Source: Halobacterium sp. R2-5 (GTDB taxonomy: Archaea; Halobacteriota; Halobacteria; Halobacteriales; Halobacteriaceae). Taken from it: a stretch of DNA of 64,000 bases. Below the pieces are notes generated by a model that was given only the letters and a program-made list of their open reading frames with translations, ran no database searches and had not been told where the DNA came from. Position numbers and translations under genes: made by a program. This document shows, in pieces, positions 1 to 64,000 of this stretch. Where the stretch lies: NCBI RefSeq assembly GCF_011734195.1, contig NZ_JAANTH010000001.1, positions 248,001 through 312,000 on the forward strand. Reading direction: 5' to 3'. Positions within the stretch are counted from its first letter, which is position 1, and each line of letters opens with the position of its first letter.

Positions 1-1464
1 GGTGCGGCCGCCGAACTGCGGGGCGACGTGGCGTTTCTTGAGGAGTTGCTCCATCGCCTTGTGGGGGGCGTCGTAGGAGACGGCTTCGTCGGGGTTCTCG
101 GCGATGATTTCGTCGATCGAGACGCCGTGGTACATGAGGATGTCGACGCCTTCGAGGGTGACCGTGGAGGGGTTGCCCGTGAAGCGGGCGTCGTGGGCGC
201 TCATGATCGACCGGAGCTCCTCGTCGAAGGCGGGCTGGGGTTCGGCGAGGCGGACGGCGTCGTGGTTCCCGGGGATCATCACGATGTCGAGGTCGCCGGG
301 GATGTCCTTGAGGTGCTCCGCGAACGTCTCGTACTGCTCGTAGATGTCGACGATGTCGAGTTCCTCGTCCTGGTCGGGGTAGACGCCGACGCCTTCGACC
401 ATGTCGCCCGCGACGAGGAGGTACTCGACGGCTTCGGCTTCCTCGGTGTGGAGCCAGTCGGCGAACGCGTCCCAGGCGTCGGCGGCGAACTCCTGGCTGC
501 CGACGTGGACGTCGGAGACGAGCGCGGCCTGCACGTGGCGGTCCGCGGTGGACGGCCGGTGCGTGCGCGGGATGTCCGGGAAGTGGAGGTCGTCCGCGAA
601 CAGGATGCCGCCGTCGTCGGAGATGGTCCCCTCGACGGCGATGACCTCGTCCGTGAGCAGTTCGTCGACGTGGGCGGCGATCTCGCGGTCTTTCATCACG
701 AGCGTCGGGAAGACGCCGTTCGTGTCCTCGACCTCGACGAGCCAGTGGCCGCTGGCGGTCGACCGGATGTCGTTGACCATGCCGACGACCGCGGCCTCGC
801 TGCCGCCGGGCATCGAGTCGAGGGCGTCCGTCGGCCGGTGGTTGACGCGCCCGCGGAGCTTCTTCGAGAGGCGGTCGTAGCGGTCGCGGAACGTCGCGAC
901 GAAGTCCGCGTACTCCCCCGTTCCGGTGGACTCGCCGGTGACGTCGCCCTCGATTTCGACGCTCCGCTGGTCCGTGTCGCGGTCGGCGCTTCGGCTCCCG
1001 TTGGCGTCGCTGTCCGAAGCGGTCGAGCCGGTATCTTCGCCAGCCGTCTCTACCCCCTTCGTTTCGACTGGAGACGTCGTTCGTTTCGTCTGTATCTCAT
1101 CGTCTCCGCCTCCAGACGAAGAGGGGGTCTGTCCGGGGTCCGGCGGGGTCGATTCCGTGGACGTCGGTGGGTCCGGTTCGGCCGTCTTCGCGGCTGCCGC
1201 AGTCCCGCCGTCGGTCGCGTCCTCGCTCGGTGCGTCGGCGGGCGTACCGTTCTCGGTCGGCGGTTCGTCGTCGCTATCGTCGAGGACGCCGCGGACGTGC
1301 TCGGTGGTCAGCGTCAGGGCGTCGTCGGGCGCGGTGTCGACCGCGCGCTCGACCGCCGCGGTCGGGTCGGGAGCGCCCGCGAGCAGCGTCACGGCCTCGC
1401 GCTCCGCGTTGTACCCCCGGCTGGTGAGCTCGCGGACGACCCGGACCGGGGGTTCTCGTGGCAC
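1..1464 (-). CDS. polD1: DNA polymerase D small subunit (DP1), N-terminal part, runs off the window
   Basis: This is the exonuclease subunit of the archaeal family D replicative polymerase. The minus-strand frame is open from a GTG at 1464 to the window edge, so the C-terminus is missing. The start reads MPREPPVRVVRELTSRGYN. A Ser/Thr/Asp-rich linker is encoded around 950-1200. The calcineurin-like phosphoesterase motifs follow: SDVHVGS (about 490-530), GDMVEG (about 400), PGNHD (about 270) and MYHG (about 135); these bind the metal pair of the 3'-5' exonuclease. The gene diverges from a signal peptidase and lies about 4 kb from the origin. Haloarchaeal DP1 genes are commonly found near orc1 (known). 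The linker contains an ORB-like sequence, listed separately. The family assignment is secure. Confidence 0.93.
   Translation of the reverse strand, partial: MPREPPVRVVRELTSRGYNAEREAVTLLAGAPDPTAAVERAVDTAPDDALTLTTEHVRGVLDDSDDEPPTENGTPADAPSEDATDGGTAAAAKTAEPDPPTSTESTPPDPGQTPSSSGGGDDEIQTKRTTSPVETKGVETAGEDTGSTASDSDANGSRSADRDTDQRSVEIEGDVTGESTGTGEYADFVATFRDRYDRLSKKLRGRVNHRPTDALDSMPGGSEAAVVGMVNDIRSTASGHWLVEVEDTNGVFPTLVMKDREIAAHVDELLTDEVIAVEGTISDDGGILFADDLHFPDIPRTHRPSTADRHVQAALVSDVHVGSQEFAADAWDAFADWLHTEEAEAVEYLLVAGDMVEGVGVYPDQDEELDIVDIYEQYETFAEHLKDIPGDLDIVMIPGNHDAVRLAEPQPAFDEELRSIMSAHDARFTGNPSTVTLEGVDILMYHGVSIDEIIAENPDEAVSYDAPHKAMEQLLKKRHVAPQFGGRT
1053..1075 (+). other. ORB-like origin recognition box inside the DP1 gene
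   Basis: The core CCCCTTCGTTTCGACTGGAG matches the ORBs of the origin at 5672 and 6289 nearly base for base. Its surrounding bases are identical to the copy at 13414. On the DP1 strand the core is read as PVETKG, within a non-conserved linker. A broken inverted partner, CTCCAGACGAAGAGGGGG, lies at 1110-1127. Binding by Orc1 is inferred from sequence only. Confidence 0.6.
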
Positions 1465-1548
1465 ACCACGTCCGCACGCCGAGCGCGAGCAAAAACGTGG
1501 CGGTCCGGAGGGGAAAGTTGAAACGCGGGAGCGTCGAAGTCCGAGTAG

Positions 1549-2286
1549 ATGACCAACGGCGACGACGTGCCCGACCCGCGGGGCGGCCCGCGGGACGCGG
1601 TCGTCTGGTTCCTCCGCACCGACAACGGCGCCGTGCTGTTCGTCCGCGAGGCCGGCAGCAGCGCGCTCACCGTCGCCATGGTCGGCCTGCTGCTGTTCGC
1701 GGTCAGCGGCGTCTGGCCGCCGCTGGTCGCCGTCGAGAGCGGCAGCATGCAGCCGAACATGGAGCGCGGCGACCTCGTCTTCGTCATGGAAGAGCAGCGG
1801 TTCGCCCCCGAGTACGCGACCGGGGACACCGGCGTCGTCACGCGAGAAGTGGCCGCCGAGCACGACTACCGGCAGTTCGGCGGGACCGGGGACGTCGTCG
1901 TCTACCAGCCGTACGGCAGCGCCGCCCAGACGCCCGTGATACACCGCGTGCACTTCTGGGTCGAGGACGGCGAGAACTGGTACTCGAAGGCCGACCCCGA
2001 GTACGTCGACGCCGACGGCTGCGAGGAGCTCCGGAACTGCCCCGCTCCCCACGCCGGCTTCATCACGAAGGGCGACAACGCCGTCACGAACGACTACTAC
2101 GACCAGACGCGAGGCATCTCCAGTCCCGTCAAGCCAGCGTGGGTGAAGGGGACCGCGGAGTACCGCATCCCGTACCTCGGCTGGGTGCGGCTGACGTTCG
2201 CCGGCACGGCGACGCCTGTCTCCGCTGTCGAGGGGTCGAGTGCGTCGACGAACGGGACGAGCGCCGCGCTGTCACCGGTCACGTAG
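1549..2286 (+). CDS. Signal peptidase I, archaeal/Sec11 type
   Basis: This membrane-anchored peptidase removes Sec/Tat signal peptides on the outer face of the membrane. The protein has 245 residues. One transmembrane segment spans about residues 39-60. The catalytic Ser follows directly in SGSM (Ser66). IHRV (His132) and TKGDNAVTND (Asp176/Asp182) follow, which is the Ser-His-Asp arrangement of archaeal and ER-type enzymes rather than the bacterial Ser-Lys dyad. The long region between the Ser and His motifs is typical of the haloarchaeal form. The gene starts 84 bases from the divergent DP1 start, so the promoters must share that gap. No C-terminal membrane segment is evident. The start ATG directly precedes the conserved acidic N-terminus. 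Confidence 0.9.
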   Translation: MTNGDDVPDPRGGPRDAVVWFLRTDNGAVLFVREAGSSALTVAMVGLLLFAVSGVWPPLVAVESGSMQPNMERGDLVFVMEEQRFAPEYATGDTGVVTREVAAEHDYRQFGGTGDVVVYQPYGSAAQTPVIHRVHFWVEDGENWYSKADPEYVDADGCEELRNCPAPHAGFITKGDNAVTNDYYDQTRGISSPVKPAWVKGTAEYRIPYLGWVRLTFAGTATPVSAVEGSSASTNGTSAALSPVT

Positions 2287-2330
2287 CCGAGTTCTCAGGG
2301 TTTCTCTCGCGTGCGCGCCCGGATGTGGCA

Positions 2331-2606
2331 TCAGTCCACGTACAGCGAGTAGACGATGACCGCGAAGCCGACGGCCGTCAGCGCGCTCTCGGTCAGCACC
2401 GCGAGCGTCTGGTCGACCGCCAGCAGCTGATCGGCGATGCCCGCGAGCAGCGCGCCGAACGTCACGAACCCGAAGCCGATGGCCAGCGACCGGAGCGCCG
2501 GCGACCCGGTGCGCTGCCAGGCCTTCCCGGCGAAGTACGTGACCGCGCCGCCGAGCAGCAGGGTGACTGTCTTCAACGCGACGACGACTACCGTGATGTC
2601 TATCAT
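2331..2606 (-). CDS. Small three-helix membrane protein coupled to a wHTH regulator
   Basis: This is a 91-residue protein that is almost entirely hydrophobic. Three predicted membrane helices lie at about 4-26, 38-60 and 68-88. Its ATG overlaps the TGA of the upstream winged-helix gene by four bases (ATGA), so the two are translationally coupled. I recognise the arrangement as a recurrent haloarchaeal pair of wHTH regulator plus small integral membrane protein, but no function is established. A plausible inference is that the membrane protein senses or modulates something for the regulator. No catalytic residues can be seen. Confidence 0.72.
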   Translation of the reverse strand: MIDITVVVVALKTVTLLLGGAVTYFAGKAWQRTGSPALRSLAIGFGFVTFGALLAGIADQLLAVDQTLAVLTESALTAVGFAVIVYSLYVD

Positions 2607-2980
2607 GTTTCCTTGCTCACCTCCGCCCAGAGCGTCTCGAGGCGCTCGTCAGTCGACTCTGCCGGCCGCGTGACGCCGACGTCGAGCTTTCGCTCCTCGT
2701 CCAGTTGGATGACGACCTCCTCGAAGACGAGGTCGTACTCCGTCGTGTGGTGGCCGTCCGGCTGGAGGACCGCCCGCTCCTCCAGGAGGGCGGCGTCCGT
2801 GAGGAGTTCGAGCTTCCGGTAGGTCGTGGACAGCGGGATGTCGCACTCGTCGGAGAGGTCCTTCGCGGTCTTCGAGTCGTCGAGCGCCTCGATGATGCGT
2901 CTGCATCCCTCGTCGTCCAGGGCGTCGAGGACGGCCTGGAGTTCGGGCGCGTCGTCTGTCCCGAGCGGAGCACGCATCAC
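2603..2980 (-). CDS. Winged helix-turn-helix transcriptional regulator
   Basis: This is a 125-residue DNA-binding protein of the ArsR/HTH-20-like type. An N-terminal helical wHTH spans about residues 14-75; the recognition helix region is DIPLSTTYRKLELLTDAALL. An amphipathic beta/helix tail of about 45 residues follows and may mediate dimerisation. The gene is first in a two-gene operon with the small membrane protein and diverges from the DoxX-type operon across a 150-base gap, so it may control itself or that operon (inference). There are no ligand-binding cysteines, so a metal-sensing ArsR role is not supported. Confidence 0.8.
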   Translation of the reverse strand: MMRAPLGTDDAPELQAVLDALDDEGCRRIIEALDDSKTAKDLSDECDIPLSTTYRKLELLTDAALLEERAVLQPDGHHTTEYDLVFEEVVIQLDEERKLDVGVTRPAESTDERLETLWAEVSKET

Positions 2981-3133
2981 ACCACTCTCGGAGGTACGGA
3001 GAGTTAACTGGTGGTCTCGTTTTCAGTTCCCGGGAACGTCGTTCTCAGAATCTGGGAACGTATTCCACGCGGCTGGAATCGCGGGGCGGGTTATAGTCGT
3101 CGAGCGGCTACCTCCACACGTGAGGTGATGGGA

Positions 3134-3658
3134 ATGTCATACGACGCGGCAACCCCCTTGAGGAACGAAGTCAGCTTCGAACTCTCGGGGCCGTGGGCGG
3201 CGTACTGGGTCGCGATGCTCCGCGTAATCACGGGGTGGTGGTTCTTCCACTCCGGGCTCGGGAAGCTGCTGGACAGCGGGCTGAGTTACTCGTACGGGGC
3301 GGTGTACCTGCAGGGGATGGACGGCACGGTGCTCGGCCCGGTGGCGACGTGGATGGGGTCGACGTTCCCGACGCTCATCGGGGCGCTGGTTCCCCTCGGC
3401 GAGACGGCCATCGGCCTCGGGCTCATGTTCGGCGTGCTCGTCAGGCTCGCGTCGTTCTTCGGCGTGTTCTTCATGAGCCTGTTCTGGGTCGGGAACGCCG
3501 GATTCGGCCACGGGCTCGTCAACAGCGACCTGATGGGGCTGCTGCTGTTCGTGACGATGATCGTGTTGGCCGCGGGTCGCTACTACGGCCTCGACGCCAT
3601 CATCGAGCGCACCGAATTCGTCCAGAACCGACCGCGGCTCAAGTACCTACTCGGCTAG
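3134..3658 (+). CDS. DoxX family membrane protein
   Basis: This is a four-helix membrane protein of the DoxX/DoxD superfamily, relatives of which are a subunit of terminal quinol oxidase/thiosulfate:quinone oxidoreductase; the role in haloarchaea is undetermined. The protein has 174 residues. The hallmark N-terminal helix reads LRVITGWWFFHSGLGKLL. Further helices lie at about 65-90, 95-115 and 130-150. The strong Shine-Dalgarno GAGGTGAT at 3122-3129 overlaps the ATG at 3128 but sits at good spacing from the ATG at 3134, so I chose 3134. The next gene follows 13 bases downstream with its own GGAGGTGA, so the two form an operon. Upstream is the divergent wHTH gene. Confidence 0.83.
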   Translation: MSYDAATPLRNEVSFELSGPWAAYWVAMLRVITGWWFFHSGLGKLLDSGLSYSYGAVYLQGMDGTVLGPVATWMGSTFPTLIGALVPLGETAIGLGLMFGVLVRLASFFGVFFMSLFWVGNAGFGHGLVNSDLMGLLLFVTMIVLAAGRYYGLDAIIERTEFVQNRPRLKYLLG

Positions 3659-3671
3659 GAGGTGACAGAAC

Positions 3672-3974
3672 ATGCAATCCAACGACGTCGACCTCGTGGA
3701 CAGACTGGCGATGGCGCTCAGCGCCGCGTTACTGCTGGGCGGTATCGTCGTGGCCGGACTGATAGAGACGCTCACTGGCGTCCCGCGCGGTGCGGCGCCC
3801 GTGACGAACGACGCGGGCGAGGTGATCGCGACGCCGACGATCGACCCGAACGTCCGGGTCGCGCTCGTCGTCGGCGCCATCCTCGTGCTGCTCGCGTACG
3901 CGCTCTACCGCGTCGCCGTCCCGCACGTCGGCGCGACGGGCACCGGCGAAGCGACGACTGAAGCGCGCGCGTAA
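3672..3974 (+). CDS. Small membrane partner of the DoxX protein
   Basis: This is a 100-residue protein with two membrane helices, at about residues 12-32 and 57-77. Between them is an external loop (TGVPRGAAPVTNDAGEVIAT). The C-terminus is charged. It is preceded by a consensus Shine-Dalgarno, GGAGGTGA, at 3658-3665 that overlaps the DoxX stop region, so it is translated from the same mRNA. Two-subunit DoxD/DoxA-like arrangements are known in thermophilic archaea; whether this is the functional counterpart of the small subunit is a guess from context. I do not recognise a specific family. Confidence 0.72.
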   Translation: MQSNDVDLVDRLAMALSAALLLGGIVVAGLIETLTGVPRGAAPVTNDAGEVIATPTIDPNVRVALVVGAILVLLAYALYRVAVPHVGATGTGEATTEARA

Positions 3975-4060
3975 CCACCGACCACTCGTTCGGCGGTCGC
4001 GACCCGTTTCAGCGGGCACGGTCCGACTGAATCGCGCAGTGAACGAGAAGTCACCTTTTG

Positions 4061-4131
4061 TACGGGAGTGTTTCGAGTGGACGGGTAGCTGTACGCTGTA
4101 GGCGTCTGTCGACGAGAAACGAAGGGGGTCG
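4061..4131. repeat. Inverted ORB-like pair downstream of orc1/cdc6
   Basis: A forward half-matching box, GGGAGTGTTTCGAGTGGACG (4064-4083), faces a better reverse box, GACGAGAAACGAAGGGGGTCG (4111-4131). The region lies between the small membrane gene and the 3' end of orc1. Both match the origin ORB core (CCCCTTCGTTTCGASTGGAG) in one orientation or the other. They may be accessory Orc1 sites flanking the initiator gene on its far side. Confidence 0.6.
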
Positions 4132-4167
4132 ATGGAGCGAGTGCGAGTCGCCGCGGAGTGACGGCGC

Positions 4168-5661
4168 TCAGTTGTCGAAGCGCGCCTGCACGAACGGCGT
4201 GACGTTCTCGATGTCGCTGAGCCGGGAGTCGGCTTCGAGGACGGCCTCGGTCTCCTCGACGGGGACGGACAGCGAGATCTCCTTCGTGCGGCCGTACCGG
4301 CCCTTCGAGACGACGACCGCGTTCACGATGCCGAGCATGTCGAGCTCGCTGATGAGGTCAGTGACCCGGCGCTGCGTGAGGACGTCGGCGTCGAGCTCGT
4401 CGCAGAGCGTCTTGTAGATGTTGTACACCTCGCCTGTGTTCACGTTGTGGACGCCGTTGTCCTCCAGCAGGAGGATGGCGTACAGCACGAGCTTGCTCTG
4501 CGTCGGGAGCGTGCGCACGACCTCGACGACGCGGTCGAGTTCGATTTTGTCCTGCGCGCGCCGGACGTGCTCCTCGGTCACGCCGTCGGACTGGTCGCGC
4601 TCCGCGAGCTCCCCGGCAGTCCGCAGCAGGTCGAGCGCGCGGCGCGCGTCCCCGTGCTCCTGGGCGGCGAACGCCGCGCACAGCGGGATGACGTCCTCGG
4701 AGAGCGCGTTCTGTTTGAACGCGACGTCCGAGCGGTGCTGGAGGATGTCTCGGAGCTGGTTGGCGTCGTACGGCGGGAAGACGATCTCCTCCTCGCCGAG
4801 ACTGGACTTGACGCGCGGGTCGAGGAAGTCGGTGAACTTCAGGTCGTTGCTGATGCCGATGATGGACACCCGGGAGTTCTCCAGCTCGGAGTTCATCCGG
4901 GAGAGGTTGTAGAGGGTGTCGTCGCCGGACTTCTCGACGAGCTTGTCAATCTCGTCGAGCATGATGACCGCGACGCGCTCGACGTAGTCGACGGCCTCGA
5001 AGAAGCGCGCGTACACGCGGTCGGTCGGCCACCCCGTCATCGGGACGTCCTCCATCTCGGATTTCTCCTGGAGGAGCTCCTCGATGTAGTCGTCGACGGC
5101 CTCCGGGGAGTCGAAGTCGAGGTGGTCGTCGTTCTCGTCGTCGGCTTCGAGGACGCTCGGGTCGTCCTCGGCGGCCTCGCGGAGGTCCTGGAGTTCTTCG
5201 ACGCGGCTGTCGACGAAGGTGCGGTTCTGCTCGATGAACGTGTTCGCGAGCTGCGCGAGCACCCGGTACTGGGTGTCCGTGACCTCGCAGTTGATGTACT
5301 CGACCTCGCAGGGGACGCTGTACTTCTGGGAGGTCTTCTCGAGCTCCTGGCTGACGAACTTCGCGCTCGCGGTCTTCCCGGTCCCGGTCTTCCCGTAGAT
5401 GAGGATGTTCGACGGCGTCTCGCCGCGGAGCGCCGCCACGAGAATCGTCGCCATGTTGTTGATCTGGTCTTTCCGGTGCGGGAGTTCGTGGGGTGTGTAC
5501 GACGGCCGCAGCACCTCCTTGTTCTCGAAGATGGGTTCGCCGCTGAGCAGGTCGTCGAAGAGGCCCTCGTCGCCCTCGTCGTCCTCGAGGACGTCGTCGA
5601 GGTCCACCTCGAAGTCCCGGTCGGCGGTGCGCCGGCCGTCCGTCGTCGGTTCGTCTGTCAT
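4168..5661 (-). CDS. orc1: Orc1/Cdc6 replication initiator at the chromosomal origin
   Basis: This is an AAA+ initiator that binds ORB elements and helps load the MCM helicase. The protein has 497 residues. An acidic N-terminal extension (1-45) is followed by Walker A GKTGTGKT (90-97), an acidic insertion rich in Glu/Asp (about 150-205), Walker B VIMLDEID (232-239), a sensor region SRVSIIGISND, and a C-terminal winged helix (about 400-497) that contacts the ORB. It lies directly beside about 1.1 kb of ORB-rich non-coding DNA, with oapABC on the other side. This is the arrangement of the main haloarchaeal origin (oriC1; orc7 in Halobacterium). An ORB sits ten bases upstream of its ATG, so it is probably autoregulated. 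Confidence 0.95.
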   Translation of the reverse strand: MTDEPTTDGRRTADRDFEVDLDDVLEDDEGDEGLFDDLLSGEPIFENKEVLRPSYTPHELPHRKDQINNMATILVAALRGETPSNILIYGKTGTGKTASAKFVSQELEKTSQKYSVPCEVEYINCEVTDTQYRVLAQLANTFIEQNRTFVDSRVEELQDLREAAEDDPSVLEADDENDDHLDFDSPEAVDDYIEELLQEKSEMEDVPMTGWPTDRVYARFFEAVDYVERVAVIMLDEIDKLVEKSGDDTLYNLSRMNSELENSRVSIIGISNDLKFTDFLDPRVKSSLGEEEIVFPPYDANQLRDILQHRSDVAFKQNALSEDVIPLCAAFAAQEHGDARRALDLLRTAGELAERDQSDGVTEEHVRRAQDKIELDRVVEVVRTLPTQSKLVLYAILLLEDNGVHNVNTGEVYNIYKTLCDELDADVLTQRRVTDLISELDMLGIVNAVVVSKGRYGRTKEISLSVPVEETEAVLEADSRLSDIENVTPFVQARFDN

Positions 5662-5671
5662 GGTTTGCGGT

Positions 5672-5692
5672 CCCCTTCGTTTCGAGTGGAGA
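5672..5692 (+). promoter_or_regulatory. ORB element overlapping the orc1 promoter
   Basis: CCCCTTCGTTTCGAGTGGAG begins ten bases upstream of the orc1 ATG (minus-strand start at 5661). It shares its whole core with the inverted boxes at 6280-6310 and 6491-6522. Orc1 bound here would cover its own transcription start region, so autoregulation is a reasonable inference. Confidence 0.75.
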
Positions 5693-6279
5693 GCGCCGCG
5701 CGGAGAGAGAGAGCCACAGACCGGCGCGAACGGGGCGTTCGAGGCGGTTCAGTGACCGGGCGCTCCAGTTGATGCAGATGAACCAATGGAAACGAGAGTG
5801 ACTAATAAGTTTCGATGGGGGAGGAGCATCGGCGAACTACCGTCGCGGTTGCTTCCCTATTGACCTCATTCGTGTACGTCGGAAATCCATCGATCTGTCT
5901 CCTCGATCCAACTAGAGTGAGAGTGACCTAGAGTAGAGTTTGTTTGCGCACGCGAGGGTTTCGACTGGAAGCTCGGGACCGTTTCTCGAGGTGTTGTTTG
6001 CGAGAGAACCGCGAGAAGATAGGAGTGAGGTGTCTGATAGGAGGAGGTGGCTCGCGCCGATGTGGAGCTGATGAGACAGTACTTCGAGAGAGACGTCGAG
6101 TTCGGATTCGACCCGGAGGGCTGGAGGCGGGCCCAGGTGCGGTTGAAGAGACGGGGTTCGAACGCGTCGAGATCGAGGAGCGGGTGAATCGAGAGGTAGG
6201 TGACGAGGAGAGCCGGCGGGACTGCCGCGAGGTCGAGAGTTCCATCGGAAACAGGGGGGTCGGGATGGCGGACGGGGTG

Positions 6280-6310
6280 GCGCCCCCCACCCCTTCGTTT
6301 CGGGTGGAAC
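6280..6310 (+). repeat. ORB, left arm of the 31-bp inverted repeat
   Basis: This contains the extended ORB CCACCCCTTCGTTTCGGGTG with a C-rich G-string element on its 5' side. It is the inverted partner of 6491-6522, and together they bracket the AT-rich segment, so Orc1 would load facing inward. Confidence 0.85.
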
Positions 6311-6490
6311 GAGAAAACGGAGGAATGGGCCAGAAATCGCACTAGGAATGGGAAAGGACTAAGTCACATAGCCAGAAACAGTAACCGCAATACGAGACGA
6401 ACCGTATTTTGTGTAGCTGTTCTGGTCTAGCTCTAGTTGCTTCCTCTCCTCGACCTCCGGTCTGACCGCCCCGCGTGCACACTCTCGTCC

Positions 6491-6522
6491 GTCTCCACTC
6501 GAAACGAAGGGGTGGGGGCCGC
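6491..6522 (-). repeat. ORB, right arm of the 31-bp inverted repeat
   Basis: Read on the minus strand it is CCCCCACCCCTTCGTTTCGA followed by GTGGAGAC. It differs from the left arm (6280-6310) at only a few positions. The opposing orientation and about 180-base spacing fit a paired-ORB origin. Confidence 0.85.
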
Positions 6523-6769
6523 CTGTGCGTCTCGCTACCGCTCCTCATTGATGTTCACTTCTCGCTCTCGCTCTCTCTTCGCTCCTCCTCTATCTCCACT
6601 CGTTCGCGAGCTCGAACAGTATCGTAGGCAGTCCCTACTCGGCCGCTCTCTCCTGTCGGCGTCCCGACTCGTCTGACACAGGTTTAAGTCCGTTCGTCGG
6701 CTCTACCCTATCAACCGTCCGTATCCTGCGTCAAGCATACAAGGCGCGGGGTGCGTATGGAGGTCAAGG

Positions 6770-7414
6770 ATGGGACTGTTCGCAGAACTCAGAGACAGCA
6801 TATCCCGGGTCACGGCGAGCATGTTCGCCGACGACTCGGAGCCGAAACGAATCGGGATTTACGGACCGCCTAACGCGGGGAAGACGACCCTCGCGAATCG
6901 CATCGCCCGGGACTGGACCGGGGACGCAGTCGGGCCGGAGAGCCACATCCCGCACGAGACGCGACGCGCACGCCGGAAGGAGAACGTCGAGATCAAGCGC
7001 AACGGGAAGACCGTCAACATCGACATCGTCGACACGCCCGGCGTGACGACGAAGGTCGACTACTCGGAGTTCCTCGAGCACGACATGGAGAAAGACGAGG
7101 CCGTGCGTCGCTCCCGCGAGGCCACCGAGGGCGTCGCGGAGGCGATGCACTGGCTTCGCGAGGACGTCGACGGCGTCATCTACGTCCTCGACTCCACCGA
7201 GGACCCGTTCACCCAGGTGAACACGATGCTCATCGGCATCATCGAGAGCCGGGACCTGCCGGTGCTCATCCTCGCGAACAAGACCGACCTCGAGGACTCG
7301 AACATCCAGCGCGTGTCGAACGCGTTCCCCCAGCACGAGACGATTCCGCTCTCGGCGCTGGAGGGCGAGAACATGGACGAGGTCTACGAGAAGATCGCGG
7401 AGTACTTCGGGTGA
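6770..7414 (+). CDS. oapA: Era-like small GTPase OapA/ArvA
   Basis: This is an origin-associated GTP-binding protein, 214 residues. G1 is GPPNAGKT (32-39), G3 DTPG (88-91), G4 NKTD (170-173) and G5 around SALEGEN (about 197). The N-terminal 20 residues form an amphipathic helix that could associate with membrane. The gene is known as oapA from its position next to oriC1. In Haloferax the homologue ArvA was reported to drive extracellular vesicle formation. A Shine-Dalgarno GGAGGTC precedes the ATG by seven bases, and a TATA-like CATACAAG lies at about 6737. It is the first gene of a tight oapA-oapB-oapC operon. Which cellular role dominates here cannot be told from sequence. Confidence 0.9.
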   Translation: MGLFAELRDSISRVTASMFADDSEPKRIGIYGPPNAGKTTLANRIARDWTGDAVGPESHIPHETRRARRKENVEIKRNGKTVNIDIVDTPGVTTKVDYSEFLEHDMEKDEAVRRSREATEGVAEAMHWLREDVDGVIYVLDSTEDPFTQVNTMLIGIIESRDLPVLILANKTDLEDSNIQRVSNAFPQHETIPLSALEGENMDEVYEKIAEYFG

Positions 7415-7419
7415 CCACG

Positions 7420-7812
7420 ATGTCCGAGACCACAATCGAGGACGGTGGGGGCGACGGCGTCCAGATCGACCTCATCAGCGCGGAGCGGATGTCCGGCAAG
7501 ACGTCCATGGAGAAGATCCGGATGATTCTGGACGGCGTCCGGGACGGCAAGATCGTCGTCCTGGAGTCCGGCCTCACCCCGGACGAGGAGTCGAAGCTCA
7601 TCGAGGTGACGATGAGCGAGATCAACCCGGACGGCTTCTCCGGCATCGAGATCGAGAGCTTCCCGCAGTCCGAGACCAGCGACACCGGCCTGCTCGGCCG
7701 TCTCATGGGCAAGCAGTCGACGTCGAAGCTCACGGTCGTCGGACCGGCGAACCAGATCCAGTCGCTGCACAAGGACGAGACGCTCATCAGCGCGCTCGTG
7801 TCCCGAAAGTAA
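7420..7812 (+). CDS. oapB: OapB/ArvB family protein (DUF2073)
   Basis: This is a 130-residue protein of the DUF2073 family that accompanies the OapA GTPase in haloarchaea. An acidic N-terminus precedes a compact domain starting DLISAERMSGKTSMEKIRMI. The domain alternates predicted strands and helices (EVTMSEINPDGFSGIEIESF) and ends with a basic patch. MSGKT resembles a P-loop fragment but lacks the full Walker A spacing, so nucleotide binding is not claimed. I chose the ATG at 7420; a GTG at 7411 that overlaps the oapA stop is an alternative. The stop overlaps the oapC start by one base, which indicates translational coupling. Confidence 0.86.
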   Translation: MSETTIEDGGGDGVQIDLISAERMSGKTSMEKIRMILDGVRDGKIVVLESGLTPDEESKLIEVTMSEINPDGFSGIEIESFPQSETSDTGLLGRLMGKQSTSKLTVVGPANQIQSLHKDETLISALVSRK

Positions 7813-8720
7813 TGCCCCACCAGTGTACGAACTGCGGGCACGTCTTCGAGGACGGCTCCAAGGAGATGCTCTCGGGGTGCCCGGACTGCGGCGGGAACAA
7901 GTTCCAGTACCACCCCGGTGAGGTCGCCGAGGAGGAGCCCCCGGACGCCGAGTCGCCGGAGCCGCCCGAGGCCGAGGGCGGGTCGGTCGCGGGCGCGGTC
8001 GGCCGCGCCGCGAACAAGGTCCGGGACGCGGTGACCAGCGACCCCGACCCCGCAGCGCGTACGACTGGCGACGACGCGGACGCCTCCAGTAGTGCTGATG
8101 CGGTCGGGAGTTCGGCCGCGGACGCGTCCGAAACTGCCGACGCTGCCGACACCGCGAGCAGTCCCACTGCAGACGCGATCCCCGAGGCTTCGAGTGGAGC
8201 CAGCACCGGCGACGCGGGGACCGACGACGAGGTCGACCCGGCTGCACCGGAAACGGAGGCCCGGGAGTCGGTTTCGGAAGCCGACGCGTCGGCTTCCGAC
8301 ACGTCTTCTCCGGACCCAGCCGCTTCCGACGCGTCCGCGTCGAGCGCACCGGAAACGGGGGGCGAGCCCGAGGGTTCGGACCCCAACGACGCGGGCATCG
8401 ACGCGACCGCGGAGGTCAGCGACGAGGACGCCGCGCAGGCGGACGCCCGCAGCTCCGTCGTCGACAAGGATTCGCTGCCGGACGCGCCCTCCGAGGGCCG
8501 CGTCGTCAAGGAGCCCGACGACTCGGAGGACCGCCCCGACCTCGACGACCTCCGCCAGGAGCTCAACGACCAGTTCGAGTCCATCCGCATCGTCGCGCCC
8601 GGCCAGTACGAGCTCAACCTCATGGAGCTGTACGACCGTCAGGAGTACATCATCGCGCTCCAGGAGGACGGCCAGTACGTCATCGAGGTGCCGGACGCCT
8701 GGGAGACCGACGAAGCGTAA
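7812..8720 (+). CDS. oapC: OapC/ArvC family zinc-ribbon protein
   Basis: This is the third gene of the origin-associated operon, 302 residues. The N-terminal zinc ribbon uses CTNC (5-8) and CPDC (23-26). A low-complexity linker of about 170 residues follows, dominated by Ala, Ser, Asp and Glu (about 45-225). A conserved C-terminal domain (about 225-302; LRQELNDQFESIRIVAPGQY onward) ends the protein. The architecture suits a scaffold joining a nucleic-acid or protein-binding ribbon to a C-terminal domain. Homologues are listed as OapC/ArvC and co-occur with the vesicle GTPase ArvA. The ATG overlaps the oapB stop (TAATG). The linker explains the base-composition drift at 8040-8400. Confidence 0.87.
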   Translation: MPHQCTNCGHVFEDGSKEMLSGCPDCGGNKFQYHPGEVAEEEPPDAESPEPPEAEGGSVAGAVGRAANKVRDAVTSDPDPAARTTGDDADASSSADAVGSSAADASETADAADTASSPTADAIPEASSGASTGDAGTDDEVDPAAPETEARESVSEADASASDTSSPDPAASDASASSAPETGGEPEGSDPNDAGIDATAEVSDEDAAQADARSSVVDKDSLPDAPSEGRVVKEPDDSEDRPDLDDLRQELNDQFESIRIVAPGQYELNLMELYDRQEYIIALQEDGQYVIEVPDAWETDEA

Positions 8721-8832
8721 CGCTCCGTCTCGGGCGCCTCGCGAACAGTCCCTTCTTTCGCGCGCCCGCGAACCCGCGCTCGCTTGCCGCGTGCCGAAGG
8801 TGTTTTCCCCGCCAGCGAGTCCCCTCGACTAG

Positions 8833-10302
8833 ATGACGCTCCGTCGCCGCCTGGAGGCCGCGGTCGCGGCGTTCCCCGCGCTGCTGGCGCGGCTCGGGCT
8901 CGTCGACCGGCGGAAGGGCGAGGAGGCGTTCGACCTCGCGCTGCCCGCGATGGTGACCGGCGGCCTGCGGACGGTGCTGCGCACGACGGACTTCCTGATG
9001 GTGAGCATCGCCGCGGGCGAGGTCGCGGTCGCCGCCCTCGAGTTCGGCTTCCAGTACTACTTCATCCCGTTCGGGCTCGCGCTCGCGCTCACGAGCGGCA
9101 CCATCAGCGTGGTGTCCCGGCTGAAGGGGGCCGAGGAGGACGCGGAGGCGGACTTCGCCATCAAGCAGTCGCTGTGGATCTCGCTGCTGCTCGCGGTTCC
9201 GATCACGGTCGGGACGTGGCAGTACGCGGACGTGCTGGTCGGGTGGCTCGCGAGCGACCCGGAGGCGGCGGCACTGGGCGCGGACTACCTCCGCGTAGTG
9301 ATGCTCTCGGTCGTCTTCCGGTTCTGGAGCATGATCGCGGCGCGGGCGCTCGCGGGCGCCGGCGACACTCGAACCCCGATGTACGTGCGGCTCGTGACGC
9401 TGCCGACCAACATCGCGCTGAACGCCCTGCTCATCTTCGGGCTGTTCGGGTTCCCGGAGCTCAGCGTCGTCGGCGCGGCGTGGGGGACTGCCATCGCGAA
9501 CACGCTCGCGGGCGCGGTGTTCTTCGCCATCCTGCTGTCGGGGCGGTGGAGCGTCACGCTGCGCGTGCGCGGCAAGCAGTGGGACTGGGGGGTCGCCCGC
9601 GAGATCGTCCGCGTCGCGCTCCCGCTGGCTGGGACGCGGCTGTCGCGGACGTTCGGCCGGTTCCCGTTCCTGTTCGTGCTCGGCGTGCTCGGGACGCCGG
9701 TGGTCGCGGCGTACGCCATCGGGCGGCGCGTGATGTTGCTCGCGCTGATGCCCGCGTGGGGGTACTCCACGGCGTCGAGCACGCTCGTCGGCCAGCGCCT
9801 CGGAGCGGGCGACCCCGACGAGGCCGCCGACTACGGCTGGCAGACGCTGCGCATCGCGCTCGTCACCCAGTTGCTCATCGGCGCGGGGCTGTTCGCCGCG
9901 GCGCGACCGGTCGCGCTCGCGTTCGGCGCGTCGAACATCGACCTCACCGTGACGTTCATCCGCGTCTTCGGGCTGAGCGTCGCCGGCTTCTCCGTGTCGC
10001 GGACGCTGCGGGGCGGCCTGCGCGGCGCCGGCGACACCCGCTGGCCGTTCTACGGCGCCATCTCGGGGACGTACCTCGTACGCCTGCCGCTGGCGTTCGC
10101 CGCGCTCCCGGCCGGCTTCGCCGTCGGGCCGTTCGCGCTCGGCCCCGTCGCGATTCCCGCCGTCTCGCCGGGGCTCGGCCTCGGGCTGACCGCCATCTTC
10201 GCGGCCATCCTCGGGGACATGTACGTGCGCGCGGCCGTCAACCTCGTCCGCTTCAAGTCCGGCGCGTGGCGGGCGTACGGCGCGAAGACGCCGACGGACT
10301 GA
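8833..10302 (+). CDS. MATE family efflux transporter
   Basis: This is a multidrug/toxin exporter of the MATE (MOP) superfamily that exchanges H+ or Na+ for substrates across the cell membrane. The protein has 489 residues and about 12 membrane helices in two pseudo-symmetric halves. Both halves carry the repeated motif RALAGAGDTRTPM (about 178) and LRGGLRGAGDTRWP (about 395), typical of archaeal MATE proteins. The N-terminal helix has LALPAMVTGGLRTVLRTTDF. The gene has the same direction as oapABC but starts 112 bases downstream and is probably a separate unit. The substrate cannot be predicted. A second MATE gene lies at 28148. Confidence 0.88.
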   Translation: MTLRRRLEAAVAAFPALLARLGLVDRRKGEEAFDLALPAMVTGGLRTVLRTTDFLMVSIAAGEVAVAALEFGFQYYFIPFGLALALTSGTISVVSRLKGAEEDAEADFAIKQSLWISLLLAVPITVGTWQYADVLVGWLASDPEAAALGADYLRVVMLSVVFRFWSMIAARALAGAGDTRTPMYVRLVTLPTNIALNALLIFGLFGFPELSVVGAAWGTAIANTLAGAVFFAILLSGRWSVTLRVRGKQWDWGVAREIVRVALPLAGTRLSRTFGRFPFLFVLGVLGTPVVAAYAIGRRVMLLALMPAWGYSTASSTLVGQRLGAGDPDEAADYGWQTLRIALVTQLLIGAGLFAAARPVALAFGASNIDLTVTFIRVFGLSVAGFSVSRTLRGGLRGAGDTRWPFYGAISGTYLVRLPLAFAALPAGFAVGPFALGPVAIPAVSPGLGLGLTAIFAAILGDMYVRAAVNLVRFKSGAWRAYGAKTPTD

Positions 10303-10334
10303 CGGCACCGCCCCCGCCGCCGACTGCGAACCTC

Positions 10335-10346
10335 CCGAATTTAAGT
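10335..10346 (+). promoter_or_regulatory. TATA box for the 27-aa membrane peptide operon
   Basis: CCGAATTTAAGT places a haloarchaeal TTTAAG box about 27 bases before the ATG at 10369, the spacing expected for a leaderless transcript. This supports the otherwise easily missed 27-codon gene. Confidence 0.65.
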
Positions 10347-10368
10347 CGCCGCGGCCGAATCCCCCGGT

Positions 10369-10452
10369 ATGAGCACGGCAACGAAGTACGTCGTCGGCAC
10401 GGTGGCGTTCGCGGCTATCCTGGCGCTGATCATCGTCGTCAACGTCGCGTAG
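10369..10452 (+). CDS. 27-residue single-span membrane peptide
   Basis: A tiny ORF whose product has a charged N-terminus (MSTATKYVVG) and one hydrophobic helix (FAAILALIIVVNVA) that runs to the C-terminus. Its TAG is immediately followed by the ATG of the next gene at 10453, and a TTTAAG promoter lies 27 bases upstream, so it is expressed as the first cistron of a two-gene message. Function is unknown. It could serve mainly to couple translation of the downstream gene or be a true micro-membrane protein. The promoter spacing and hydrophobic composition make a chance ORF unlikely. Confidence 0.65.
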   Translation: MSTATKYVVGTVAFAAILALIIVVNVA

Positions 10453-11247
10453 ATGTTCTCGGAGCGCGACCTATCGGGCGGCCTCGCGGCGGTCCGAGAG
10501 GCGTACGCGCCGGAGGCCATCGTTCTCGACTGCGACAGGGACTTCCAGACGCTGCCTGCCGAGCACCGCGACGACCTCGCGCTGTTCACCGAGTCGCTGT
10601 CGCCCAGCGAGTACGACGCGGAGTGGCTCCCCGAGGACGCCCCGGAGATTCTCTCTCGCCTCGCGTCGACCGACTTCGTCGTCGGGTCGCCGGGCGACGG
10701 CGCGGTCGCGTGGACCACGCAGACCGACCCGCCGGTCGTCTTCGTGAAGGCCCGCATCGAGGGGACGCCGGACGCGTTCGCCGACTTCCTCGTCGCGGAG
10801 GCGCTCGTGGAGGCCGGCCTTGACCTCCCCGAGCAGTTCCTCGGGTTCTTCGGCGAGCAGTACCGCGCGTTCGACGCCGCCGTCGACGCCGACCCGACGT
10901 CGGTCTACCAGCTCGCGTCGGCGTGCTGCGACGCCTACCGCGGCCTCCACACGCGCGAGGAGTTCGAAGCCTGGGACGAGGACCACCCCGGCCTCTACGA
11001 CGCGTGGGTCGACGCCGGCGAACGCGTGACCGGCCGCCTCGACGGCCTCCCGCGGGAGATCGCTCGCGGCGAGACGTCGTTCTCGGACGCCGCGGAGCTC
11101 GCCTGTAGCGCCGTCAAACACGACGTCGACCTGCCCGCGCCGTTCGCGGCGCTGGACACGCTCGCGTACCGCCGGCACGGCGCGAGCTACGCGGTGAAGT
11201 GGGCGGAGAAGGTGTTCGACGCTGATGCTGCGGATTCGACGGAGTGA
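10453..11247 (+). CDS. Conserved haloarchaeal protein of unknown function
   Basis: This is an acidic soluble protein of 264 residues, probably mostly helical in its second half. No catalytic motif that I recognise is visible. It contains a GSPGDGAVAW segment followed by VVFVKARIEG, and a His/Trp/Glu-rich middle (HTREEFEAWDEDHPGLYDAW). The gene starts at the base after the stop of the 27-codon membrane peptide, so the two are cotranscribed. The downstream gene is convergent. I know of similar haloarchaeal-only proteins but not of any assigned role. Confidence 0.75.
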   Translation: MFSERDLSGGLAAVREAYAPEAIVLDCDRDFQTLPAEHRDDLALFTESLSPSEYDAEWLPEDAPEILSRLASTDFVVGSPGDGAVAWTTQTDPPVVFVKARIEGTPDAFADFLVAEALVEAGLDLPEQFLGFFGEQYRAFDAAVDADPTSVYQLASACCDAYRGLHTREEFEAWDEDHPGLYDAWVDAGERVTGRLDGLPREIARGETSFSDAAELACSAVKHDVDLPAPFAALDTLAYRRHGASYAVKWAEKVFDADAADSTE

Positions 11248-11253
11248 CCCCCG

Positions 11254-11832
11254 TCAGTAGTCGGCGGTGACGTCGCCGTCCTCGTCGAGTTCGACGACGA
11301 CGTCGCTCTCCGCGCGGAACGAGTCGATGACGTCGTCGTCGTGGACCTCGCGGGAGACGTGGACGAGCGCGACGGCGTCGTGTTCGGCGAGGAGGTCACC
11401 GAGTCGGGCGAGCGCGTCGAGCGCGCGCTCCTCGCCGGCGTAGTACGCGAGCTCGGTGAGCGAATCGAAGCTCACGCGGCGCTTCCCGGGGTTGTCGGTG
11501 AGGAACTGGTCGACGGCCGCGAGGATGCCGTCGACGTCGTCGGGCGCGGAGACGTAGTGGATGTGGCTGGCGCCCCGGCGGGAGTAGCCGCGGTCGACGG
11601 ACAGCGTGTCCAGAATCTCGGCGCTGTCCTCGTCGACGTCGTAGTACTCGAGCTTCTGGGTGACCTCGCGGGCGGTCGTCCGCGTGGAGACGACGAGGAA
11701 GTTGTCCGTGTCCGTCTTCAGGAAGTCGGTGTCCATGCGGTCGGTCTCGCCGGTACTCGGGTGGAGCAACAGCACGACGGTGCCACCCGGGACGGAGTCG
11801 GGCGCCCCGTCGATGGCGAGGTCGTAGTCCAT
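11254..11832 (-). CDS. RecA/KaiC-fold protein with degenerate P-loop (HTR-like)
   Basis: This is a 192-residue protein related to the KaiC/RadA-like ATPases called HTR-like or RAD55-like in haloarchaea. At the Walker A position (about residues 15-31) it has GGTVVLLLHPSTGETDRMD, where an active family member would have a GxxxxGKT loop; the lysine is replaced. Later strands match the fold, with VVSTRTTAREV, RRVSFDSLTELAYYA and AVALVHVSREVHDDD aligning with the Walker B and sensor regions. It is therefore likely a pseudo-ATPase that binds a partner or regulates signalling. The ATG at 11832 gives the expected N-terminus; the frame stays open further upstream but without coding character. It is convergent with the 10453 gene. 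Confidence 0.74.
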   Translation of the reverse strand: MDYDLAIDGAPDSVPGGTVVLLLHPSTGETDRMDTDFLKTDTDNFLVVSTRTTAREVTQKLEYYDVDEDSAEILDTLSVDRGYSRRGASHIHYVSAPDDVDGILAAVDQFLTDNPGKRRVSFDSLTELAYYAGEERALDALARLGDLLAEHDAVALVHVSREVHDDDVIDSFRAESDVVVELDEDGDVTADY

Positions 11833-11900
11833 ACCCGAGGAAAGCGCCCACGCGGTCTTAACCTTCCGGGTTGGGGCGGAAGCGGCGTAAGCGCTCCCTA

Positions 11901-12338
11901 CTAGAAGACGCTGTCCGCGGTGGCGGCGCCGACGACGCTGAAGATGGCGCCGACTGCGACGGCCTTCGCGGTGAGCGCCGCGACGGCCAGCGTCGCCGTC
12001 GGGAGTCCCAGCTGGGCGGAGAACGTCGACGGCGCGGTGAACGCGAGCGCGAGCACGAGCACGGAGCCGTACGCGACCCCCATCAGGGAGACGAACCGCA
12101 CCGGGATTCCGGCGACTTCGGCCTCCCGGTCGGGGTCGCGGCCCTGGTCGGCCTCGTAGAGCGCGCCGTAGCCGATGGCGAACACGATGACGACCGTGGT
12201 GAGGACGTGGAACCACTGCATGCGGCTGGCGAGCAGCCACACCTCCTCGGTGACGACGAACGGCCCCGCGAGCAGGAACCCGCCGACCACCTGCTGGGCA
12301 GTGTCCGCGACGCGGTACCGTTTGCTTCGCCCGACCAT
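11901..12338 (-). CDS. DUF2391-type integral membrane protein
   Basis: This is a 145-residue protein with four predicted membrane helices (about 15-33, 42-62, 84-104 and 116-140). The conserved opening is DTAQQVVGGFLLAGPFVVTE followed by a hydrophobic WLLA segment. The similarity to the DUF2391 membrane family is from memory of its N-terminal pattern. The charged cytoplasmic loop YEADQGRDPDREAEV separates helices 2 and 3. There are no catalytic or transport motifs. It diverges from the methyltransferase at 12453 across a 114-base gap that contains a weak ORB-like sequence. Confidence 0.7.
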   Translation of the reverse strand: MVGRSKRYRVADTAQQVVGGFLLAGPFVVTEEVWLLASRMQWFHVLTTVVIVFAIGYGALYEADQGRDPDREAEVAGIPVRFVSLMGVAYGSVLVLALAFTAPSTFSAQLGLPTATLAVAALTAKAVAVGAIFSVVGAATADSVF

Positions 12339-12452
12339 ACCCGAGCGTCGTGGACGCGCGGGAAAACGTCTCCGGGTTCCCCCGGCGACCCCCTCGTTTC
12401 CCGTCGAGCGCGCATCCGCTGGGGTTTTGGCCGGCGCTCGCGTGGGTCCGGT

Positions 12453-13130
12453 ATGAGCGTACGCGAGGAGTTCGACGAGTGGGCGGACTCGGGCCGCGAC
12501 AAGGGGATGGAGGACCGCCACTGGCACACCGCCAAGCACGTGCTCGCGCGGATGCCCGTCGAGGCCGACGACTACGTCCTCGATTTGGGGACGGGTAGCG
12601 GGTACGCGCTGCGCGCACTCCGCGAGCGCGGCGTCGCGCGCGGCTACGGCCTCGACGGCGCGCCCGAGATGGCGCGCAACGCCCGGTCGTACACCGAGGA
12701 CGACCGCGTCGGCTACGTCGTCGGGGACTTCGGTAGCCTGCCGTTCGCCGACGACAGCGTCGACCACGTCTTCAGCATGGAGGCGTTCTACTACGCCAGC
12801 GACCCCCACGAGACCCTCGCAGAGATTCGGCGCGTCCTGAAGCCCGGCGGGACGTTCTACTGCGCGGTGAACTACTACGACGAGAACGTCCACAGCCACG
12901 ACTGGCAGGAGAACATCGACGTGGAGATGACGCTCTGGAACCGGTCCGAGTACCGCGAGGCGTTCCGCGAGGCGGGCCTGCACGTCGCCGAGCAGGACAG
13001 CGTCGCGGACCGCGAGGTTGAGATTCCCGACGCGAGCGAGTTCCCGCACGAGGGCTTCCAGACTCGCGAGGACATGGTCGAGCGCTACCGCACGTTCGGG
13101 ACGCTGCTGACCGTCGGCGTCGCTCCCTGA
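12453..13130 (+). CDS. Class I SAM-dependent methyltransferase
   Basis: This is a 225-residue methyltransferase of the ubiquinone/sterol-methylase (Methyltransf_11) type. Motif I VLDLGTGSGYALRAL lies at about 42-56, the acidic motif II YGLDGAPEM about 20 residues later, and motif III FSMEAFYYASDPHETLAEI followed by RVLKPGG at about 105-130. The C-terminal third, with YYDENVHSHDWQ and RSEYREAFREAGL, should form the substrate lid. The substrate is unknown. Nothing nearby (a DUF2391 membrane protein and the thi genes) points to a pathway. The start at 12453 gives an MSVREEFDEWA opening typical of this group. Confidence 0.85.
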   Translation: MSVREEFDEWADSGRDKGMEDRHWHTAKHVLARMPVEADDYVLDLGTGSGYALRALRERGVARGYGLDGAPEMARNARSYTEDDRVGYVVGDFGSLPFADDSVDHVFSMEAFYYASDPHETLAEIRRVLKPGGTFYCAVNYYDENVHSHDWQENIDVEMTLWNRSEYREAFREAGLHVAEQDSVADREVEIPDASEFPHEGFQTREDMVERYRTFGTLLTVGVAP

Positions 13131-13146
13131 GCGGCAGCAGCAGTCC

Positions 13147-14166
13147 TCACAGCAGCGTCGCGTCCTCCGGTTGGAACCCGAGCACCGCGTCCCCGGCTGG
13201 CGGCGCCTCTCGCGTCTTCACGAGCACGTCGCGGCCGTCCCAGTCGCAGTGCGCGCGGTAGGCGTCCCCGAGAAACTCCACGTTCTCGACGCGCACCGGG
13301 AACCGGTTCTCCTCGCAGTCGAAAGCGAGGGATTCGGGGCGAACACACACCGTCGTTCGACCGTCGACGCGCTCTCCGACGTCGAACTCTGTCTCGCCGA
13401 CACGAACCGAACACCCCTTCGTTTCGACTGGAGGCTCGCCGTCGAAGACGTTGTTGTCGCCGACGAACTCCGCGACGAACCGCGACGCCGGCTCCCTGTA
13501 CACTTCTTCCGGCGTGCCGACCTGCTCGACGCGCCCGGAGTTCAGCACTGCGACGCGGTCCGAGATGGCGAGCGCCTCGCTCTGGTCGTGCGTGACGTAG
13601 ACGGTGGTGATGTCCAACTCGGACTGAATCTCCTTGACCTGCACGCGCAGGCGCTCGCGCAGCCGCGCGTCGAGCGCGCTCATCGGCTCGTCCAGCAGGA
13701 GCACGCTCGGCCCCGGTGCGAGCGCGCGGGCGAGCGCCACCCGCTGCTGCTGGCCGCCGGAGAGCTCGCCGGGCTCGCGGTCCTCGAACCCCGCGAGGTC
13801 CACGAGCGCCAGCAGCTCCGCGACGCGCTCTTCGGTGGTCTGGCCCTCGGGCGGGTCGCGGAAGCGGAGCCCGTACGCGACGTTCTCCGCGACGCTCATG
13901 TGCGGGAACAGCGCGTAGCTCTGGAAGACGACGCCGACGTCGCGGTCCTCCGGTGGGACGCCCGCCACGGAGTTCCCGCCGAAGCGCACGTCCCCCGCGT
14001 CGGGCTGCTCGAAGCCCGCGATGAGCCGCAGCGTCGTCGTCTTCCCGCACCCGGAGGGGCCGACGAGCGTGAAGAACTCGCCGTCCGCGACGTTCAGGGA
14101 GACGCCGTCGACCGCGGTCGTCGCGCCGAACTCGCGGGTCACGCCGTCCAGCTGGATGCTCGTCAC
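13147..14166 (-). CDS. thiQ: Thiamine-type ABC importer, ATP-binding subunit
   Basis: This is the ATPase of a binding-protein-dependent importer, 339 residues. Walker A GPSGCGKT (36-43), a Q-loop VVFQSYALFPHMS, signature LSGGQQQRVALARAL, Walker B LLLDEPMSALDARL and a switch His in THDQSEA are all present. A C-terminal TOBE-like region starts at about 245. The GTG start overlaps the permease stop by four bases, so permease and ATPase are coupled. ThiQ is preferred over general PotA/FbpC because the binding protein downstream on the map (16010-17137) resembles ThiB. Between the ATPase and TOBE regions lies a linker (PPVETKG) encoded by an ORB-like sequence, listed separately. Confidence 0.84.
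   Translation of the reverse strand: MTSIQLDGVTREFGATTAVDGVSLNVADGEFFTLVGPSGCGKTTTLRLIAGFEQPDAGDVRFGGNSVAGVPPEDRDVGVVFQSYALFPHMSVAENVAYGLRFRDPPEGQTTEERVAELLALVDLAGFEDREPGELSGGQQQRVALARALAPGPSVLLLDEPMSALDARLRERLRVQVKEIQSELDITTVYVTHDQSEALAISDRVAVLNSGRVEQVGTPEEVYREPASRFVAEFVGDNNVFDGEPPVETKGCSVRVGETEFDVGERVDGRTTVCVRPESLAFDCEENRFPVRVENVEFLGDAYRAHCDWDGRDVLVKTREAPPAGDAVLGFQPEDATLL
13411..13435 (+). other. ORB-like sequence inside the thiQ gene
   Basis: CACCCCTTCGTTTCGACTGG and the following AG match the origin ORBs. They are identical over CCCCTTCGTTTCGACTGGAG to the copy inside the DP1 gene at 1054-1073. On the thiQ strand it is translated as PVETKG in the linker between the ATPase domain and the TOBE region. 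It lies about 7 kb from the origin core. Confidence 0.6.
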
Positions 14167-16004
14167 GGTCGGTACCTCCCGCCGACGCGGTCGATGACCA
14201 CGAAGCTGGCGGCAGTGACAACCAACAGGACGGTGCCCATCGCGGCCGCCGGGCCGACGCTCGGGCCGGCCGCGCGGTCCACGAGGTAGCGTTTCAGCGC
14301 CACGGGCATCGTGTAGGCGTTCTCCTCGGCGAGCAGCACGGTGGCGTCGAACTCGCCGATGCTGAGCGCGAACGCGAACGCCGCGCCGGCGAGCACGCCC
14401 GGCCACACGAGCGGCAGTTCGACGTCCCAGAGCGCGCGCGCCCGACTCGCGCCCAGCGCTCGCGCGGACTCGACGAGCCGGTCGTCGACGGCGGACAGCA
14501 TCGGTGCGACGTTCCGCACGACGAAGGGGTAGCCCGCGACGGCGTGGGCGGCGACGACGACCGCGGACCCGACGACGCTCACGCGGTAGCCGAACAGCTC
14601 CACGCCGAACACCAGCGACTGCAGCATCCCGAGCCCGACGACGACGCCGGAGACGGCGATGGGCGCCATCAGGACGGCGTCCGCGACCTTCCGGCCGCGG
14701 CCGCCGCGCGCGGAGAACGCCGCGACGACGACGCCCATCGGGAGCGCGAGCGCGAGCGCGCCCACGCCGAACAGCAGCGAGTTCCGCACCGCGACCGAGG
14801 GCTGCGTGCGGCTGCCGCCCTGCCGTTCGAGGAGGAACCGCCACCACTCCAGGGTCGGGTCGCTGAGTCCGCCGACGCTCGCGAGCACCATCGACGCGAG
14901 CGGCGCGAGGAACACGAGCACCACGACGACGCCGTAGACGCCGATGCTCGCGCGCACGACCGCGCTCCGGAGGTCGCCGGCGAGCGAGAACAACCGTTTC
15001 CGCGGGAGCGGGTTGGCGGTGCCGCCGGCCGCGCGTCGCGCCTCGTAGCGCAGGTAGACGTACGTCAGCCCGAGCGAGACGACAGTTTCGAGCGTGGCGA
15101 GCGCGGCCGCGGTCTCGAAGTCGAGCTGCTGGACGCGCGCGTACAGCCACACCTCCACGGTCGCGAGCTGGAGGCCGCCGAGGCCGAGCACGATGGGGAA
15201 CGTCATGAACGTGAACACGAACGTCAGCACCGCGCTCGCCGCGAGTGCGGGAAGCAGCTGTGGGGCGACGACGTCCCGGAATGCTCGCAGCGGGCTCGCA
15301 CCGAGCGACCGCGCGGTCTCGACGGCGCTGGCGTCGACGTTCTCCCACGCCGACGTGACCATTCGCGTGACCAGCGGCGCGTTGTAGAACGCGTGCGCGA
15401 GCACCACGACTTCGAGCGTGTACAGCAGGTCCACGCGCTCGACGCCGAACGCCGTCAGCACGCCGTTGAGCGTGCCGTTCGTGCCGAACGTCGCGACGAA
15501 CCCGGCGACGACCATGATGGAGGGGAGCACGAACGGCAGGATGGTCAACGACTTCAGCGTGCGCCGACCGGGGAACTCGAAGCGCGCGAGCACGTACGCG
15601 CCCGGCAGCCCGAGCGCCACGCTCGCGAGCGTCGAGAGCGCGGCCTGCCACGCCGTGAACCCGAACAGCCCCTTCCGGACCTCGGGGTAGCGCACCCACA
15701 CGTCCGGGAGCAGTCCCGTCCACGCCGCCCGGACGCGCACGCTCGCCAGCCACGCGAGTACGTCGCCCGGCACTCGCGCGGGGTGCGTGAACAGGCCGTT
15801 CGCAGCACCCATGTAGAACTCGCTCTGGAGGACGCGCCGAATCGGCGCCGCGGCGTCCGCGAACGCGGAGACGAACACCGTCCACACCGGGTAGTAGAAG
15901 ACGACGGCGAGCACGGCCAGCGTCGCCGCGCCGACGACCGGGAGGACCAGCCGGTCCGCGTCCGTGGCGAGCCTGTCGGCCGCCTCGGACAGTCCGTCCG
16001 TCAC
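14163..16004 (-). CDS. thiP: Thiamine-type ABC importer, fused double permease
   Basis: This permease of 613 residues contains two complete BPD-type transmembrane domains in one chain, as in ThiP and FbpB. There are about 12 helices. Each half carries an EAA-type loop for the ATPase: ETARSLGASPLRAFRDVVAP in the first half and ESARALGASRARALWDVELP in the second. I chose the GTG at 16004, five bases past the binding-protein stop, which gives MTDGLSEAADRL; the frame is open to 16049 but would overlap the upstream gene. The order thiB-thiP-thiQ matches bacterial thiBPQ. Substrate assignment rests on the binding protein. Confidence 0.86.
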   Translation of the reverse strand: MTDGLSEAADRLATDADRLVLPVVGAATLAVLAVVFYYPVWTVFVSAFADAAAPIRRVLQSEFYMGAANGLFTHPARVPGDVLAWLASVRVRAAWTGLLPDVWVRYPEVRKGLFGFTAWQAALSTLASVALGLPGAYVLARFEFPGRRTLKSLTILPFVLPSIMVVAGFVATFGTNGTLNGVLTAFGVERVDLLYTLEVVVLAHAFYNAPLVTRMVTSAWENVDASAVETARSLGASPLRAFRDVVAPQLLPALAASAVLTFVFTFMTFPIVLGLGGLQLATVEVWLYARVQQLDFETAAALATLETVVSLGLTYVYLRYEARRAAGGTANPLPRKRLFSLAGDLRSAVVRASIGVYGVVVVLVFLAPLASMVLASVGGLSDPTLEWWRFLLERQGGSRTQPSVAVRNSLLFGVGALALALPMGVVVAAFSARGGRGRKVADAVLMAPIAVSGVVVGLGMLQSLVFGVELFGYRVSVVGSAVVVAAHAVAGYPFVVRNVAPMLSAVDDRLVESARALGASRARALWDVELPLVWPGVLAGAAFAFALSIGEFDATVLLAEENAYTMPVALKRYLVDRAAGPSVGPAAAMGTVLLVVTAASFVVIDRVGGRYRP

Positions 16005-16009
16005 CCGCG

Positions 16010-17137
16010 TCAGTTGCTCGCGACCAGCTGGGCCCACGACTCGATCCACCCGTCGAGGTTGCCTGCGAGCTCCTCGTAGGTAAACGTGACCGGCTCCGGC
16101 GGCTCGTGGGCGTACTGGTCGTACTCCTCGGGCAGCGACGCGGTGGTGGTCGCGGGGAACTGGACGTTGTTCACGGCGACGTTCGACTGGGCCTCGTCGG
16201 TGAGCGCGAAGTCCACGAACTCGGCGGCCGTCTCCGGCTGGTCGGTGTCGGCGAACCGCCCCACGGTCTCGGGGTTGGCGTACCCCTGGTCGTTGAGGAA
16301 GCTCACCTGGTGGTGGGGGAGCTCGTCCTCGGCGTTGTAGTACACCTGGTCCGTGGAGTAAGAGACGACCATCGGCCGCTCGCCCTCGAGGAACGCGTTG
16401 TACGAGGGCTGCCAGTCGTCGAGCACGCGCACGTCGTTGGCGAGCAGCCCCTCCCAGTAGTCGAGGTACTCCTCAGAACCTTTCTCGTGGATCGTCCAGA
16501 GGAGGAACGCCAGCCCGGGGTCGCTGGACTGGGCGTTCTGCGCGAGCAGCGTCCCCTCGTAGGCGGGTTCGAGGAGCGCGTCGAACGTCTCCGGGTTGTC
16601 GATTTCCGTGCCGTCGTAGACGGGGGCGATGTAGCCCGTGTCGTAGGCGACGACGCGGTTCTCCGGGTCGATCTCGAGGCTCTCCTTGATGTCGCCGTCG
16701 TTGTCGAGGTCGCCGCGGAGGTCGTCGAACAGCGCGGTGTCGGGGAGCGCCTGGTCGACGCGCACGAGGTCGGGCGTGTTCAGGCCCACGAAGAGGTCGG
16801 CGTCGATGCCCGCGTCCTGCCGTTTCCGCTGGATGTACTCGTTGATGCCGTTGCTCGGCGCGACGTACTCGATCTCGGTGTCGTGGTCGGCTTCCCAGTT
16901 GTCCTTCAGCCAGCGGCCCGCGGTCCCCTCGTCCCCGAAGAACGAGTCGTAGGTCGCGACCGTCAGCGGACCCGTCGACTCGCTGGTGGTCGAGTCGGCG
17001 GTGTCGCCGACCGTCGTGCCGCTGCTCTCGGTCGTTTTCGTCCCCTCACTCTCGCCTTCCTCGACCTGCAGGCAGCCCGCGGTCAGGACGCCAGCCACGC
17101 CCGCGCCCGCCGTCCCGAGGTAGTCGCGCCGTTTCAT
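16010..17137 (-). CDS. thiB: Thiamine-type substrate-binding lipoprotein
   Basis: This is a 375-residue solute-binding protein. The signal region MKRRDYLGTAGAGVAG ends in the lipobox LTAGC, and the paired Arg suggests Tat export followed by lipid anchoring, as usual in haloarchaea. A Ser/Thr/Glu spacer follows. The mature part aligns by eye with E. coli ThiB: TVATYDSFFGDEG at the start, DADLFVGLNT, the DPGLAFLLWTI segment, and GWIESWAQLVAS at the end where ThiB has AWISEWQRA. Thiamine, a phosphate ester or an analogue is the expected ligand. The ATG at 17137 is chosen because the signal peptide starts there. No TPP riboswitch was recognised upstream. Confidence 0.83.
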   Translation of the reverse strand: MKRRDYLGTAGAGVAGVLTAGCLQVEEGESEGTKTTESSGTTVGDTADSTTSESTGPLTVATYDSFFGDEGTAGRWLKDNWEADHDTEIEYVAPSNGINEYIQRKRQDAGIDADLFVGLNTPDLVRVDQALPDTALFDDLRGDLDNDGDIKESLEIDPENRVVAYDTGYIAPVYDGTEIDNPETFDALLEPAYEGTLLAQNAQSSDPGLAFLLWTIHEKGSEEYLDYWEGLLANDVRVLDDWQPSYNAFLEGERPMVVSYSTDQVYYNAEDELPHHQVSFLNDQGYANPETVGRFADTDQPETAAEFVDFALTDEAQSNVAVNNVQFPATTTASLPEEYDQYAHEPPEPVTFTYEELAGNLDGWIESWAQLVASN

Positions 17138-17235
17138 TACTTGGTTGTTTCTCGGTGTGGTAGAAAAGGCCGTCGCTTCTGCCACCCCTCGAACCGCGAG
17201 CGAACGCTTTTCACGGTGCCGTCGGTACCCCCGGT

Positions 17236-18252
17236 GTGCCTCACTCGCGGACCACCGTCCTCGCCGCGCTGTTCGCTGCCCTGCTCGTCGTCGCCGCGCT
17301 ACTGCTCGGCGCCGTCTTCGGGACGGTGTTCTTCGCCGTGACCGTCGCGTACCTGCTCGTGCCGCTGCACCGCCGCGTCGAGCGCGTCGGCCTGCCGCCG
17401 TGGTGGGCGAGCGCCGCCACCGCCACCCTCGCGTCGCTGGCGGTGTTCGTCCCGCTCGCGGCCGGCCTCTCCGTGCTCACCGACCGCGCCAGCGGCCTCG
17501 CCGACGTGCTCGCGGGCATCCCCGAGACCGTGACGCTGGCGTTCTACGGCTACACGTACCCCGTCGAAGTCGGCACCGTCACGGACGCCGCGCTCGCTCT
17601 GGTGCGGGACGTCGCGGTCGACACCGCGGTCGCGCTCCCCGAACTCGCGCTGAAGCTCACGCTGTTCGGGATGCTCCTGTTCGGGCTGCTGCTCGCCCAC
17701 GAGGACGCCGAGCGAGCGCTCCTCGCGACGATTCCCGCCTCCTATCACGACGTCGCGCACGCGCTGGCGGCCCGGGCCGGCGCGACGCTGTACGCCATCT
17801 ACGTGCTGCAGGCGGTGACCGCGCTCGCGACCACCGTCATCGCCTTGCCCGTGTTCCTCGTGCTCGGCGTCCCCTACCCCGCCACGCTCGCCGCGCTCGC
17901 GGGCATCCTCCAGTTCGTCCCCATCGTCGGGCCGTCGCTGGTCGTCGGCGCCGTCGCCGTCTACTGGGCGAGCATCGGGGACGTCACCGGCGCGATTCTC
18001 GTGGTGGTCGTCGCCGGCGTGCTGGTCGCGTGGCTACCGGACGTGCTCGTCCGCCCGCGGCTCTCCCGGCGGACCGCCGACCTCCCCGGGAGTCTCTACT
18101 TCGTCGGGTTCACCGGCGGTCTGCTCACGGTCGGTCCCATCGGCATCATCGCGGGGCCGCTCATCGTCGCGCTCGTCGTGGAGGCGGCGAGCCTGCTGGC
18201 CGACGAGCACCGCGGCGACCAGACGTCGCTGCTGCCCGAGGACTGGTCGTGA
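17236..18252 (+). CDS. AI-2E family transporter (first of two)
   Basis: This is a polytopic membrane protein of the AI-2E/PerM family, 338 residues, with about eight helices. The family hallmark near the C-terminal half is present as LQFVPIVGPSLVVG followed by PDVLVRPRLSRRTADLPGSL. Members include autoinducer-2 exporters and Na+/H+ antiporter-like proteins; the substrate in archaea is unknown. It starts with GTG at 17236. It diverges from thiB over 98 bases and is convergent with the rhodanese gene, ending at its stop. A second family member is at 32131-33219, only distantly similar in sequence. Confidence 0.83.
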   Translation: MPHSRTTVLAALFAALLVVAALLLGAVFGTVFFAVTVAYLLVPLHRRVERVGLPPWWASAATATLASLAVFVPLAAGLSVLTDRASGLADVLAGIPETVTLAFYGYTYPVEVGTVTDAALALVRDVAVDTAVALPELALKLTLFGMLLFGLLLAHEDAERALLATIPASYHDVAHALAARAGATLYAIYVLQAVTALATTVIALPVFLVLGVPYPATLAALAGILQFVPIVGPSLVVGAVAVYWASIGDVTGAILVVVVAGVLVAWLPDVLVRPRLSRRTADLPGSLYFVGFTGGLLTVGPIGIIAGPLIVALVVEAASLLADEHRGDQTSLLPEDWS

Positions 18253-19023
18253 CTACGCCAGCGGGTGGCCCCGCTCCGTCCAGTCGGTGAGACTCCCCTC
18301 GTAGAACGCGACGTCCGGGAAGCCGAGCCACCGCAGCACGACGAACGTGTGGCTGATGCGCCGGGCCGTGTTGCAGTAAAGCACTACTCGCTCGTCGGGC
18401 GTGACGCCGCGGTCGGCGAGCAGTTCCTCGACGTCCTCGCGGGGCTTCAGCCCGCGGGTCTCGTCGTCGACGACCTCCTTCCAGTCGAGGTTCACCGCGC
18501 ACGGGATGTGCCCCTCCTCGAACTCCCGCGGCTCGCGGGTGTCCACGACGACGGCGTCGGGGTCGTCGCGCGCCGCGAGCACGTCGTCGGCGTCCACGAA
18601 CACGTCCTCCCGCGGCTCGCCGGGCTCGTAGTCGGTCGGCGTCACGTCGGGCGCTTCGCCGGTGGTTTCGTGCTCGCGCAGCCACGCGCTGTAGTCGCCG
18701 TCCAGCAGCCGCAGGTCGTCGTGGCCGTAGTACAGCGCGGTGACGAGGAAGCGCGCCGCGAACACACCGTGCGTGTCGTCGTACGCGACGACGGTGTCGC
18801 CGCGCTCGACGCCCGCCTCGCCCAGCAACTCCGCCCACTCGTCCGGTTCGGGCATCATCCCCTCCGGGCCGCCTTCCGACCGGAACTCGTCGAAGGGCAC
18901 GTTCACCGCGCCCGGGAGGTGCCCGATGCCGTCGTACTCCCACGCGTCGCGGACGTCCACGAGGGCGACGTCGTCGAGATGTTCGGCGAGCCAGTCCGCG
19001 GACGCGACCCATTCCTCGCTCAT
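18253..19023 (-). CDS. Tandem-domain rhodanese (thiosulfate sulfurtransferase) A
   Basis: This is a 256-residue protein with two rhodanese domains. The inactive N-terminal domain (about 1-125) carries LVDVRDAWEYDGIGHLPGAV. The C-terminal domain (about 130-256) carries VVDTREPREFEEGHIPCAVN and the active loop VVLYCNTARRISHT with the persulfide-forming Cys. It transfers sulfane sulfur from thiosulfate or 3-mercaptopyruvate to acceptors. The start ATG at 19023 was chosen over a longer frame lacking the domain opening. It stands head to head with a second rhodanese gene 198 bases away. The active-site loop differs from that of the second gene (CNTARR versus CRIGER), so substrates may differ. Confidence 0.88.
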   Translation of the reverse strand: MSEEWVASADWLAEHLDDVALVDVRDAWEYDGIGHLPGAVNVPFDEFRSEGGPEGMMPEPDEWAELLGEAGVERGDTVVAYDDTHGVFAARFLVTALYYGHDDLRLLDGDYSAWLREHETTGEAPDVTPTDYEPGEPREDVFVDADDVLAARDDPDAVVVDTREPREFEEGHIPCAVNLDWKEVVDDETRGLKPREDVEELLADRGVTPDERVVLYCNTARRISHTFVVLRWLGFPDVAFYEGSLTDWTERGHPLA

Positions 19024-19221
19024 GGTCGCGTCGAGGGCTTCGCCCGCCTTAGCCTCCCGGACGTCGCCGTCGCTCCGAGACACCGGCAATTCGTGCCCGT
19101 AATCTGCGCGACCGGTGGTTCGCCCGCGCCGGTCGCGGCGAGGTTCGCCGGTACGCTCGACGGGCGGGGGAACCTGCCGGCGTGGCCGGTAGTTATGGGG
19201 ACGTGTACGCTAACGTAGAGT

Positions 19222-20082
19222 ATGGCAGAATACGCCAAAGACGTACTCGTCACCGCGGACTGGGTCGAGGAGCGCCTCGACCAGTTCGAGAGTGACGACC
19301 CCGAGCACCGACTCGTCGAAGTAGACGTCGACACGGAGGCGTACGACGACGAACACGCCCCCGGCGCCATCGGCTTCAACTGGGAGACCCAGCTCCAGGA
19401 CCAGACCCAGCGGGACATCCTCGAGAAGGACGACTTCGAGGCCCTCCTCGGCAGCCACGGCATCACCGAGGACTCCACGGTCGTCCTCTACGGCGACAAC
19501 TCCAACTGGTTCGCCGCCTACGCCTACTGGCAGTTCAAGTACTACGGCCACGACGACGTCAAGCTCCTCGACGGCGGCCGCGACTACTGGCTCGAGAACG
19601 ACTACCCGACCACCGACGAGGTGCCCGAGTTCTCCGAGCAGACCTACGACGCCAGCGGCCCGCGCGAGTCCATCCGCGCGTACCGCGACGACGTCGAGAA
19701 GGCCATCGACCGCGGCGTCCCGCTCGTCGACGTGCGCAGTCCCGAGGAGTACAGCGGCGACGTCCTCGCCCCGCCGGGACTCCAGGAGACCGCCCAGCGC
19801 GGCGGCCACATCCCCGGCGCGAAGAACATCTCGTGGGCGGCGGTCACGAACGACGACGGGACGTTCAAGACCCAGGGCGAACTCGAAGAGCTCTACGCCG
19901 AGGAAGGCATCGACGGCGACAGCACCACGGTCGCGTACTGCCGCATCGGCGAGCGCTCGTCGGTCGCGTGGTTCGCGCTCCACGAACTGCTCGGGTACGA
20001 CGACACCGTCAACTACGACGGGTCGTGGACCGAGTGGGGCAACCTCGTCGACGCTCCCATCGAGACGGGCAGCGGCGAGTAA
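19222..20082 (+). CDS. Tandem-domain rhodanese (thiosulfate sulfurtransferase) B
   Basis: This is a 286-residue protein with two rhodanese domains. The first (about 5-135) has LVEVDVDTEAYDDEHAPGAI and lacks the catalytic Cys. The second (about 140-286) has LVDVRSPEEYSGD and the active loop VAYCRIGERSSVAW, the Cys-Arg-x-Gly-Glu-Arg pattern typical of thiosulfate sulfurtransferases. The stretch QFKYYGHDDVKLLDGGRDYW is characteristic of the family. It diverges from rhodanese A; both could share the intervening promoter region. A T-run after the stop (20097-20102) suits a terminator. Confidence 0.9.
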   Translation: MAEYAKDVLVTADWVEERLDQFESDDPEHRLVEVDVDTEAYDDEHAPGAIGFNWETQLQDQTQRDILEKDDFEALLGSHGITEDSTVVLYGDNSNWFAAYAYWQFKYYGHDDVKLLDGGRDYWLENDYPTTDEVPEFSEQTYDASGPRESIRAYRDDVEKAIDRGVPLVDVRSPEEYSGDVLAPPGLQETAQRGGHIPGAKNISWAAVTNDDGTFKTQGELEELYAEEGIDGDSTTVAYCRIGERSSVAWFALHELLGYDDTVNYDGSWTEWGNLVDAPIETGSGE

Positions 20083-20095
20083 CTCGACGTTCCAA

Positions 20096-20104
20096 TCTTT
20101 TTCG
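20096..20104 (+). terminator. T-run terminator after rhodanese B
   Basis: TCTTTTTCG begins 14 bases past the rhodanese stop in otherwise GC-rich DNA. Archaeal RNA polymerase terminates at such U-runs without needing a hairpin. The same T5CGCG context appears after S6e at 63475. Confidence 0.5.
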
Positions 20105-20291
20105 CGTACTCCCGCCGCACAGCTGCTGCTCTCTCCCTCGAACGGCCACAAGCGGTTTCATGCACCCCTGCGTGCGTCCGCTCGGGCGTCGCCCCCGTGT
20201 TTCCCCCTCGGCGGGCTGTGGCGCTCCACGCCCCACTCTTTCGTTCGCCGCGACGACAGCATACAAGCCCCGTCAGCGCCTACGCCGTCGT

Positions 20292-20921
20292 ATGACACCC
20301 AGCGAGTTCCTTGACGCGGTCCGCGACGACAACGAGACCGCGCTCTCCCGGCTCGGCTCCTCGAAGTCCCTGTACGCCGCCACCGGCGGCGAGATGGAAG
20401 CCGGCGCCGTCCTCGAAGCCGCCGCGGACGCCGAACACGTCGCCGCGCAGACGTTCCACGCGTGGGCCGACGGCGAGTCCGACGACGCCGCACGGGACGC
20501 CTTCGAGACCACCGCTGCCGAGGAGGACGACCACACGGACGCCGTCCTCGCCGAACTCGACGACTACCAGCCCACCGACGACGCCACCGGCATGCAGGCG
20601 TCGCTCCGCGGCCTCGACGACACGGTCGAACGCGCCGGCGCGCTCCTCGGCCGCGTCCTCGCCACAGAGAAGTCCAAAGAACAGCTCACCGGCTTCTTCG
20701 TCGGGCAAGCCGACCCCCAGACCGCCAGCGTCTTCCGCGGCCTCAAAGACGACCTCGACGACCAGCGCGACCGCGCGCTCGACCTCCTCGATACTGTCTG
20801 TGAGACCGACGACGACTGGGAGACCGCGAAGGACGCCGCCGACGCCGCCATCCAGGCCGCCTACGACGAGTACACCGAACAGCTCGAATCCATGGGCGTC
20901 AACCCGAAGCCTGTCTGCTGA
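20292..20921 (+). CDS. Ferritin-like/rubrerythrin family protein
   Basis: This is a 209-residue all-helical acidic protein that resembles haloarchaeal proteins annotated as rubrerythrin-like. It contains Glu/His pairs in helical context (EAAADAEHVAAQTFHAW and TAAEEDDHTDAVL), consistent with a ferritin-like four-helix bundle. The canonical ExxH iron-site pattern is only approximate, and the rubredoxin domain of true rubrerythrin is absent. The ATG at 20292 follows a TATA-like CATACAAG about 30 bases upstream. The gene is convergent with pheA and ends 51 bases from it. Iron storage or peroxide handling would be the family expectation, but enzymatic function is unproven. Confidence 0.68.
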   Translation: MTPSEFLDAVRDDNETALSRLGSSKSLYAATGGEMEAGAVLEAAADAEHVAAQTFHAWADGESDDAARDAFETTAAEEDDHTDAVLAELDDYQPTDDATGMQASLRGLDDTVERAGALLGRVLATEKSKEQLTGFFVGQADPQTASVFRGLKDDLDDQRDRALDLLDTVCETDDDWETAKDAADAAIQAAYDEYTEQLESMGVNPKPVC

Positions 20922-20972
20922 ATCCACGTGTTGCGCTGCGCGCTCTTTCGGGGACAGCGCAAAACGTGCGTT

Positions 20973-21779
20973 CTAGACGACGTGCTCGACGTCGTAGGAG
21001 CCGAGGCGGCGCACCCAGCCGTTCTCGGCGATGGATTCGATCTCGTTGAGGGCGGCCTGGGTGCGGTCCTCGTAGAGGCCGGCGTCGACGTCGATGTGGA
21101 AGAGGTAGTCGCCGAGGCGTTCGCCGGAGGGGCGGGATTCGACGCGGGAGAGGTTGATGTCGCGGTCGGCGAACGGCTCGAGCAGTTCGAGGAGCAGGCC
21201 CGGGTAGTTCGCGTTGGGGTAGACGACGAACGAGGACTTGCCGCCGGCGTCGGAGCGCTCGCCCGGGGGTGCGACGACGAAGAAGCGCGTGGAGTTGCTG
21301 GTGCGGTCCTGGATGTCGCTGGCGACGACCCGGAGGTCGCCGTCGGCGTTGTCGGGGTGGGCGATGCCGGCGACGGTGGGGTCGTCGCGCGCGATTTCGA
21401 CGCTGCGAGCGGTGGAGGCGACGGGTTCGCGGGCGGCGTCCGGGTAGTTCTCGTCGAGGTAGGTGCGGCACTGCGCGAGCGCCTGCGAGTGGCTGGCGAC
21501 GGTGTCGAAGTTCTCGCTCTGCGCGATGAGCGCGTGCCGGACGGGCGTGACGATTTCGCGGACGACCGCGAGGTCGACCTCCGAGAGGGCGTCCAGGGTC
21601 TCGGTGACGGAGCCCTCGATGCTGTTCTCGATGGGGACGACGCCGCGGTCGGCGTCGCCGTTCGCGACGGCGTCGGCGATGGCGCGGACGGACTCCACGA
21701 AGTCGATGCCGTCGTCGGTGACGGCGCTCGCTGCGCGGTGGGAGTACGTGCCGGTCGGGCCGAGCGTGACCGTTTGCAT
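20973..21779 (-). CDS. pheA: Prephenate dehydratase
   Basis: This enzyme converts prephenate to phenylpyruvate in phenylalanine synthesis. The protein has 268 residues and is monofunctional, without a chorismate mutase domain. The dehydratase domain (1 to about 175) opens with VTLGPTGTYSHRAA and holds the conserved NSTRFFVVA (Thr-Arg-Phe). The C-terminal ACT domain has SRVESRPSGERLGDYLFHID, the ESRP motif that binds phenylalanine for feedback inhibition. The ATG at 21779 is preferred to a GTG two codons earlier. Together with the Phe-rich ORF upstream of pheST at 36720 it makes phenylalanine supply a theme of the window. Confidence 0.93.
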   Translation of the reverse strand: MQTVTLGPTGTYSHRAASAVTDDGIDFVESVRAIADAVANGDADRGVVPIENSIEGSVTETLDALSEVDLAVVREIVTPVRHALIAQSENFDTVASHSQALAQCRTYLDENYPDAAREPVASTARSVEIARDDPTVAGIAHPDNADGDLRVVASDIQDRTSNSTRFFVVAPPGERSDAGGKSSFVVYPNANYPGLLLELLEPFADRDINLSRVESRPSGERLGDYLFHIDVDAGLYEDRTQAALNEIESIAENGWVRRLGSYDVEHVV

Positions 21780-21837
21780 GCGCACCCGTACGCAGCGGAG
21801 CCGGGAAAAGAGCGTCGGGCCGACAGAAATTGCGAGG

Positions 21838-23262
21838 TTACCGGTTCAGGGTGTGGATGGCGTGGCCGAGCGCGTGCTCGCAGGCCTCCATCGTGGCTTC
21901 CGCGAGCGTCGGGTGGGTGTGGATGGTGGAGGCGACGTCTTCGAGCGTCGCGCCCATCTCGATTGCGAGGCCTAACTCTGCGACGAGCTCGCTGGCTTCC
22001 GGCCCCACGATTTGCGCGCCGAGCAGGAAGCCCGATTCCTCGTCGGCGACGACGCGGACGAACCCCTCGCTGTCGCCCGTGGTGAGCGCGCGGCCGCTCG
22101 CGCTGAACGGGAACTTCCCGACCGCGGGCTCGAAGCCCTCCTCGCGGGCTTCGTCCTCGGTGAGGCCGACGGTCGCGATCTCGGGGTCCGTGAACACCGC
22201 GGCGGGCACGGCCTGGTAGTCGAGGGCGGCGGGCTCGCCGGCCGCGACTTCGGCGGCGACCTGCCCTTCCTTGCTGGCCTTGTGCGCGAGCATCGGGCCG
22301 GGCGCGACGTCCCCGATGGCGAAGACGTTCTCGACGTCCGTGCGCGCCTGGCGGTCGGTCTCCAGGCGGCCGTCCTCGTTCGGTTCGAGGTCGATAGCGT
22401 CGAGGTTCAGCGTGTCGGTCACGGGCTCGCGGCCGACCGCGACGAGCACCTGCTCGGTCTCGAACGATTCCGTGTTGCCGTCTCCGTCCTCGGCGGTGAC
22501 GACGATGCCGTCGTCGGTCTCCTCCCAGGAGTCCGCGGCGAGGCCGTACTCGACCTCGATGCCGAGCGCCTCGGCGCGCGACTCGACCGGGCGCGTGAGG
22601 TCCTCGGGGTAGCCGGCGAGCATCTCGTCGAGCATCTCCACGACGGTGACGTCGACGCCGAGCTTCGCCAGCACGGTCGAGATCTCCATGCCGATGTAGC
22701 CCGCGCCGACGACGACCATCGACTCCGGCACGTCGTCCATCGCGAGCGCCTGCCGCGAGCTCAGCACGTGCTCGCCGTCGAACTCGAACCCGGGAATCTC
22801 GATGGGGCGCGAGCCCGTCGCGACGATGCAGTGCTCGAACTCGATGGACTCGGAGCCCTGGCCCTCGCCGCCGTGGACGACGCGCAGGCGGTCGCCGCCC
22901 GCGAACTCCGCGCGGCCCTCCATGAGGTTGACGCCGTTGGCCTTGCAGAGCTTCTCGACGCCGCCCGTGAGCTGGTCGACGACGCCGTCCTTCCACTCGA
23001 CCATCTCGCCGACGTCGACCTCGGGGTCGGCGTACACGCCCATCTCCTCGGCGTTCGCCGCGCCGTGGGCGACGTCCGTCGCCGTGATCATCGCCTTCGA
23101 GGGGATGCAGCCGTAGTTCAGGCACGTCCCGCCGTACGCGTCCATCTCGACGAGCGTCGTGTCGAGGCCGATCTGTGCGGCGCGGATCGCCGCGACGTAG
23201 CCGCCCGGCCCGCCGCCGACGACCGCCACGTCCGTTCCAGTGGATACGTCTCCGACAACCAT
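21838..23262 (-). CDS. lpdA: Dihydrolipoyl dehydrogenase (E3)
   Basis: This FAD enzyme of 474 residues reoxidises the dihydrolipoyl groups of E2 with NAD+. The FAD-binding motif GGGPGG lies at 16-21. The redox disulfide is in GGTCLNYGCIPSK (Cys47, Cys52). The NAD-binding VVGAGYIGMEISTVLAKLG (about 180), the FAD motif VFAIGDVAPG (about 315), and the C-terminal catalytic His-Glu in IHTHPTLAEA are all present. It is the last gene of the four-gene 2-oxoacid dehydrogenase operon; its ATG overlaps the E2 stop (TAATG). Confidence 0.96.
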   Translation of the reverse strand: MVVGDVSTGTDVAVVGGGPGGYVAAIRAAQIGLDTTLVEMDAYGGTCLNYGCIPSKAMITATDVAHGAANAEEMGVYADPEVDVGEMVEWKDGVVDQLTGGVEKLCKANGVNLMEGRAEFAGGDRLRVVHGGEGQGSESIEFEHCIVATGSRPIEIPGFEFDGEHVLSSRQALAMDDVPESMVVVGAGYIGMEISTVLAKLGVDVTVVEMLDEMLAGYPEDLTRPVESRAEALGIEVEYGLAADSWEETDDGIVVTAEDGDGNTESFETEQVLVAVGREPVTDTLNLDAIDLEPNEDGRLETDRQARTDVENVFAIGDVAPGPMLAHKASKEGQVAAEVAAGEPAALDYQAVPAAVFTDPEIATVGLTEDEAREEGFEPAVGKFPFSASGRALTTGDSEGFVRVVADEESGFLLGAQIVGPEASELVAELGLAIEMGATLEDVASTIHTHPTLAEATMEACEHALGHAIHTLNR

Positions 23263-24743
23263 TATTCTAGGAGGAGGAGTTCGGGGTCAGTCAGCCGCTC
23301 CATCACGTAGTTCGTGAACCGCCCGACCTCCGCGCCGTCGATGACGCGGTGGTCGATGGACACCGACAGCGGCAGCGTCTGCGCCGCCCGGACCTCGCCA
23401 TCCTCGGCGACCGGCCGCTCGTCGATGGCGCCCAGCCCGAGAATCGCGGTCTCGGGGTAATTGATGATGGGCGTCGCGTACTCGCCGCCGACCGCACCGA
23501 AGTTCGTGATGGTGAACGTCCCGCCCTGCATCTCCTCGCGGGAGATCGAGCGGTCGCGGGCCTTCGCCGCGAGCTCGTTCACTTCCTCGGCGAGCTCCAC
23601 GATGGACTTCTGGTCGGCGTGCTTGACGACGGGGACCATCAGGCCGTGGTCGGTCGCCACCGCGATGCCGATGTTGTAGTCCTGCTTGAGCGCGATCTCA
23701 CCCGCTTCCTCGCGGAGTTCGGAGTTCAGAACCGGGTACTCCTCGAGGCCGGCGACGACCGCCTTGATGACGAACGGCAGGTACGTGAGCTTCACGTCCT
23801 GCTCGGCGGCGCGCTCCTTGAGCTTCGCGCGCGTCTCCACGAGGTCGTCGATGACCGCGGTGTCGTGGTGCGTGACGTGGGGCGCGGTGTACTTCGACTC
23901 GGCCATCTGCTCGCCGATGGTGCGGCGGACGCCCCGGTACGGCTGCGTCGTCTCTCCGCCCTCGACGAACTCGCGCTGGGGCGCGCCCGCCTCGGGGGCG
24001 CCCTGCGCGGCGACGCCGCCCTCGGCGTACTCCTGTACTGCCTCGGCGGTGACGAACGCCTCGCCGTCGCGTTCCTCGACCGCCGGCACGTCGTCGATGT
24101 CGACGCCGAGTTCCTTCGCGAGTCCGCGCGTCGCGGGCGCCGCGAGCGTCTTCTCGCGGCCCGCCGGCTCCTGCCCGCCCGCGCCGCCGGTGTGCTCGGC
24201 GGCCTGCTCGCCGGCCGGCTCCGCGACCTCCCGGTCTTCCTCCGGGGGCTCGTCCTGCGGTTCTGTCGTGTCGCCCTCGGCCGCGGCGCGCACGTCGCCC
24301 TCGGTCACGCGGCCCGACGGGCCCGTCCCCTCCACGGAATCGAGGTCCACGTCGAGCTCGCGCGCGAGCCGGCGCACGCTCGGCGGCGCGAACGTCCGCG
24401 TCGACGCCTTCTCCGTCGCGGACTTCGACGCCGACTCGGTCGCCGGCTCGGCCGTCTCCTCGGCTGCTTCCGCCTCTTCGTCCGATTCCTCCTCGGGCGC
24501 TTCGCCCTCCACGTCGAAGGTCACGATGACGTCGCCGACCGGGACGACGTCGCCCGCGTCGAAGTGCAGCGTCCGCACCGTGCCGTTCACCGGGGAGGGG
24601 ACCTCCACGACCGCCTTGTCGGTCTCCACCTCGGCGACCGGCTGGTCTTCGGCGACGGTGTCGCCCTCCGACACCAGCCAGTCGACAATTTCGCCCTCCG
24701 CTACGCCCTCGCCGACGTCTGGAAGCTTGAACTCTCGTGCCAT
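23262..24743 (-). CDS. 2-oxoacid dehydrogenase E2, dihydrolipoamide acyltransferase
   Basis: This is the core acyltransferase, 493 residues. An N-terminal lipoyl domain carries the lipoyl Lys43 in VETDKAVVEVPSP. Acidic, Ala-rich linkers separate two helical segments that look like peripheral-subunit-binding domains (about 116-150, PPSVRRLARELDVDLDSVEG, and about 192-230, APATRGLAKELGVDIDD). The catalytic domain (about 260-493) ends with the active-site motif DHRVIDGAEVGRF. E1 and E3 should dock on the binding domains. The lipoyl group is made by LipA, encoded just upstream on the same strand. The E1b stop lies one base before the ATG. Confidence 0.95.
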   Translation of the reverse strand: MAREFKLPDVGEGVAEGEIVDWLVSEGDTVAEDQPVAEVETDKAVVEVPSPVNGTVRTLHFDAGDVVPVGDVIVTFDVEGEAPEEESDEEAEAAEETAEPATESASKSATEKASTRTFAPPSVRRLARELDVDLDSVEGTGPSGRVTEGDVRAAAEGDTTEPQDEPPEEDREVAEPAGEQAAEHTGGAGGQEPAGREKTLAAPATRGLAKELGVDIDDVPAVEERDGEAFVTAEAVQEYAEGGVAAQGAPEAGAPQREFVEGGETTQPYRGVRRTIGEQMAESKYTAPHVTHHDTAVIDDLVETRAKLKERAAEQDVKLTYLPFVIKAVVAGLEEYPVLNSELREEAGEIALKQDYNIGIAVATDHGLMVPVVKHADQKSIVELAEEVNELAAKARDRSISREEMQGGTFTITNFGAVGGEYATPIINYPETAILGLGAIDERPVAEDGEVRAAQTLPLSVSIDHRVIDGAEVGRFTNYVMERLTDPELLLLE

Positions 24744-24744
24744 C

Positions 24745-25722
24745 TCAGAACTCCACGGCCTCCCGGATGCCGTCCTCGATGCGTTCGGGCTCCGGCAGGT
24801 AGTAGTCTTCGAGCGCTGCGAGCGGGAACGGAACGTCGAAGCCCGTCACGCGCTCGATCGGTGCCTCCTGGTGTAACAGTGCTTCTTCCTGGAGCGTCGC
24901 CGTAATCTCGGCGCCGACGCCCGCCGTCCGCGGCGCCTCGTGGACGATGGCCGCCCGCCCCGTCTTCTCGAAGGACGCCACGATGGTGTCCTCGTCGAGC
25001 GGGCTCAGGCTCCGGAGGTCGACGACCTCCACGTCCACGTCGCCGTCCATGTTCTCGGCGGCTTCGAGCGTCGGGCGGGTCATCGCGCCCCACGTGAACA
25101 CCGAGAGGTCGCTGCCCTCGCGGCGCACCGCGGCCTCGCCGAGTTCGACCTCGTAGGGGCCGTCGGGAACCTCCTCGCGGAACGCGCGGTAGATCTTCTT
25201 CGGCTCCAGGAAGATGACCGGGTCCGGGTCCCGTATCGACGCGATGAGCATCCCCTTCGCGTCGTACGGCGTGCTCGGCATCGCCACCTTCAGACCCGCC
25301 TCGTGGACGTAGAACGCCTCCTTGGACTCCGAGTGGTGTTCGGGCGCGCGGATGCCGCCGCCCATCGGCGCGCGCAGCACCATCGGGCACGTGTACCGGC
25401 CGCGAGAGCGCGTCCGCAGCCGCGCCATGTGGCTCACGATCTGGTCGAACGCCGGGTACATGAACCCCGAGAACTGGATCTCGGGCACCGGCTTGAGGCC
25501 GTACGCGGCCATCCCGATGGCGGTGCCGACGATGCCGGCCTCCGCCAGCGGCGTGTCGATGACGCGGTCCTCGCCGAACTCGTCGTAGAGCCCCTCGGTC
25601 GCGCGGAACACCCCGCCGTTCTTCCCGACGTCCTCGCCCATCACGAGCACGTCGTCGTCTTCGGCCATCTCGTCGCGGAGGCCGTCCCGTACCGCCTGCA
25701 CTAGCGTCAAGTTCTCGCTCAT
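24745..25722 (-). CDS. 2-oxoacid dehydrogenase E1 component, beta subunit
   Basis: This is a 325-residue subunit that completes the thiamine-diphosphate site of E1 with the alpha subunit. It opens LTLVQAVRDGLRDEMAEDDD and has VLVMGEDVGKNGGVFRATEG, the conserved TPP-facing region. Further family motifs are FDTPLAEAGIVGTAIGMA-like (IDTPLAEAGIVGTAIGMAAY) and the C-terminal transketolase domain with VVDLRSLSPLDEDTI and a conserved HEA. It starts one base after the E1a stop and is followed by E2 with a one-base gap, so the operon is compact. The substrate (pyruvate, branched-chain or another 2-oxoacid) cannot be decided from sequence. Confidence 0.94.
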   Translation of the reverse strand: MSENLTLVQAVRDGLRDEMAEDDDVLVMGEDVGKNGGVFRATEGLYDEFGEDRVIDTPLAEAGIVGTAIGMAAYGLKPVPEIQFSGFMYPAFDQIVSHMARLRTRSRGRYTCPMVLRAPMGGGIRAPEHHSESKEAFYVHEAGLKVAMPSTPYDAKGMLIASIRDPDPVIFLEPKKIYRAFREEVPDGPYEVELGEAAVRREGSDLSVFTWGAMTRPTLEAAENMDGDVDVEVVDLRSLSPLDEDTIVASFEKTGRAAIVHEAPRTAGVGAEITATLQEEALLHQEAPIERVTGFDVPFPLAALEDYYLPEPERIEDGIREAVEF

Positions 25723-25723
25723 G

Positions 25724-26839
25724 TTAGTCCTCCAGTAGCGCTTCGTCGCCGTGGTCGGCCCGGATTCGCTGGAACCACTCCAGTTGCTCTTCGAGCCGCT
25801 GGGGCATCTCTGCGTACGCGTTCTCGAACATCTCCACGGGGTCCGGGCGCGGCGTCTCCTCGGCGGCCGCGATGGCGTCCGCCACGCGGTCCTCGACGTC
25901 CTCCTCGATCGCCGTCACGTCCTCGTCGTCGAGCCGGTCGGTCCGCTGCAGGAACGTCTCGAGGCGCGGAATCGGGTCCTTGGCCTTCCACTTCTCGACC
26001 TCCGCGTCCTCGCGGTAGACGGACGGGTCGTCGGCGGTCGTGTGCGCTCCGAACCGGTACTGCACGGCCTCGACCATCGTCGGGCGCAGTTCGCCGTCGT
26101 CGGGGTCCTTGGCCTTCGCGACGGCCTCTTCGGTCACCTTGTAGACGGCCAGCGGGTCCATCCCGTCGACCTGCACGCCCTCGAAGCCGTACGCCTCGGC
26201 CTTCTGTGCGAGCGTCTCCGCGGCCGTCTGGCGCTCCCGGGGCACGCTGATGGCCCACTGGTTGTTGTTGCAGAAGAACACGTTCGGCGTGTCGAAGACG
26301 CCCGCGAAGTTCAGGCCCTCGTGGAAGTCGCCCTCGCTGGTCGCGCCGTCCCCGAAGTAACAGAGGAACGCTCTGTCCGCTTCGTCCTTGAGTTTCGACG
26401 CCCACGCCAGCCCGGTGGCGTGGGGAATCTGGGACGCGATGGGCACCGCCACCGTGAACAGGTTCACGTCCTCCGGAACGCGCGCGCCGTTCTCGTCGCC
26501 CATCCAGAGCCGCAGCGTCTCCTTCAGCGGGAGGCCGTGGACGAGCGACGCGGCGTGCTCGCGGTAGCTCGGCACCATCCAGTCGTCGTCGCCGAGCGCC
26601 ATCGCGGAGCCGACCTGTGCGCCCTCCTGCCCGGACAGCGGCGGGTACGTGCCGATGCGACCCTGGCGCTGGAGGCTGACGGCGCGCTCGTCGAAGCGCC
26701 GCGCGAGCTTCATCTGTCGGTACATCTCGACGAGCTCCTCGTCGTCGAGGTCCGGCACCTCGGCGTCGCCGACGAGCTCGCCGTCCTCGTCGAGCACCCG
26801 AACCATGTCGTCGGGGTCTCGGTGCACGGTCGCAGTCAC
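25724..26839 (-). CDS. 2-oxoacid dehydrogenase E1 component, alpha subunit
   Basis: This is a 371-residue thiamine-diphosphate-dependent decarboxylase subunit. The TPP/Mg motif runs from GDGATSEGD (163-171) to FFCNNNQWAIS (188-198). A conserved phosphorylation-loop-like region PSVYREDAEVEKW and the N-terminal RRFDERAVSLQRQG of the pdhA/bkdA family are visible. It starts with GTG at 26839. Haloarchaea oxidise pyruvate and 2-oxoglutarate mainly with ferredoxin oxidoreductases, and OADHC-type complexes like this one have uncertain or branched-chain-like substrates (known). Both E1 subunits need thiamine diphosphate, which fits the thiamine importer elsewhere in the window. Confidence 0.94.
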   Translation of the reverse strand: MTATVHRDPDDMVRVLDEDGELVGDAEVPDLDDEELVEMYRQMKLARRFDERAVSLQRQGRIGTYPPLSGQEGAQVGSAMALGDDDWMVPSYREHAASLVHGLPLKETLRLWMGDENGARVPEDVNLFTVAVPIASQIPHATGLAWASKLKDEADRAFLCYFGDGATSEGDFHEGLNFAGVFDTPNVFFCNNNQWAISVPRERQTAAETLAQKAEAYGFEGVQVDGMDPLAVYKVTEEAVAKAKDPDDGELRPTMVEAVQYRFGAHTTADDPSVYREDAEVEKWKAKDPIPRLETFLQRTDRLDDEDVTAIEEDVEDRVADAIAAAEETPRPDPVEMFENAYAEMPQRLEEQLEWFQRIRADHGDEALLED

Positions 26840-27086
26840 GGGTATCCCCGTCCTGACATGTGCGGAGAATCAATCCGTGCGACCATATGGTTTTCGTAAC
26901 GGTCTTTCTACAGGGTCGTCGCGGCCGGGATTTTCACTACTTCTGTCCACTACTGGACGAGCTGATTCACTGAACGTTCGATACTACTGCCCGGAACTGG
27001 GTGGACAGCCACCTCCAGAGAAGTGTTGCCGGTTTTAGCGGGCGCGTGCAGCCGTGTGGTGTCCGAATCGCCGACCGCGCGCTCAC

Positions 27087-28022
27087 TCAGTTAGATGCGG
27101 CCCTGCGAGCCGCATCTCGCGCCTCTTCGATGCTCTTCCCCTCCCGCAGCACGGCGTCGACGAACAGTTCGCCGGCCTTGTACGACGACCGGACCATCGG
27201 GCCGGACGCGCAGTAGAGGAAGTCGAACTCCTCCTCGGCGACGCGGCGCCACGTCTCGAACTTCTGCGGGTGGACGTAGTCCGCGACGTCGAGGTGGCTT
27301 CGGGACGGCTGGAGGTACTGCCCGAGTGTCACCACGTCCACGCCGACCTCGCGGAGGTCGCCCAGCGTCTGGTAGACTTCGTGGTCGTACTCGCCGACGC
27401 CCAGCATGACGCTCGTCTTCGTGTAGATGTCGGACTCGCGGTCCACTTGGTCGAGCACGCTCAGTGACTGTTCGTAGCCCGCGCGGCGGTCCCGCACCGG
27501 GAACTGCCGGCGTTCGACAGTCTCGACGTTGTGTGCGATGACGTCCGGCCCCGCATCGATGATCTTCCGGACGAGCTCCGGTTCACCCTGGAAGTCCGGA
27601 ATCAGCACTTCCACCAGAATCGACGGGTCGCGGTCCTTGATCTCCCGAATCGTCTGCGCGAAGTGGCCGGCGCCCTGGTCGTCGAGGTCGTCGCGGTCGA
27701 CCGAGGTCAGGACGACGTAGTCCAGCCCGATTTCCGCGACCGACTCCGCGACGTTCGCGGGCTCGTCGGGATCTAAGGGCTCCATCCCACCGGTCTGGAC
27801 GTCGCAGAAGTTACAGCCCCGCGAGCACCGGTCGCCCATCAGCATGAACGTCGCGGTGCCCGGGCCGTCCCGGCCGCTCCAGCACTCCCCCATGTTCGGA
27901 CAGGACGCCTCCTCGCAGACCGTGTGGAGGTCGTGCTCCCGGAGCGTCTCCTTGATGTCCGTGAAGCGCTCGCCGGACGGCGGCCGCATCTTCAGCCAGT
28001 CCGGTTTCCGCCGACTACTCAT
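27087..28022 (-). CDS. lipA: Lipoyl synthase
   Basis: This radical SAM enzyme inserts two sulfurs into octanoyl groups on E2. The protein has 311 residues. The auxiliary cluster motif CEEASCPNMGEC supplies Cys36, Cys41 and Cys47; the radical SAM cluster motif CSRGCNFC supplies Cys66, Cys70 and Cys73. The C-terminal RSSYKAGELF carries the conserved RSSY serine that ligates the auxiliary cluster. The ATG at 28022 gives the standard opening MSSRRKPDWLKMRPP. It sits upstream of the OADHC operon on the same strand with 247 bases between, enough for a separate promoter, and so supplies the cofactor for the neighbouring E2. Confidence 0.96.
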   Translation of the reverse strand: MSSRRKPDWLKMRPPSGERFTDIKETLREHDLHTVCEEASCPNMGECWSGRDGPGTATFMLMGDRCSRGCNFCDVQTGGMEPLDPDEPANVAESVAEIGLDYVVLTSVDRDDLDDQGAGHFAQTIREIKDRDPSILVEVLIPDFQGEPELVRKIIDAGPDVIAHNVETVERRQFPVRDRRAGYEQSLSVLDQVDRESDIYTKTSVMLGVGEYDHEVYQTLGDLREVGVDVVTLGQYLQPSRSHLDVADYVHPQKFETWRRVAEEEFDFLYCASGPMVRSSYKAGELFVDAVLREGKSIEEARDAARRAASN

Positions 28023-28147
28023 GACACTGCCTTCGGGGGCGACCGCCAAAACTGTGGGGTTCGCCGTCCCCGGATCGCTCCGTGCGACCGCACCCCACAC
28101 GTTAAAGAGACGCCGTGCGGACGTTCAAACTACACAAAAGAAGAAAA

Positions 28148-29578
28148 ATGTTTGACGTGTCTCGCGAGGAGATAACTGGTGGCTCCCTGTCGCGCGCGCT
28201 CCTCTACGTGGCGGCCCCGCTCGTCGTCCAGCAGTACGTCGTCGTCCTCCAGCAGGTCGTCGACGCGTTCTGGCTCGGCCGCGTCAGCGAGGAAGCCGTC
28301 GCCGCCGTCGGGCTCGCCGCGCCCGTACTCGGTCTGCTCGCGCTCGGCACGGACATCGCGCTCACCGGCAGCCAGGTGCTCGTCGCCCAGCACGCCGGCG
28401 CCGAGGAAGACGCGGCCGCCCGCAACGCCGCCTTCCACGCCGTCCTCGTCGGCCTCGTCCTCAACCTCGCAGCGCTCGCGGTCGCGTACGTCTTCGCGGC
28501 GGACTTCCTCGCGCTGCTGAACCCCGGCGAGACGGTCGTCGAACTCGGCGCGCTCTACCTCGTGGTCGTCCTCGGTGGCATGGTGTTCGGCGGGATGAGC
28601 GACGCCATCGAGGGCGCGTTCGTCGGCTGGGGGGACTCCCGGGCGGCGCTCGTCGTCAACGTCGCCGTCGTCGCCGTCAACGTCGCCCTCGACCCGTTCC
28701 TCGTCGTCGGCTGGGGCGTCCCGGGATTCGACGGCTACGGCGTCCTCGGCGCCGCGCTCGGCACCGCCGCCGGCTACGTCGTCGGGTTCCTGCTGGCGGT
28801 GGCGCTCGCCAACACCGCGTTCACGCGATTCTCGTACACGCGCGAGGCCGTCACGCTCCGGCTGGACACGCTGCGGGACGTCCTCGAAATCGGCGCGCCG
28901 AAGGCCGGCCAGGAGGGCGGCCGGCAGACCGCCCGCCTCCTCATGGTCGCTATCGTCTCCGGCGTCGGCGGGAGCGCGGGCCTCGCCGCGTACACCGTCG
29001 GGATGCGCGTCTCGACGCTCGCGTTCGTCCCCGCCGCGGCCGTCGGGAACGCCGTCGCCAGCGTCGTCGGCCAGAACGTCGGCGCCGAGAACCCGGCGCG
29101 AGCGACCCGCGCGACGTGGCTCGCCGCGGGCGTCACGACGGCCGGCCTCGCGGTCGTCGGCGTCGTCCAGCTCCTCGTTCCCGGCCTCATCACGGACGTG
29201 TTCGCGCCAAGCCTCGACGGCGACGCGCTCACGTACACGGTCGCGTACCTCCAGATTCTCGCCGTCGGCTACTGGGCGTTCGGCGTCATCTACCCCGTCC
29301 AGGCCGGGTTCGACGGCGCCGGGCGGACGCAGGTGTCGATGGTCGCGACGACGCTCCAGTACTGGGTCGTCCGGCTCCCCGTCGCGGCCGTCGGCGCCTA
29401 CGCCGTCGTGCTCGCCGTGCCCGTCTACGCGGCGTTCTGGGCGATCACGCTGTCGAACGTCGCCGCTGCCGTCGGCGTCGCCGCCTACTTCTACTACTCG
29501 ACGGACCGCGGGCTGCTCGACCGCGCCGCGGCGAGCACGGGTGCCGACGGCGACGCGGACGCCGGCGCAGCGGACTGA
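28148..29578 (+). CDS. MATE family efflux transporter (second copy)
   Basis: This MATE exporter of 476 residues has about 12 helices. Recognisable parts are PLVVQQYVVVLQQVVDAFWL in helix 1-2, the GLAAPVLGLLALGTDIALTG stretch, and the second-half signature AYTVGMRVSTLAFVPAAAVG. It is only distantly similar to the gene at 8833 and belongs to a different MATE subgroup (the DinF/NorM-like helix 1 versus the RALAGAGDTR type). I chose the ATG at 28148, preceded by an A-rich tract, rather than an upstream start at 28115. It diverges from lipA across 125 bases containing a TTAAAGAG TATA-like box at about 28101. Confidence 0.86.
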   Translation: MFDVSREEITGGSLSRALLYVAAPLVVQQYVVVLQQVVDAFWLGRVSEEAVAAVGLAAPVLGLLALGTDIALTGSQVLVAQHAGAEEDAAARNAAFHAVLVGLVLNLAALAVAYVFAADFLALLNPGETVVELGALYLVVVLGGMVFGGMSDAIEGAFVGWGDSRAALVVNVAVVAVNVALDPFLVVGWGVPGFDGYGVLGAALGTAAGYVVGFLLAVALANTAFTRFSYTREAVTLRLDTLRDVLEIGAPKAGQEGGRQTARLLMVAIVSGVGGSAGLAAYTVGMRVSTLAFVPAAAVGNAVASVVGQNVGAENPARATRATWLAAGVTTAGLAVVGVVQLLVPGLITDVFAPSLDGDALTYTVAYLQILAVGYWAFGVIYPVQAGFDGAGRTQVSMVATTLQYWVVRLPVAAVGAYAVVLAVPVYAAFWAITLSNVAAAVGVAAYFYYSTDRGLLDRAAASTGADGDADAGAAD

Positions 29579-29728
29579 GTACGGCCGCATCTCTCTCGGC
29601 ATGCGCTCGCGGGTCGCTGCGCTCCTCGTTCGCATTACCGTGGTTCTCAGTCGCTCACTCCGTTCGCTCCTTCCGAACCACGCCCCTAAGGAAACGCCTA
29701 TCCGCGGCCCGCTCCTCCCCAACTGGTG

Positions 29729-32110
29729 ATGGAAGTCGCCGAAGTCGTCCCCGAGTTCGCGGACGCGTTCCCCTTCGACGAGTTCAACGAGATGCAGCGC
29801 GAGGCGGTGCCGGCGCTCGTGAACTCCGACGCCAACGTCGTCGCGTCCGCGCCGACGGGAAGCGGGAAGACCGCGCTCGCGGAGCTGGCCATCTGCCAGA
29901 CGCTCGACGCCGGCGGCACCGCGGTGTTCGTCGCGCCGCTGCGCGCGCTCACCAACGAGAAGGAGGCCGAGTGGGAGCGCTTCGAGGAGCTCGGCTACTC
30001 GGTGTACGTGGTCACGGGCGAGCGCGACCTCAACCCCCGGCGCGCGGAGCGAGCGGACGTGCTCGTGATGACGCCCGAGAAGGCCGACTCCGCCACCCGG
30101 AAACACGACTCGCCGCGGTACTCGTTCGTCACGGACGTCGACTGCGTGGTCATCGACGAGGTCCACCTGCTCGACTCCGAGAAGCGCGGCAGCGTCCTCG
30201 AAGTCGTGGTGTCGCGCTGGCGGCGGCTCTGCGACCCGCGCGTGGTCGCGCTGTCGGCGACGATGCCGAACATCGACGACGTCGCTGCGTGGCTGGACGC
30301 CACGCCCGAGACGACGTTCGAGTTCGGCGACGACTACCGGCCCGTGGACCTCCACGCGGGCGTGCGGACGTACACGCACGGCGACAACCCGTTCGCGGAC
30401 AAGTACCGCCGGCTGTTCACCGCGCTCGACCTCGCGGAGCCACACCTCCGAGAGGACGGGCAGGCGCTCGTGTTCGTCTCCAGTCGACAGGACACCGTGC
30501 AGGCCGCGAAGAAGACCCGCGACGAGATCGGCGAGCGCGACATCCCCGTGGGCTCGCGGGGCGACTACGAGTTCCACACGGAGACCGAGGAACTGGACAA
30601 CGCGACCCTCCGGAAGTCCGTGCTGGACGGCGTCGCGTTCCACCACGCCGGGCTCTCCACGAACGACAAGAACCTCGTCGAGGAGTGGTTCCGCGAGGGC
30701 AAGATTCGCGTGCTGTTCTCGACGTCGACGCTCGCGTGGGGCGTCAACCTCCCCGCGCGCTGCGTCGTCATCCGGGACACGAAACTCCACGACCCCCTCG
30801 AAGGCGAGGTCGACATGAGCCCGCTGGACGTCCTCCAGATGCTCGGGCGCGCGGGCCGCCCCGGCTACGACGACGTCGGCTACGGCTGGGTGGTCTGCGA
30901 CGAGTCGGACGCCGACATGTACCGCGACCTCCTCCGGGAGGGCAAGGAAATCGAGTCCCGGCTGGCAGGGATTTCCGACTCACAGTCGGAGGCTCGCCGG
31001 ACGCAGTCCGGCGGTGATCTCGCCGAGCACCTGAACGCGGAAATCGCGATGGGCACCATCCGGGGGCTGGGCGACGTGATGGACTGGCTGGAGACGACCT
31101 TCTACTACCAGCGCGCCCAATCCGAGCCCGACGCCTACGACTTCCCGGGGCTCCGCGACCGCGTCCGGGACACCCTCGACGACCTCGTCGAGGAGGGGTT
31201 CGTGGAGACCGACGACGACCTCGGGCTCTCCGCGACCCGATTGGGCGTGCTCGCGTCGACGTACTACCTCCGGCTGGACACCGCCAGCGAGTTCCGCGAC
31301 GTCGCGGACGGCGACGGGGACGCCGACAGCGTGCTCCGCGCGGTCGCGAGCGCCGGCGAGTTCGACAGCGTGAGCGCGCGCAAGTCCGAGCGCGACGCCG
31401 TCGACCGCATCGTCGGCAGCGCGGCCGACGACCTCGACTCCGGCCCGCGGAAGGTGCTCGCCATCCTGCGCGCGAGCATGGACGGCTCCGTCCCGCGGGA
31501 ACTGCGCTCGGACGCGTGGGTCATCAAGCAGAACGCACTCCGCTTGCTCGCCGCGCTCGCGGCGTTCTTCGAGCGCTACGACGACCCCGCGGGCGCGAAC
31601 GTCGCGGCCCGACTGGAGGCCCGCATCGACACCGGCGTCCCCGAGGACGCGGTCGGCCTGACCGCCCTCGATGGCGTCGCCGCCGGTCGCGCGCACAAGC
31701 TCGCGGACGAGGGCATCGAGACGCCCGCGGACGTCCGCGAGGCTGGTACCGACGGCCTCGAAGCCGCGGGGCTCGGTCCCGGGGTCGCCGAGAGCGTCTC
31801 CGAGCAGGCCGCCGACATGCCCGACGTCACGATCGACTGCAGCGACCTCCCCGACAGCATCGCCGTCGGCGACAACCAGATGTGCGAGGTCGTCGTCCGC
31901 AACAGCGGCGGCGGCGCGGCCGCGGGCGTCGCGGTCACCGTCAACGATGTCGAGATGACCGAGACCACCGGCTACCTCGACGACGAACTCACTGTGCCCG
32001 TGGGCGTGTTCGGCGCGGACGCGGACGCTCTCGAATTCGAGATCACCGTCTCCTTCTCCGATCTCCCGCTGCTCCCGGTCACCGAGACGAAGACCGTCCG
32101 CGTGGCGTAG
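29729..32110 (+). CDS. Ski2-type DEAD/DEAH-box helicase with HhH and Ig-like C-terminus
   Basis: This is a superfamily 2 helicase of 793 residues. Walker A APTGSGKT (41-48), motif Ia APLRALTNEK, motif II DEVH (143-146), motif III LSATMPN, motif IV VFVSSR, motif V TSTLAWGVNLPA and motif VI QMLGRAGRPGYD (about 370) are intact. A winged-helix/ratchet region follows, then a helix-hairpin-helix (GLTALDGVAAGRAHKLADEG, about 650) and a C-terminal beta-sandwich (about 705-793). This order resembles the Sec63 unit (ratchet-HhH-FN3) of Brr2 and Hel308-like helicases, but true Hel308 ends differently. Roles in DNA repair or RNA remodelling are both possible. Confidence 0.86.
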   Translation: MEVAEVVPEFADAFPFDEFNEMQREAVPALVNSDANVVASAPTGSGKTALAELAICQTLDAGGTAVFVAPLRALTNEKEAEWERFEELGYSVYVVTGERDLNPRRAERADVLVMTPEKADSATRKHDSPRYSFVTDVDCVVIDEVHLLDSEKRGSVLEVVVSRWRRLCDPRVVALSATMPNIDDVAAWLDATPETTFEFGDDYRPVDLHAGVRTYTHGDNPFADKYRRLFTALDLAEPHLREDGQALVFVSSRQDTVQAAKKTRDEIGERDIPVGSRGDYEFHTETEELDNATLRKSVLDGVAFHHAGLSTNDKNLVEEWFREGKIRVLFSTSTLAWGVNLPARCVVIRDTKLHDPLEGEVDMSPLDVLQMLGRAGRPGYDDVGYGWVVCDESDADMYRDLLREGKEIESRLAGISDSQSEARRTQSGGDLAEHLNAEIAMGTIRGLGDVMDWLETTFYYQRAQSEPDAYDFPGLRDRVRDTLDDLVEEGFVETDDDLGLSATRLGVLASTYYLRLDTASEFRDVADGDGDADSVLRAVASAGEFDSVSARKSERDAVDRIVGSAADDLDSGPRKVLAILRASMDGSVPRELRSDAWVIKQNALRLLAALAAFFERYDDPAGANVAARLEARIDTGVPEDAVGLTALDGVAAGRAHKLADEGIETPADVREAGTDGLEAAGLGPGVAESVSEQAADMPDVTIDCSDLPDSIAVGDNQMCEVVVRNSGGGAAAGVAVTVNDVEMTETTGYLDDELTVPVGVFGADADALEFEITVSFSDLPLLPVTETKTVRVA

Positions 32111-32130
32111 ACGGGCGTCCGACCGCGCTC

Positions 32131-33219
32131 TCACCGGCGCGACCGGAACTCCTTCGCGACGTCGGGGAACACCTCGCGGCCGACGACGACGATGGTGATG
32201 AGGAGGATCGGCCCGAAGAAGACGCCCCACCAGCCGAAGGCGATGGAGCCGATGACGTACGCGAGCATCACCAGCCCCATGTTCAGGTCGCCCGCGGAGA
32301 AGTACGACCGCAGGAAGATGTCGGGGATGATGTCGACGAGCACCTGCGTGAGCACGAGGAAGACGATGGGGAACCAGAGTGGCCCGCCGGCGACGAACGA
32401 GACGGCGAAGAGGTACGCCGCCAGCGGGTAGTAGATGACCTTGATGCCGATACCGGGGACGATAGTGCCGACGCCGGTGAGGAGTCCGAACAGGAACGGG
32501 TACGGGACCGAGATGCCCGGAGGCGAGATGAAGTCCATGCCGTTGTAGACGACGAGCGCGATCGTGCCGAGCGCCACGATGCTGATGAAGTTCCCGACGA
32601 AGAGCGTCTCGAGGTGGTCGTCGATGCTCTCGAGGACGGTCACTATGCGGGCGTCTCCGCCGACGCTGTCCCGGAACCAGCCGGCCAGCTTGTAGTCGTC
32701 GCGCAGCAGGTAGAAGAGGAACACGAGCATCAGGAACACCCGGACGCCGATGAAGAAGAGGAGGCCGGCAGCGGTCGTGGCTCGCCCGAGCGCTCCCGAC
32801 AACAGGGTCCGGAGCTGCTGGTCGAACGCCTCGCGAGGGTTCTGTCGGAGCTGCTCGACGACCCGGCCGGGCCCCATCTGCGAGAGGTCGACGTACGGTC
32901 GCAGGATGGGCTGGTACTGCTGCAGTTGCGTGTGCGTGAGGACGTCGGTGAGCTCCTTGATTGCAGTCCACGCCGCGTAGCCGACGATGAGGAACACCGG
33001 CACCAGTATCAGCAGTATCGTGGCCGTCACCGCGAGGTCGGGGTGCTCGGTCCGGTCCTCCAGCCGCGCGTAGATTTGCCGCATCGCGTAGTACACCCAG
33101 ACGGCGAAGACGAGCGACCCGAACACCGGCTCTACCACGGTGACGAGGAAGTAGAGGAGCGCGAGAATGACGACGACCCAGCCGACTGTCCGCCACACTC
33201 CCTCTCGCGGCAGGTTCAT
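32131..33219 (-). CDS. AI-2E family transporter (second of two)
   Basis: This is a 362-residue polytopic membrane protein with seven or eight helices. The family pattern includes VTATILLILVPVFLIVGYAA near the start, the cytoplasmic amphipathic middle, and the C-terminal TGVGTIVPGIGIKVIYYPLA plus DIIPDIFLRSYFSAGDLNMG. It is closer to the haloarchaeal YdiK/PerM-like group than the copy at 17236. It is convergent with the helicase gene, 20 bases apart. The start at 33219 gives MNLPREGVWRTVG. Substrate unknown. Confidence 0.84.
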   Translation of the reverse strand: MNLPREGVWRTVGWVVVILALLYFLVTVVEPVFGSLVFAVWVYYAMRQIYARLEDRTEHPDLAVTATILLILVPVFLIVGYAAWTAIKELTDVLTHTQLQQYQPILRPYVDLSQMGPGRVVEQLRQNPREAFDQQLRTLLSGALGRATTAAGLLFFIGVRVFLMLVFLFYLLRDDYKLAGWFRDSVGGDARIVTVLESIDDHLETLFVGNFISIVALGTIALVVYNGMDFISPPGISVPYPFLFGLLTGVGTIVPGIGIKVIYYPLAAYLFAVSFVAGGPLWFPIVFLVLTQVLVDIIPDIFLRSYFSAGDLNMGLVMLAYVIGSIAFGWWGVFFGPILLITIVVVGREVFPDVAKEFRSRR

Positions 33220-33303
33220 GTCGGCAATTGAACGCGTGCCCGAAAAAGCGACGGGCCGGCCCGTGCCAAGAGTTGAAACCGGAGGACGCGACCAACCCGA
33301 GCC

Positions 33304-34026
33304 ATGCAGGACGCGATTCGCGTGCTCGCCGGCGAGTGTGCCGTCCGCTACGAGAGCGACGGTCGAACCGAACGCGACCTCCGCGGGGACGTCGTCGTCA
33401 TCGTGAAGCCCGACGACACTGTGCTCGTCCACGACGCGGACGGCTACCAGCCCGCGGCGTGGCTCACGCGTCCGGGCGTCGTCCGGTACACGCGGGACGC
33501 CCGCGGCTTCCGCATCGACGCGGCCGACGGCGACGAACGCCTCGTCGTCGAGAGCGCGACCGAACACGGCGACGCCCACTACCCCGCGTCGCCCGCCGGG
33601 CCGCCCGTGGGAACCTGCGAGTGCGACGGCACGCTCGTCCGGGACGGCGGCCGCGTCGTCTGCGTGGACTGCCGCACGAGCTACGCCATCCCGCGGGACG
33701 CGGCCGTCGTCGACGAGCCGTGTCCGGACTGCGCGCTCCCCCAGTTGCGGGTCGAGCGCGGCGACACCGTGACGGCGTGTCTGGACCGCGACTGCGCGCC
33801 CATCGCCGAGGCCGTCGCCGAGCGCTTCGACGGCGAGTGGGCGTGTCGCTGCGGCGCGCCCCTCGAAATCGAGTCCGACCGCGGCCTCCACGCCACCTGC
33901 CCGGACTGCGGCGCCAGCCACCGGCTCCCCCACGGGCGCGTCGACGGCACCTGCGAGTGTGGGCTCCCCGTCTTCGAGACCCGGAGCGGCCGGCGGTGTC
34001 TCGACGGCGACTGCGAGCGGACGTAG
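33304..34026 (+). CDS. NucS N-terminal-like domain fused to four C4 zinc ribbons
   Basis: This is a 240-residue protein. The first 100 residues resemble the DNA-binding N-terminal domain of the mismatch endonuclease NucS/EndoMS (VRYESDGRTERDLRG, VIVKPDDTVLVHDADGYQPA). The RecB-like nuclease domain that should follow is absent. Four cysteine clusters replace it: CECDG..CVDC, CPDC..CLDRDC, CRCG..CPDC and CECG..CLDGDC. These are like the C4 fingers at the C-terminus of topoisomerase I. So it is likely a non-catalytic nucleic-acid-binding adaptor (inference). It precedes endA with a 57-base gap on the same strand. There are no transmembrane segments. Confidence 0.78.
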   Translation: MQDAIRVLAGECAVRYESDGRTERDLRGDVVVIVKPDDTVLVHDADGYQPAAWLTRPGVVRYTRDARGFRIDAADGDERLVVESATEHGDAHYPASPAGPPVGTCECDGTLVRDGGRVVCVDCRTSYAIPRDAAVVDEPCPDCALPQLRVERGDTVTACLDRDCAPIAEAVAERFDGEWACRCGAPLEIESDRGLHATCPDCGASHRLPHGRVDGTCECGLPVFETRSGRRCLDGDCERT

Positions 34027-34083
34027 CCGCGGTCCGGCGGCGCGACCGCAACAGTTGAACGTAGGGCGCGCCACCCTCCCGGT

Positions 34084-35115
34084 ATGGACGGCGAACTTCG
34101 CGGCGACGAGGTCCGCGTCGGCGGGGACGCCCGCCAGCGGTTCCACGACGCTCGCGGCTACGGCCACCCGCTCGACGGCAACGCCATCGCGCTGTCGCTC
34201 GTGGAGGCCGCCCACCTCCTGTTCCGCGGCGACCTCGACGCGATCGACGGCGCGGGGTTCCGGGAGTTCCTCGGCGCCCGAGACGCCGGCTTCGCGGCGC
34301 GCTTCCTGGTGTACGCGGACCTCCGGGACCGCGGGTTCTACCTCGCGCCCGACCGCCGGCCGTGGTGGGACGACCCCGGCGGCGGCGACTTCGTCGTGTT
34401 CCCGCGCGGGAAGGGACCCGGCGACGGCGCCGTGAAACACCGGGTGCGGGTCGCCGACGAGCGAACCACGATTCCAGAGGCGGAACTCGCGGACGTGGTG
34501 GTCGCGGTCGTCGACGAGGAGAGCGAGATCACGTACCTCGACGTCGAGTCGTTCGCGCCCGACGGCGACACCGCCTTCGACGCACCCAGCGGCGTCGAAG
34601 GCGTGCTGCTCGACGACCGCGTGCTGGTCTGGGACCCGCCAGAGCCCCTCCACGAACAGGGGTTCTACGGGCAGCCGCTGGGCGGTCGCGCCGCCGAGTA
34701 CGACGCGCTCCAGCTCTCCCTGCTGGAGGCCGCGTACCTCGCCGCGCAGGGCGTCCTCGACCTCGGGGACGCCGACGTCGAGGCCGTCGTCGAGCGCGGG
34801 CGCGGCGGCGAGGGCGACCACTTCGACCGCCGGCTCCGGGTGTACCGCGCGCTCCGGAACCGCGCGATGGTGCCCAAGACCGGGTTCAAGTTCGGCGCGG
34901 ACTTCCGCGTGTACGGCGACGTCGAGTCCGTCGACGACCTCGGGCACTCCGAGCTGCTCGTGCGGGTGTTGCCCGCGGGCCACGAGTTCGCGCCGCGGGA
35001 CCTCTCGCTGGACGTGCGGCTCGCCCACGGTGTCCGGAAGCGAATGGTTTTTGCGCTGGACGACCCCAGTGCGGACACGATTCGCTGGCTCTCCGTGAGC
35101 AGGCTCACTCCCTAA
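34084..35115 (+). CDS. endA: tRNA-splicing endonuclease, fused tandem form
   Basis: This enzyme cuts bulge-helix-bulge motifs in pre-tRNAs and in archaeal pre-rRNA. The protein has 343 residues, consistent with two fused repeats (the homodimeric type of other euryarchaea has about 180). The N-terminal repeat (1-165) lacks the catalytic triad and is structural. The C-terminal repeat has Tyr277 (FRVYGD), His288 (LGHSEL) and Lys319 (GVRKRMVF), with spacing like Methanocaldococcus Tyr115, His125 and Lys156. Its substrates in this window include the 16S and 23S BHB stems. The trpS ATG begins two bases after its stop, and in haloarchaea tRNA-Trp has an intron cut by EndA (known). Confidence 0.93.
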   Translation: MDGELRGDEVRVGGDARQRFHDARGYGHPLDGNAIALSLVEAAHLLFRGDLDAIDGAGFREFLGARDAGFAARFLVYADLRDRGFYLAPDRRPWWDDPGGGDFVVFPRGKGPGDGAVKHRVRVADERTTIPEAELADVVVAVVDEESEITYLDVESFAPDGDTAFDAPSGVEGVLLDDRVLVWDPPEPLHEQGFYGQPLGGRAAEYDALQLSLLEAAYLAAQGVLDLGDADVEAVVERGRGGEGDHFDRRLRVYRALRNRAMVPKTGFKFGADFRVYGDVESVDDLGHSELLVRVLPAGHEFAPRDLSLDVRLAHGVRKRMVFALDDPSADTIRWLSVSRLTP

Positions 35116-35117
35116 CT

Positions 35118-36671
35118 ATGACCGACACAGACGACGACACGGACGCCGAGGACGCGCCGGGCGCGGACAGCGTCGCGCTCGACCCGTGGGGCTCCTCGAC
35201 GGTCTCGGACTACCGCAAGCTCTTCGAGGAGTTCGGCATCGAGTCCTTCGAGGACGTCATCGACGAGGTGCCCGACCCGCACTACCTGATGCGCCGGGCC
35301 ATCATCTTCGGGCACCGCGACTACCGCCGCGTCGCGGACGCGATGCGCAACGACGAGCCGTTCGCCGCGCTGTCGGGGTTCATGCCGACCGGCGACCCCC
35401 ACATCGGCCACAAGATGGTGTTCGACGAGATCATCTGGCACCAGCAGCAGGGCGCCGACGCGTACGCGCTCATCGCGGACCTCGAAGCCCACGCCGCCCG
35501 CGGGCTCTCCTGGGAGGAGATCGACGAGCACGCCCGGGACTACCTCCTCTCGCTGCTCGCGCTCGGCTTCGACGCCGACGACGGCACGCTCTACCGCCAG
35601 TCCGCGAACCGCGAGCTCCAGGACCTCGCCTTCGAGCTCGGCGCGGAGGCGAACTTCTCGGAGTTCGAAGCCATCTACGGGTTCGACGGCGAGACCGACG
35701 TCTCTCACATGCAGAGCGTCGTCACCCAGATGGCGGACATCCTCTACCCGCAGCTCGAAGCATCGAAGCCCACCGTGATTCCGGTCGGCCCGGACCAGGA
35801 CCCCCACATGCGGCTCGCCCGCGACCTCGCCGAGCGCACGCGCTACTTCAAGGTCACCGAGGCGTACGCCAGCGTCGCGTTCGACGACGACGAGCGCCCG
35901 CTCGTCTCCGCCGCCTACGAGGCCCGCGAGCAGTACGCCGAGGACGCGAGCCAGCCGCGCTGCGCGGAGGCCGCCGACTGGCTCCGCGACGACCCCGCGC
36001 TCGTGGCCGAGTTCGACGGCGAGGTCGTCTCGTCGGTCGTGGAGAAACTCGACAACGCCGGGATGGAGCCGCTTCGTCCCCGGATTCGGTTCTTCGACAG
36101 GCAGGCCACGGAGGACGCCTTCGAGGCGCTCATCGACGAACTCGCCGGCGAGAAGCGCGTCTTCGAGGGCCACGTCGACGCCTTCGACATCGAGCGGGAG
36201 ACCGCCGAAGACCTCGCGCTCGCCGTCGAAGTCGACCACGGCGGCTACGGCTTCGTGCCTCCATCTTCGATCTACCACCGCTTCATGACGGGGCTCACGG
36301 GCGGGAAGATGTCTTCCTCGATTCCCGCGAGCCACATCAGCCTGCTCGACGACCCCGAGGACGGCTACGACAAGGTCAAGGCCGCGACCACGGGCGGCCG
36401 CGAGACCGCCGAGAAGCAGCGCGAACTCGGCGGCGAGCCCGACCAGTGTCCCGTCTACGAGCTGTACGCGTACCTCCTCGCGGCTGACGACGACGAGTTC
36501 GCCGAGCGCGTCTACGAGGAGTGCGCGGGCGGCGAGCGCCTCTGCGGCGGCTGCAAGGAGCAGGCCGCCGAGCTCATGGCGGAGTTCCTCGAAGACCACC
36601 AGGAGAAACGCGAGGAAGCGAAGGAAGTCCTCGAGGACCTCGACGTCGAACTCGACTCCGCGCGAGCGTGA
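35118..36671 (+). CDS. trpS: Tryptophanyl-tRNA synthetase
   Basis: This class I synthetase charges tRNA-Trp. The protein has 517 residues. The HIGH motif is in GDPHIGHKM (about 91-99) and the KMSKS equivalent is GGKMSSSIP (about 395). An acidic N-terminus (1-25) precedes the archaeal/eukaryotic-type core with SGFMPTGDPHIG. A cysteine pair CGGCK near residue 475 may bind zinc in the C-terminal domain. It is translated from the endA transcript or very close to it, with a two-base gap. The upstream gene processes the tRNA that this enzyme charges. Confidence 0.95.
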   Translation: MTDTDDDTDAEDAPGADSVALDPWGSSTVSDYRKLFEEFGIESFEDVIDEVPDPHYLMRRAIIFGHRDYRRVADAMRNDEPFAALSGFMPTGDPHIGHKMVFDEIIWHQQQGADAYALIADLEAHAARGLSWEEIDEHARDYLLSLLALGFDADDGTLYRQSANRELQDLAFELGAEANFSEFEAIYGFDGETDVSHMQSVVTQMADILYPQLEASKPTVIPVGPDQDPHMRLARDLAERTRYFKVTEAYASVAFDDDERPLVSAAYEAREQYAEDASQPRCAEAADWLRDDPALVAEFDGEVVSSVVEKLDNAGMEPLRPRIRFFDRQATEDAFEALIDELAGEKRVFEGHVDAFDIERETAEDLALAVEVDHGGYGFVPPSSIYHRFMTGLTGGKMSSSIPASHISLLDDPEDGYDKVKAATTGGRETAEKQRELGGEPDQCPVYELYAYLLAADDDEFAERVYEECAGGERLCGGCKEQAAELMAEFLEDHQEKREEAKEVLEDLDVELDSARA

Positions 36672-36687
36672 GCGCCCGCTGACGGAA

Positions 36688-36697
36688 TCCTTTTCAC
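36688..36697 (+). promoter_or_regulatory. TATA-like box for the pheS upstream ORF
   Basis: TCCTTTTCAC is centred about 26 bases before the ATG at 36720. With haloarchaeal spacing this predicts a leaderless transcript starting at the short ORF rather than at pheS. Confidence 0.5.
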
Positions 36698-36719
36698 CGG
36701 CCGTGCCATGCTCCCGCAC

Positions 36720-36797
36720 ATGGCGTCCGAACCCCACGCCGGTCGCAGCGCACGCCGAGTAGCCGCAGCTCCGGGGTTCGGCTTCTTCTTCGCCTGA
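36720..36797 (+). CDS. Phe-rich 25-residue ORF upstream of pheS, candidate leader peptide
   Basis: ATG to TGA, 25 residues. The first 18 residues are Ala/Arg/Pro-rich (MASEPHAGRSARRVAAAP) and the last seven are GFGFFFA, with four TTC codons in the final six sense codons. It ends 108 bases before pheS, in the same direction. The position of Phe codons directly before the stop resembles the leader peptide of bacterial pheST (pheM). A T-rich TATA-like box at 36691 has leaderless spacing to this ATG. Downstream hairpins that cannot form together are listed next. I do not know of a described archaeal example; this is an inference from sequence. Confidence 0.6.
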   Translation: MASEPHAGRSARRVAAAPGFGFFFA

Positions 36798-36811
36798 ACG
36801 GGGCGGGTGGA

Positions 36812-36862
36812 CGCCGCAGTCCGGCGGGAGCCGGGAAGCGGCCGAAACCGCCCGTTCGGGCG
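36812..36862 (+). promoter_or_regulatory. Overlapping alternative hairpins between the Phe-rich ORF and pheS
   Basis: Three stems follow the ORF stop. CGCCG-CAGTC-CGGCG spans 36812-36826. GCGG-CCGAAA-CCGC spans 36838-36851. CGCCC-GTTC-GGGCG spans 36849-36862. The second and third share bases 36849-36851 and are mutually exclusive. No U-run follows the last stem, so simple termination is not evident. A weak GGATAAC box at 36873 could be a separate pheS promoter. Confidence 0.45.
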
Positions 36863-36905
36863 CAGAGCGGAACGGATAACTGACTGCCACACACCCCTAC
36901 GCACA

Positions 36906-38414
36906 ATGAAACTGCCACCACAGCAGGTCGCGGTGCTCGAAGCGTCGAGCGCCGACGAACCGAGACGCATCGCCGACCTCGCGGCCGAAATCGAGCGGCC
37001 GCCGGAGACGGTCACGGGCGCGGCGTTCGAACTCGAAGACGCCGGGCTCGTGGACGTCGTCGAAGAAGTCGAGGAGGAGGCCGAACTGACTGAGGAAGGC
37101 CGCGAGTACGCCGAGGACGCGCTCCCCGAGGTACGGCTCTACGAGGCCGCCCTCGACGCTGGCGCCGACGACGACCCTGTGTCGATGGGCGAGGTCATCG
37201 GCGCGTCCGGACTGGAAGGCCCGCAGGTCGACATCGCGCTGTCGAACTACGCCCGGAAGGGCTACGGCAGCATCGACAGCGGCGACGTCTCTGCGAATCC
37301 CGACGCCGACCCCAGCGAGGACACAGAGGCCGCCGCACTCGAAACGCTGGCCGCGGGCGGCACCGTCGAGGACGAGGACGCACTCGACCAGCTCGCGCGC
37401 CGCGACCTCGTCGCCGTCCGCGAGCGCACCGTCCGGTCCGTACTGCTGACCGAGGCGGGTGTCACCGAGCTCATGGCGGGCGTCGAGGCCACCGAACAGG
37501 TCGGCCAGCTCACCCCGGACATGCTCGCGTCCGGCGAGTGGCGCGACGCCGAGTTCGCCGACTACAACGTCGAGGCCGACGCCGGCGAGTTCACGCCCGG
37601 GAAGACCCACGTGCTCCGGCAGGCCGCCGAGCGCGTCAAGGAGGTGCTCGTCGGGATGGGCTTCCAGGAGATGGAGGGCCCGCACGTCGACGCGGACTTC
37701 TACATCAACGACTGTCTGTTCATGCCCCAGGACCACCCCGCGCGCAACCACTGGGACCGGTTCGCCCTGGAGCAGCCCGAGAGAATCGACGAGCTCCCCG
37801 CGGACCTCGTCGAGCGCGTCGAGCGCGCGCACCGCGAGGGCGTCGGCCCGGACGGCGACGGCTACCACTCGCCGTGGGACGAGGACTTCGCGCGTGCGCT
37901 CGCGCTCCGCGGGCACACGACGAGTCTCACCGCCCGCTACCTCTCCGGCGTCGCTGGCGAGGACGTGGAGGCACCCGCCCGGTACTTCAGCGTCGAGAAG
38001 GCCTACCGCAACGACACCCTCGACGCCACGCACCTCCTGGAGTTCTTCCAGATCGAGGGCTGGGTGATGGCCGAGGACCTCTCCGTGCGGGACCTCATGG
38101 GGACGTTCCGGGAGTTCTACAGCCAGTTCGGCATCACGGACCTGGAGTTCAAACCCACGTACAACCCCTACACGGAGCCGAGCTTCGAACTGTTCGGCCG
38201 CCACCCCGAGACCGGCGAGCTCATCGAGATCGGGAACTCCGGCATCTTCCGGCCGGAGATGCTCGAACCGCTCGGCGTCGACGCCGACGTGATGGCGTGG
38301 GGGCTCGCCCTCGAACGGCTACTAATGTTGGTCACCGGCTTCGAGGACATCCGCGACGTCCACGGGACGCTGTGTGACCTAGACTTCCTGCGGGACGCGG
38401 AGGTGGTGTACTGA
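36906..38414 (+). CDS. pheS: Phenylalanyl-tRNA synthetase, alpha subunit
   Basis: This class II catalytic subunit has 502 residues. Two N-terminal winged-helix domains (about 1-75 and 90-190) replace the bacterial coiled coil, as in archaea and eukaryotes. The catalytic core includes FQEMEGPHVDADFYINDCL (motif 1 region), a motif 2 region RYFSVEKAYRNDTLDATHLL, and the motif 3 MAWGLALERLLML. The Phe-binding stretch IEIGNSGIFRPEML is intact. The stop TGA overlaps the pheT ATG by one base, so the subunits are made together. The upstream leader-like ORF suggests it may be regulated by phenylalanine supply. Confidence 0.95.
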   Translation: MKLPPQQVAVLEASSADEPRRIADLAAEIERPPETVTGAAFELEDAGLVDVVEEVEEEAELTEEGREYAEDALPEVRLYEAALDAGADDDPVSMGEVIGASGLEGPQVDIALSNYARKGYGSIDSGDVSANPDADPSEDTEAAALETLAAGGTVEDEDALDQLARRDLVAVRERTVRSVLLTEAGVTELMAGVEATEQVGQLTPDMLASGEWRDAEFADYNVEADAGEFTPGKTHVLRQAAERVKEVLVGMGFQEMEGPHVDADFYINDCLFMPQDHPARNHWDRFALEQPERIDELPADLVERVERAHREGVGPDGDGYHSPWDEDFARALALRGHTTSLTARYLSGVAGEDVEAPARYFSVEKAYRNDTLDATHLLEFFQIEGWVMAEDLSVRDLMGTFREFYSQFGITDLEFKPTYNPYTEPSFELFGRHPETGELIEIGNSGIFRPEMLEPLGVDADVMAWGLALERLLMLVTGFEDIRDVHGTLCDLDFLRDAEVVY

Positions 38415-40177
38415 TGCCCGTCGTCGACATCGACCCCGACGAGCTCCGTACGCTCACGGGGCACAGCGAGAAGAGCGACGACGAGCTCAAGGACGACCTC
38501 TTCGGGCTCGGCATCGAGTTCGAGGGCGAGACCGAGGACGGCGAGTTCAAACTCGAGTTCGAGGCCGACCGCCTCGACCGCCTCTCCGTGGAGGGCATCG
38601 CGCGCTCGCTGCGCTACCACTACGGCGACACCCGCGGCGTCTACGTCCCCGACACGAACGCCGCCGAATGGACCATCAACGTCGAGGACGTGCCCGACGA
38701 CCGGCCGTACGTCACGGGCGCCGTGATTCGCGGCGTCGACCTCGACGAGGACGCCCTCGACTCGCTCATCCAGCTCCAGGAGAAGCTCCACGCGACGATG
38801 GGCCGCAAGCGCGCGAAGGGCGCCATCGGCATCCACGACCTCGCGATGCTGAAAGGGCAGGTGGCGCGCGGCGCCACCGACCGCGCGAGCGGTGAAACCG
38901 CGAGCGAATCCGTCAACGGCGAGGACGGCAACGCCGATCGCTCCATCACGTACACGGGGATCGAGCCGGACGGCGACACGTTCGTCCCGCTAGACGACGA
39001 CGCCGAACGCACGCCCGGCGAAGTGCTCTCCGAACACCCGACCGGCGAGCAGTACGCCGACCTGCTCGATGAGTACGAGCGCTACCCCGCGATCTACGAC
39101 GACATCGGGCTGTTCAGCTTCCCGCCGGTCATCAACGGCCGCCGCACCGAAGTGTCGACGGACTCCCGGGAGCTGTTCGTCGAGCTCACCGGCACCGACC
39201 AGTGGACCATCGACCGGATGTGCGCCATCATCTGTTACGCGCTCGACGCGCGCGGCGCCACCGTCGAGGACGTCAACGTCGCGTACGACGACGCCGAGCT
39301 CGTGCGCCCGGACTTCGAGGTGCAGACCAAGCGCGTCGCCCACGACCGCGTCGAGACGCTGCTCGGCATCGACCTCGAACCCGACGACGTCGTCGACCTC
39401 GCCGAGCGCGCGGGGCTCGACGCGGAGCCCGAGGGCGGCGACCACTTCACCTACGAGGTGGAGGTTCCGCCGTATCGCGTGGACGTCCTCCACCCCGTGG
39501 ACGTCGTCGACGACATCGGGCGCGCGTACGGGTTCAACGAACTCGTGCCGCGGTACCCCGACGTCAGCACGGTCGGCGGACGGACGGAGACCTCGCGGCT
39601 GGAGGCCGCTGCCCGGGAGACGCTCGTCGGCCTCGGCTTCGAGGACCTCCTGAACTTCAACATGACCAGCGAGGCCGACAACTTCGACCGGATGCGCATC
39701 TCGCCCGCGGACGACGCCGTTGGGGCTGCCGACCCCGCGACCATCTCGGAGCCGTACAGCGAGGACTTCACCATCCTCCGCACGTGGGCGCTGCCGTCGC
39801 TCGTCTCCGTCCTGGAGAACAACACCCATCGGTCGTACCCGCAGGACCTCGCGGAGATCGGGTTCGCCGCCCACGTCGACGGCTCCACGGAGACCGGCGT
39901 GGCAGAGCGCCGCACCGTCGCCGCCGTGCTCGCGCGCCACGACGCCTCCTACGAGGACGCGAAGGCGCGCCTCGCAGCGCTCTGTGAGGAGTTCCACGTC
40001 GACCTCGAGACGCCCGCCACCGAGCACCCGTCGTTCATCGACGGCCGCGCCGCCAGCGTCGTCATCGATGGCGAAGCAGTGGGCGTCATCGGCGAGCTCC
40101 ACCCCGCGGTCATCGTCGACCACGACGTCGAAGTGCCCGTCGCCGGCTTCGAGTTCGAACTCGACGCGCTCCGGTAG
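38414..40177 (+). CDS. pheT: Phenylalanyl-tRNA synthetase, beta subunit
   Basis: This 587-residue partner of PheS forms the alpha2beta2 enzyme. It has the archaeal-type layout: an N-terminal B1-like domain with DPDELRTLTGHSEKSDDEL, a B3/B4 editing module (about 95-260) with PPVINGRRTEVSTDSRELF, a B5 DNA-binding-fold domain with VAHDRVETLLGIDLEPDDVV, and a C-terminal catalytic-like module with NFNMTSEADNFDRMR. The tRNA-binding (EMAP) and anticodon-binding FDX domains of bacterial PheT are absent, which is normal for archaea. The start overlaps the pheS stop. Confidence 0.95.
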   Translation: MPVVDIDPDELRTLTGHSEKSDDELKDDLFGLGIEFEGETEDGEFKLEFEADRLDRLSVEGIARSLRYHYGDTRGVYVPDTNAAEWTINVEDVPDDRPYVTGAVIRGVDLDEDALDSLIQLQEKLHATMGRKRAKGAIGIHDLAMLKGQVARGATDRASGETASESVNGEDGNADRSITYTGIEPDGDTFVPLDDDAERTPGEVLSEHPTGEQYADLLDEYERYPAIYDDIGLFSFPPVINGRRTEVSTDSRELFVELTGTDQWTIDRMCAIICYALDARGATVEDVNVAYDDAELVRPDFEVQTKRVAHDRVETLLGIDLEPDDVVDLAERAGLDAEPEGGDHFTYEVEVPPYRVDVLHPVDVVDDIGRAYGFNELVPRYPDVSTVGGRTETSRLEAAARETLVGLGFEDLLNFNMTSEADNFDRMRISPADDAVGAADPATISEPYSEDFTILRTWALPSLVSVLENNTHRSYPQDLAEIGFAAHVDGSTETGVAERRTVAAVLARHDASYEDAKARLAALCEEFHVDLETPATEHPSFIDGRAASVVIDGEAVGVIGELHPAVIVDHDVEVPVAGFEFELDALR

Positions 40178-40195
40178 AACAGTCGCCTCCGCTTC

Positions 40196-41245
40196 TCAGC
40201 GGTCCGCACCGACCGCGTCCTCGACGGACGCGAAGCCGTCGCGGTCCAGCAGGTCGAGTAAGCCCTCGTTGATGTCCCGGGCGATGCCCGGCCCGCGGTA
40301 GACGAGGCCCGTGTACAGTTGCACGACGGACGCGCCCGCGCGAATCTTCTCGTAGGCGTCCTCCGCGGTGAAGACGCCGCCGACGCCGACCACCGGGAGG
40401 TCCGTGCGCTCGGCGACGAAGCGCACCTGGTCGGTCGCGCGCTCCCGAATCGGCCGCCCGGAGAGCCCACCCTTCTCGGCGGCGTTCGCACTCTTGAGGG
40501 AGTCCGGGCGGTCGGTCGTCGTGTTCGTCGCCACGACGCCGTCCAGCCCGAGCTCGTTCGCGAGGTCCACCGCGTCGACTACGGCGTCCCGGTGGAGGTC
40601 CGGAGAGAGCTTCACGAGCAGGGGCGCCGCGCCCGCGTCCTGAAGCGCGTCCAGAATCGCCGCGAGCTGCTCGCGGTTCTGGAGCTCGCGCAGCCCCGGC
40701 GTGTTCGGGCTGGAGACGTTCACCACGAAGTAGTCGCCGTGCTCGGCGACGCGCTCGTACGTGTAGCGGTAGTCCGCTGGCGCGTCCTCCAGCGGCGTCG
40801 ACTTCGACTTCCCGACGTTCACGCCCACGGGCACGTCCGGGAGTTGCTGGGTGGCGAGGCGCTCGCCCACCACGTCCGCGCCCGCGTTGTTGAACCCCAT
40901 CCGGTTCACGAGCGCCTCGTCCTCTCGGAGGCGGAACATGCGCGGCCTCGGGTTCCCGGGCTGGCCTTCTGCGGTCACCGCGCCGACCTCGACGTGGCCG
41001 AAGCCAAGCGCGGCCAGCGCCCGCGGTAGCTCCGCGTTCTTGTCGAAGCCCGCGGCCACCCCGACCGGGTTCGGGAACGACTGGCCGAACGCGTCGACGG
41101 CCAGCCGCTCGTCGTCTACGGTGTAGTGATTCGCGTACGCGCGGTCGAGGCGCGCACGCTGGGCGAACTTGAGTAGTCCCGTGATTGCCTCGTGAGCAGT
41201 TTCCGGGGGCAGCCGGAACAACAGTGGTTTGACCAGCCCGTACAT
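40196..41245 (-). CDS. pyrD: Dihydroorotate dehydrogenase, quinone type (class 2)
   Basis: This enzyme catalyses the fourth step of pyrimidine synthesis, oxidising dihydroorotate with a quinone at the membrane. The protein has 349 residues. The N-terminal amphipathic extension LVKPLLFRLPPETAHEAITG is the class 2 membrane-association helix. The catalytic base is the Ser in NVSSPNTPGLREL (Ser178/179), as opposed to Cys in class 1. FMN-binding elements include AAGFDKNAELP, NRMGFNNAG, and the C-terminal GVGGVFTAEDAYEKIRAGAS. It is convergent with pheT, 18 bases apart. Confidence 0.95.
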   Translation of the reverse strand: MYGLVKPLLFRLPPETAHEAITGLLKFAQRARLDRAYANHYTVDDERLAVDAFGQSFPNPVGVAAGFDKNAELPRALAALGFGHVEVGAVTAEGQPGNPRPRMFRLREDEALVNRMGFNNAGADVVGERLATQQLPDVPVGVNVGKSKSTPLEDAPADYRYTYERVAEHGDYFVVNVSSPNTPGLRELQNREQLAAILDALQDAGAAPLLVKLSPDLHRDAVVDAVDLANELGLDGVVATNTTTDRPDSLKSANAAEKGGLSGRPIRERATDQVRFVAERTDLPVVGVGGVFTAEDAYEKIRAGASVVQLYTGLVYRGPGIARDINEGLLDLLDRDGFASVEDAVGADR

Positions 41246-41251
41246 CCCGGG

Positions 41252-41449
41252 TCAGAAGTCGTGCTCGACGTCGTCCTGGTCGGCCCGCTGGATGATGATC
41301 TTGTCCTCGCGCACCCGCACGAAGACTTCGTCGCCGATGTCGAGGCCGGCGACGGACAGTTCGTCCTCGTGGAGGTTGACGTGGGCGTTGTGGTACTCGC
41401 CGTCGTCGCCTTTCGCGCCACTCGGGCTGAGCGTCTTCTTGCGAACCAT
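41252..41449 (-). CDS. Small AbrB-like protein
   Basis: This is a 65-residue acidic protein. After a short basic N-terminus (MVRKKTLSPSGAKG) it has a swapped-hairpin-like pattern: VNLHEDELSVAGLDIGDEVF followed by VRVREDKIIIQ, the alternation seen in SpoVT/AbrB domains. Such proteins bind DNA as dimers or serve as antitoxins or regulators; no toxin gene is adjacent. The ATG at 41449 was chosen over an upstream start because the conserved part begins there. It ends six bases before the pyrD start on the same strand, so it probably shares a transcript with pyrD. Confidence 0.7.
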   Translation of the reverse strand: MVRKKTLSPSGAKGDDGEYHNAHVNLHEDELSVAGLDIGDEVFVRVREDKIIIQRADQDDVEHDF

Positions 41450-41625
41450 CGCGAAGTGTCTACTTTCCCTTCGCCGCACACCGTACTTAAGTTCTTCCGA
41501 CGGTCGGAGCGGGGCGCCGTCGGCTCCCAGCGGGGCGGTTATCCGCCACGCTAGTGCGGTAGCCGGGTCGCCGCTTTCCCCGAACCTTCCGTGGATACGG
41601 ATAAAACTACCGGCAAAATCGGCGG

Positions 41626-41634
41626 TATATTTAT
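41626..41634 (+). promoter_or_regulatory. TATA box of the MC1 gene
   Basis: TATATTTAT stands out in GC-rich DNA. It lies about 42 bases before the MC1 ATG, so the transcript would have a short 5' leader of about 15 bases rather than being leaderless. It is the strongest TATA match of the window and suits a highly expressed chromatin protein. Confidence 0.7.
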
Positions 41635-41671
41635 CACACGCCCTTGTGTTGCCATATCATGGAGCAAAACC

Positions 41672-41983
41672 ATGGTACGTGAGGACGGCAAGCGCAACTT
41701 CGCGCTCCGAGAATCCGACGGCGACGAGAGTAGTGTCTTCAGCGGCAACACCCCACGGCAGGCGGCCCTCAAGGCGGCCCGCCGGCTCGACGACGTAGGC
41801 GACAGCGAATCGGACGCGAATCGCCACGACCTCGAGCTCCGCGAGAAAGGGACCGACAAGGTCCACATCTACGAGGCGTGGGCCTGGGAGGAGGAAGCCC
41901 CTGGAGACAAACCCGACTGGATGCCCGGCGAGATCACGAAGGCGAACGTCTCGAAAGAGGGCATCGAGCACATCGAAGACTGA
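41672..41983 (+). CDS. Chromosomal protein MC1
   Basis: This is a non-histone chromatin protein that binds and bends DNA as a monomer, 103 residues. The MC1 pattern is clear: KRNFALRESDGDESSVFSGN, TPRQAALKAARRLDD and the C-terminal HIYEAWAWEEEAPGDKPDWM. Compared with methanogen MC1 it is more acidic, a haloarchaeal adaptation. The ATG at 41672 is in frame with the conserved start; an ATG at 41659 is out of frame. It is preceded by a strong TATA box and lies just upstream of the rRNA promoters. Confidence 0.92.
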   Translation: MVREDGKRNFALRESDGDESSVFSGNTPRQAALKAARRLDDVGDSESDANRHDLELREKGTDKVHIYEAWAWEEEAPGDKPDWMPGEITKANVSKEGIEHIED

Positions 41984-42878
41984 CGCCGTTCGACACCCCC
42001 ACTTTTGTTCGGTCCGCGACGCGTAACTGCTTAGTCGCCGCCACGGCTATTCGGAGTCGCGTGGGCACCACTCGGCCCGACCGCACGCACTCGCGCGGGA
42101 CGACAGGTCGACCTCCACCCACGCGGTATTTTCGCGCGTCGTCCTCGGTACGTCGTCACGCGGTTTTCTGGTATGCGGTGGCGTGTCGAAGCGCCTCCGC
42201 TTCGATGGGGTTTTACGTAACCCGGAACTCGGATAGGATGCGAACGACGTGAGGTGGCTCGGTGACCCCGACGCCACTGATTGACGCCTCGACGCCCTCG
42301 CGTCGAACCCTTCGCCTTCGGCGAGTCTGGTTCGACGCCCTTAAGTGATACCGGGCCGTTCGGAATAATGCGAACGACGATGAGGCCACTCGGGTTTCCC
42401 GGGTGGCTGATGCGTGCTTCCGACGCCCGTCTGGGCTTCGATCTCACTCTCACGAGTGAGGTTCGATGCCCTTAAGTAATAACGGGCGATACGAGATGAT
42501 GCGAACGACAATGAGGTCGTCCGGGTCTATCCGGTCGACTGACGCATGATCTCGGCGCCCGTCTGGGCTTCGATCTCACTCTCACGAGTGAGGTTCGATG
42601 CCCTTAAGTAATAACGGGGCGTCGGTGGTAATGCGAACGTCGTCTTGGGCCGAGCGAAGTCCGATGGGTTTATAGCCCGCCGCGGACTACGTTCAGGTCC
42701 GAAGGAATGAGGATTCCACCCCTGCGGTCCGCCGTACAAGATGGAATCTGATGTTAGCCTTGATGGTTTGGTGACATCCAACTGGCCACGGCGCTTTGTC
42801 GTGGCTATGAGGAACACTTTGTGTTCCCGCCAAACCAGGACTTTTAGTTCTGGTCGCTGGGGTTTAACCCCAGCAAAC
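41984..42878 (+). promoter_or_regulatory. rRNA operon leader with four tandem promoters
   Basis: A 0.9-kb non-coding stretch. Four promoter units repeat every 129-133 bases, with TATA boxes TTTTACGTAA (42211), TTAAGTGATA (42341), CTTAAGTAAT (42471) and TTAAGTAAT (42604). Each is followed 28 bases later by the common start-region word TGCGAACG (42239, 42369, 42499, 42632). Units 3 and 4 are near-identical copies. An inverted repeat precedes each TATA box: TCGAAGCG (42186/42198), CGTCGAACC (42301/42329) and CTCACTC (42443/42454 and 42575/42586). Tandem promoters are known for Halobacterium rRNA operons. From 42640 on lies the transcribed leader with the 16S processing stem. Confidence 0.85.
42753..42785 (+). 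other. 5' strand of the 16S processing stem with BHB motif
   Basis: Pairs with 44402-44435. The outer helix is GTTAGCCTTGATGGTTT and the inner helix TCCAACTGG. Between them GGTG pairs with CACC, with three-base bulges ACA here and TAC on the other strand. This is the canonical bulge-helix-bulge cut by the tRNA-splicing endonuclease. Confidence 0.88.
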
Positions 42879-44351
<1,473 letters not shown>

Positions 44352-44401
44352 AACGATCGGGACCAGGGCGTTGCCCTGGCCCACCTTTCGACGACGCCGT
44401 G

Positions 44402-44435
44402 ACCAGTTGGACACCTACAAACCATCAAGGCTAAC
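44402..44435 (+). other. 3' strand of the 16S processing stem with BHB motif
   Basis: CCAGTTGGACACCTACAAAC and the following CATCAAGGCTAAC pair with 42753-42785. CACC is the four-base central helix and TAC the bulge. It lies between 16S and tRNA-Ala. Confidence 0.88.
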
Positions 44436-44459
44436 GTAACCCCTCCCGATTCGGGAGGT

Positions 44460-44531
44460 GGGCCCATAGCTCAGTGGTAGAGTGCCTCCTTTGCAAGGAG
44501 GATGCCCTGGGTTCGAATCCCAGTGGGTCCA
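44460..44531 (+). tRNA. tRNA-Ala (anticodon TGC) in the 16S-23S spacer
   Basis: 72 bases, cloverleaf complete. The acceptor stem GGGCCCA pairs with TGGGTCC, with discriminator A. The anticodon loop TTTGCAA holds TGC. The T arm is CTGGGTTCGAATCCCAG. There is no intron and no encoded CCA. tRNA-Ala(UGC) in this spacer is standard for haloarchaea. Confidence 0.97.
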
Positions 44532-44682
44532 TCCCGTTCGGGACTCATCTCAAACCGTGTCCCTTAAGTGGGAGACGGCGGTACGATGAATCCCGACGAA
44601 GACTGATGCACCACCCCGCGAAAGTGCGGGTGGGAAGGGTCTATGTACGCTCCTCGTTCACCACGAGGACGTGCGATGACGG

Positions 44683-44724
44683 CCGTGTGTAAGTGCAATC
44701 CAGGCGCTCACTGGACTCGACCAC
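44683..44724 (+). other. 5' strand of the 23S processing stem with BHB motif
   Basis: CCGTGTGTAAGTGCAATCCA plus G (44683-44703) is an exact 21-base inverted partner of 47862-47882. CTGGACTCGACCAC (44711-44724) pairs with 47841-47854. Between them GCGC pairs with GCGT, leaving three-base bulges TCA and TAA, the canonical BHB. Confidence 0.9.
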
Positions 44725-44740
44725 CGTGGTCGAGTACCGA

Positions 44741-44898
44741 CTGTTGGTCACATCCGTGACTCAACAGCGCTCAACCATTACGTGTTGAGCATCCGTTGGC
44801 TGCTCTGCAGTCAACATTCATCGTCGTTGGCTTCACCGCCAACAATCCTCGACCACTTCGTGTGGTTGAGTACCATCGTCAGCTGCTCTGCAGCTGAC
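44741..44898 (+). repeat. Six consecutive small hairpins before 23S
   Basis: Between the BHB and the 23S 5' end, six inverted repeats follow one another with 1-10 base gaps: 44741-44767 (CTGTTG/CAACAG with GTCAC/GTGAC), 44769-44790 (GCTCAAC/GTTGAGC), 44795-44815 (GTTG, CTG/CAG, CAAC), 44826-44843 (GTTGGC/GCCAAC), 44848-44870 (CTCGACCAC/GTGGTTGAG) and 44878-44898 (GTCAGCTG/CAGCTGAC). They are discarded from the mature rRNA. Function unknown. Confidence 0.75.
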
Positions 44899-44905
44899 AA
44901 CCAAC

Positions 44906-47818
<2,913 letters not shown>

Positions 47819-47840
47819 ACTCATGCACTCACCACACTAC

Positions 47841-47882
47841 GTGGTCGAGTCCAGGCGTTAACTGGATTGCACTTACACACGG
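47841..47882 (+). other. 3' strand of the 23S processing stem with BHB motif
   Basis: GTGGTCGAGTCCAG (47841-47854), GCGT with bulge TAA, then CTGGATTGCACTTACACACG plus G (47862-47882). It complements 44683-44724. Confidence 0.9.
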
Positions 47883-47888
47883 ACGTTC

Positions 47889-47948
47889 GCCGATACTGGC
47901 GTCCCGGACTTCTGTCCGGGGACAACGGTTCGATTCCGTTGGTCGGTA
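47889..47948 (+). other. tRNA-like element preceding 5S rRNA
   Basis: An acceptor-like stem, GCCGAT (47889-47894) with GTCGGT (47942-47947), encloses an anticodon-like hairpin CCGGAC-TTCT-GTCCGG and a perfect T arm, AACGG-TTCGATT-CCGTT. The D arm is missing. A48 takes the discriminator position and 5S starts at the next base. In Haloferax the 5S 5' end was shown to be made by tRNase Z acting on such a structure (known). Confidence 0.82.
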
Positions 47949-48070
47949 TTAAGGCGGCCATAGCGGCGGGGGAACTCCCGTACCCATCCCGAACACGGAA
48001 GATAAGCCCGCCTGCGTTCCGGTCAGTACTGGAGTGCGCGAGCCTCTGGGAAATCCGGTTCGCCGCCTGC
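47949..48070 (+). rRNA. rrf: 5S ribosomal RNA
   Basis: About 122 bases, from TTAAGGCGGCCATAGCGGCG to CGCCGCCTGC. The 5' GGCGGC pairs with the 3' GCCGCC. The highly conserved CCCATCCCGAACACGGAAG segment is intact. The 3' end is placed to within two bases. It is followed by a strong hairpin-T terminator. Confidence 0.96.
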
Positions 48071-48087
48071 TATTCATACTTCATCAA

Positions 48088-48120
48088 GCCTCGAACAGCT
48101 GTGACGCTGTTCGGGGCTTT
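48088..48120 (+). terminator. Hairpin terminator after 5S rRNA
   Basis: GCCTCGAACAGC (48088-48099) pairs with GCTGTTCGGGGC (48106-48117) around a TGTGAC loop, then TTT CTGCATTT follows. It closes the rRNA transcript before the separately promoted tRNA-Cys. Confidence 0.75.
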
Positions 48121-48159
48121 CTGCATTTGTAGCGCGAAGTGGCGACACTCCGTACCGCT

Positions 48160-48170
48160 ACGTTTAAGCG
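48160..48170 (+). promoter_or_regulatory. Promoter of tRNA-Cys
   Basis: ACGTTTAAGCG holds a TTTAAG TATA box (48163-48168) about 30 bases before the mature tRNA-Cys 5' end. This indicates independent transcription after the rRNA terminator. Confidence 0.65.
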
Positions 48171-48195
48171 AGCGAGCGCAGTACCACCAGACGGT

Positions 48196-48271
48196 GCCAA
48201 GGTGGCAGAGTTCGGCCTAACGCAGCGGCCTGCAGAGCCGCCCATCGCCGGTTCAAATCCGGCCCTTGGCT
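48196..48271 (+). tRNA. tRNA-Cys (anticodon GCA)
   Basis: 76 bases. The acceptor stem GCCAAGG pairs with CCTTGGC, with discriminator T as expected for cysteine. The anticodon loop is CTGCAGA and the T arm GCCGGTTCAAATCCGGC. The position after 5S is common in haloarchaea. Confidence 0.96.
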
Positions 48272-48402
48272 TTCATTCTCGGAGTTCGTTCTCCTTGTAG
48301 CCGATCGTACCGCACGCCCTCGTCGACGGGAGTCTACATGCGCGCCGTCAAGTACGGGTCTGGAAAGTAACGATTATACGCCGGCCTCTCCACGCATCGA
48401 GT

Positions 48403-49209
48403 ATGCAACGAGGTGCTGCGGCGGTGTCCGTCGCAATCTTCCTTCTGTTGGCGGCCGGTGCGTACTCGTTCATCGGTGTCGCCCAGCAGCCGGAGGTAGC
48501 CCTGGAGAACCCGGATCACACGGTCGTGGCGGGTGACCAGCCGACGATCGAAGGAACGACGTACAACTTCACGGAGGTCGGTGACGGCTCCGCGACCGCG
48601 CAGTGGACGAACGAGTCCGCGCGGTACACGGCGGAGTGGGCGCCCGAGGACACGGTCGTCTACGAGGGCGACAACTACACGGTCGCGGTCCCGAACCAGT
48701 CTGATCCGACGGAGTTCGAGCTCCGCGAGGTCCAGACTGTCGACCGGCCGACCGTCGAGCAGAACGGTACGACGTACGTCATCGTCGAGGAGGATGGCGA
48801 GCGCCGCCTCGTCGAACGTAGCGAGTACGTCGGCGAGCCGACGGTGCACTCGTTCTCGGAGGGCGACCAGATAGCGCTCCCGGACAACGACAACGAGACG
48901 ACCGTGGCGTCGGTCACCAACGAGACGGTGACGATCGAGTGGTTCGCGCCGCGGACGAACGAGGTCAGCTTCGAGGAGGGCGCGAACGCGACGCTCGGTG
49001 AGAGCGGTACGCCGTACCTCGCGCACTTCGAACAGCAGACTGGCGGGACGGTCCTCCAGTTGACGACCGACTACGCGGACTACAACTCCGACGTGGCGGC
49101 CCAGCAGGAGTTCCACGAGCGCACGAACGGCCTCTGGGGTATCGTCATCCTGAGCGGGCTGGCGGCCGCGCTGTTGATCATGCTGGCGTTCCTGCCGTCG
49201 CGGTACTGA
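48403..49209 (+). CDS. Surface-exposed membrane protein with many N-glycosylation sequons
   Basis: This is a 268-residue protein anchored at both ends. An N-terminal helix (about 6-28, VSVAIFLLLAAGAYSFIGVA) and a C-terminal helix (about 243-263, LWGIVILSGLAAALLIMLAF) bracket a 210-residue region with beta character. At least eight N-x-S/T sequons occur there (NFT, NES, NYT, NQS, NGT, NET twice, NAT), so the middle faces outside and is probably N-glycosylated (inference). A TATA-like ATTATA lies about 31 bases before the ATG. I do not recognise the family. Confidence 0.78.
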   Translation: MQRGAAAVSVAIFLLLAAGAYSFIGVAQQPEVALENPDHTVVAGDQPTIEGTTYNFTEVGDGSATAQWTNESARYTAEWAPEDTVVYEGDNYTVAVPNQSDPTEFELREVQTVDRPTVEQNGTTYVIVEEDGERRLVERSEYVGEPTVHSFSEGDQIALPDNDNETTVASVTNETVTIEWFAPRTNEVSFEEGANATLGESGTPYLAHFEQQTGGTVLQLTTDYADYNSDVAAQQEFHERTNGLWGIVILSGLAAALLIMLAFLPSRY

Positions 49210-49262
49210 CGCCGCTGGGTCGTTCCGTCACCGTTAACGTGTTCCGCGGCGAGGCGTCGTGC

Positions 49263-49469
49263 ATGCAACATCCGTTCGCGGACACGCTCGACGTCTACGG
49301 CGTTCTCGTCGGCGCGTTCGTCGCGCTCGTCGGTATCGGGTCGCTCGTCGGGATGCCGTGGCAGCACGCGAACAGCGCCGGCGTCACCGTCCTCCAGGTT
49401 GTCGGTTCGCTCGCCGCCGTCGCGCTCGGCGTCGCGCTCGTCTGGCTCGCACACACGCAGACGCGGTAG
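49263..49469 (+). CDS. Small two-helix membrane protein
   Basis: This is a 68-residue protein with two predicted helices, about 14-32 (VLVGAFVALVGIGSLVG) and 41-62 (TVLQVVGSLAAVALGVALVW). The frame extends upstream to a GTG at 49239, but the ATG at 49263 gives a normal start after a TTAACG box about 28 bases earlier. It shares direction with the 48403 gene. Family and function are not recognised. Confidence 0.65.
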   Translation: MQHPFADTLDVYGVLVGAFVALVGIGSLVGMPWQHANSAGVTVLQVVGSLAAVALGVALVWLAHTQTR

Positions 49470-49534
49470 CGTTCTCTCAGTTCTCGACGCTGGCGAGTGG
49501 CAACGCTGCGCGGTAGCGGTCTTCGCAGCAGAAG

Positions 49535-49608
<74 letters not shown>

Positions 49609-49689
49609 TCGATTCCAACTCGGGCAGCGCGAGGTTAAACGTTTACCATCCAGCGAAACGCTTACGCGGGCGTCGGGGAACCGGAGCGT

Positions 49690-50925
49690 ATGGACGGAGT
49701 GCGCGAGTTCGCGTCGGCGCTCGTCGCGTTCGAGTCGACGGACGCGGCGGAGGCGCCGGTGTCGGCGTGGTTCGCGGCGCGACTGGCCGAACTCGGCTTC
49801 GAGAGGTACGAGTGGGAGGTGGACGCGGAACTGCTCGCGGGGCACCGGTCGTTCCCGGACGACCCGCGCGAGATTCGAGCCGCCGACCGGCGCAGCGTCG
49901 GCGGCGTCCTGGAGCTCGGCGACCCGGACGCCGGCCCGACGATCGTACTGAACGGCCACGTGGACGTCGTGCCCGCGGACGAGGGCGTGTGGTCGTCGCC
50001 GCCGTTCGAGGCGCGGTGGAACGGCGACGAGCTGACTGCGCGCGGCGCGGCGGACATGAAGGCCGGGCTGGCGGCGTGCGTGTACGCCGCGCTCGAACTC
50101 GCGGACCGAGACGACGTCGACGGCCGCGTGGTTGTCGAGGGCGTAGTCGGCGAGGAGGCCGGCGGCGTCGGCGCGGCGACGGCGGCGCTGGACAACCCGT
50201 ACCCGTTCGAGCGCGACGCGGCGATCATCGCGGAGCCGACGTCGCTGACGCCCGTCGTCGCCTCGGAGGGGAGCCTGATGAAGCGACTCGAACTGACCGG
50301 CCGGTCCGCGCACGCGGCGACGCCGTGGGCGGGGGAGTCCGTCCTCGACCACTTCGACGCGATCCGGGAGGCGTTCGAAGCCCTCGCTGCCGAGCGCGAG
50401 GAGCACGTCACGCACCCGCTGTACGAGGAGTTCCCGACGAAGTGGCCGGTGGTCTGCGGGACCGTCGAGGCGGGCGAGTGGGCGTCGACGGTACCGGCGT
50501 CGCTGACCGGGGAGTGGCGCATCGGCGTCGCGCCGGGGGAGACCGTCGCCGAGGTCGAGGCGGCGTTCGAGGAGCGCCTCGCCGGTGTCGTCGCGGACAG
50601 CGAGTGGCTCGCCGAGCACCCGCCGGCGTTCGAGCGGTTCACCGTCCAGTTCGAGGCCTCCGAGATCGACCCGGCCGAGCCGGTCGTGCAGGCGGTCCAG
50701 TCGGCGATGGAGGCGCACGGTCTCGACGAGACGGAGCCCAGGGGGGTGACGTACGGCGCGGACGCCCGCCACTACATCGAGGCGGGCATTCCGACCGTGA
50801 TGTTCGGGCCGGGGGACATCGAGCAGGCGCACTTCCCGGACGAGACCATCGACTTCGAGGAGGTAGACACGGCGGTGGACGTGCTCGCGGACGCGGCCGC
50901 TGGCTTCCTCACCGAGGAGAACTAG
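49690..50925 (+). CDS. M20 family metallopeptidase (ArgE/DapE type)
   Basis: This is a two-zinc amidohydrolase of 411 residues. The zinc ligands are in LNGHVDVVP (His and Asp, about 95) and GAADMKAGLA (Asp, about 120); the catalytic Glu pair is in GEEAGGVGA (about 155); further ligands are in IAEPTS and near the C-terminus in QAHFPDE. A lid/dimerisation domain is inserted at about 185-300. Substrates of this family include N-acetylornithine, succinyl-diaminopimelate and dipeptides; the sequence alone does not decide. It overlaps the convergent gene at 50922 by four bases at the stop codons. Confidence 0.88.
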   Translation: MDGVREFASALVAFESTDAAEAPVSAWFAARLAELGFERYEWEVDAELLAGHRSFPDDPREIRAADRRSVGGVLELGDPDAGPTIVLNGHVDVVPADEGVWSSPPFEARWNGDELTARGAADMKAGLAACVYAALELADRDDVDGRVVVEGVVGEEAGGVGAATAALDNPYPFERDAAIIAEPTSLTPVVASEGSLMKRLELTGRSAHAATPWAGESVLDHFDAIREAFEALAAEREEHVTHPLYEEFPTKWPVVCGTVEAGEWASTVPASLTGEWRIGVAPGETVAEVEAAFEERLAGVVADSEWLAEHPPAFERFTVQFEASEIDPAEPVVQAVQSAMEAHGLDETEPRGVTYGADARHYIEAGIPTVMFGPGDIEQAHFPDETIDFEEVDTAVDVLADAAAGFLTEEN

Positions 50926-51578
50926 AGGTACTCGCGGAGCGCGTCGGCGACGACGTCGTCGGGGTCGCGGTCCGAAACTGTGGCCTGCCGTCGGAGGTCC
51001 CTGTAGACGGGCGCTGGGAGCGTGACCGTCAGCGCTCCCGGCGTGACGCCGAGCTCTTCGAGGACGTCGTCGAGGTCGTCGCCGTCGTTGACGGCGCTGG
51101 CGGCGCGGCGGACGTCACGGACGGTGAGCTCGTTGTCGACGACCGCCCACGCGAGGAGGTAGCGGTCGTCGCCGCCGACGCGCGCGATGTGTTTCGCGGC
51201 GGTCGGCGGGATGTGGCCGGCGGCGACGTGCTCGCGGACGGCCCGCGGGAGGTCGTGGACGCGCGCCCACTTCCGGATGAAGGAGACGCCGACGTCGCCG
51301 TCCGCGCGCTCGGCGGCGGCCTTGTAGGAGTTCTCGGCGCGGACGAGCGCGGCGCAGGCGGCGGCGCCCCGGAGCATGTAGAGGTGGCTGTCGCCGAGCT
51401 CGTTGCGCGCGAACGCGCCGACGGTCTCGGCGGCTTCGGCGACGCTCTCGGGGTCGTCGGGGTCGAACGAGACGGCTTCGCGGGCGTGCTCGCCGGTGAC
51501 TCGCTCGTCGCCGCGGACGACCGGCTCGCCGACGGGCGACTCGCGGTCCGTCGGCGGAATCGGTTCCTCGTCAGTCAT
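50922..51578 (-). CDS. ParB-like HTH domain protein
   Basis: This is a 218-residue haloarchaeal protein. A disordered acidic N-terminus (1-50) is followed by a helical region. The segment VAAGHIPPTAAKHIARVGGD with its continuation resembles the helix-turn-helix of ParB/Noc proteins (IPxTxAxxIA). The last 45 residues (TVTLPAPVYRDLRRQATVSD, then ADALREYL) look like a ribbon-helix-helix or coiled tail. A DNA-binding role is inferred. The start at 51578 is preceded by 16 bases to the next gene on that strand. Convergent with the M20 peptidase. Confidence 0.68.
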   Translation of the reverse strand: MTDEEPIPPTDRESPVGEPVVRGDERVTGEHAREAVSFDPDDPESVAEAAETVGAFARNELGDSHLYMLRGAAACAALVRAENSYKAAAERADGDVGVSFIRKWARVHDLPRAVREHVAAGHIPPTAAKHIARVGGDDRYLLAWAVVDNELTVRDVRRAASAVNDGDDLDDVLEELGVTPGALTVTLPAPVYRDLRRQATVSDRDPDDVVADALREYL

Positions 51579-51609
51579 ACGTCCAGTAGCGGCCTGGGGC
51601 GTAAAACAC

Positions 51610-51759
51610 CTATTCCTCGTCGTCGTGGTTCTCGCGGCGCTCGGAGAGGTGCTCCCAGATCTCCGTGCAGCCGGCGCCGGGTTCCACGTCGGCGAGGTGG
51701 TCGTCGTCGCGGTCCTGTGTCTCCGCGCGGTCGGCGTCGCGTTCGGCGTGCTGGTTCAC
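51610..51759 (-). CDS. 49-residue acidic protein
   Basis: A short ORF starting with GTG at 51759, which overlaps the TGA of the 28-codon ORF before it by four bases. The product is highly charged (ADRAETQDRDDDHLADVE) and ends with GAGCTEIWEHLSERRENH. The C-x-x-x-W-E-H-L segment looks structured. I recall similar very small haloarchaeal proteins but know no function. Coupled translation with the upstream ORF and with the 50922 gene is plausible. Confidence 0.55.
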   Translation of the reverse strand: MNQHAERDADRAETQDRDDDHLADVEPGAGCTEIWEHLSERRENHDDEE

Positions 51760-51842
51760 TCGCCGTCCACCTCCTCGTCGAACAGTTCGGGTGCGGCGTC
51801 GACGGACGCGTGCTGGCGCTTGCCGCGCACTCGGGTAGGCAT
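51756..51842 (-). CDS. 28-residue ORF coupled to the 49-residue protein
   Basis: ATG at 51842 to TGA; product MPTRVRGKRQHASVDAAPEL followed by FDEEVDGE. A basic N-terminus switches to an acidic C-terminus. A TTAACCG box about 28 bases upstream on the minus strand supports a leaderless start. It is either a genuine micro-protein or the translated leader of the 49-residue gene. Confidence 0.45.
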   Translation of the reverse strand: MPTRVRGKRQHASVDAAPELFDEEVDGE

Positions 51843-51996
51843 GTTTCCCGGTATGGCGCGGGAACGGTTAACTGCCGCTTCGGGCGCAATGCCCGCCAGC
51901 ACTGGCCGATACCGGCGGGCCTTGACGGTACTTCCGACGACTGGCAGGCGTTGCCCGCGCCGACGGGTGGACGGGTGCGGGTCGCGGAGTAGTGGT

Positions 51997-52284
51997 ATGG
52001 CGACGCGACTGCGGCTGCTCGACGACGCCGCGTGGGTGAGCGTGAACGACGAGCGCGCGGCGGGCACCAGCGAGGTGTGGCCGGTCGCGGAGGGCTTCTG
52101 TTCGTGCGCGCTCGCGTGGCTCGTGGTCGAAGCGTTCGTGGACGTGGGCGCGGACGGCCGACGGGTGGAGGCCCGCGCGCACGGCCACTGCCTGAACTGC
52201 GGGGAGTCCGGAACGACGCCGTGGCTGCCCGTGGGGAAGGTCACGGACGAGGGCTTCGAGCCGGTCGAAGGTGTTCGGCGATAG
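51997..52284 (+). CDS. Small protein with two cysteine clusters
   Basis: This is a 95-residue protein. CSC (about 35-37) and CLNC (about 66-69) could bind one zinc ion. Between them is a hydrophobic stretch ALAWLVVEAFVDVG, and the C-terminus has PWLPVGKVTDEGFEPVEGV. It lies just upstream of the nitrite/sulfite reductase gene on the same strand with an inverted-repeat operator-like site between them. The family is not recognised. Confidence 0.62.
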   Translation: MATRLRLLDDAAWVSVNDERAAGTSEVWPVAEGFCSCALAWLVVEAFVDVGADGRRVEARAHGHCLNCGESGTTPWLPVGKVTDEGFEPVEGVRR

Positions 52285-52327
52285 CGGTAAGTGTATCCGG
52301 TACCGGTCGGCCGCGGGGAACCTTGAC

Positions 52328-52344
52328 ACCAAGCGCGCCTTGGT
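52328..52344 (+). promoter_or_regulatory. Inverted repeat in the promoter region of the siroheme reductase gene
   Basis: ACCAAG-CGCGC-CTTGGT is a perfect 6-bp inverted repeat centred 36 bases before the ATG at 52372, at the place where the TATA/BRE should be. It is a candidate operator for nitrogen or sulfur control. Confidence 0.5.
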
Positions 52345-52371
52345 AAGGGAGAGCCCCCAGTATGTGTGTAT

Positions 52372-54132
52372 ATGCCCACGGACGTCGAGCGCTGGAAGGA
52401 CGAGGTCTACGGTAACGAGATCCGGGAGCATCTCTTCCGGTTCGCGGAGGAGGGGTGGGACGCCATCCCCGAGGAGGAGCACGACGAGTGGTTCGAGCGC
52501 TTCAAGTGGTGGGGGCTGTACCACCAGCGGAAGGGCCAGGAGAGCTACTTCATGATGCGCATCGGGACGCCGAACGGCGTCCTCGAGCCCGGCCAGCTGG
52601 AGACGGTCGCGGAGATCGCCGACGAGTACGCCCGCGGCCCGGTCGACAACCCGGAGTTCGGCGCGGCGTACTGCGACTGGACGACCCGCCAGTCCATCCA
52701 GCTCCACTGGATCAAACTGGAGGACGTGCCGGACATCTTCGAGAAGCTCGAGGCGAACGGCCTCTCCACCCAGCAGGCCTGCGGTGACTCCTGGCGGAAC
52801 ATCGTCGGCTGTCCGGTCGCCGGGAAGGACACCCACGAGCACATCGACGCGTGGCCGGTCGCGGAGGAGCTCCACGAGACGTTCAAGGGTGACGACGACT
52901 ACGCGAACCTCCCGCGGAAGTGGAAGGTCTCGGTGACGGGCTGCGACCAGGGCTGCGGGCAGGGTGACATCAACGACCTCGCGTTCGAGCCCGCCGAGAA
53001 GCACGGCGAGCTCGGGTTCAACGTCCGCATCGGCGGCGGGCTCTCCCGCAAGGAGCCGCGGCTCGCCCGCGACGTCGACATCTGGGTGCCCGAGGAGAAG
53101 GCCACGGACATCGCGGCCGCCGCGACGGAGCTGTTCAACGACCACGGCGACCGCGAGGACCGCTACAACGCGCGCATCAAGTTCCTCGTCGACGAGTGGG
53201 GCGCCGAGAAGGTCCGGCGCGTCCTCCAGGAGGACTACACCGACTGGGACCTCGAAACCGCGGGCGACGACCTCCGCGACCAGTACACGTACAACGCGGG
53301 CGGCCACGAGCACGGCGACCACGTCGGCGTCCACGAGCAGCCCGACGGCAACTACTACGTCGGCCTGAACGTGCTCGTCGGGCGGATGGGCGTCGACGCT
53401 ACCTACGAGCTCGCGGAGCTCGCCGACGAGTACGGCAGCGGCGAGGTCCGCCTGACCCAGCGCCAGAACGTCATCGTGACGGACATCCCCGAGGAGGATC
53501 TCGACGACTTCCTCGCCGAGGACCTGCTGGAGGACTACTCGCCGGAACCCCACCCGTTCATGCGGGGCTCGATCGCGTGCACTGGCACCGAGTTCTGCTC
53601 GCTGTCCATCGTGGAGACGAAGAACCGCCAGGTGCGGTACGCGCGCTGGCTGAAGGAGAACGTCGACGTTCCCGAGGGCGTGACGGACTTCCACATCCAC
53701 CTCTCGGGCTGCACGGCGTCGTGCGCGCAGCCCCAGATCGCGGACGTCAGCCTCCGCGGGATGAAGACTCGCAAGGACGGTGAACCCGTGGAAGCTCTCG
53801 ACGTCGGGCTCGGCGGCGGGCTCGGCGAGAACCCCCACTTCGCGGAGTGGGTGGAGATGCGCGTCCCCGCCGACGAGGTACCGGGGTACATCCAGAACCT
53901 CCTGGCGACCTACGAGGACCGGCGCCAGGACGGGGAGACGTTCCGGGAGTTCATCCAGCGCCAGGACGAGGACGCGCTCCAGGAGCTCGCGGACCCCGAG
54001 GAGACCGACTACGAGGACCCGTACATGCACAACACGAAGATGACGTGGTACCCGTACGCGGACGACGACGACATGGGCGCCAGCCCCGCGCCGACCGACG
54101 GCGAGGGCGAACCCATCTCCGCGGACGACTGA
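52372..54132 (+). CDS. Ferredoxin-type nitrite/sulfite reductase
   Basis: This siroheme-[4Fe-4S] enzyme carries out six-electron reduction of nitrite (or sulfite), 586 residues, probably cytoplasmic. Two ferredoxin-like and two NIR_SIR domains alternate. The cluster ligands are Cys403 and Cys409 (TGTEFCSLSIVETKNR) and Cys447 and Cys451 (SGCTASCAQPQIAD), the CX5C...CX3C pattern. A second Cys-rich segment GCDQGCGQGD (190-199) is present in the first half. TGTEFC is typical of assimilatory nitrite reductases, so nirA is preferred, but sulfite reductase is not excluded. No nitrate reductase or transporter is adjacent. The C-terminal extension (about 535-586) is acidic. Confidence 0.86.
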   Translation: MPTDVERWKDEVYGNEIREHLFRFAEEGWDAIPEEEHDEWFERFKWWGLYHQRKGQESYFMMRIGTPNGVLEPGQLETVAEIADEYARGPVDNPEFGAAYCDWTTRQSIQLHWIKLEDVPDIFEKLEANGLSTQQACGDSWRNIVGCPVAGKDTHEHIDAWPVAEELHETFKGDDDYANLPRKWKVSVTGCDQGCGQGDINDLAFEPAEKHGELGFNVRIGGGLSRKEPRLARDVDIWVPEEKATDIAAAATELFNDHGDREDRYNARIKFLVDEWGAEKVRRVLQEDYTDWDLETAGDDLRDQYTYNAGGHEHGDHVGVHEQPDGNYYVGLNVLVGRMGVDATYELAELADEYGSGEVRLTQRQNVIVTDIPEEDLDDFLAEDLLEDYSPEPHPFMRGSIACTGTEFCSLSIVETKNRQVRYARWLKENVDVPEGVTDFHIHLSGCTASCAQPQIADVSLRGMKTRKDGEPVEALDVGLGGGLGENPHFAEWVEMRVPADEVPGYIQNLLATYEDRRQDGETFREFIQRQDEDALQELADPEETDYEDPYMHNTKMTWYPYADDDDMGASPAPTDGEGEPISADD

Positions 54133-54226
54133 CGGCGCACGCTGCCGCGCTCTCCTCTCTCCCCGTTCTCCGCGTCTCCGTTGTCGCTGTCGTAACACCC
54201 ACGGGGTTGTCCCGCGTTCGTCCCGC

Positions 54227-54496
54227 ATGGCCGACCGCATCATCAAGGTCAACGCGTACACGACGTTCACGCTCCTCGACGGCGAGGCGGAGGGTCACGG
54301 CTGGACGGAGGACGCCCTCGCCGTGCTCAACGTCACCGCCGACGACGGCGACGTGCTCGTCGAACTCGAACTCGACAACACGGACACCGAGCGCGTGCCG
54401 GCTCACGCCGAGCGCGCGACGCTCTCCCCGGACGAGGCCCGCGAGCTCGCGGGCGAACTCGAAGCCTACGCCGAGCGCGCCGAGAGCGACGAGTAG
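54227..54496 (+). CDS. Small conserved haloarchaeal protein (DUF6360-like)
   Basis: This is an acidic protein of 89 residues. The opening MADRIIKVNAYTTFTLLDGE and the centre AVLNVTADDGDVLVELELDN suggest a beta-rich domain, followed by a helical C-terminus (LSPDEARELAGELEAYAERA). It resembles a haloarchaeal family I know as DUF6360, from memory. It follows the siroheme reductase by 94 bases on the same strand. It is convergent with the beta-CASP hydrolase whose stop begins at the next base. Confidence 0.68.
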   Translation: MADRIIKVNAYTTFTLLDGEAEGHGWTEDALAVLNVTADDGDVLVELELDNTDTERVPAHAERATLSPDEARELAGELEAYAERAESDE

Positions 54497-55792
54497 CTAC
54501 ACCGAAACTGTCGCGTTCCGCTCGGGCGCGCTGGCGTCGTAGCCGTCCGCGCGCAGTTCGTCGGCGAACCACTCGCAGCGGTCGCCGTGGTTGACGAGCA
54601 CCTCGGCGCCGCGGTAGTCGTCGAGGAACTCCCGTAGTCCTTCGCGGTCGGCGTGCGCGGAGAAGTCGTAGCTGTGGACGCGCGCGGCGACGCGGAGGTG
54701 GCGGCCGTCGATTTCGGCGCTGCCCGTATCGAGGAGGTCGCGGCCCGGCGTGCCTTCGACCTGATACCCCGTGAGCGCGAGCTCGTGCTGGGGGTTGCCC
54801 GCGATTTCGGGGACGTACGTCATCGCTGGGCCGCCCGAGAGCATCCCGGCAGTTGTGACGATGGCCGTCGGTTTCTCCGCGATTCGTTTCCGCTGACCGT
54901 TCCGCGTCGAGGCGTCGAGGAAGCGCGCGTGCCCGCAGGCCGCGCGGAACGCCTCGGGGTCGCGGAGGAACTCGCTGGTCTGCTTGAATCGCTCGGTGAC
55001 GGCGACGCCCATCCCGTCCACGTAACACGGGATGTCGTGGGCGGCGCACACCATGAACAGTTCCTGTGTGCGACCGATAGCGAACGCCGGAACGACGGCC
55101 GTCCCGCCGCCGCGAACCGTCTCCGCGACCGACGACGCGAACGCGTCCTCGATGCTCGCGCGGTCGTCCCGGGTCACGTCCGCGTACGTCGATTCGGTGA
55201 CGACCACGTCGGCGTCGGGCCGGGCGGTCGTGCCGGCGAGCAGTCGCTGGTCCTCCGTGTTGAAGTCCGCCGTGTACAGCAGTCGGGTGTCTCCGTCGTC
55301 ATCGGACTCGGTCCGATTGCTCGCGGGACTTCGTCCCGCGCTGTCCACCAGGACGTGTGCGCTCCCGGGGATGTGGCCCGCGTCGTACAGCGTCACCTCG
55401 TAGCCGGCGGCCTCGAAGGTCTCCCCGTAGCCGTGCGTCTCGGAGACCTCGCCGAGCGCGGCGACTTCCGCGCGCGTGAACGGGCAGTCGTGGCGGCCGC
55501 CGCGCTCGCCGCCGCCCTGTAGCTTGAGCGTGTCCTCCGCGAGCAGGCGCGTGAGGTCTCGGGTGGGCGGCGTCCAGTGAATCGGCGGGCGCCGCCCGCC
55601 GGCGACGAGCCCGGGGACGGCGCCCGCGTGGTCGAGGTGGCCGTGGCTGACGACGACCGCGTCCGGGTCGACGTCCGCGGGGTAGCTCGGCGGCGTCCCG
55701 GGCTTCATGCCGTAGTCGAGCAGCAGCGAGTCGTCGACGAGCACCGCGCTCCGGCCGACCTCGCGGGCGCCGCCGAGGAACCGCAGGTCCAT
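54497..55792 (-). CDS. Beta-CASP metallo-beta-lactamase fold nuclease
   Basis: This is a 431-residue hydrolase of the MBL/beta-CASP group, relatives of which are RNA exo/endonucleases (aCPSF2, RNase J-like). The metal motif VVSHGHLDHAG lies at about 46-56; motif 2-4 residues follow with DAGHIPGSAHVL and TADFN. The beta-CASP part has PAFAIGRTQEL and TTAGMLSGGPAM, and the C-terminal HSYDFSAHADREGLREF and VLVNHGD close the active site. There is no KH domain, so it is unlike the large CPSF-type archaeal proteins. RNA or DNA could be the substrate. It starts 217 bases from the divergent halocyanin gene. Confidence 0.85.
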   Translation of the reverse strand: MDLRFLGGAREVGRSAVLVDDSLLLDYGMKPGTPPSYPADVDPDAVVVSHGHLDHAGAVPGLVAGGRRPPIHWTPPTRDLTRLLAEDTLKLQGGGERGGRHDCPFTRAEVAALGEVSETHGYGETFEAAGYEVTLYDAGHIPGSAHVLVDSAGRSPASNRTESDDDGDTRLLYTADFNTEDQRLLAGTTARPDADVVVTESTYADVTRDDRASIEDAFASSVAETVRGGGTAVVPAFAIGRTQELFMVCAAHDIPCYVDGMGVAVTERFKQTSEFLRDPEAFRAACGHARFLDASTRNGQRKRIAEKPTAIVTTAGMLSGGPAMTYVPEIAGNPQHELALTGYQVEGTPGRDLLDTGSAEIDGRHLRVAARVHSYDFSAHADREGLREFLDDYRGAEVLVNHGDRCEWFADELRADGYDASAPERNATVSV

Positions 55793-55835
55793 ACTCGCGG
55801 TAGCGCGCGGCGGCGCTTGGCTCCGTCGGTCCGGG

Positions 55836-55894
55836 TTCCCCGCGAGGGACTCGAACCTCGAGCCGCGGCGGTGTGCGGTGCGCTACCGTGGGAA
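55836..55894 (-). pseudogene. Degenerate tRNA-like fragment
   Basis: On the minus strand TTCCC (55890-55894) and GGGAA (55836-55840) can pair as an acceptor. Between them lie a D-loop-like GGTAGCGCACC, an anticodon-like stem CCGC/GCGG with an eight-base loop, and a T-arm-like CGAGGTTCGAGTCCCTCG with an eight-base loop. The D stem is missing and T33 is absent, so it is not a functional tRNA. It may be a relic or an att remnant. Confidence 0.4.
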
Positions 55895-55900
55895 GCGGCG

Positions 55901-55926
55901 GTTCGCCCCTCCTTCCCCGGGCGAAC
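55901..55926. repeat. Perfect 8-bp inverted repeat upstream of the nos cluster
   Basis: GTTCGCCC (55901-55908) and GGGCGAAC (55919-55926) flank a ten-base spacer, 83 bases before the halocyanin ATG. It could be a hairpin or an operator for the nos genes. Confidence 0.5.
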
Positions 55927-56008
55927 ACGTTCGGCTGCGTTCCCGAGTTCTTGAACTGTGGTTTCCGGTTTACGTGTGTGTGACTCTGACCGACGACGTG
56001 AGGCAAGC

Positions 56009-56506
56009 ATGGACGAGCACTACACGCGAAGACGGTTCCTCGCAAGCACTGGCGTCGTCGGCGTCGCAGCGCTCGCCGGCTGTTCCGGCGGCGATGGCGA
56101 CTCCGGCGGCGACGAGACGACTGCCGAGCCGACCGAGACCGAGAGCGGCGGCGGCTCCGGCGAGGAGTGGGTGCAGACGAGCGAAGTCGCGATGAACGAC
56201 CAGCTCGCCTACGACCCCGTGCGCATCGAGGTCGAGGCGGGCACCACGGTGACCTGGGAGACGACCGGTGCGGTCGGCCACACGGTCACCGCCTACGAGG
56301 ACGCCATCCCGGACGGCGCGGAGTACTTCGCGTCCGGCGGCTTCGACGCCGAGCAGGCCGCCATCGACGGCTACAACAGCGGCCAGGAGGGCAACGTCCC
56401 GGAGGGCGAGACCTACGAGCACACGTTCGAGACGACCGGCGAGTACGAGTACTACTGCATCCCGCACGAGGCCAGCGGGATGGTCGGCTACGTCCGAGTG
56501 GTCTGA
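56009..56506 (+). CDS. Halocyanin-type blue copper lipoprotein
   Basis: This small type 1 copper electron carrier on the outer face of the membrane has 165 residues. The Tat motif RRRFLAST (7-14) and lipobox LAGC (Cys25) give export and lipid anchoring. A Gly/Ser/Glu/Thr-rich tether (26-55) precedes the plastocyanin-like domain. Copper ligands are His91 (VGHTV), Cys150 and His153 (YYCIPH) and Met158 (SGM). Its stop directly precedes the nosZ ATG, so it is the probable electron donor to nitrous oxide reductase. An inverted repeat lies 83 bases upstream. Confidence 0.93.
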   Translation: MDEHYTRRRFLASTGVVGVAALAGCSGGDGDSGGDETTAEPTETESGGGSGEEWVQTSEVAMNDQLAYDPVRIEVEAGTTVTWETTGAVGHTVTAYEDAIPDGAEYFASGGFDAEQAAIDGYNSGQEGNVPEGETYEHTFETTGEYEYYCIPHEASGMVGYVRVV

Positions 56507-58498
56507 ATGTCCGAACACACAGCCGACGACGGCGACGACGCCCTCGACCCCGAGGCGGTCGTCGAGCGACACGAACAGCAACTCGACGACCTGCTCGCGG
56601 AGGTCGACGAACCGACGCCCGACGACGACTCGACGACGCTGGAGCTCGCCGGCCTGGAGCTCAACCGCCGCGACTTCGTGAAGGCGGGCATCGCGACCGG
56701 CGCGATGGCGGGGCTGGCTGGCTGTTCGGGCAACATCGGCGGCGGCAGTTCGAACACCACGACCAGTTCGGGCGGGTCGACGCCCGACCACAAGGTCGCG
56801 CCCGGCGAGCACGACGAGTACTACGGGTTCTGGTCGGGCGGTCAGTCCGGCGAGATCCGCATCGTCGGCATCCCGTCGATGCGGGAGCTGATGCGCATCC
56901 CCGTGTTCAACACGGAGGCCGGCCGCGGCTACGGCTACGACGACCAGACCGCGGAGATGCTCGAAGGCGCCGGCGACTACACGTGGGGTGACAACCACCA
57001 CCCCGTGCTGTCGGAGACGGACGGCGACTACGACGGCGAGTACCTCTGGGTGAACGACAAGGCCAACGGCCGCATCGCCCGCGTGAACCTGAAGTACTTC
57101 GAGACGGACGCGATCACGGACGTCCCGAACATGCAGGCCATCCACGGGTGTTCCGTGCAGAGCCCGGACACGGAGTACATCTTCGGGAACGGCGAGTTCC
57201 GCACGCCGCTGCCGAACGACGGCCGCGACCTCGACAACCCCGACGAGTACGTGTCGCTGTTCTCCGCCATCGACCCCGAATCGATGGAGACCCAGTGGCA
57301 GGTCAAAGTCGACGGCAACCTCGACATCGTCGACACCGACAAGGACGGCCGCTGGGCCATCTCGTCGGCGTACAACGACGAGGGCGGCGTCACGGTCACG
57401 GAGATGACCCGCGACGACCGCGACTACGTGAAGGCGTTCGACGTGCCCGCCATCGAGGAGGCCGTCGAGGCCGGCGAGTACGAGGAGGTCAACGGCGTGC
57501 CCGTCGTCGACGGCACGCAGGACAGCTCGCTGAACCAGGGCGGCGACCCCATCGTGCGGTACATCCCGACGCCGAAGAGCCCGCACTGCGTGGAGGTCGG
57601 GCCGAACGGCGACTACGCGTTCGTCGCGGGGAAGCTCTCGCCGACGGTCACCATCCTCGACATCGACGCGCTCGATTCGTCCAGCGACCCCGACGACGTC
57701 GTCGCCGGCCGGCCGAACGTCGGCCTCGGCCCGCTGCACACGACTTTCGACGGGAACGGCCACGCGTACACGTCGCTGTTCATCGACTCCCAGGCCGTGA
57801 AGTGGGACATCGAGGCGGCCGTCGAGGCCGAGGAGGGCTCCTCGGACCCCGTCATCGAGAAACAGGACGTCCACTACAACCCCGGCCACATCCAGGCCGT
57901 CGAGGCGATGACGACGGACCCGGACGGCGAGTGGCTGGTGAGCCTGAACAAGCTCTCGAAGGACCGCTTCCTGCCGGTCGGCCCCATCCACCCGGACAAC
58001 GACCAGCTCATCCACATCGGGCAGGGCGAGAAGGAGATGGAGCTGGTCGCCGACCACCCCGCCTATCCGGAACCCCACGACTGCGTGTTCGCGCACAAGG
58101 ACAAGCTCGACCCCGCGGAGACGTGGGACAAGGCCGACTACGAGGGCGAGAAGCCGTTCGTCACGAAGGCCGACTCCGGCGTCGAGCGCACGGGCGAGAA
58201 CTCCGTGCACGTGAAGACGTCCTCGATGCGCTCGGAGTACGGCCTCAAGGACTTCACCGTCAAGGAGGGCGACGAGGTGACGCTCACGGTGACGAACATC
58301 GAGGGCGTCCGCGACGTCATCCACGGCGTCGCCGTCCCCGAGCACGACGTCCACCTCGCCATCGCGCCCCAGGACACCCGGCAGGCGACGTTCACGGCAG
58401 AGGAGCCGGGCGTCTACTGGATCTACTGTACGTACTTCTGCAGCGCGCTCCACCTGGAGATGCGCTCGCGGATGCTCGTCGAACCGCGCGACGACTGA
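56507..58498 (+). CDS. nosZ: Nitrous oxide reductase, membrane-anchored form
   Basis: This enzyme reduces N2O to N2 in the last step of denitrification. The protein has 663 residues. Twin Arg (54-55, LNRRDFVKAG) and lipobox LAGC (Cys73) show Tat export and lipid anchoring; the Tat motif is preceded by an unusual acidic 50-residue extension. The seven-bladed propeller (about 100-560) carries CuZ histidines, e.g. DNHHP and KSPHCVEVG. The C-terminal cupredoxin holds CuA: Cys641, Cys645, His649 and Met652 (CTYFCSALHLEM). It immediately follows halocyanin. Tat dependence is shared with clade I, though haloarchaeal NosZ also groups separately (known). Confidence 0.95.
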   Translation: MSEHTADDGDDALDPEAVVERHEQQLDDLLAEVDEPTPDDDSTTLELAGLELNRRDFVKAGIATGAMAGLAGCSGNIGGGSSNTTTSSGGSTPDHKVAPGEHDEYYGFWSGGQSGEIRIVGIPSMRELMRIPVFNTEAGRGYGYDDQTAEMLEGAGDYTWGDNHHPVLSETDGDYDGEYLWVNDKANGRIARVNLKYFETDAITDVPNMQAIHGCSVQSPDTEYIFGNGEFRTPLPNDGRDLDNPDEYVSLFSAIDPESMETQWQVKVDGNLDIVDTDKDGRWAISSAYNDEGGVTVTEMTRDDRDYVKAFDVPAIEEAVEAGEYEEVNGVPVVDGTQDSSLNQGGDPIVRYIPTPKSPHCVEVGPNGDYAFVAGKLSPTVTILDIDALDSSSDPDDVVAGRPNVGLGPLHTTFDGNGHAYTSLFIDSQAVKWDIEAAVEAEEGSSDPVIEKQDVHYNPGHIQAVEAMTTDPDGEWLVSLNKLSKDRFLPVGPIHPDNDQLIHIGQGEKEMELVADHPAYPEPHDCVFAHKDKLDPAETWDKADYEGEKPFVTKADSGVERTGENSVHVKTSSMRSEYGLKDFTVKEGDEVTLTVTNIEGVRDVIHGVAVPEHDVHLAIAPQDTRQATFTAEEPGVYWIYCTYFCSALHLEMRSRMLVEPRDD

Positions 58499-58630
58499 CT
58501 CCCTCGCCGTCTGTCGTCCACTCGGCGACCATCGGCGGCCTCCCGGGGTCGCCGGCACGCGCGGCGTGTCGGCGCGGCCCGCGGGGGTCGCAACCGGTGG
58601 TTCGTCCCCCGAACCCCGGCAGGTGACACT

Positions 58631-59341
58631 ATGGACTACGAGATACCAGACGCCTCGGCGTTCCGCGAGCTCCGGCGCGCGCTCCCCCTCCTAGCCGCGG
58701 GCCTGTTCGTCGCGGCGCTGTTCTTCCCGATGTGGCGCATCTCCGTGGACGCGGTGCAGTACCCGTCGACGACGCTGCACCTCGAACTGTACGCTTACCC
58801 CCGCATCGCGGGCGACTACGTGGAGATGGCGAACCTCAACAAGTACATCGGGTTCTACTACCCGGACCCCGTGTACTGGCAGCCGAACTACGAGCCCCAC
58901 CCGTACGCCATCGACGTGCCGGAGTGGTCGTTCGGCCCGCTGGCGTTCGTCGCGGTGTCGGCGGCCACGCTGTTCGTCTCGCTGGCGCCGGACGCGCGCC
59001 GCCTCAAACGCGGGCTGACCGCCCAGCTCGTCGGCACGGTCGTCGTGTTCGGCGTGATGCTGGCGGACATCCAGTACCGGCTCTACCAGGCCGGCCACAC
59101 CCTCGACCCGGACGCGCCCGTGATGGGCGTCGAGGGGTTCACGCCGCCGCTGTGGGGGCAGTACCAGGTCGCGAACATCACCAGCCACAGCCGCTTCGGG
59201 CTCGGCGCGTACATGGCGATGGTCGCGGTCGGGCTGCTCGTCGTCGCGTTCTACTTCCGGGACAGCGACGCGACGTTCGGCGACCTCGCGGCGCGCGTGA
59301 CGGGCCGCGGCGCGCCCGAGGACGCGGAGGCAGGGAGGTGA
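58631..59341 (+). CDS. Four-helix membrane protein in the nos cluster
   Basis: This is a 236-residue protein with four predicted membrane segments (about 18-37, 100-120, 132-150 and 190-210). An external loop of about 60 residues between helices 1 and 2 is rich in Tyr, Trp and Pro (YYPDPVYWQPNYEPHPYAID). It sits between nosZ and nosD, where nosB occurs in Wolinella-type nos clusters, so it could be a NosB-like assembly or electron-transfer factor (inference from position; I cannot confirm homology). It has a Shine-Dalgarno AGGTGA before the ATG and is followed by nosD seven bases later. Confidence 0.7.
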   Translation: MDYEIPDASAFRELRRALPLLAAGLFVAALFFPMWRISVDAVQYPSTTLHLELYAYPRIAGDYVEMANLNKYIGFYYPDPVYWQPNYEPHPYAIDVPEWSFGPLAFVAVSAATLFVSLAPDARRLKRGLTAQLVGTVVVFGVMLADIQYRLYQAGHTLDPDAPVMGVEGFTPPLWGQYQVANITSHSRFGLGAYMAMVAVGLLVVAFYFRDSDATFGDLAARVTGRGAPEDAEAGR

Positions 59342-59347
59342 CCGCGC

Positions 59348-60739
59348 GTGCGTGACCGACGCATCGAGCGCGGGTTCGCGGTCGCCGCCGTCGCCCTCCT
59401 CGTGGTGAGCGTCGGCGCCGTCGTCGCCGCCCCCAGCGACGACGCCGCGGGCGAACCCGACGTGGCGTTCGACGCGTCCGTCCCTGCCGAGTACGACTTC
59501 GAGACGGACGCCGTCGGCGCGCGGGGCGACGGCCACGCCGCAATCGACGGCGAGCGCTACGACTCCCTCGCGGCCGCCGTCGACGCCGCCGAACCCGGTG
59601 ACACCGTCGACGTCCGCGGCCACGTCCCCGGCCCCGTCAGTGTCGAGACGCCGAACGTCACCATCGCCGGCGAGTCGCCCTCGCAGTCGGTCATCTCGGG
59701 CGAGGCCGAGGGCGACGTCGTCACCGTGAACGCCAGCGGCGTGACCGTCCGTGACGTCTGGGTGCGCAACGCCGGCTACAGCACGGCGGACAACGACGCC
59801 GCCGTCTGGGTGGACGCCCCGGACGCCACGCTCGCGGACGCGCGCGTGACGAACACCACGTTCGGCGTCTGGGTGAACGGCGTGCCCGACGCCCGCGTCG
59901 CGAACACCACCATCGTCGGGCGCACGAGCGTCGAGCGCGCCTCCGACCGCGGGAACGGCATCCAGCTGTGGCGCGCCGACGACGCCGAACTCGCGGACAA
60001 CCGCATCACGGACGTCCGCGACGGCCTCTACTTCTCCTGGAGCTCTGGCGTCCTCGCGTCGAACAACACGATGTGGGACCTCCGGTACGGCGTCCACTAC
60101 ATGTACTCGGACCGGAACCGGCTCGCGAACAACACCGCCTTCGACAACGACGTCGGGTACGCGCTGATGGTCTCCGACGACCTCGAAATCGTCGACAACG
60201 TCGCCGCCAACAACACCGGGACCAGCGGCCACGGCGCGCTCGTGAAGGAGGTCGACCACACCACCATCGCGGGCAACGACTTCGTCGGCAACGACAACGG
60301 CATCTTCGTCTACAACTCCCTCGACGACGAGTTCCGGGACAACCTCGTGCTCGCCAACGACGTCGGCGTCCACCTCACCGCCGGCAGCGTCGACATGGAC
60401 GCCTCCGGGAACTCCTTCGTCGACAACGCGGACGGGATGTACGCCGTGGTCGGCGAGCAGGTCACCTGGAACGGCAGCGAGCGCGGCAACTACTGGGACG
60501 ACGCCCGTCCCGTCGACGTCGACCACGACGGCGTCAGCGAGGTCCGCTTCCGGCCCGACGGCGCCGTCGAGAACCTCGCGCGCGAGCACCCCGAGACGAA
60601 GGTGTTCGCGTCCAGCCCCGCGTTCGACGCGGTGCGGCTGGCGGACCGCTCGGTGCCGCTCGTGGCGGCGCCGGGCGTCGTCGACCACCACCCGCTCTCG
60701 ACCCCCGCCCACGACGACTGGAGGCGATACTATGAGTGA
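59348..60739 (+). CDS. nosD: Copper-site assembly protein NosD
   Basis: This exported maturation factor delivers material for the CuZ centre of NosZ. The protein has 463 residues. An N-terminal signal or anchor helix (about 8-28) is followed by right-handed parallel beta-helix repeats (about 80-400), with recurrent N-N-T and D-N-x turns (e.g. ANNTAFDNDVGYALMVSDDL). The family motif SWSSGVLASNNTMWDLRYGV and GNYWDDARPVDVD near the end are typical of NosD. It starts with GTG at 59348 and overlaps nosF by eight bases. Confidence 0.93.
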   Translation: MRDRRIERGFAVAAVALLVVSVGAVVAAPSDDAAGEPDVAFDASVPAEYDFETDAVGARGDGHAAIDGERYDSLAAAVDAAEPGDTVDVRGHVPGPVSVETPNVTIAGESPSQSVISGEAEGDVVTVNASGVTVRDVWVRNAGYSTADNDAAVWVDAPDATLADARVTNTTFGVWVNGVPDARVANTTIVGRTSVERASDRGNGIQLWRADDAELADNRITDVRDGLYFSWSSGVLASNNTMWDLRYGVHYMYSDRNRLANNTAFDNDVGYALMVSDDLEIVDNVAANNTGTSGHGALVKEVDHTTIAGNDFVGNDNGIFVYNSLDDEFRDNLVLANDVGVHLTAGSVDMDASGNSFVDNADGMYAVVGEQVTWNGSERGNYWDDARPVDVDHDGVSEVRFRPDGAVENLAREHPETKVFASSPAFDAVRLADRSVPLVAAPGVVDHHPLSTPAHDDWRRYYE

Positions 60740-61694
60740 CCCAGCAATCGACGTCCGCGACGTACGCAAGTCCTACGGCACAGTCACCGCGCTCGACGGC
60801 GCCAGTTTCTCCGTCGACCGCGGGGAGACGCTCGGCCTCGTCGGCCGCAACGGCGCCGGCAAGACCACGCTGTTCAAGCTACTCGTCGGCCACGAGACGC
60901 CCGACACCGGCAGCGTCACGGTTGCCGGTCTGCCGCCGTCGGCGGGCACCGCGCTCCGCGAGCGCGTCGGCTACCTCCCCGAGCACGCGGGCTTCCCGCC
61001 GTCGCTGACCGGTCGCGAGGTCCTCTCGTTCCACGCTCGCGTCCGCGGCATCCCCGCGGACACGCGGGACCGCCGCGTCGAGCGCGTGCTCCGGACGGTC
61101 GGCCTCGGGGACGCCGCGGACCGCCGCGTCGGCGGCTACTCGAACGGGATGAACCGCCGGCTCGGGCTCGCCACCGCGCTCGTCGGCGACCCGGCCGTGC
61201 TCCTGCTGGACGAGCCGACCGCCGGCCTCGACCCCGCGGGCGTCGCGGACTTCCACGCCATCGTGGACGCGCTCGCCACCGAGACGGACGTGACGGTGCT
61301 CGTCACCTCCCACGTCCTCCCGGAGATCGAGCGGCTCTGCGACAGGGCCGCGGTCCTCGAGGACGGCGACATCTCCGTCTCGGGCGGCGTCGACGACCTC
61401 CGGCGCGCGACCGCGGACACCGTCTCCGTGGACGCCACCGTCGCGAGCGACCCCGCCGCGGCCGCTGCCGCCCTGCGCGAGCACGCCGCTGTCAGGGGTG
61501 TGGCCGTCGACGGCGCCCGGCTCCACCTCGACTGCGAGCGCGACGGCGTCTTCGACGCGCTCGACGCGCTCCGTGAGACCGTCGACGTGGCGTCCGTGGA
61601 AGTCACGGAGCCCGGCCTCGACGCGGTGTTCCGCGAGGAGGTCGCCGCGGGCGGCGACGTCGCGCTGAACGGAGACGGGGGTGAGCGGGCGTGA
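60732..61694 (+). CDS. nosF: ABC transporter ATPase NosF
   Basis: This is the ATPase of the NosDFY maturation complex, 320 residues. Walker A GRNGAGKT (about 37-44), signature YSNGMNRRLGLATAL, Walker B LLLDEPTAGLD and switch His in VTSHVLPEIE are intact. The C-terminal 100 residues form the typical accessory region of the CcmA-like group. The start overlaps nosD and the stop overlaps nosY by four bases (GTGA), so the three genes are translationally coupled. Confidence 0.94.
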   Translation: MSDPAIDVRDVRKSYGTVTALDGASFSVDRGETLGLVGRNGAGKTTLFKLLVGHETPDTGSVTVAGLPPSAGTALRERVGYLPEHAGFPPSLTGREVLSFHARVRGIPADTRDRRVERVLRTVGLGDAADRRVGGYSNGMNRRLGLATALVGDPAVLLLDEPTAGLDPAGVADFHAIVDALATETDVTVLVTSHVLPEIERLCDRAAVLEDGDISVSGGVDDLRRATADTVSVDATVASDPAAAAAALREHAAVRGVAVDGARLHLDCERDGVFDALDALRETVDVASVEVTEPGLDAVFREEVAAGGDVALNGDGGERA

Positions 61695-62629
61695 CGACCG
61701 ACAGCACCGGAACCGACGACCGCCCCGCGACGGACGGCGGCGCGGCCGCAGTCGTCGACGAGTCGCCGGAGTTCGCGGCCGACGGCGCCGCGGCGACCGA
61801 CGTCGTGAGCGGCCGCGGCTTCCGGGACGCCGTCCGCGGCACCGTCGAGGTCGCGGCCCGCGAGTACCGCCTCGCCGTGCGGCGGCGCTGGGCGGTCGGC
61901 GCCGCCGTCGTGTTCGCGCTGTTCTCCCTCGCGCTGGTCGTGCTCGGCGGCTCCGGGATCGGCCCGACGCGGGTCGGCGCGGTGCTCGCGAGCTTCGCGC
62001 AGGTCGGCGTCTACGTCGTCCCGCTGGTCGCGCTCGCGGCGGGCTACGACGCCATCGTCGGCGCCGACGAGTCCGGCAGCCTCGAGATGCTGCTCGCGCT
62101 CCCGCTGTCGAACGCCTCCGTGGTCGTCGGGAAGTACGCGGGCCGCGCGGTCGCCGTCGGCGGCGGGATGCTCGTCGGGTTCGCGGCCGGCGGCGCGCTG
62201 CTCGTCCGGTACGCCGGCGCGGGCGTCGTCGGCGGGTACGCGTGGGTCGTCCTGGTCGCGGTCGCCGCCGCGCTCGCGTTCCTCGCGCTCGGCGTGCTCG
62301 CGTCCGCGCTCGCCAGCGAGAAGACGCGGGCGCTCGGCGGCGCGCTCGCGGCGTGGGTGTGGTTCGTGCTCGTCCACGACCTCGTCGCGCTCGGCGCCGT
62401 CGCCACCTTCGACCTCCCGCAGTGGGCGATCTCGGTGGCGGTGCTCGCGAACCCCGCGGACCTCTTCCGCGTGCTCGTGCTCCGCACCGTCTCCACGACC
62501 GCGGGCGGCATCGCGGGGGTCCTCACCGGCACCGGACTCAGCCAACCCGTGCTGCTGGCGGCGCTCGCGGCGTGGATCGTCGTCCCCGTCGCGGGCGCCG
62601 TCGTCGCGCTCGGCCGGCGCTCCGTCTAG
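61691..62629 (+). CDS. nosY: ABC transporter permease NosY
   Basis: This is a membrane subunit of 312 residues with six predicted helices after a 50-residue acidic N-terminal region. It includes the family element ALAAGYDAIVGADESGSLEM followed by LLALPLSNASVVVGKY, typical of NosY and related ABC-2 permeases. The GTG start overlaps the nosF stop. It ends four bases into the convergent gene at 62626. The copper chaperone nosL, often next in such operons, does not follow here. Confidence 0.92.
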   Translation: MTTDSTGTDDRPATDGGAAAVVDESPEFAADGAAATDVVSGRGFRDAVRGTVEVAAREYRLAVRRRWAVGAAVVFALFSLALVVLGGSGIGPTRVGAVLASFAQVGVYVVPLVALAAGYDAIVGADESGSLEMLLALPLSNASVVVGKYAGRAVAVGGGMLVGFAAGGALLVRYAGAGVVGGYAWVVLVAVAAALAFLALGVLASALASEKTRALGGALAAWVWFVLVHDLVALGAVATFDLPQWAISVAVLANPADLFRVLVLRTVSTTAGGIAGVLTGTGLSQPVLLAALAAWIVVPVAGAVVALGRRSV

Positions 62630-62907
62630 GAGTCCTCGCGCTGCCACGCGGTCACGCGGAACCGCCGGTAGCCGCCGTGGGCGGCCTCCAGTGCGCCCAT
62701 CCACCAGTTCCAGCGCTCGGCGGGCGACCCGCCGGGCGCGTCCGCTAGCTGGTTCACGACGGCGTCCGGGGTGAGTTCGAAGCCGAGGTCGTCGTCTGTC
62801 GCGCGGGCGTCCGCGAGGTCGCCGGCCATCCGTGCGACCACGCGGCGCTCGGCGGGCGTCCCGCCGAACTCGGCTTCGAGGCGGTCGGTGAGGAGTTCGC
62901 GGTCCAT
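62626..62907 (-). CDS. Small helical haloarchaeal protein
   Basis: This is a 93-residue soluble protein, predicted mostly helical. It begins MDRELLTDRLEAEFGGTPAE and has an aromatic patch AERWNWWMGALEAAHGGYRR near the C-terminus. No motif is recognised. It is convergent with nosY and overlaps its stop by four bases. Its ATG at 62907 diverges from the S6e gene with 145 bases between. Confidence 0.68.
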   Translation of the reverse strand: MDRELLTDRLEAEFGGTPAERRVVARMAGDLADARATDDDLGFELTPDAVVNQLADAPGGSPAERWNWWMGALEAAHGGYRRFRVTAWQREDS

Positions 62908-63052
62908 GCAGTCACAGTCCGGTTAGACGGATGCCACCTTCAACGCTCGGGTGGCCGCAACCGTCGAGCCCCCGATTCGCGGCCGAGGGCGGGCCTGAAG
63001 CCGGGGGAGCGGCTTCGACGGGTTTTTGAACTGCGCCCGACTCGTTTCACGC

Positions 63053-63466
63053 ATGGCCACGTTCCAAGTTGTCGTCTCCGACCCCGAGTCGGGGCGAAGC
63101 TACCAGCACGAGGTCGACGGACAGGACGCGAACCGCTTCCTCGGCCTCGAGATCGGCGACGAGGTCGACGGCGGCGCCGTCGGCCTCGACGGCTACACGG
63201 TCGAGATCACCGGCGGCAGCGACTCCGCCGGCCGCCCGCTCCGCAGCGACGTCAACGGCGCCGAGCTCCAGGACGTCCTGCTCACCGGCGGCCCCGGCTT
63301 CAACCCCGAGAACGACGGCGAGCGCAAGCGCGTCACCGTCCGCGGGAAGGAGGTCTCCGAGGCCGTCGCCCAGCTCAACGTCTCCATCGCGGAGCGCGGC
63401 GAGGAGTCCGTCGAGGACCTCTACGGCGAGGGCGAGGAGGAAGACGCCGACGCCGCCGAAGCGTAA
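63053..63466 (+). CDS. rps6e: Ribosomal protein S6e
   Basis: This is a small-subunit ribosomal protein of the archaeal/eukaryotic type, 137 residues. It matches the conserved S6e pattern: FQVVVSDPESGRSYQHEVDG, FLGLEIGDEVDG, TGGSDSAGRPLRSDVNG and VLLTGGPGFNP followed by RKRVTVRGKEVSE. The eukaryotic phosphorylated tail is absent, replaced by an acidic end. The ATG at 63053 is preceded by TTTTTGAAC about 20-28 bases upstream, a likely TATA region for a leaderless message. Confidence 0.95.
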   Translation: MATFQVVVSDPESGRSYQHEVDGQDANRFLGLEIGDEVDGGAVGLDGYTVEITGGSDSAGRPLRSDVNGAELQDVLLTGGPGFNPENDGERKRVTVRGKEVSEAVAQLNVSIAERGEESVEDLYGEGEEEDADAAEA

Positions 63467-63471
63467 GTAGT

Positions 63472-63482
63472 CAGTCTTTTTC
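63472..63482 (+). terminator. T-run terminator after S6e
   Basis: AGTCTTTTTCG follows the S6e stop by about nine bases. It is the same T5 pattern as after rhodanese B and probably ends the S6e transcript. Confidence 0.5.
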
Positions 63483-63505
63483 GCGTTCGACGCCTACTCG
63501 TCGTC

Positions 63506-63943
63506 GTGAGCGACTACGACGCGTATCTCGCCGGCGACCGGCCCGACGACGTCGCACTCTACCTCTCCGAGTCGTACGTCTCCGACATCGACACGCTCGC
63601 GGACCGCGAGGACGCCGAGCGCGTCGACGACGGGGTCGTCCTCGTCGTCGAGGGCGAGCGCGGCCGCAGCGTCTTCCGGAAGATAACGGGCATGGGCGCG
63701 ATGGACTTCGGGTCCGCCGCGATGGACAACCCCGGGCACGTGGACGCGGACCTCGCGGGCGGCGACTGCCCGCACGCCGCCGACGGCCCCGGCGACCACC
63801 ACCCCGAGTTCGCGTTCTCGTTCGCGGAAGCCCAGAACGACGAGGTCGGCGGACTGTACGCGGAGGGCGACGTCATCCACGCGTACGTCTACTGTTCCTG
63901 CGGGGAGTCGTACTCCGACAAGTGGCTGGCCGGCGAGCGCTGA
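63506..63943 (+). CDS. DUF5807-like protein with C-terminal cysteine pair
   Basis: This is a 145-residue haloarchaeal protein. It begins with GTG and has MSDYDAYLAGDRPDDVALYL, a middle segment VEGERGRSVFRKITGMGAMD, and a C-terminal half with a Cys (GGDCPHAADG) plus YVYCSCGESYSDKW. The C and CxC could bind zinc. I recall the family as DUF5807 from memory; no function is known. It lies between S6e and a PfkB-type kinase on the same strand, and its stop is one base before the next ATG. Confidence 0.7.
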   Translation: MSDYDAYLAGDRPDDVALYLSESYVSDIDTLADREDAERVDDGVVLVVEGERGRSVFRKITGMGAMDFGSAAMDNPGHVDADLAGGDCPHAADGPGDHHPEFAFSFAEAQNDEVGGLYAEGDVIHAYVYCSCGESYSDKWLAGER

Positions 63944-63944
63944 G

Positions 63945-64000
63945 ATGGCCGGCGTCGTCGCGGTCGGGAGCGCGGTGCTCGACCGCGTGTACGCGCTGTC
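63945..64000 (+). CDS. PfkB-type carbohydrate kinase, 5' end only
   Basis: Only 18 codons are in the window. MAGVVAVGSAVLDRVYAL resembles the first strand and loop of ribokinase/PfkB family kinases (VxxxGsxxxDxxy). Substrate cannot be inferred. The start is one base after the stop of the previous gene, suggesting an operon. Confidence 0.55.
   Translation, partial: MAGVVAVGSAVLDRVYAL

Follow-up and report, generated by a model that had tools for sequence, protein, structure and literature searches.

A Phe-codon leader upstream of haloarchaeal pheST that probably senses charged tRNA-Phe

Introduction

The pheST operon of Escherichia coli is preceded by the pheM leader, which controls it by ribosome-mediated transcription attenuation. 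In the actinobacteria, a trpS gene of Streptomyces (trpRS1) is reportedly controlled by attenuation in a leader containing Trp codons. T-box leaders are also found in front of synthetase genes and respond to tRNA charging. Leader-peptide control is textbook knowledge in bacteria, but a literature search, which was not exhaustive, returned no description of it in archaea and none of the leader presented here. The authors of the start-site map of Hfx. volcanii considered control by structured leaders not to be typical of haloarchaea, and their account of uORFs in long 5'-UTRs gives only length, pI and mass, with no mention there of Phe or Trp codons, RNA structure or regulation (PMC4983044).

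Here we describe a leader upstream of pheS in a 64,000-nucleotide stretch of Halobacterium sp. R2-5 DNA, referred to as the window. As in E. coli, a short ORF with a run of Phe codons precedes pheST and the proposed signal is the product of the enzyme itself. Unlike pheM, the haloarchaeal leader has neither a detected intrinsic terminator with a U-run nor a covarying terminator/antiterminator pair; it is leaderless and unrelated in sequence, and the codons of the peptide themselves form a conserved stem. A similar relation holds for the second TrpRS gene of haloarchaea, trpS2, which has a Trp-codon leader like that of trpRS1, but this leader is archaeal and leaderless, and its stem is formed by codons 2-5 with sequence located past the Trp codons. 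A response to tRNA charging is also what we propose for the pheS leader; however, T-boxes bind tRNA directly and without an ORF, and no covariance model of Rfam 15, T-box and riboswitches included, matched the leader at the gathering score. Judged from sequence comparison, it is likely that the leader acts in cis on pheST, senses charged tRNA-Phe through its own translation and in this way feeds back on pheST.

Results

Leader ORF and locus layout

The features of the locus are listed in Table 1. A sequence-only reading of this DNA had reported the 25-codon ORF, its Phe codons, a TTTTC element and the gap of 108 nt between the uORF stop and the pheS start, all of which were exact on re-inspection. 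The closest named relative as judged by PheS is H. bonnevillei (91%). No profile of Pfam or NCBIfam, including those for leader peptides, matched the uORF peptide up to E=10.

Table 1. Features of the pheST leader region in Halobacterium sp. R2-5 (window positions)
Feature	Position	Strand	Remarks
trpS stop	36669-36671		upstream of leader uORF
BRE/TATA of leader, ACGGAATCCTTTTC	36682..36695	+	TTTT at -29 to -26 of uORF ATG, leaderless spacing
Leader-peptide uORF, MASEPHAGRSARRVAAAPGFGFFFA then stop	36720..36797	+	25 codons; between trpS and pheS
P1 5' arm, CCGAACCCC	36727..36735	+	codons 3-6; 97.3% of cells paired, covariation
P1 3' arm, GGGGTTCGG	36773..36781	+	Gly-Phe-Gly codons; pairs with codons 3-6
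Sensor codons Phe-Gly-Phe-Phe-Phe	36777..36791	+	Phe kept at four positions
P2 5' extension, CGCCTGAAC	36791..36799	+	over Ala codon and stop; pairs with 36854-36862 in minimum-energy fold
P2 5' strand with conserved GGUGGA core	36801..36811	+	core starts 8 nt past stop; covariation
P3 variable hairpin (GCCGC...GCGGC)	36813..36842	+	91.2% of cells paired; double changes in 5/5 pairs
Conserved GAAACCG core with P2 3' strand	36844..36853	+	
3' strand of P2 extension, GTTCGGGCG	36854..36862	+	
Promoter-like element of pheS, GCGGAACGGATAACTGA	36867..36883	+	found also in loci without uORF
pheS	36906..38414	+	ATG at 36906
pheT	38414..40177	+	

Conservation of the Phe codons

A total of 110 pheS loci (80 from named genomes and 30 from the genome set, with a few species present twice) were compared. 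A Phe-rich ORF was found upstream of pheS in 93 of these haloarchaeal loci, giving 87 distinct ORFs which are mostly 24-29 and rarely up to 48 codons long and end 35-259 nt before pheS. The peptide consensus is M-[AP]-x-E-[PS]-(variable)-G-F-G-F-F-F-A. Among the 83 distinct ORFs that could be aligned, Phe occupies the four sensor positions in 83, 79, 72 and 69 cases, while at each of the eight positions before the Phe sites the top residue reaches at most about 35%, and the middle of the peptide varies almost freely. A lack of conserved Phe codons in relatives, which had been named as evidence against the leader, was thus not seen. Divergent lineages retain the Phe codons in changed contexts such as AFEPFFD, AFGPFFA, GVGFFFA and AFGFFDAA. 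When only the P1 arms were searched for and no ORF was required, 74 distinct cases were recovered, of which 72 are in frame and free of stops between the arms. At one locus from a metagenome-assembled genome (L049), P1 and the Phe run are present but one base out of frame with the start, owing to either a sequencing error or a frameshift.

TTC and TTT are mixed at the last three Phe codons, which lie outside P1. The share of TTT at these positions is 28%, 42% and 14%, whereas pheST at these loci has 3.5% (p = 2e-10, 2e-20 and 0.0015), an excess that may serve slow decoding or provide a U-tract. The absence of a U-run noted in the sequence-only reading is correct for Halobacterium sp. R2-5, yet 49 of the 87 relatives carry 5-6 T inside the Phe run. 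There is no T-run longer than three in 32 of the 87 leaders and the Phe-rich end is nonetheless present, and hence it is the Phe codons themselves that appear to be selected. A run of cognate codons in a short ORF, as in attenuators of the trpL/hisL/pheM type, is found here and likewise at trpS2 and valS.

RNA structure of the leader

Two structural elements, P1 and the second element P2/P3, were recovered unaided by RNAalifold. The second element has the order CGG-Y-GGA, a freely varying P3 hairpin and GAAACCG, with its core located 5-9 nt past the stop at most loci. P1 and P2/P3 together show 175 double changes compared with 60 +/- 10 in shuffled alignments (0 of 500). In this structure 88.7% of cells are paired, as opposed to 75.8% in the shuffles, with a peak at slide 0 and a drop when the arms are slid. 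As an example, one P1 pair was observed as C-G 40 times, U-A 33 times and U-G 10 times but never as C-A. Within the stem codons, all 83 of 83 ORFs use GGR for the first Gly (expected 30.5%), Glu at codon 4 is encoded by GAA in 76 of 78 cases (expected 25%) and the Phe codon within the P1 arm is TTC without exception. The conserved N-terminus and the GFG motif largely reflect conservation at the RNA level. When each strand was tested against foreign partners, P3 was supported in 73 of 78 cases, and the P2 extension that spans the stop received weaker support (58 of 78). In H. salinarum (L003) the uORF is kept while P2 is unrecognisable. Folding all leaders as single sequences was noisy (P1 in 51 of 76, P2 in 37 of 78) and comparative evidence was preferred for this reason.

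The two mutually exclusive hairpins proposed earlier (36838-36851 and 36849-36862) can be drawn, but their pairing probability is 0.0 in the folded leader and the conserved fold is a different one. An antiterminator-like pairing between GGRTTCG of the Phe arm and CGAAACC was also considered; six of its seven positions are complementary, but the mismatch is fixed and no covariation was seen. This alternative arm pairing lacks the covariation expected of a mutually exclusive terminator/antiterminator, and stem exclusion by the ribosome was observed only in the modelling. The YGGA/GAAA loop, inspected by eye, did not match the usual kink-turn pattern. No intrinsic terminator with a U-run was found between the stop and pheS in the window, nor is one a common feature of the relatives inspected.

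Promoters and transcript

The element CGNAACG-YTTTT occurs at a fixed distance before the start in nearly all of 86 uORFs. The first T-rich tetramer begins at -30/-29 in about 83-84 of the 86 and T is found at -29 in 98%, which is the BRE/TATA spacing of leaderless transcription in haloarchaea. A conserved BRE/TATA-like GGAACCGNTAACTGA is also found shortly before pheS in L018, L019, L021, L032 and most pheS loci, where it may be a promoter for other conditions or something else. Because this promoter-like element lies between the leader and pheS, part of the pheS mRNA may be made without the uORF and the leader RNA.

Table 2 of the Hfx. volcanii start-site map lists a 26-aa uORF of pI 5.9 in the 150-250-nt 5'-UTR of pheS (HVO_2948) and lists no additional start at this gene (PMC4983044). 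The peptide of an f5-family relative has 26 aa and a pI of 5.94 and fits this entry, the match being one of size and pI. A sole transcription start at pheS, which would leave the ORF off the transcript and had been named as evidence against the leader, is accordingly contradicted in Hfx. volcanii, as far as the table goes, by a uORF of matching size on the pheS transcript (PMC4983044). At L092 and L093, both from a single genus in the family of Halobacterium sp. R2-5, 35-37 nt separate the end of the uORF from pheS and neither P2/P3 nor the promoter-like element of pheS was recognised. From the start-site table and this layout, the leader would be part of the pheS transcript in at least some species, and presumably in Halobacterium sp. 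R2-5 as well.

Distribution

Searched with a covariance model for the leader, this genome has one site at E=1e-24, and the next match has E=0.02. Together with the Phe-rich ORF kept in 93 of 110 loci, this difference excludes chance. The weaker matches in this genome (0.02 and worse, with the P2-like L112-L118) appear to be chance hits inside coding genes. Within the order Halobacteriales the model matches 315 of 392 genomes and 82 of 95 genera; the remaining 77 genomes gave no match, and some haloarchaea thus appear to do without the leader. A phylum-wide draw of 295 genomes gave 40 matches, 39 of them within the order, and the sole match outside it is weak (5.6e-4) and not leader-like, leaving nothing credible outside the order. 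There is one leader per genome, ahead of pheS. Second matches in other genomes (L169-L172) are not credible leaders. A further weak second match, L168 (G100:C1:2162590-2162668), contains a short ORF MEGEPGTVGGFGRFLDA followed by GTCGGTGGAGACTCGAG and is possibly a displaced copy of the leader. The leader tracks pheS and is not tied to the trpS-pheS gene order, since 25 loci have it with no trpS found upstream and 36 have it with trpS.

Leaders of trpS2 and valS

The plasmid-borne trpS2 genes of Hfx. mediterranei, Hfx. larsenii and Natronorubrum are preceded by 23-aa uORFs with Trp-Arg-Trp, e.g. MVSTSHANCWRWHAFREVDSIAV, and in Hfx. mediterranei a perfect 12-bp stem holds the Trp codons in its loop. 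Another 30 trpS2 loci were compared, and 29 have a uORF that contains between one and three Trp codons and is followed by the second arm of the stem; in 26 of the 29, the strands of a locus pair better with each other than with strands from other loci. Trp-Arg-Trp or a similar motif and a codon-built stem were observed at L173-L177, L179, L182-L206 and L208-L212. trpS2 itself was not found in the genome of Halobacterium sp. R2-5. For valS, a leaderless uORF of 9-13 codons with an invariant GTA-GTA (Val-Val), nearly always followed by the Arg codon CGT or CGC, was found in 29 of 29 loci including this genome. GTA is the rarest Val codon and accounts for 0.7% of the Val codons in valS. The valS locus of Halobacterium sp. 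R2-5 is L243 on the minus strand, and further valS loci are L260-L287. The trpS2 and valS sets were picked by protein similarity and are not independent samples of the tree. No cognate uORFs were found before trpC, hisG, ileS, leuS or the Thr, Ser, Pro, His, Gly and Tyr synthetase-type genes in 5-10 genomes each, where the names of these control genes were assigned by family and size.

Table 2 of the start-site map also gives a 23-aa uORF before the Trp-tRNA ligase HVO_A0127 (PMC4983044), and the HVO_2948 and HVO_A0127 uORFs are very probably the same elements as the leaders described here. Cognate codons in front of three synthetases form the strongest argument that charged tRNA would be what is sensed.

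Ribosome position and proposed mechanism

In the modelled free leader RNA of the window, P1 and P3 have probabilities near 1.0 and P2 ranges from 0.25 to 0.99 per pair. Placing a ribosome with the first Phe codon in the A site removes P1 and keeps P2/P3, whereas at later Phe codons P2 is weaker and P3 is kept; once the stop occupies the A site, P2 is lost and P3 falls by half. The modelled folds therefore differ with the position of the ribosome, which would act as the switch of the leader fold in the model. As stalls in the Phe run keep P3 and a varying part of P2, a simple scheme where P2 is the terminator would give the wrong sign of response.

We propose that a leaderless start at about 36720 would allow the ribosome to begin directly on the uORF and that its speed at the terminal Phe codons would be set by Phe-tRNA-Phe. 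A ribosome waiting at the Phe codons would leave P1 open and one at the stop would occupy the 5' strand of P2, while P1 and P2/P3 would both fold on an RNA without a ribosome. The prevailing fold would determine either the amount of transcript extending into pheST or how strongly pheST is translated, and would feed back on the supply of Phe-tRNA. Stalling during Phe shortage would be expected to raise pheST expression. As for the output, control of transcription continuation is our first choice, held at about even chances; control of translation or decay is our second choice and a more tentative one. Haloarchaea are known to terminate transcription at T stretches and at hairpins (PMC7237163), and the termination factor FttA prefers U-rich RNA, with a link to ribosome coupling having been suggested (PMC11616081).

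Alternative explanations

The TTT excess, the 49 of 87 leaders with five or six T in a row and the haloarchaeal termination sites just mentioned (PMC7237163) would all suit P1 and the T-rich Phe run being an ordinary terminator-like element, with the Phe codons kept mainly as a U-tract. This is unlikely, as the Phe-rich end persists in the 32 leaders without a T-run longer than three and the sensor codons of the Val and Trp leaders are not rich in T. We consider it very unlikely that PheRS or another protein binds the leader RNA and that translation of the uORF is secondary: the internal loop YGGA/GAAA of P2 is conserved as such a site might be, but the conservation of the frame and the Phe codons exceeds what the RNA would require and P2 is absent from some leaders that keep the uORF.

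Two further explanations place the function in the peptide. The strongly conserved C-terminal motif could point to an arrest peptide, where a chain ending in GFGFFF stalls the ribosome via the exit tunnel regardless of tRNA charging. The motif varies, however (AFEPFFD, GVGFFFA, AFGFFDAA), while the Phe codons persist, and the motifs of the Trp and Val leaders are unrelated and each match their enzyme, which leaves this explanation with very little probability. The least probable is a small functional protein encoded by chance ahead of pheS. Such an ORF is conserved with its own promoter in most haloarchaea and Babski et al. list one among the small proteins they tabulate (PMC4983044), but the peptide is hardly constrained in its middle part, no protein family matches it and its residues track the stem rather than chemistry. 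For example, Pro or Ser at codon 5 follows GGG or GGA, and loci of the Halorubrum type swap GFG for AFE with compensating changes in the other arm. Trp and Val counterparts before cognate synthetases would also be unexpected for a small protein. The idea that a translating ribosome senses charged tRNA-Phe, as first proposed in the sequence-only reading, is well supported by the conserved Phe codons together with the uORF on the Hfx. volcanii pheS transcript and is strengthened by the Trp and Val counterparts; the particular pair of exclusive hairpins proposed with it did not hold.

Discussion

If these elements are read as ribosome-sensed aminoacyl-tRNA leaders, their putative sensor is well supported by comparison, and apart from the published start-site table the evidence is comparative throughout. 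We think it fairly probable that haloarchaea possess a general class of translated, leaderless leaders which control synthetase genes, pheS, trpS2 and valS at least, via the speed of the ribosome at cognate and often rare codons, with two of these three leaders having a codon-built stem. In principle this is the attenuation by leader peptides known from bacteria. Its occurrence in archaea, the leaderless start, the codon stem and the lack of a bacterial-type terminator pair make it a variant and not a member of that group. The uORF itself was already known in one species, whereas no description of the codon logic, the structure or the spread was found in the literature. A conserved, covarying and codon-matched leader with two counterparts offers a ready test of archaeal transcription-translation coupling and of FttA termination in the genetically tractable Haloferax.
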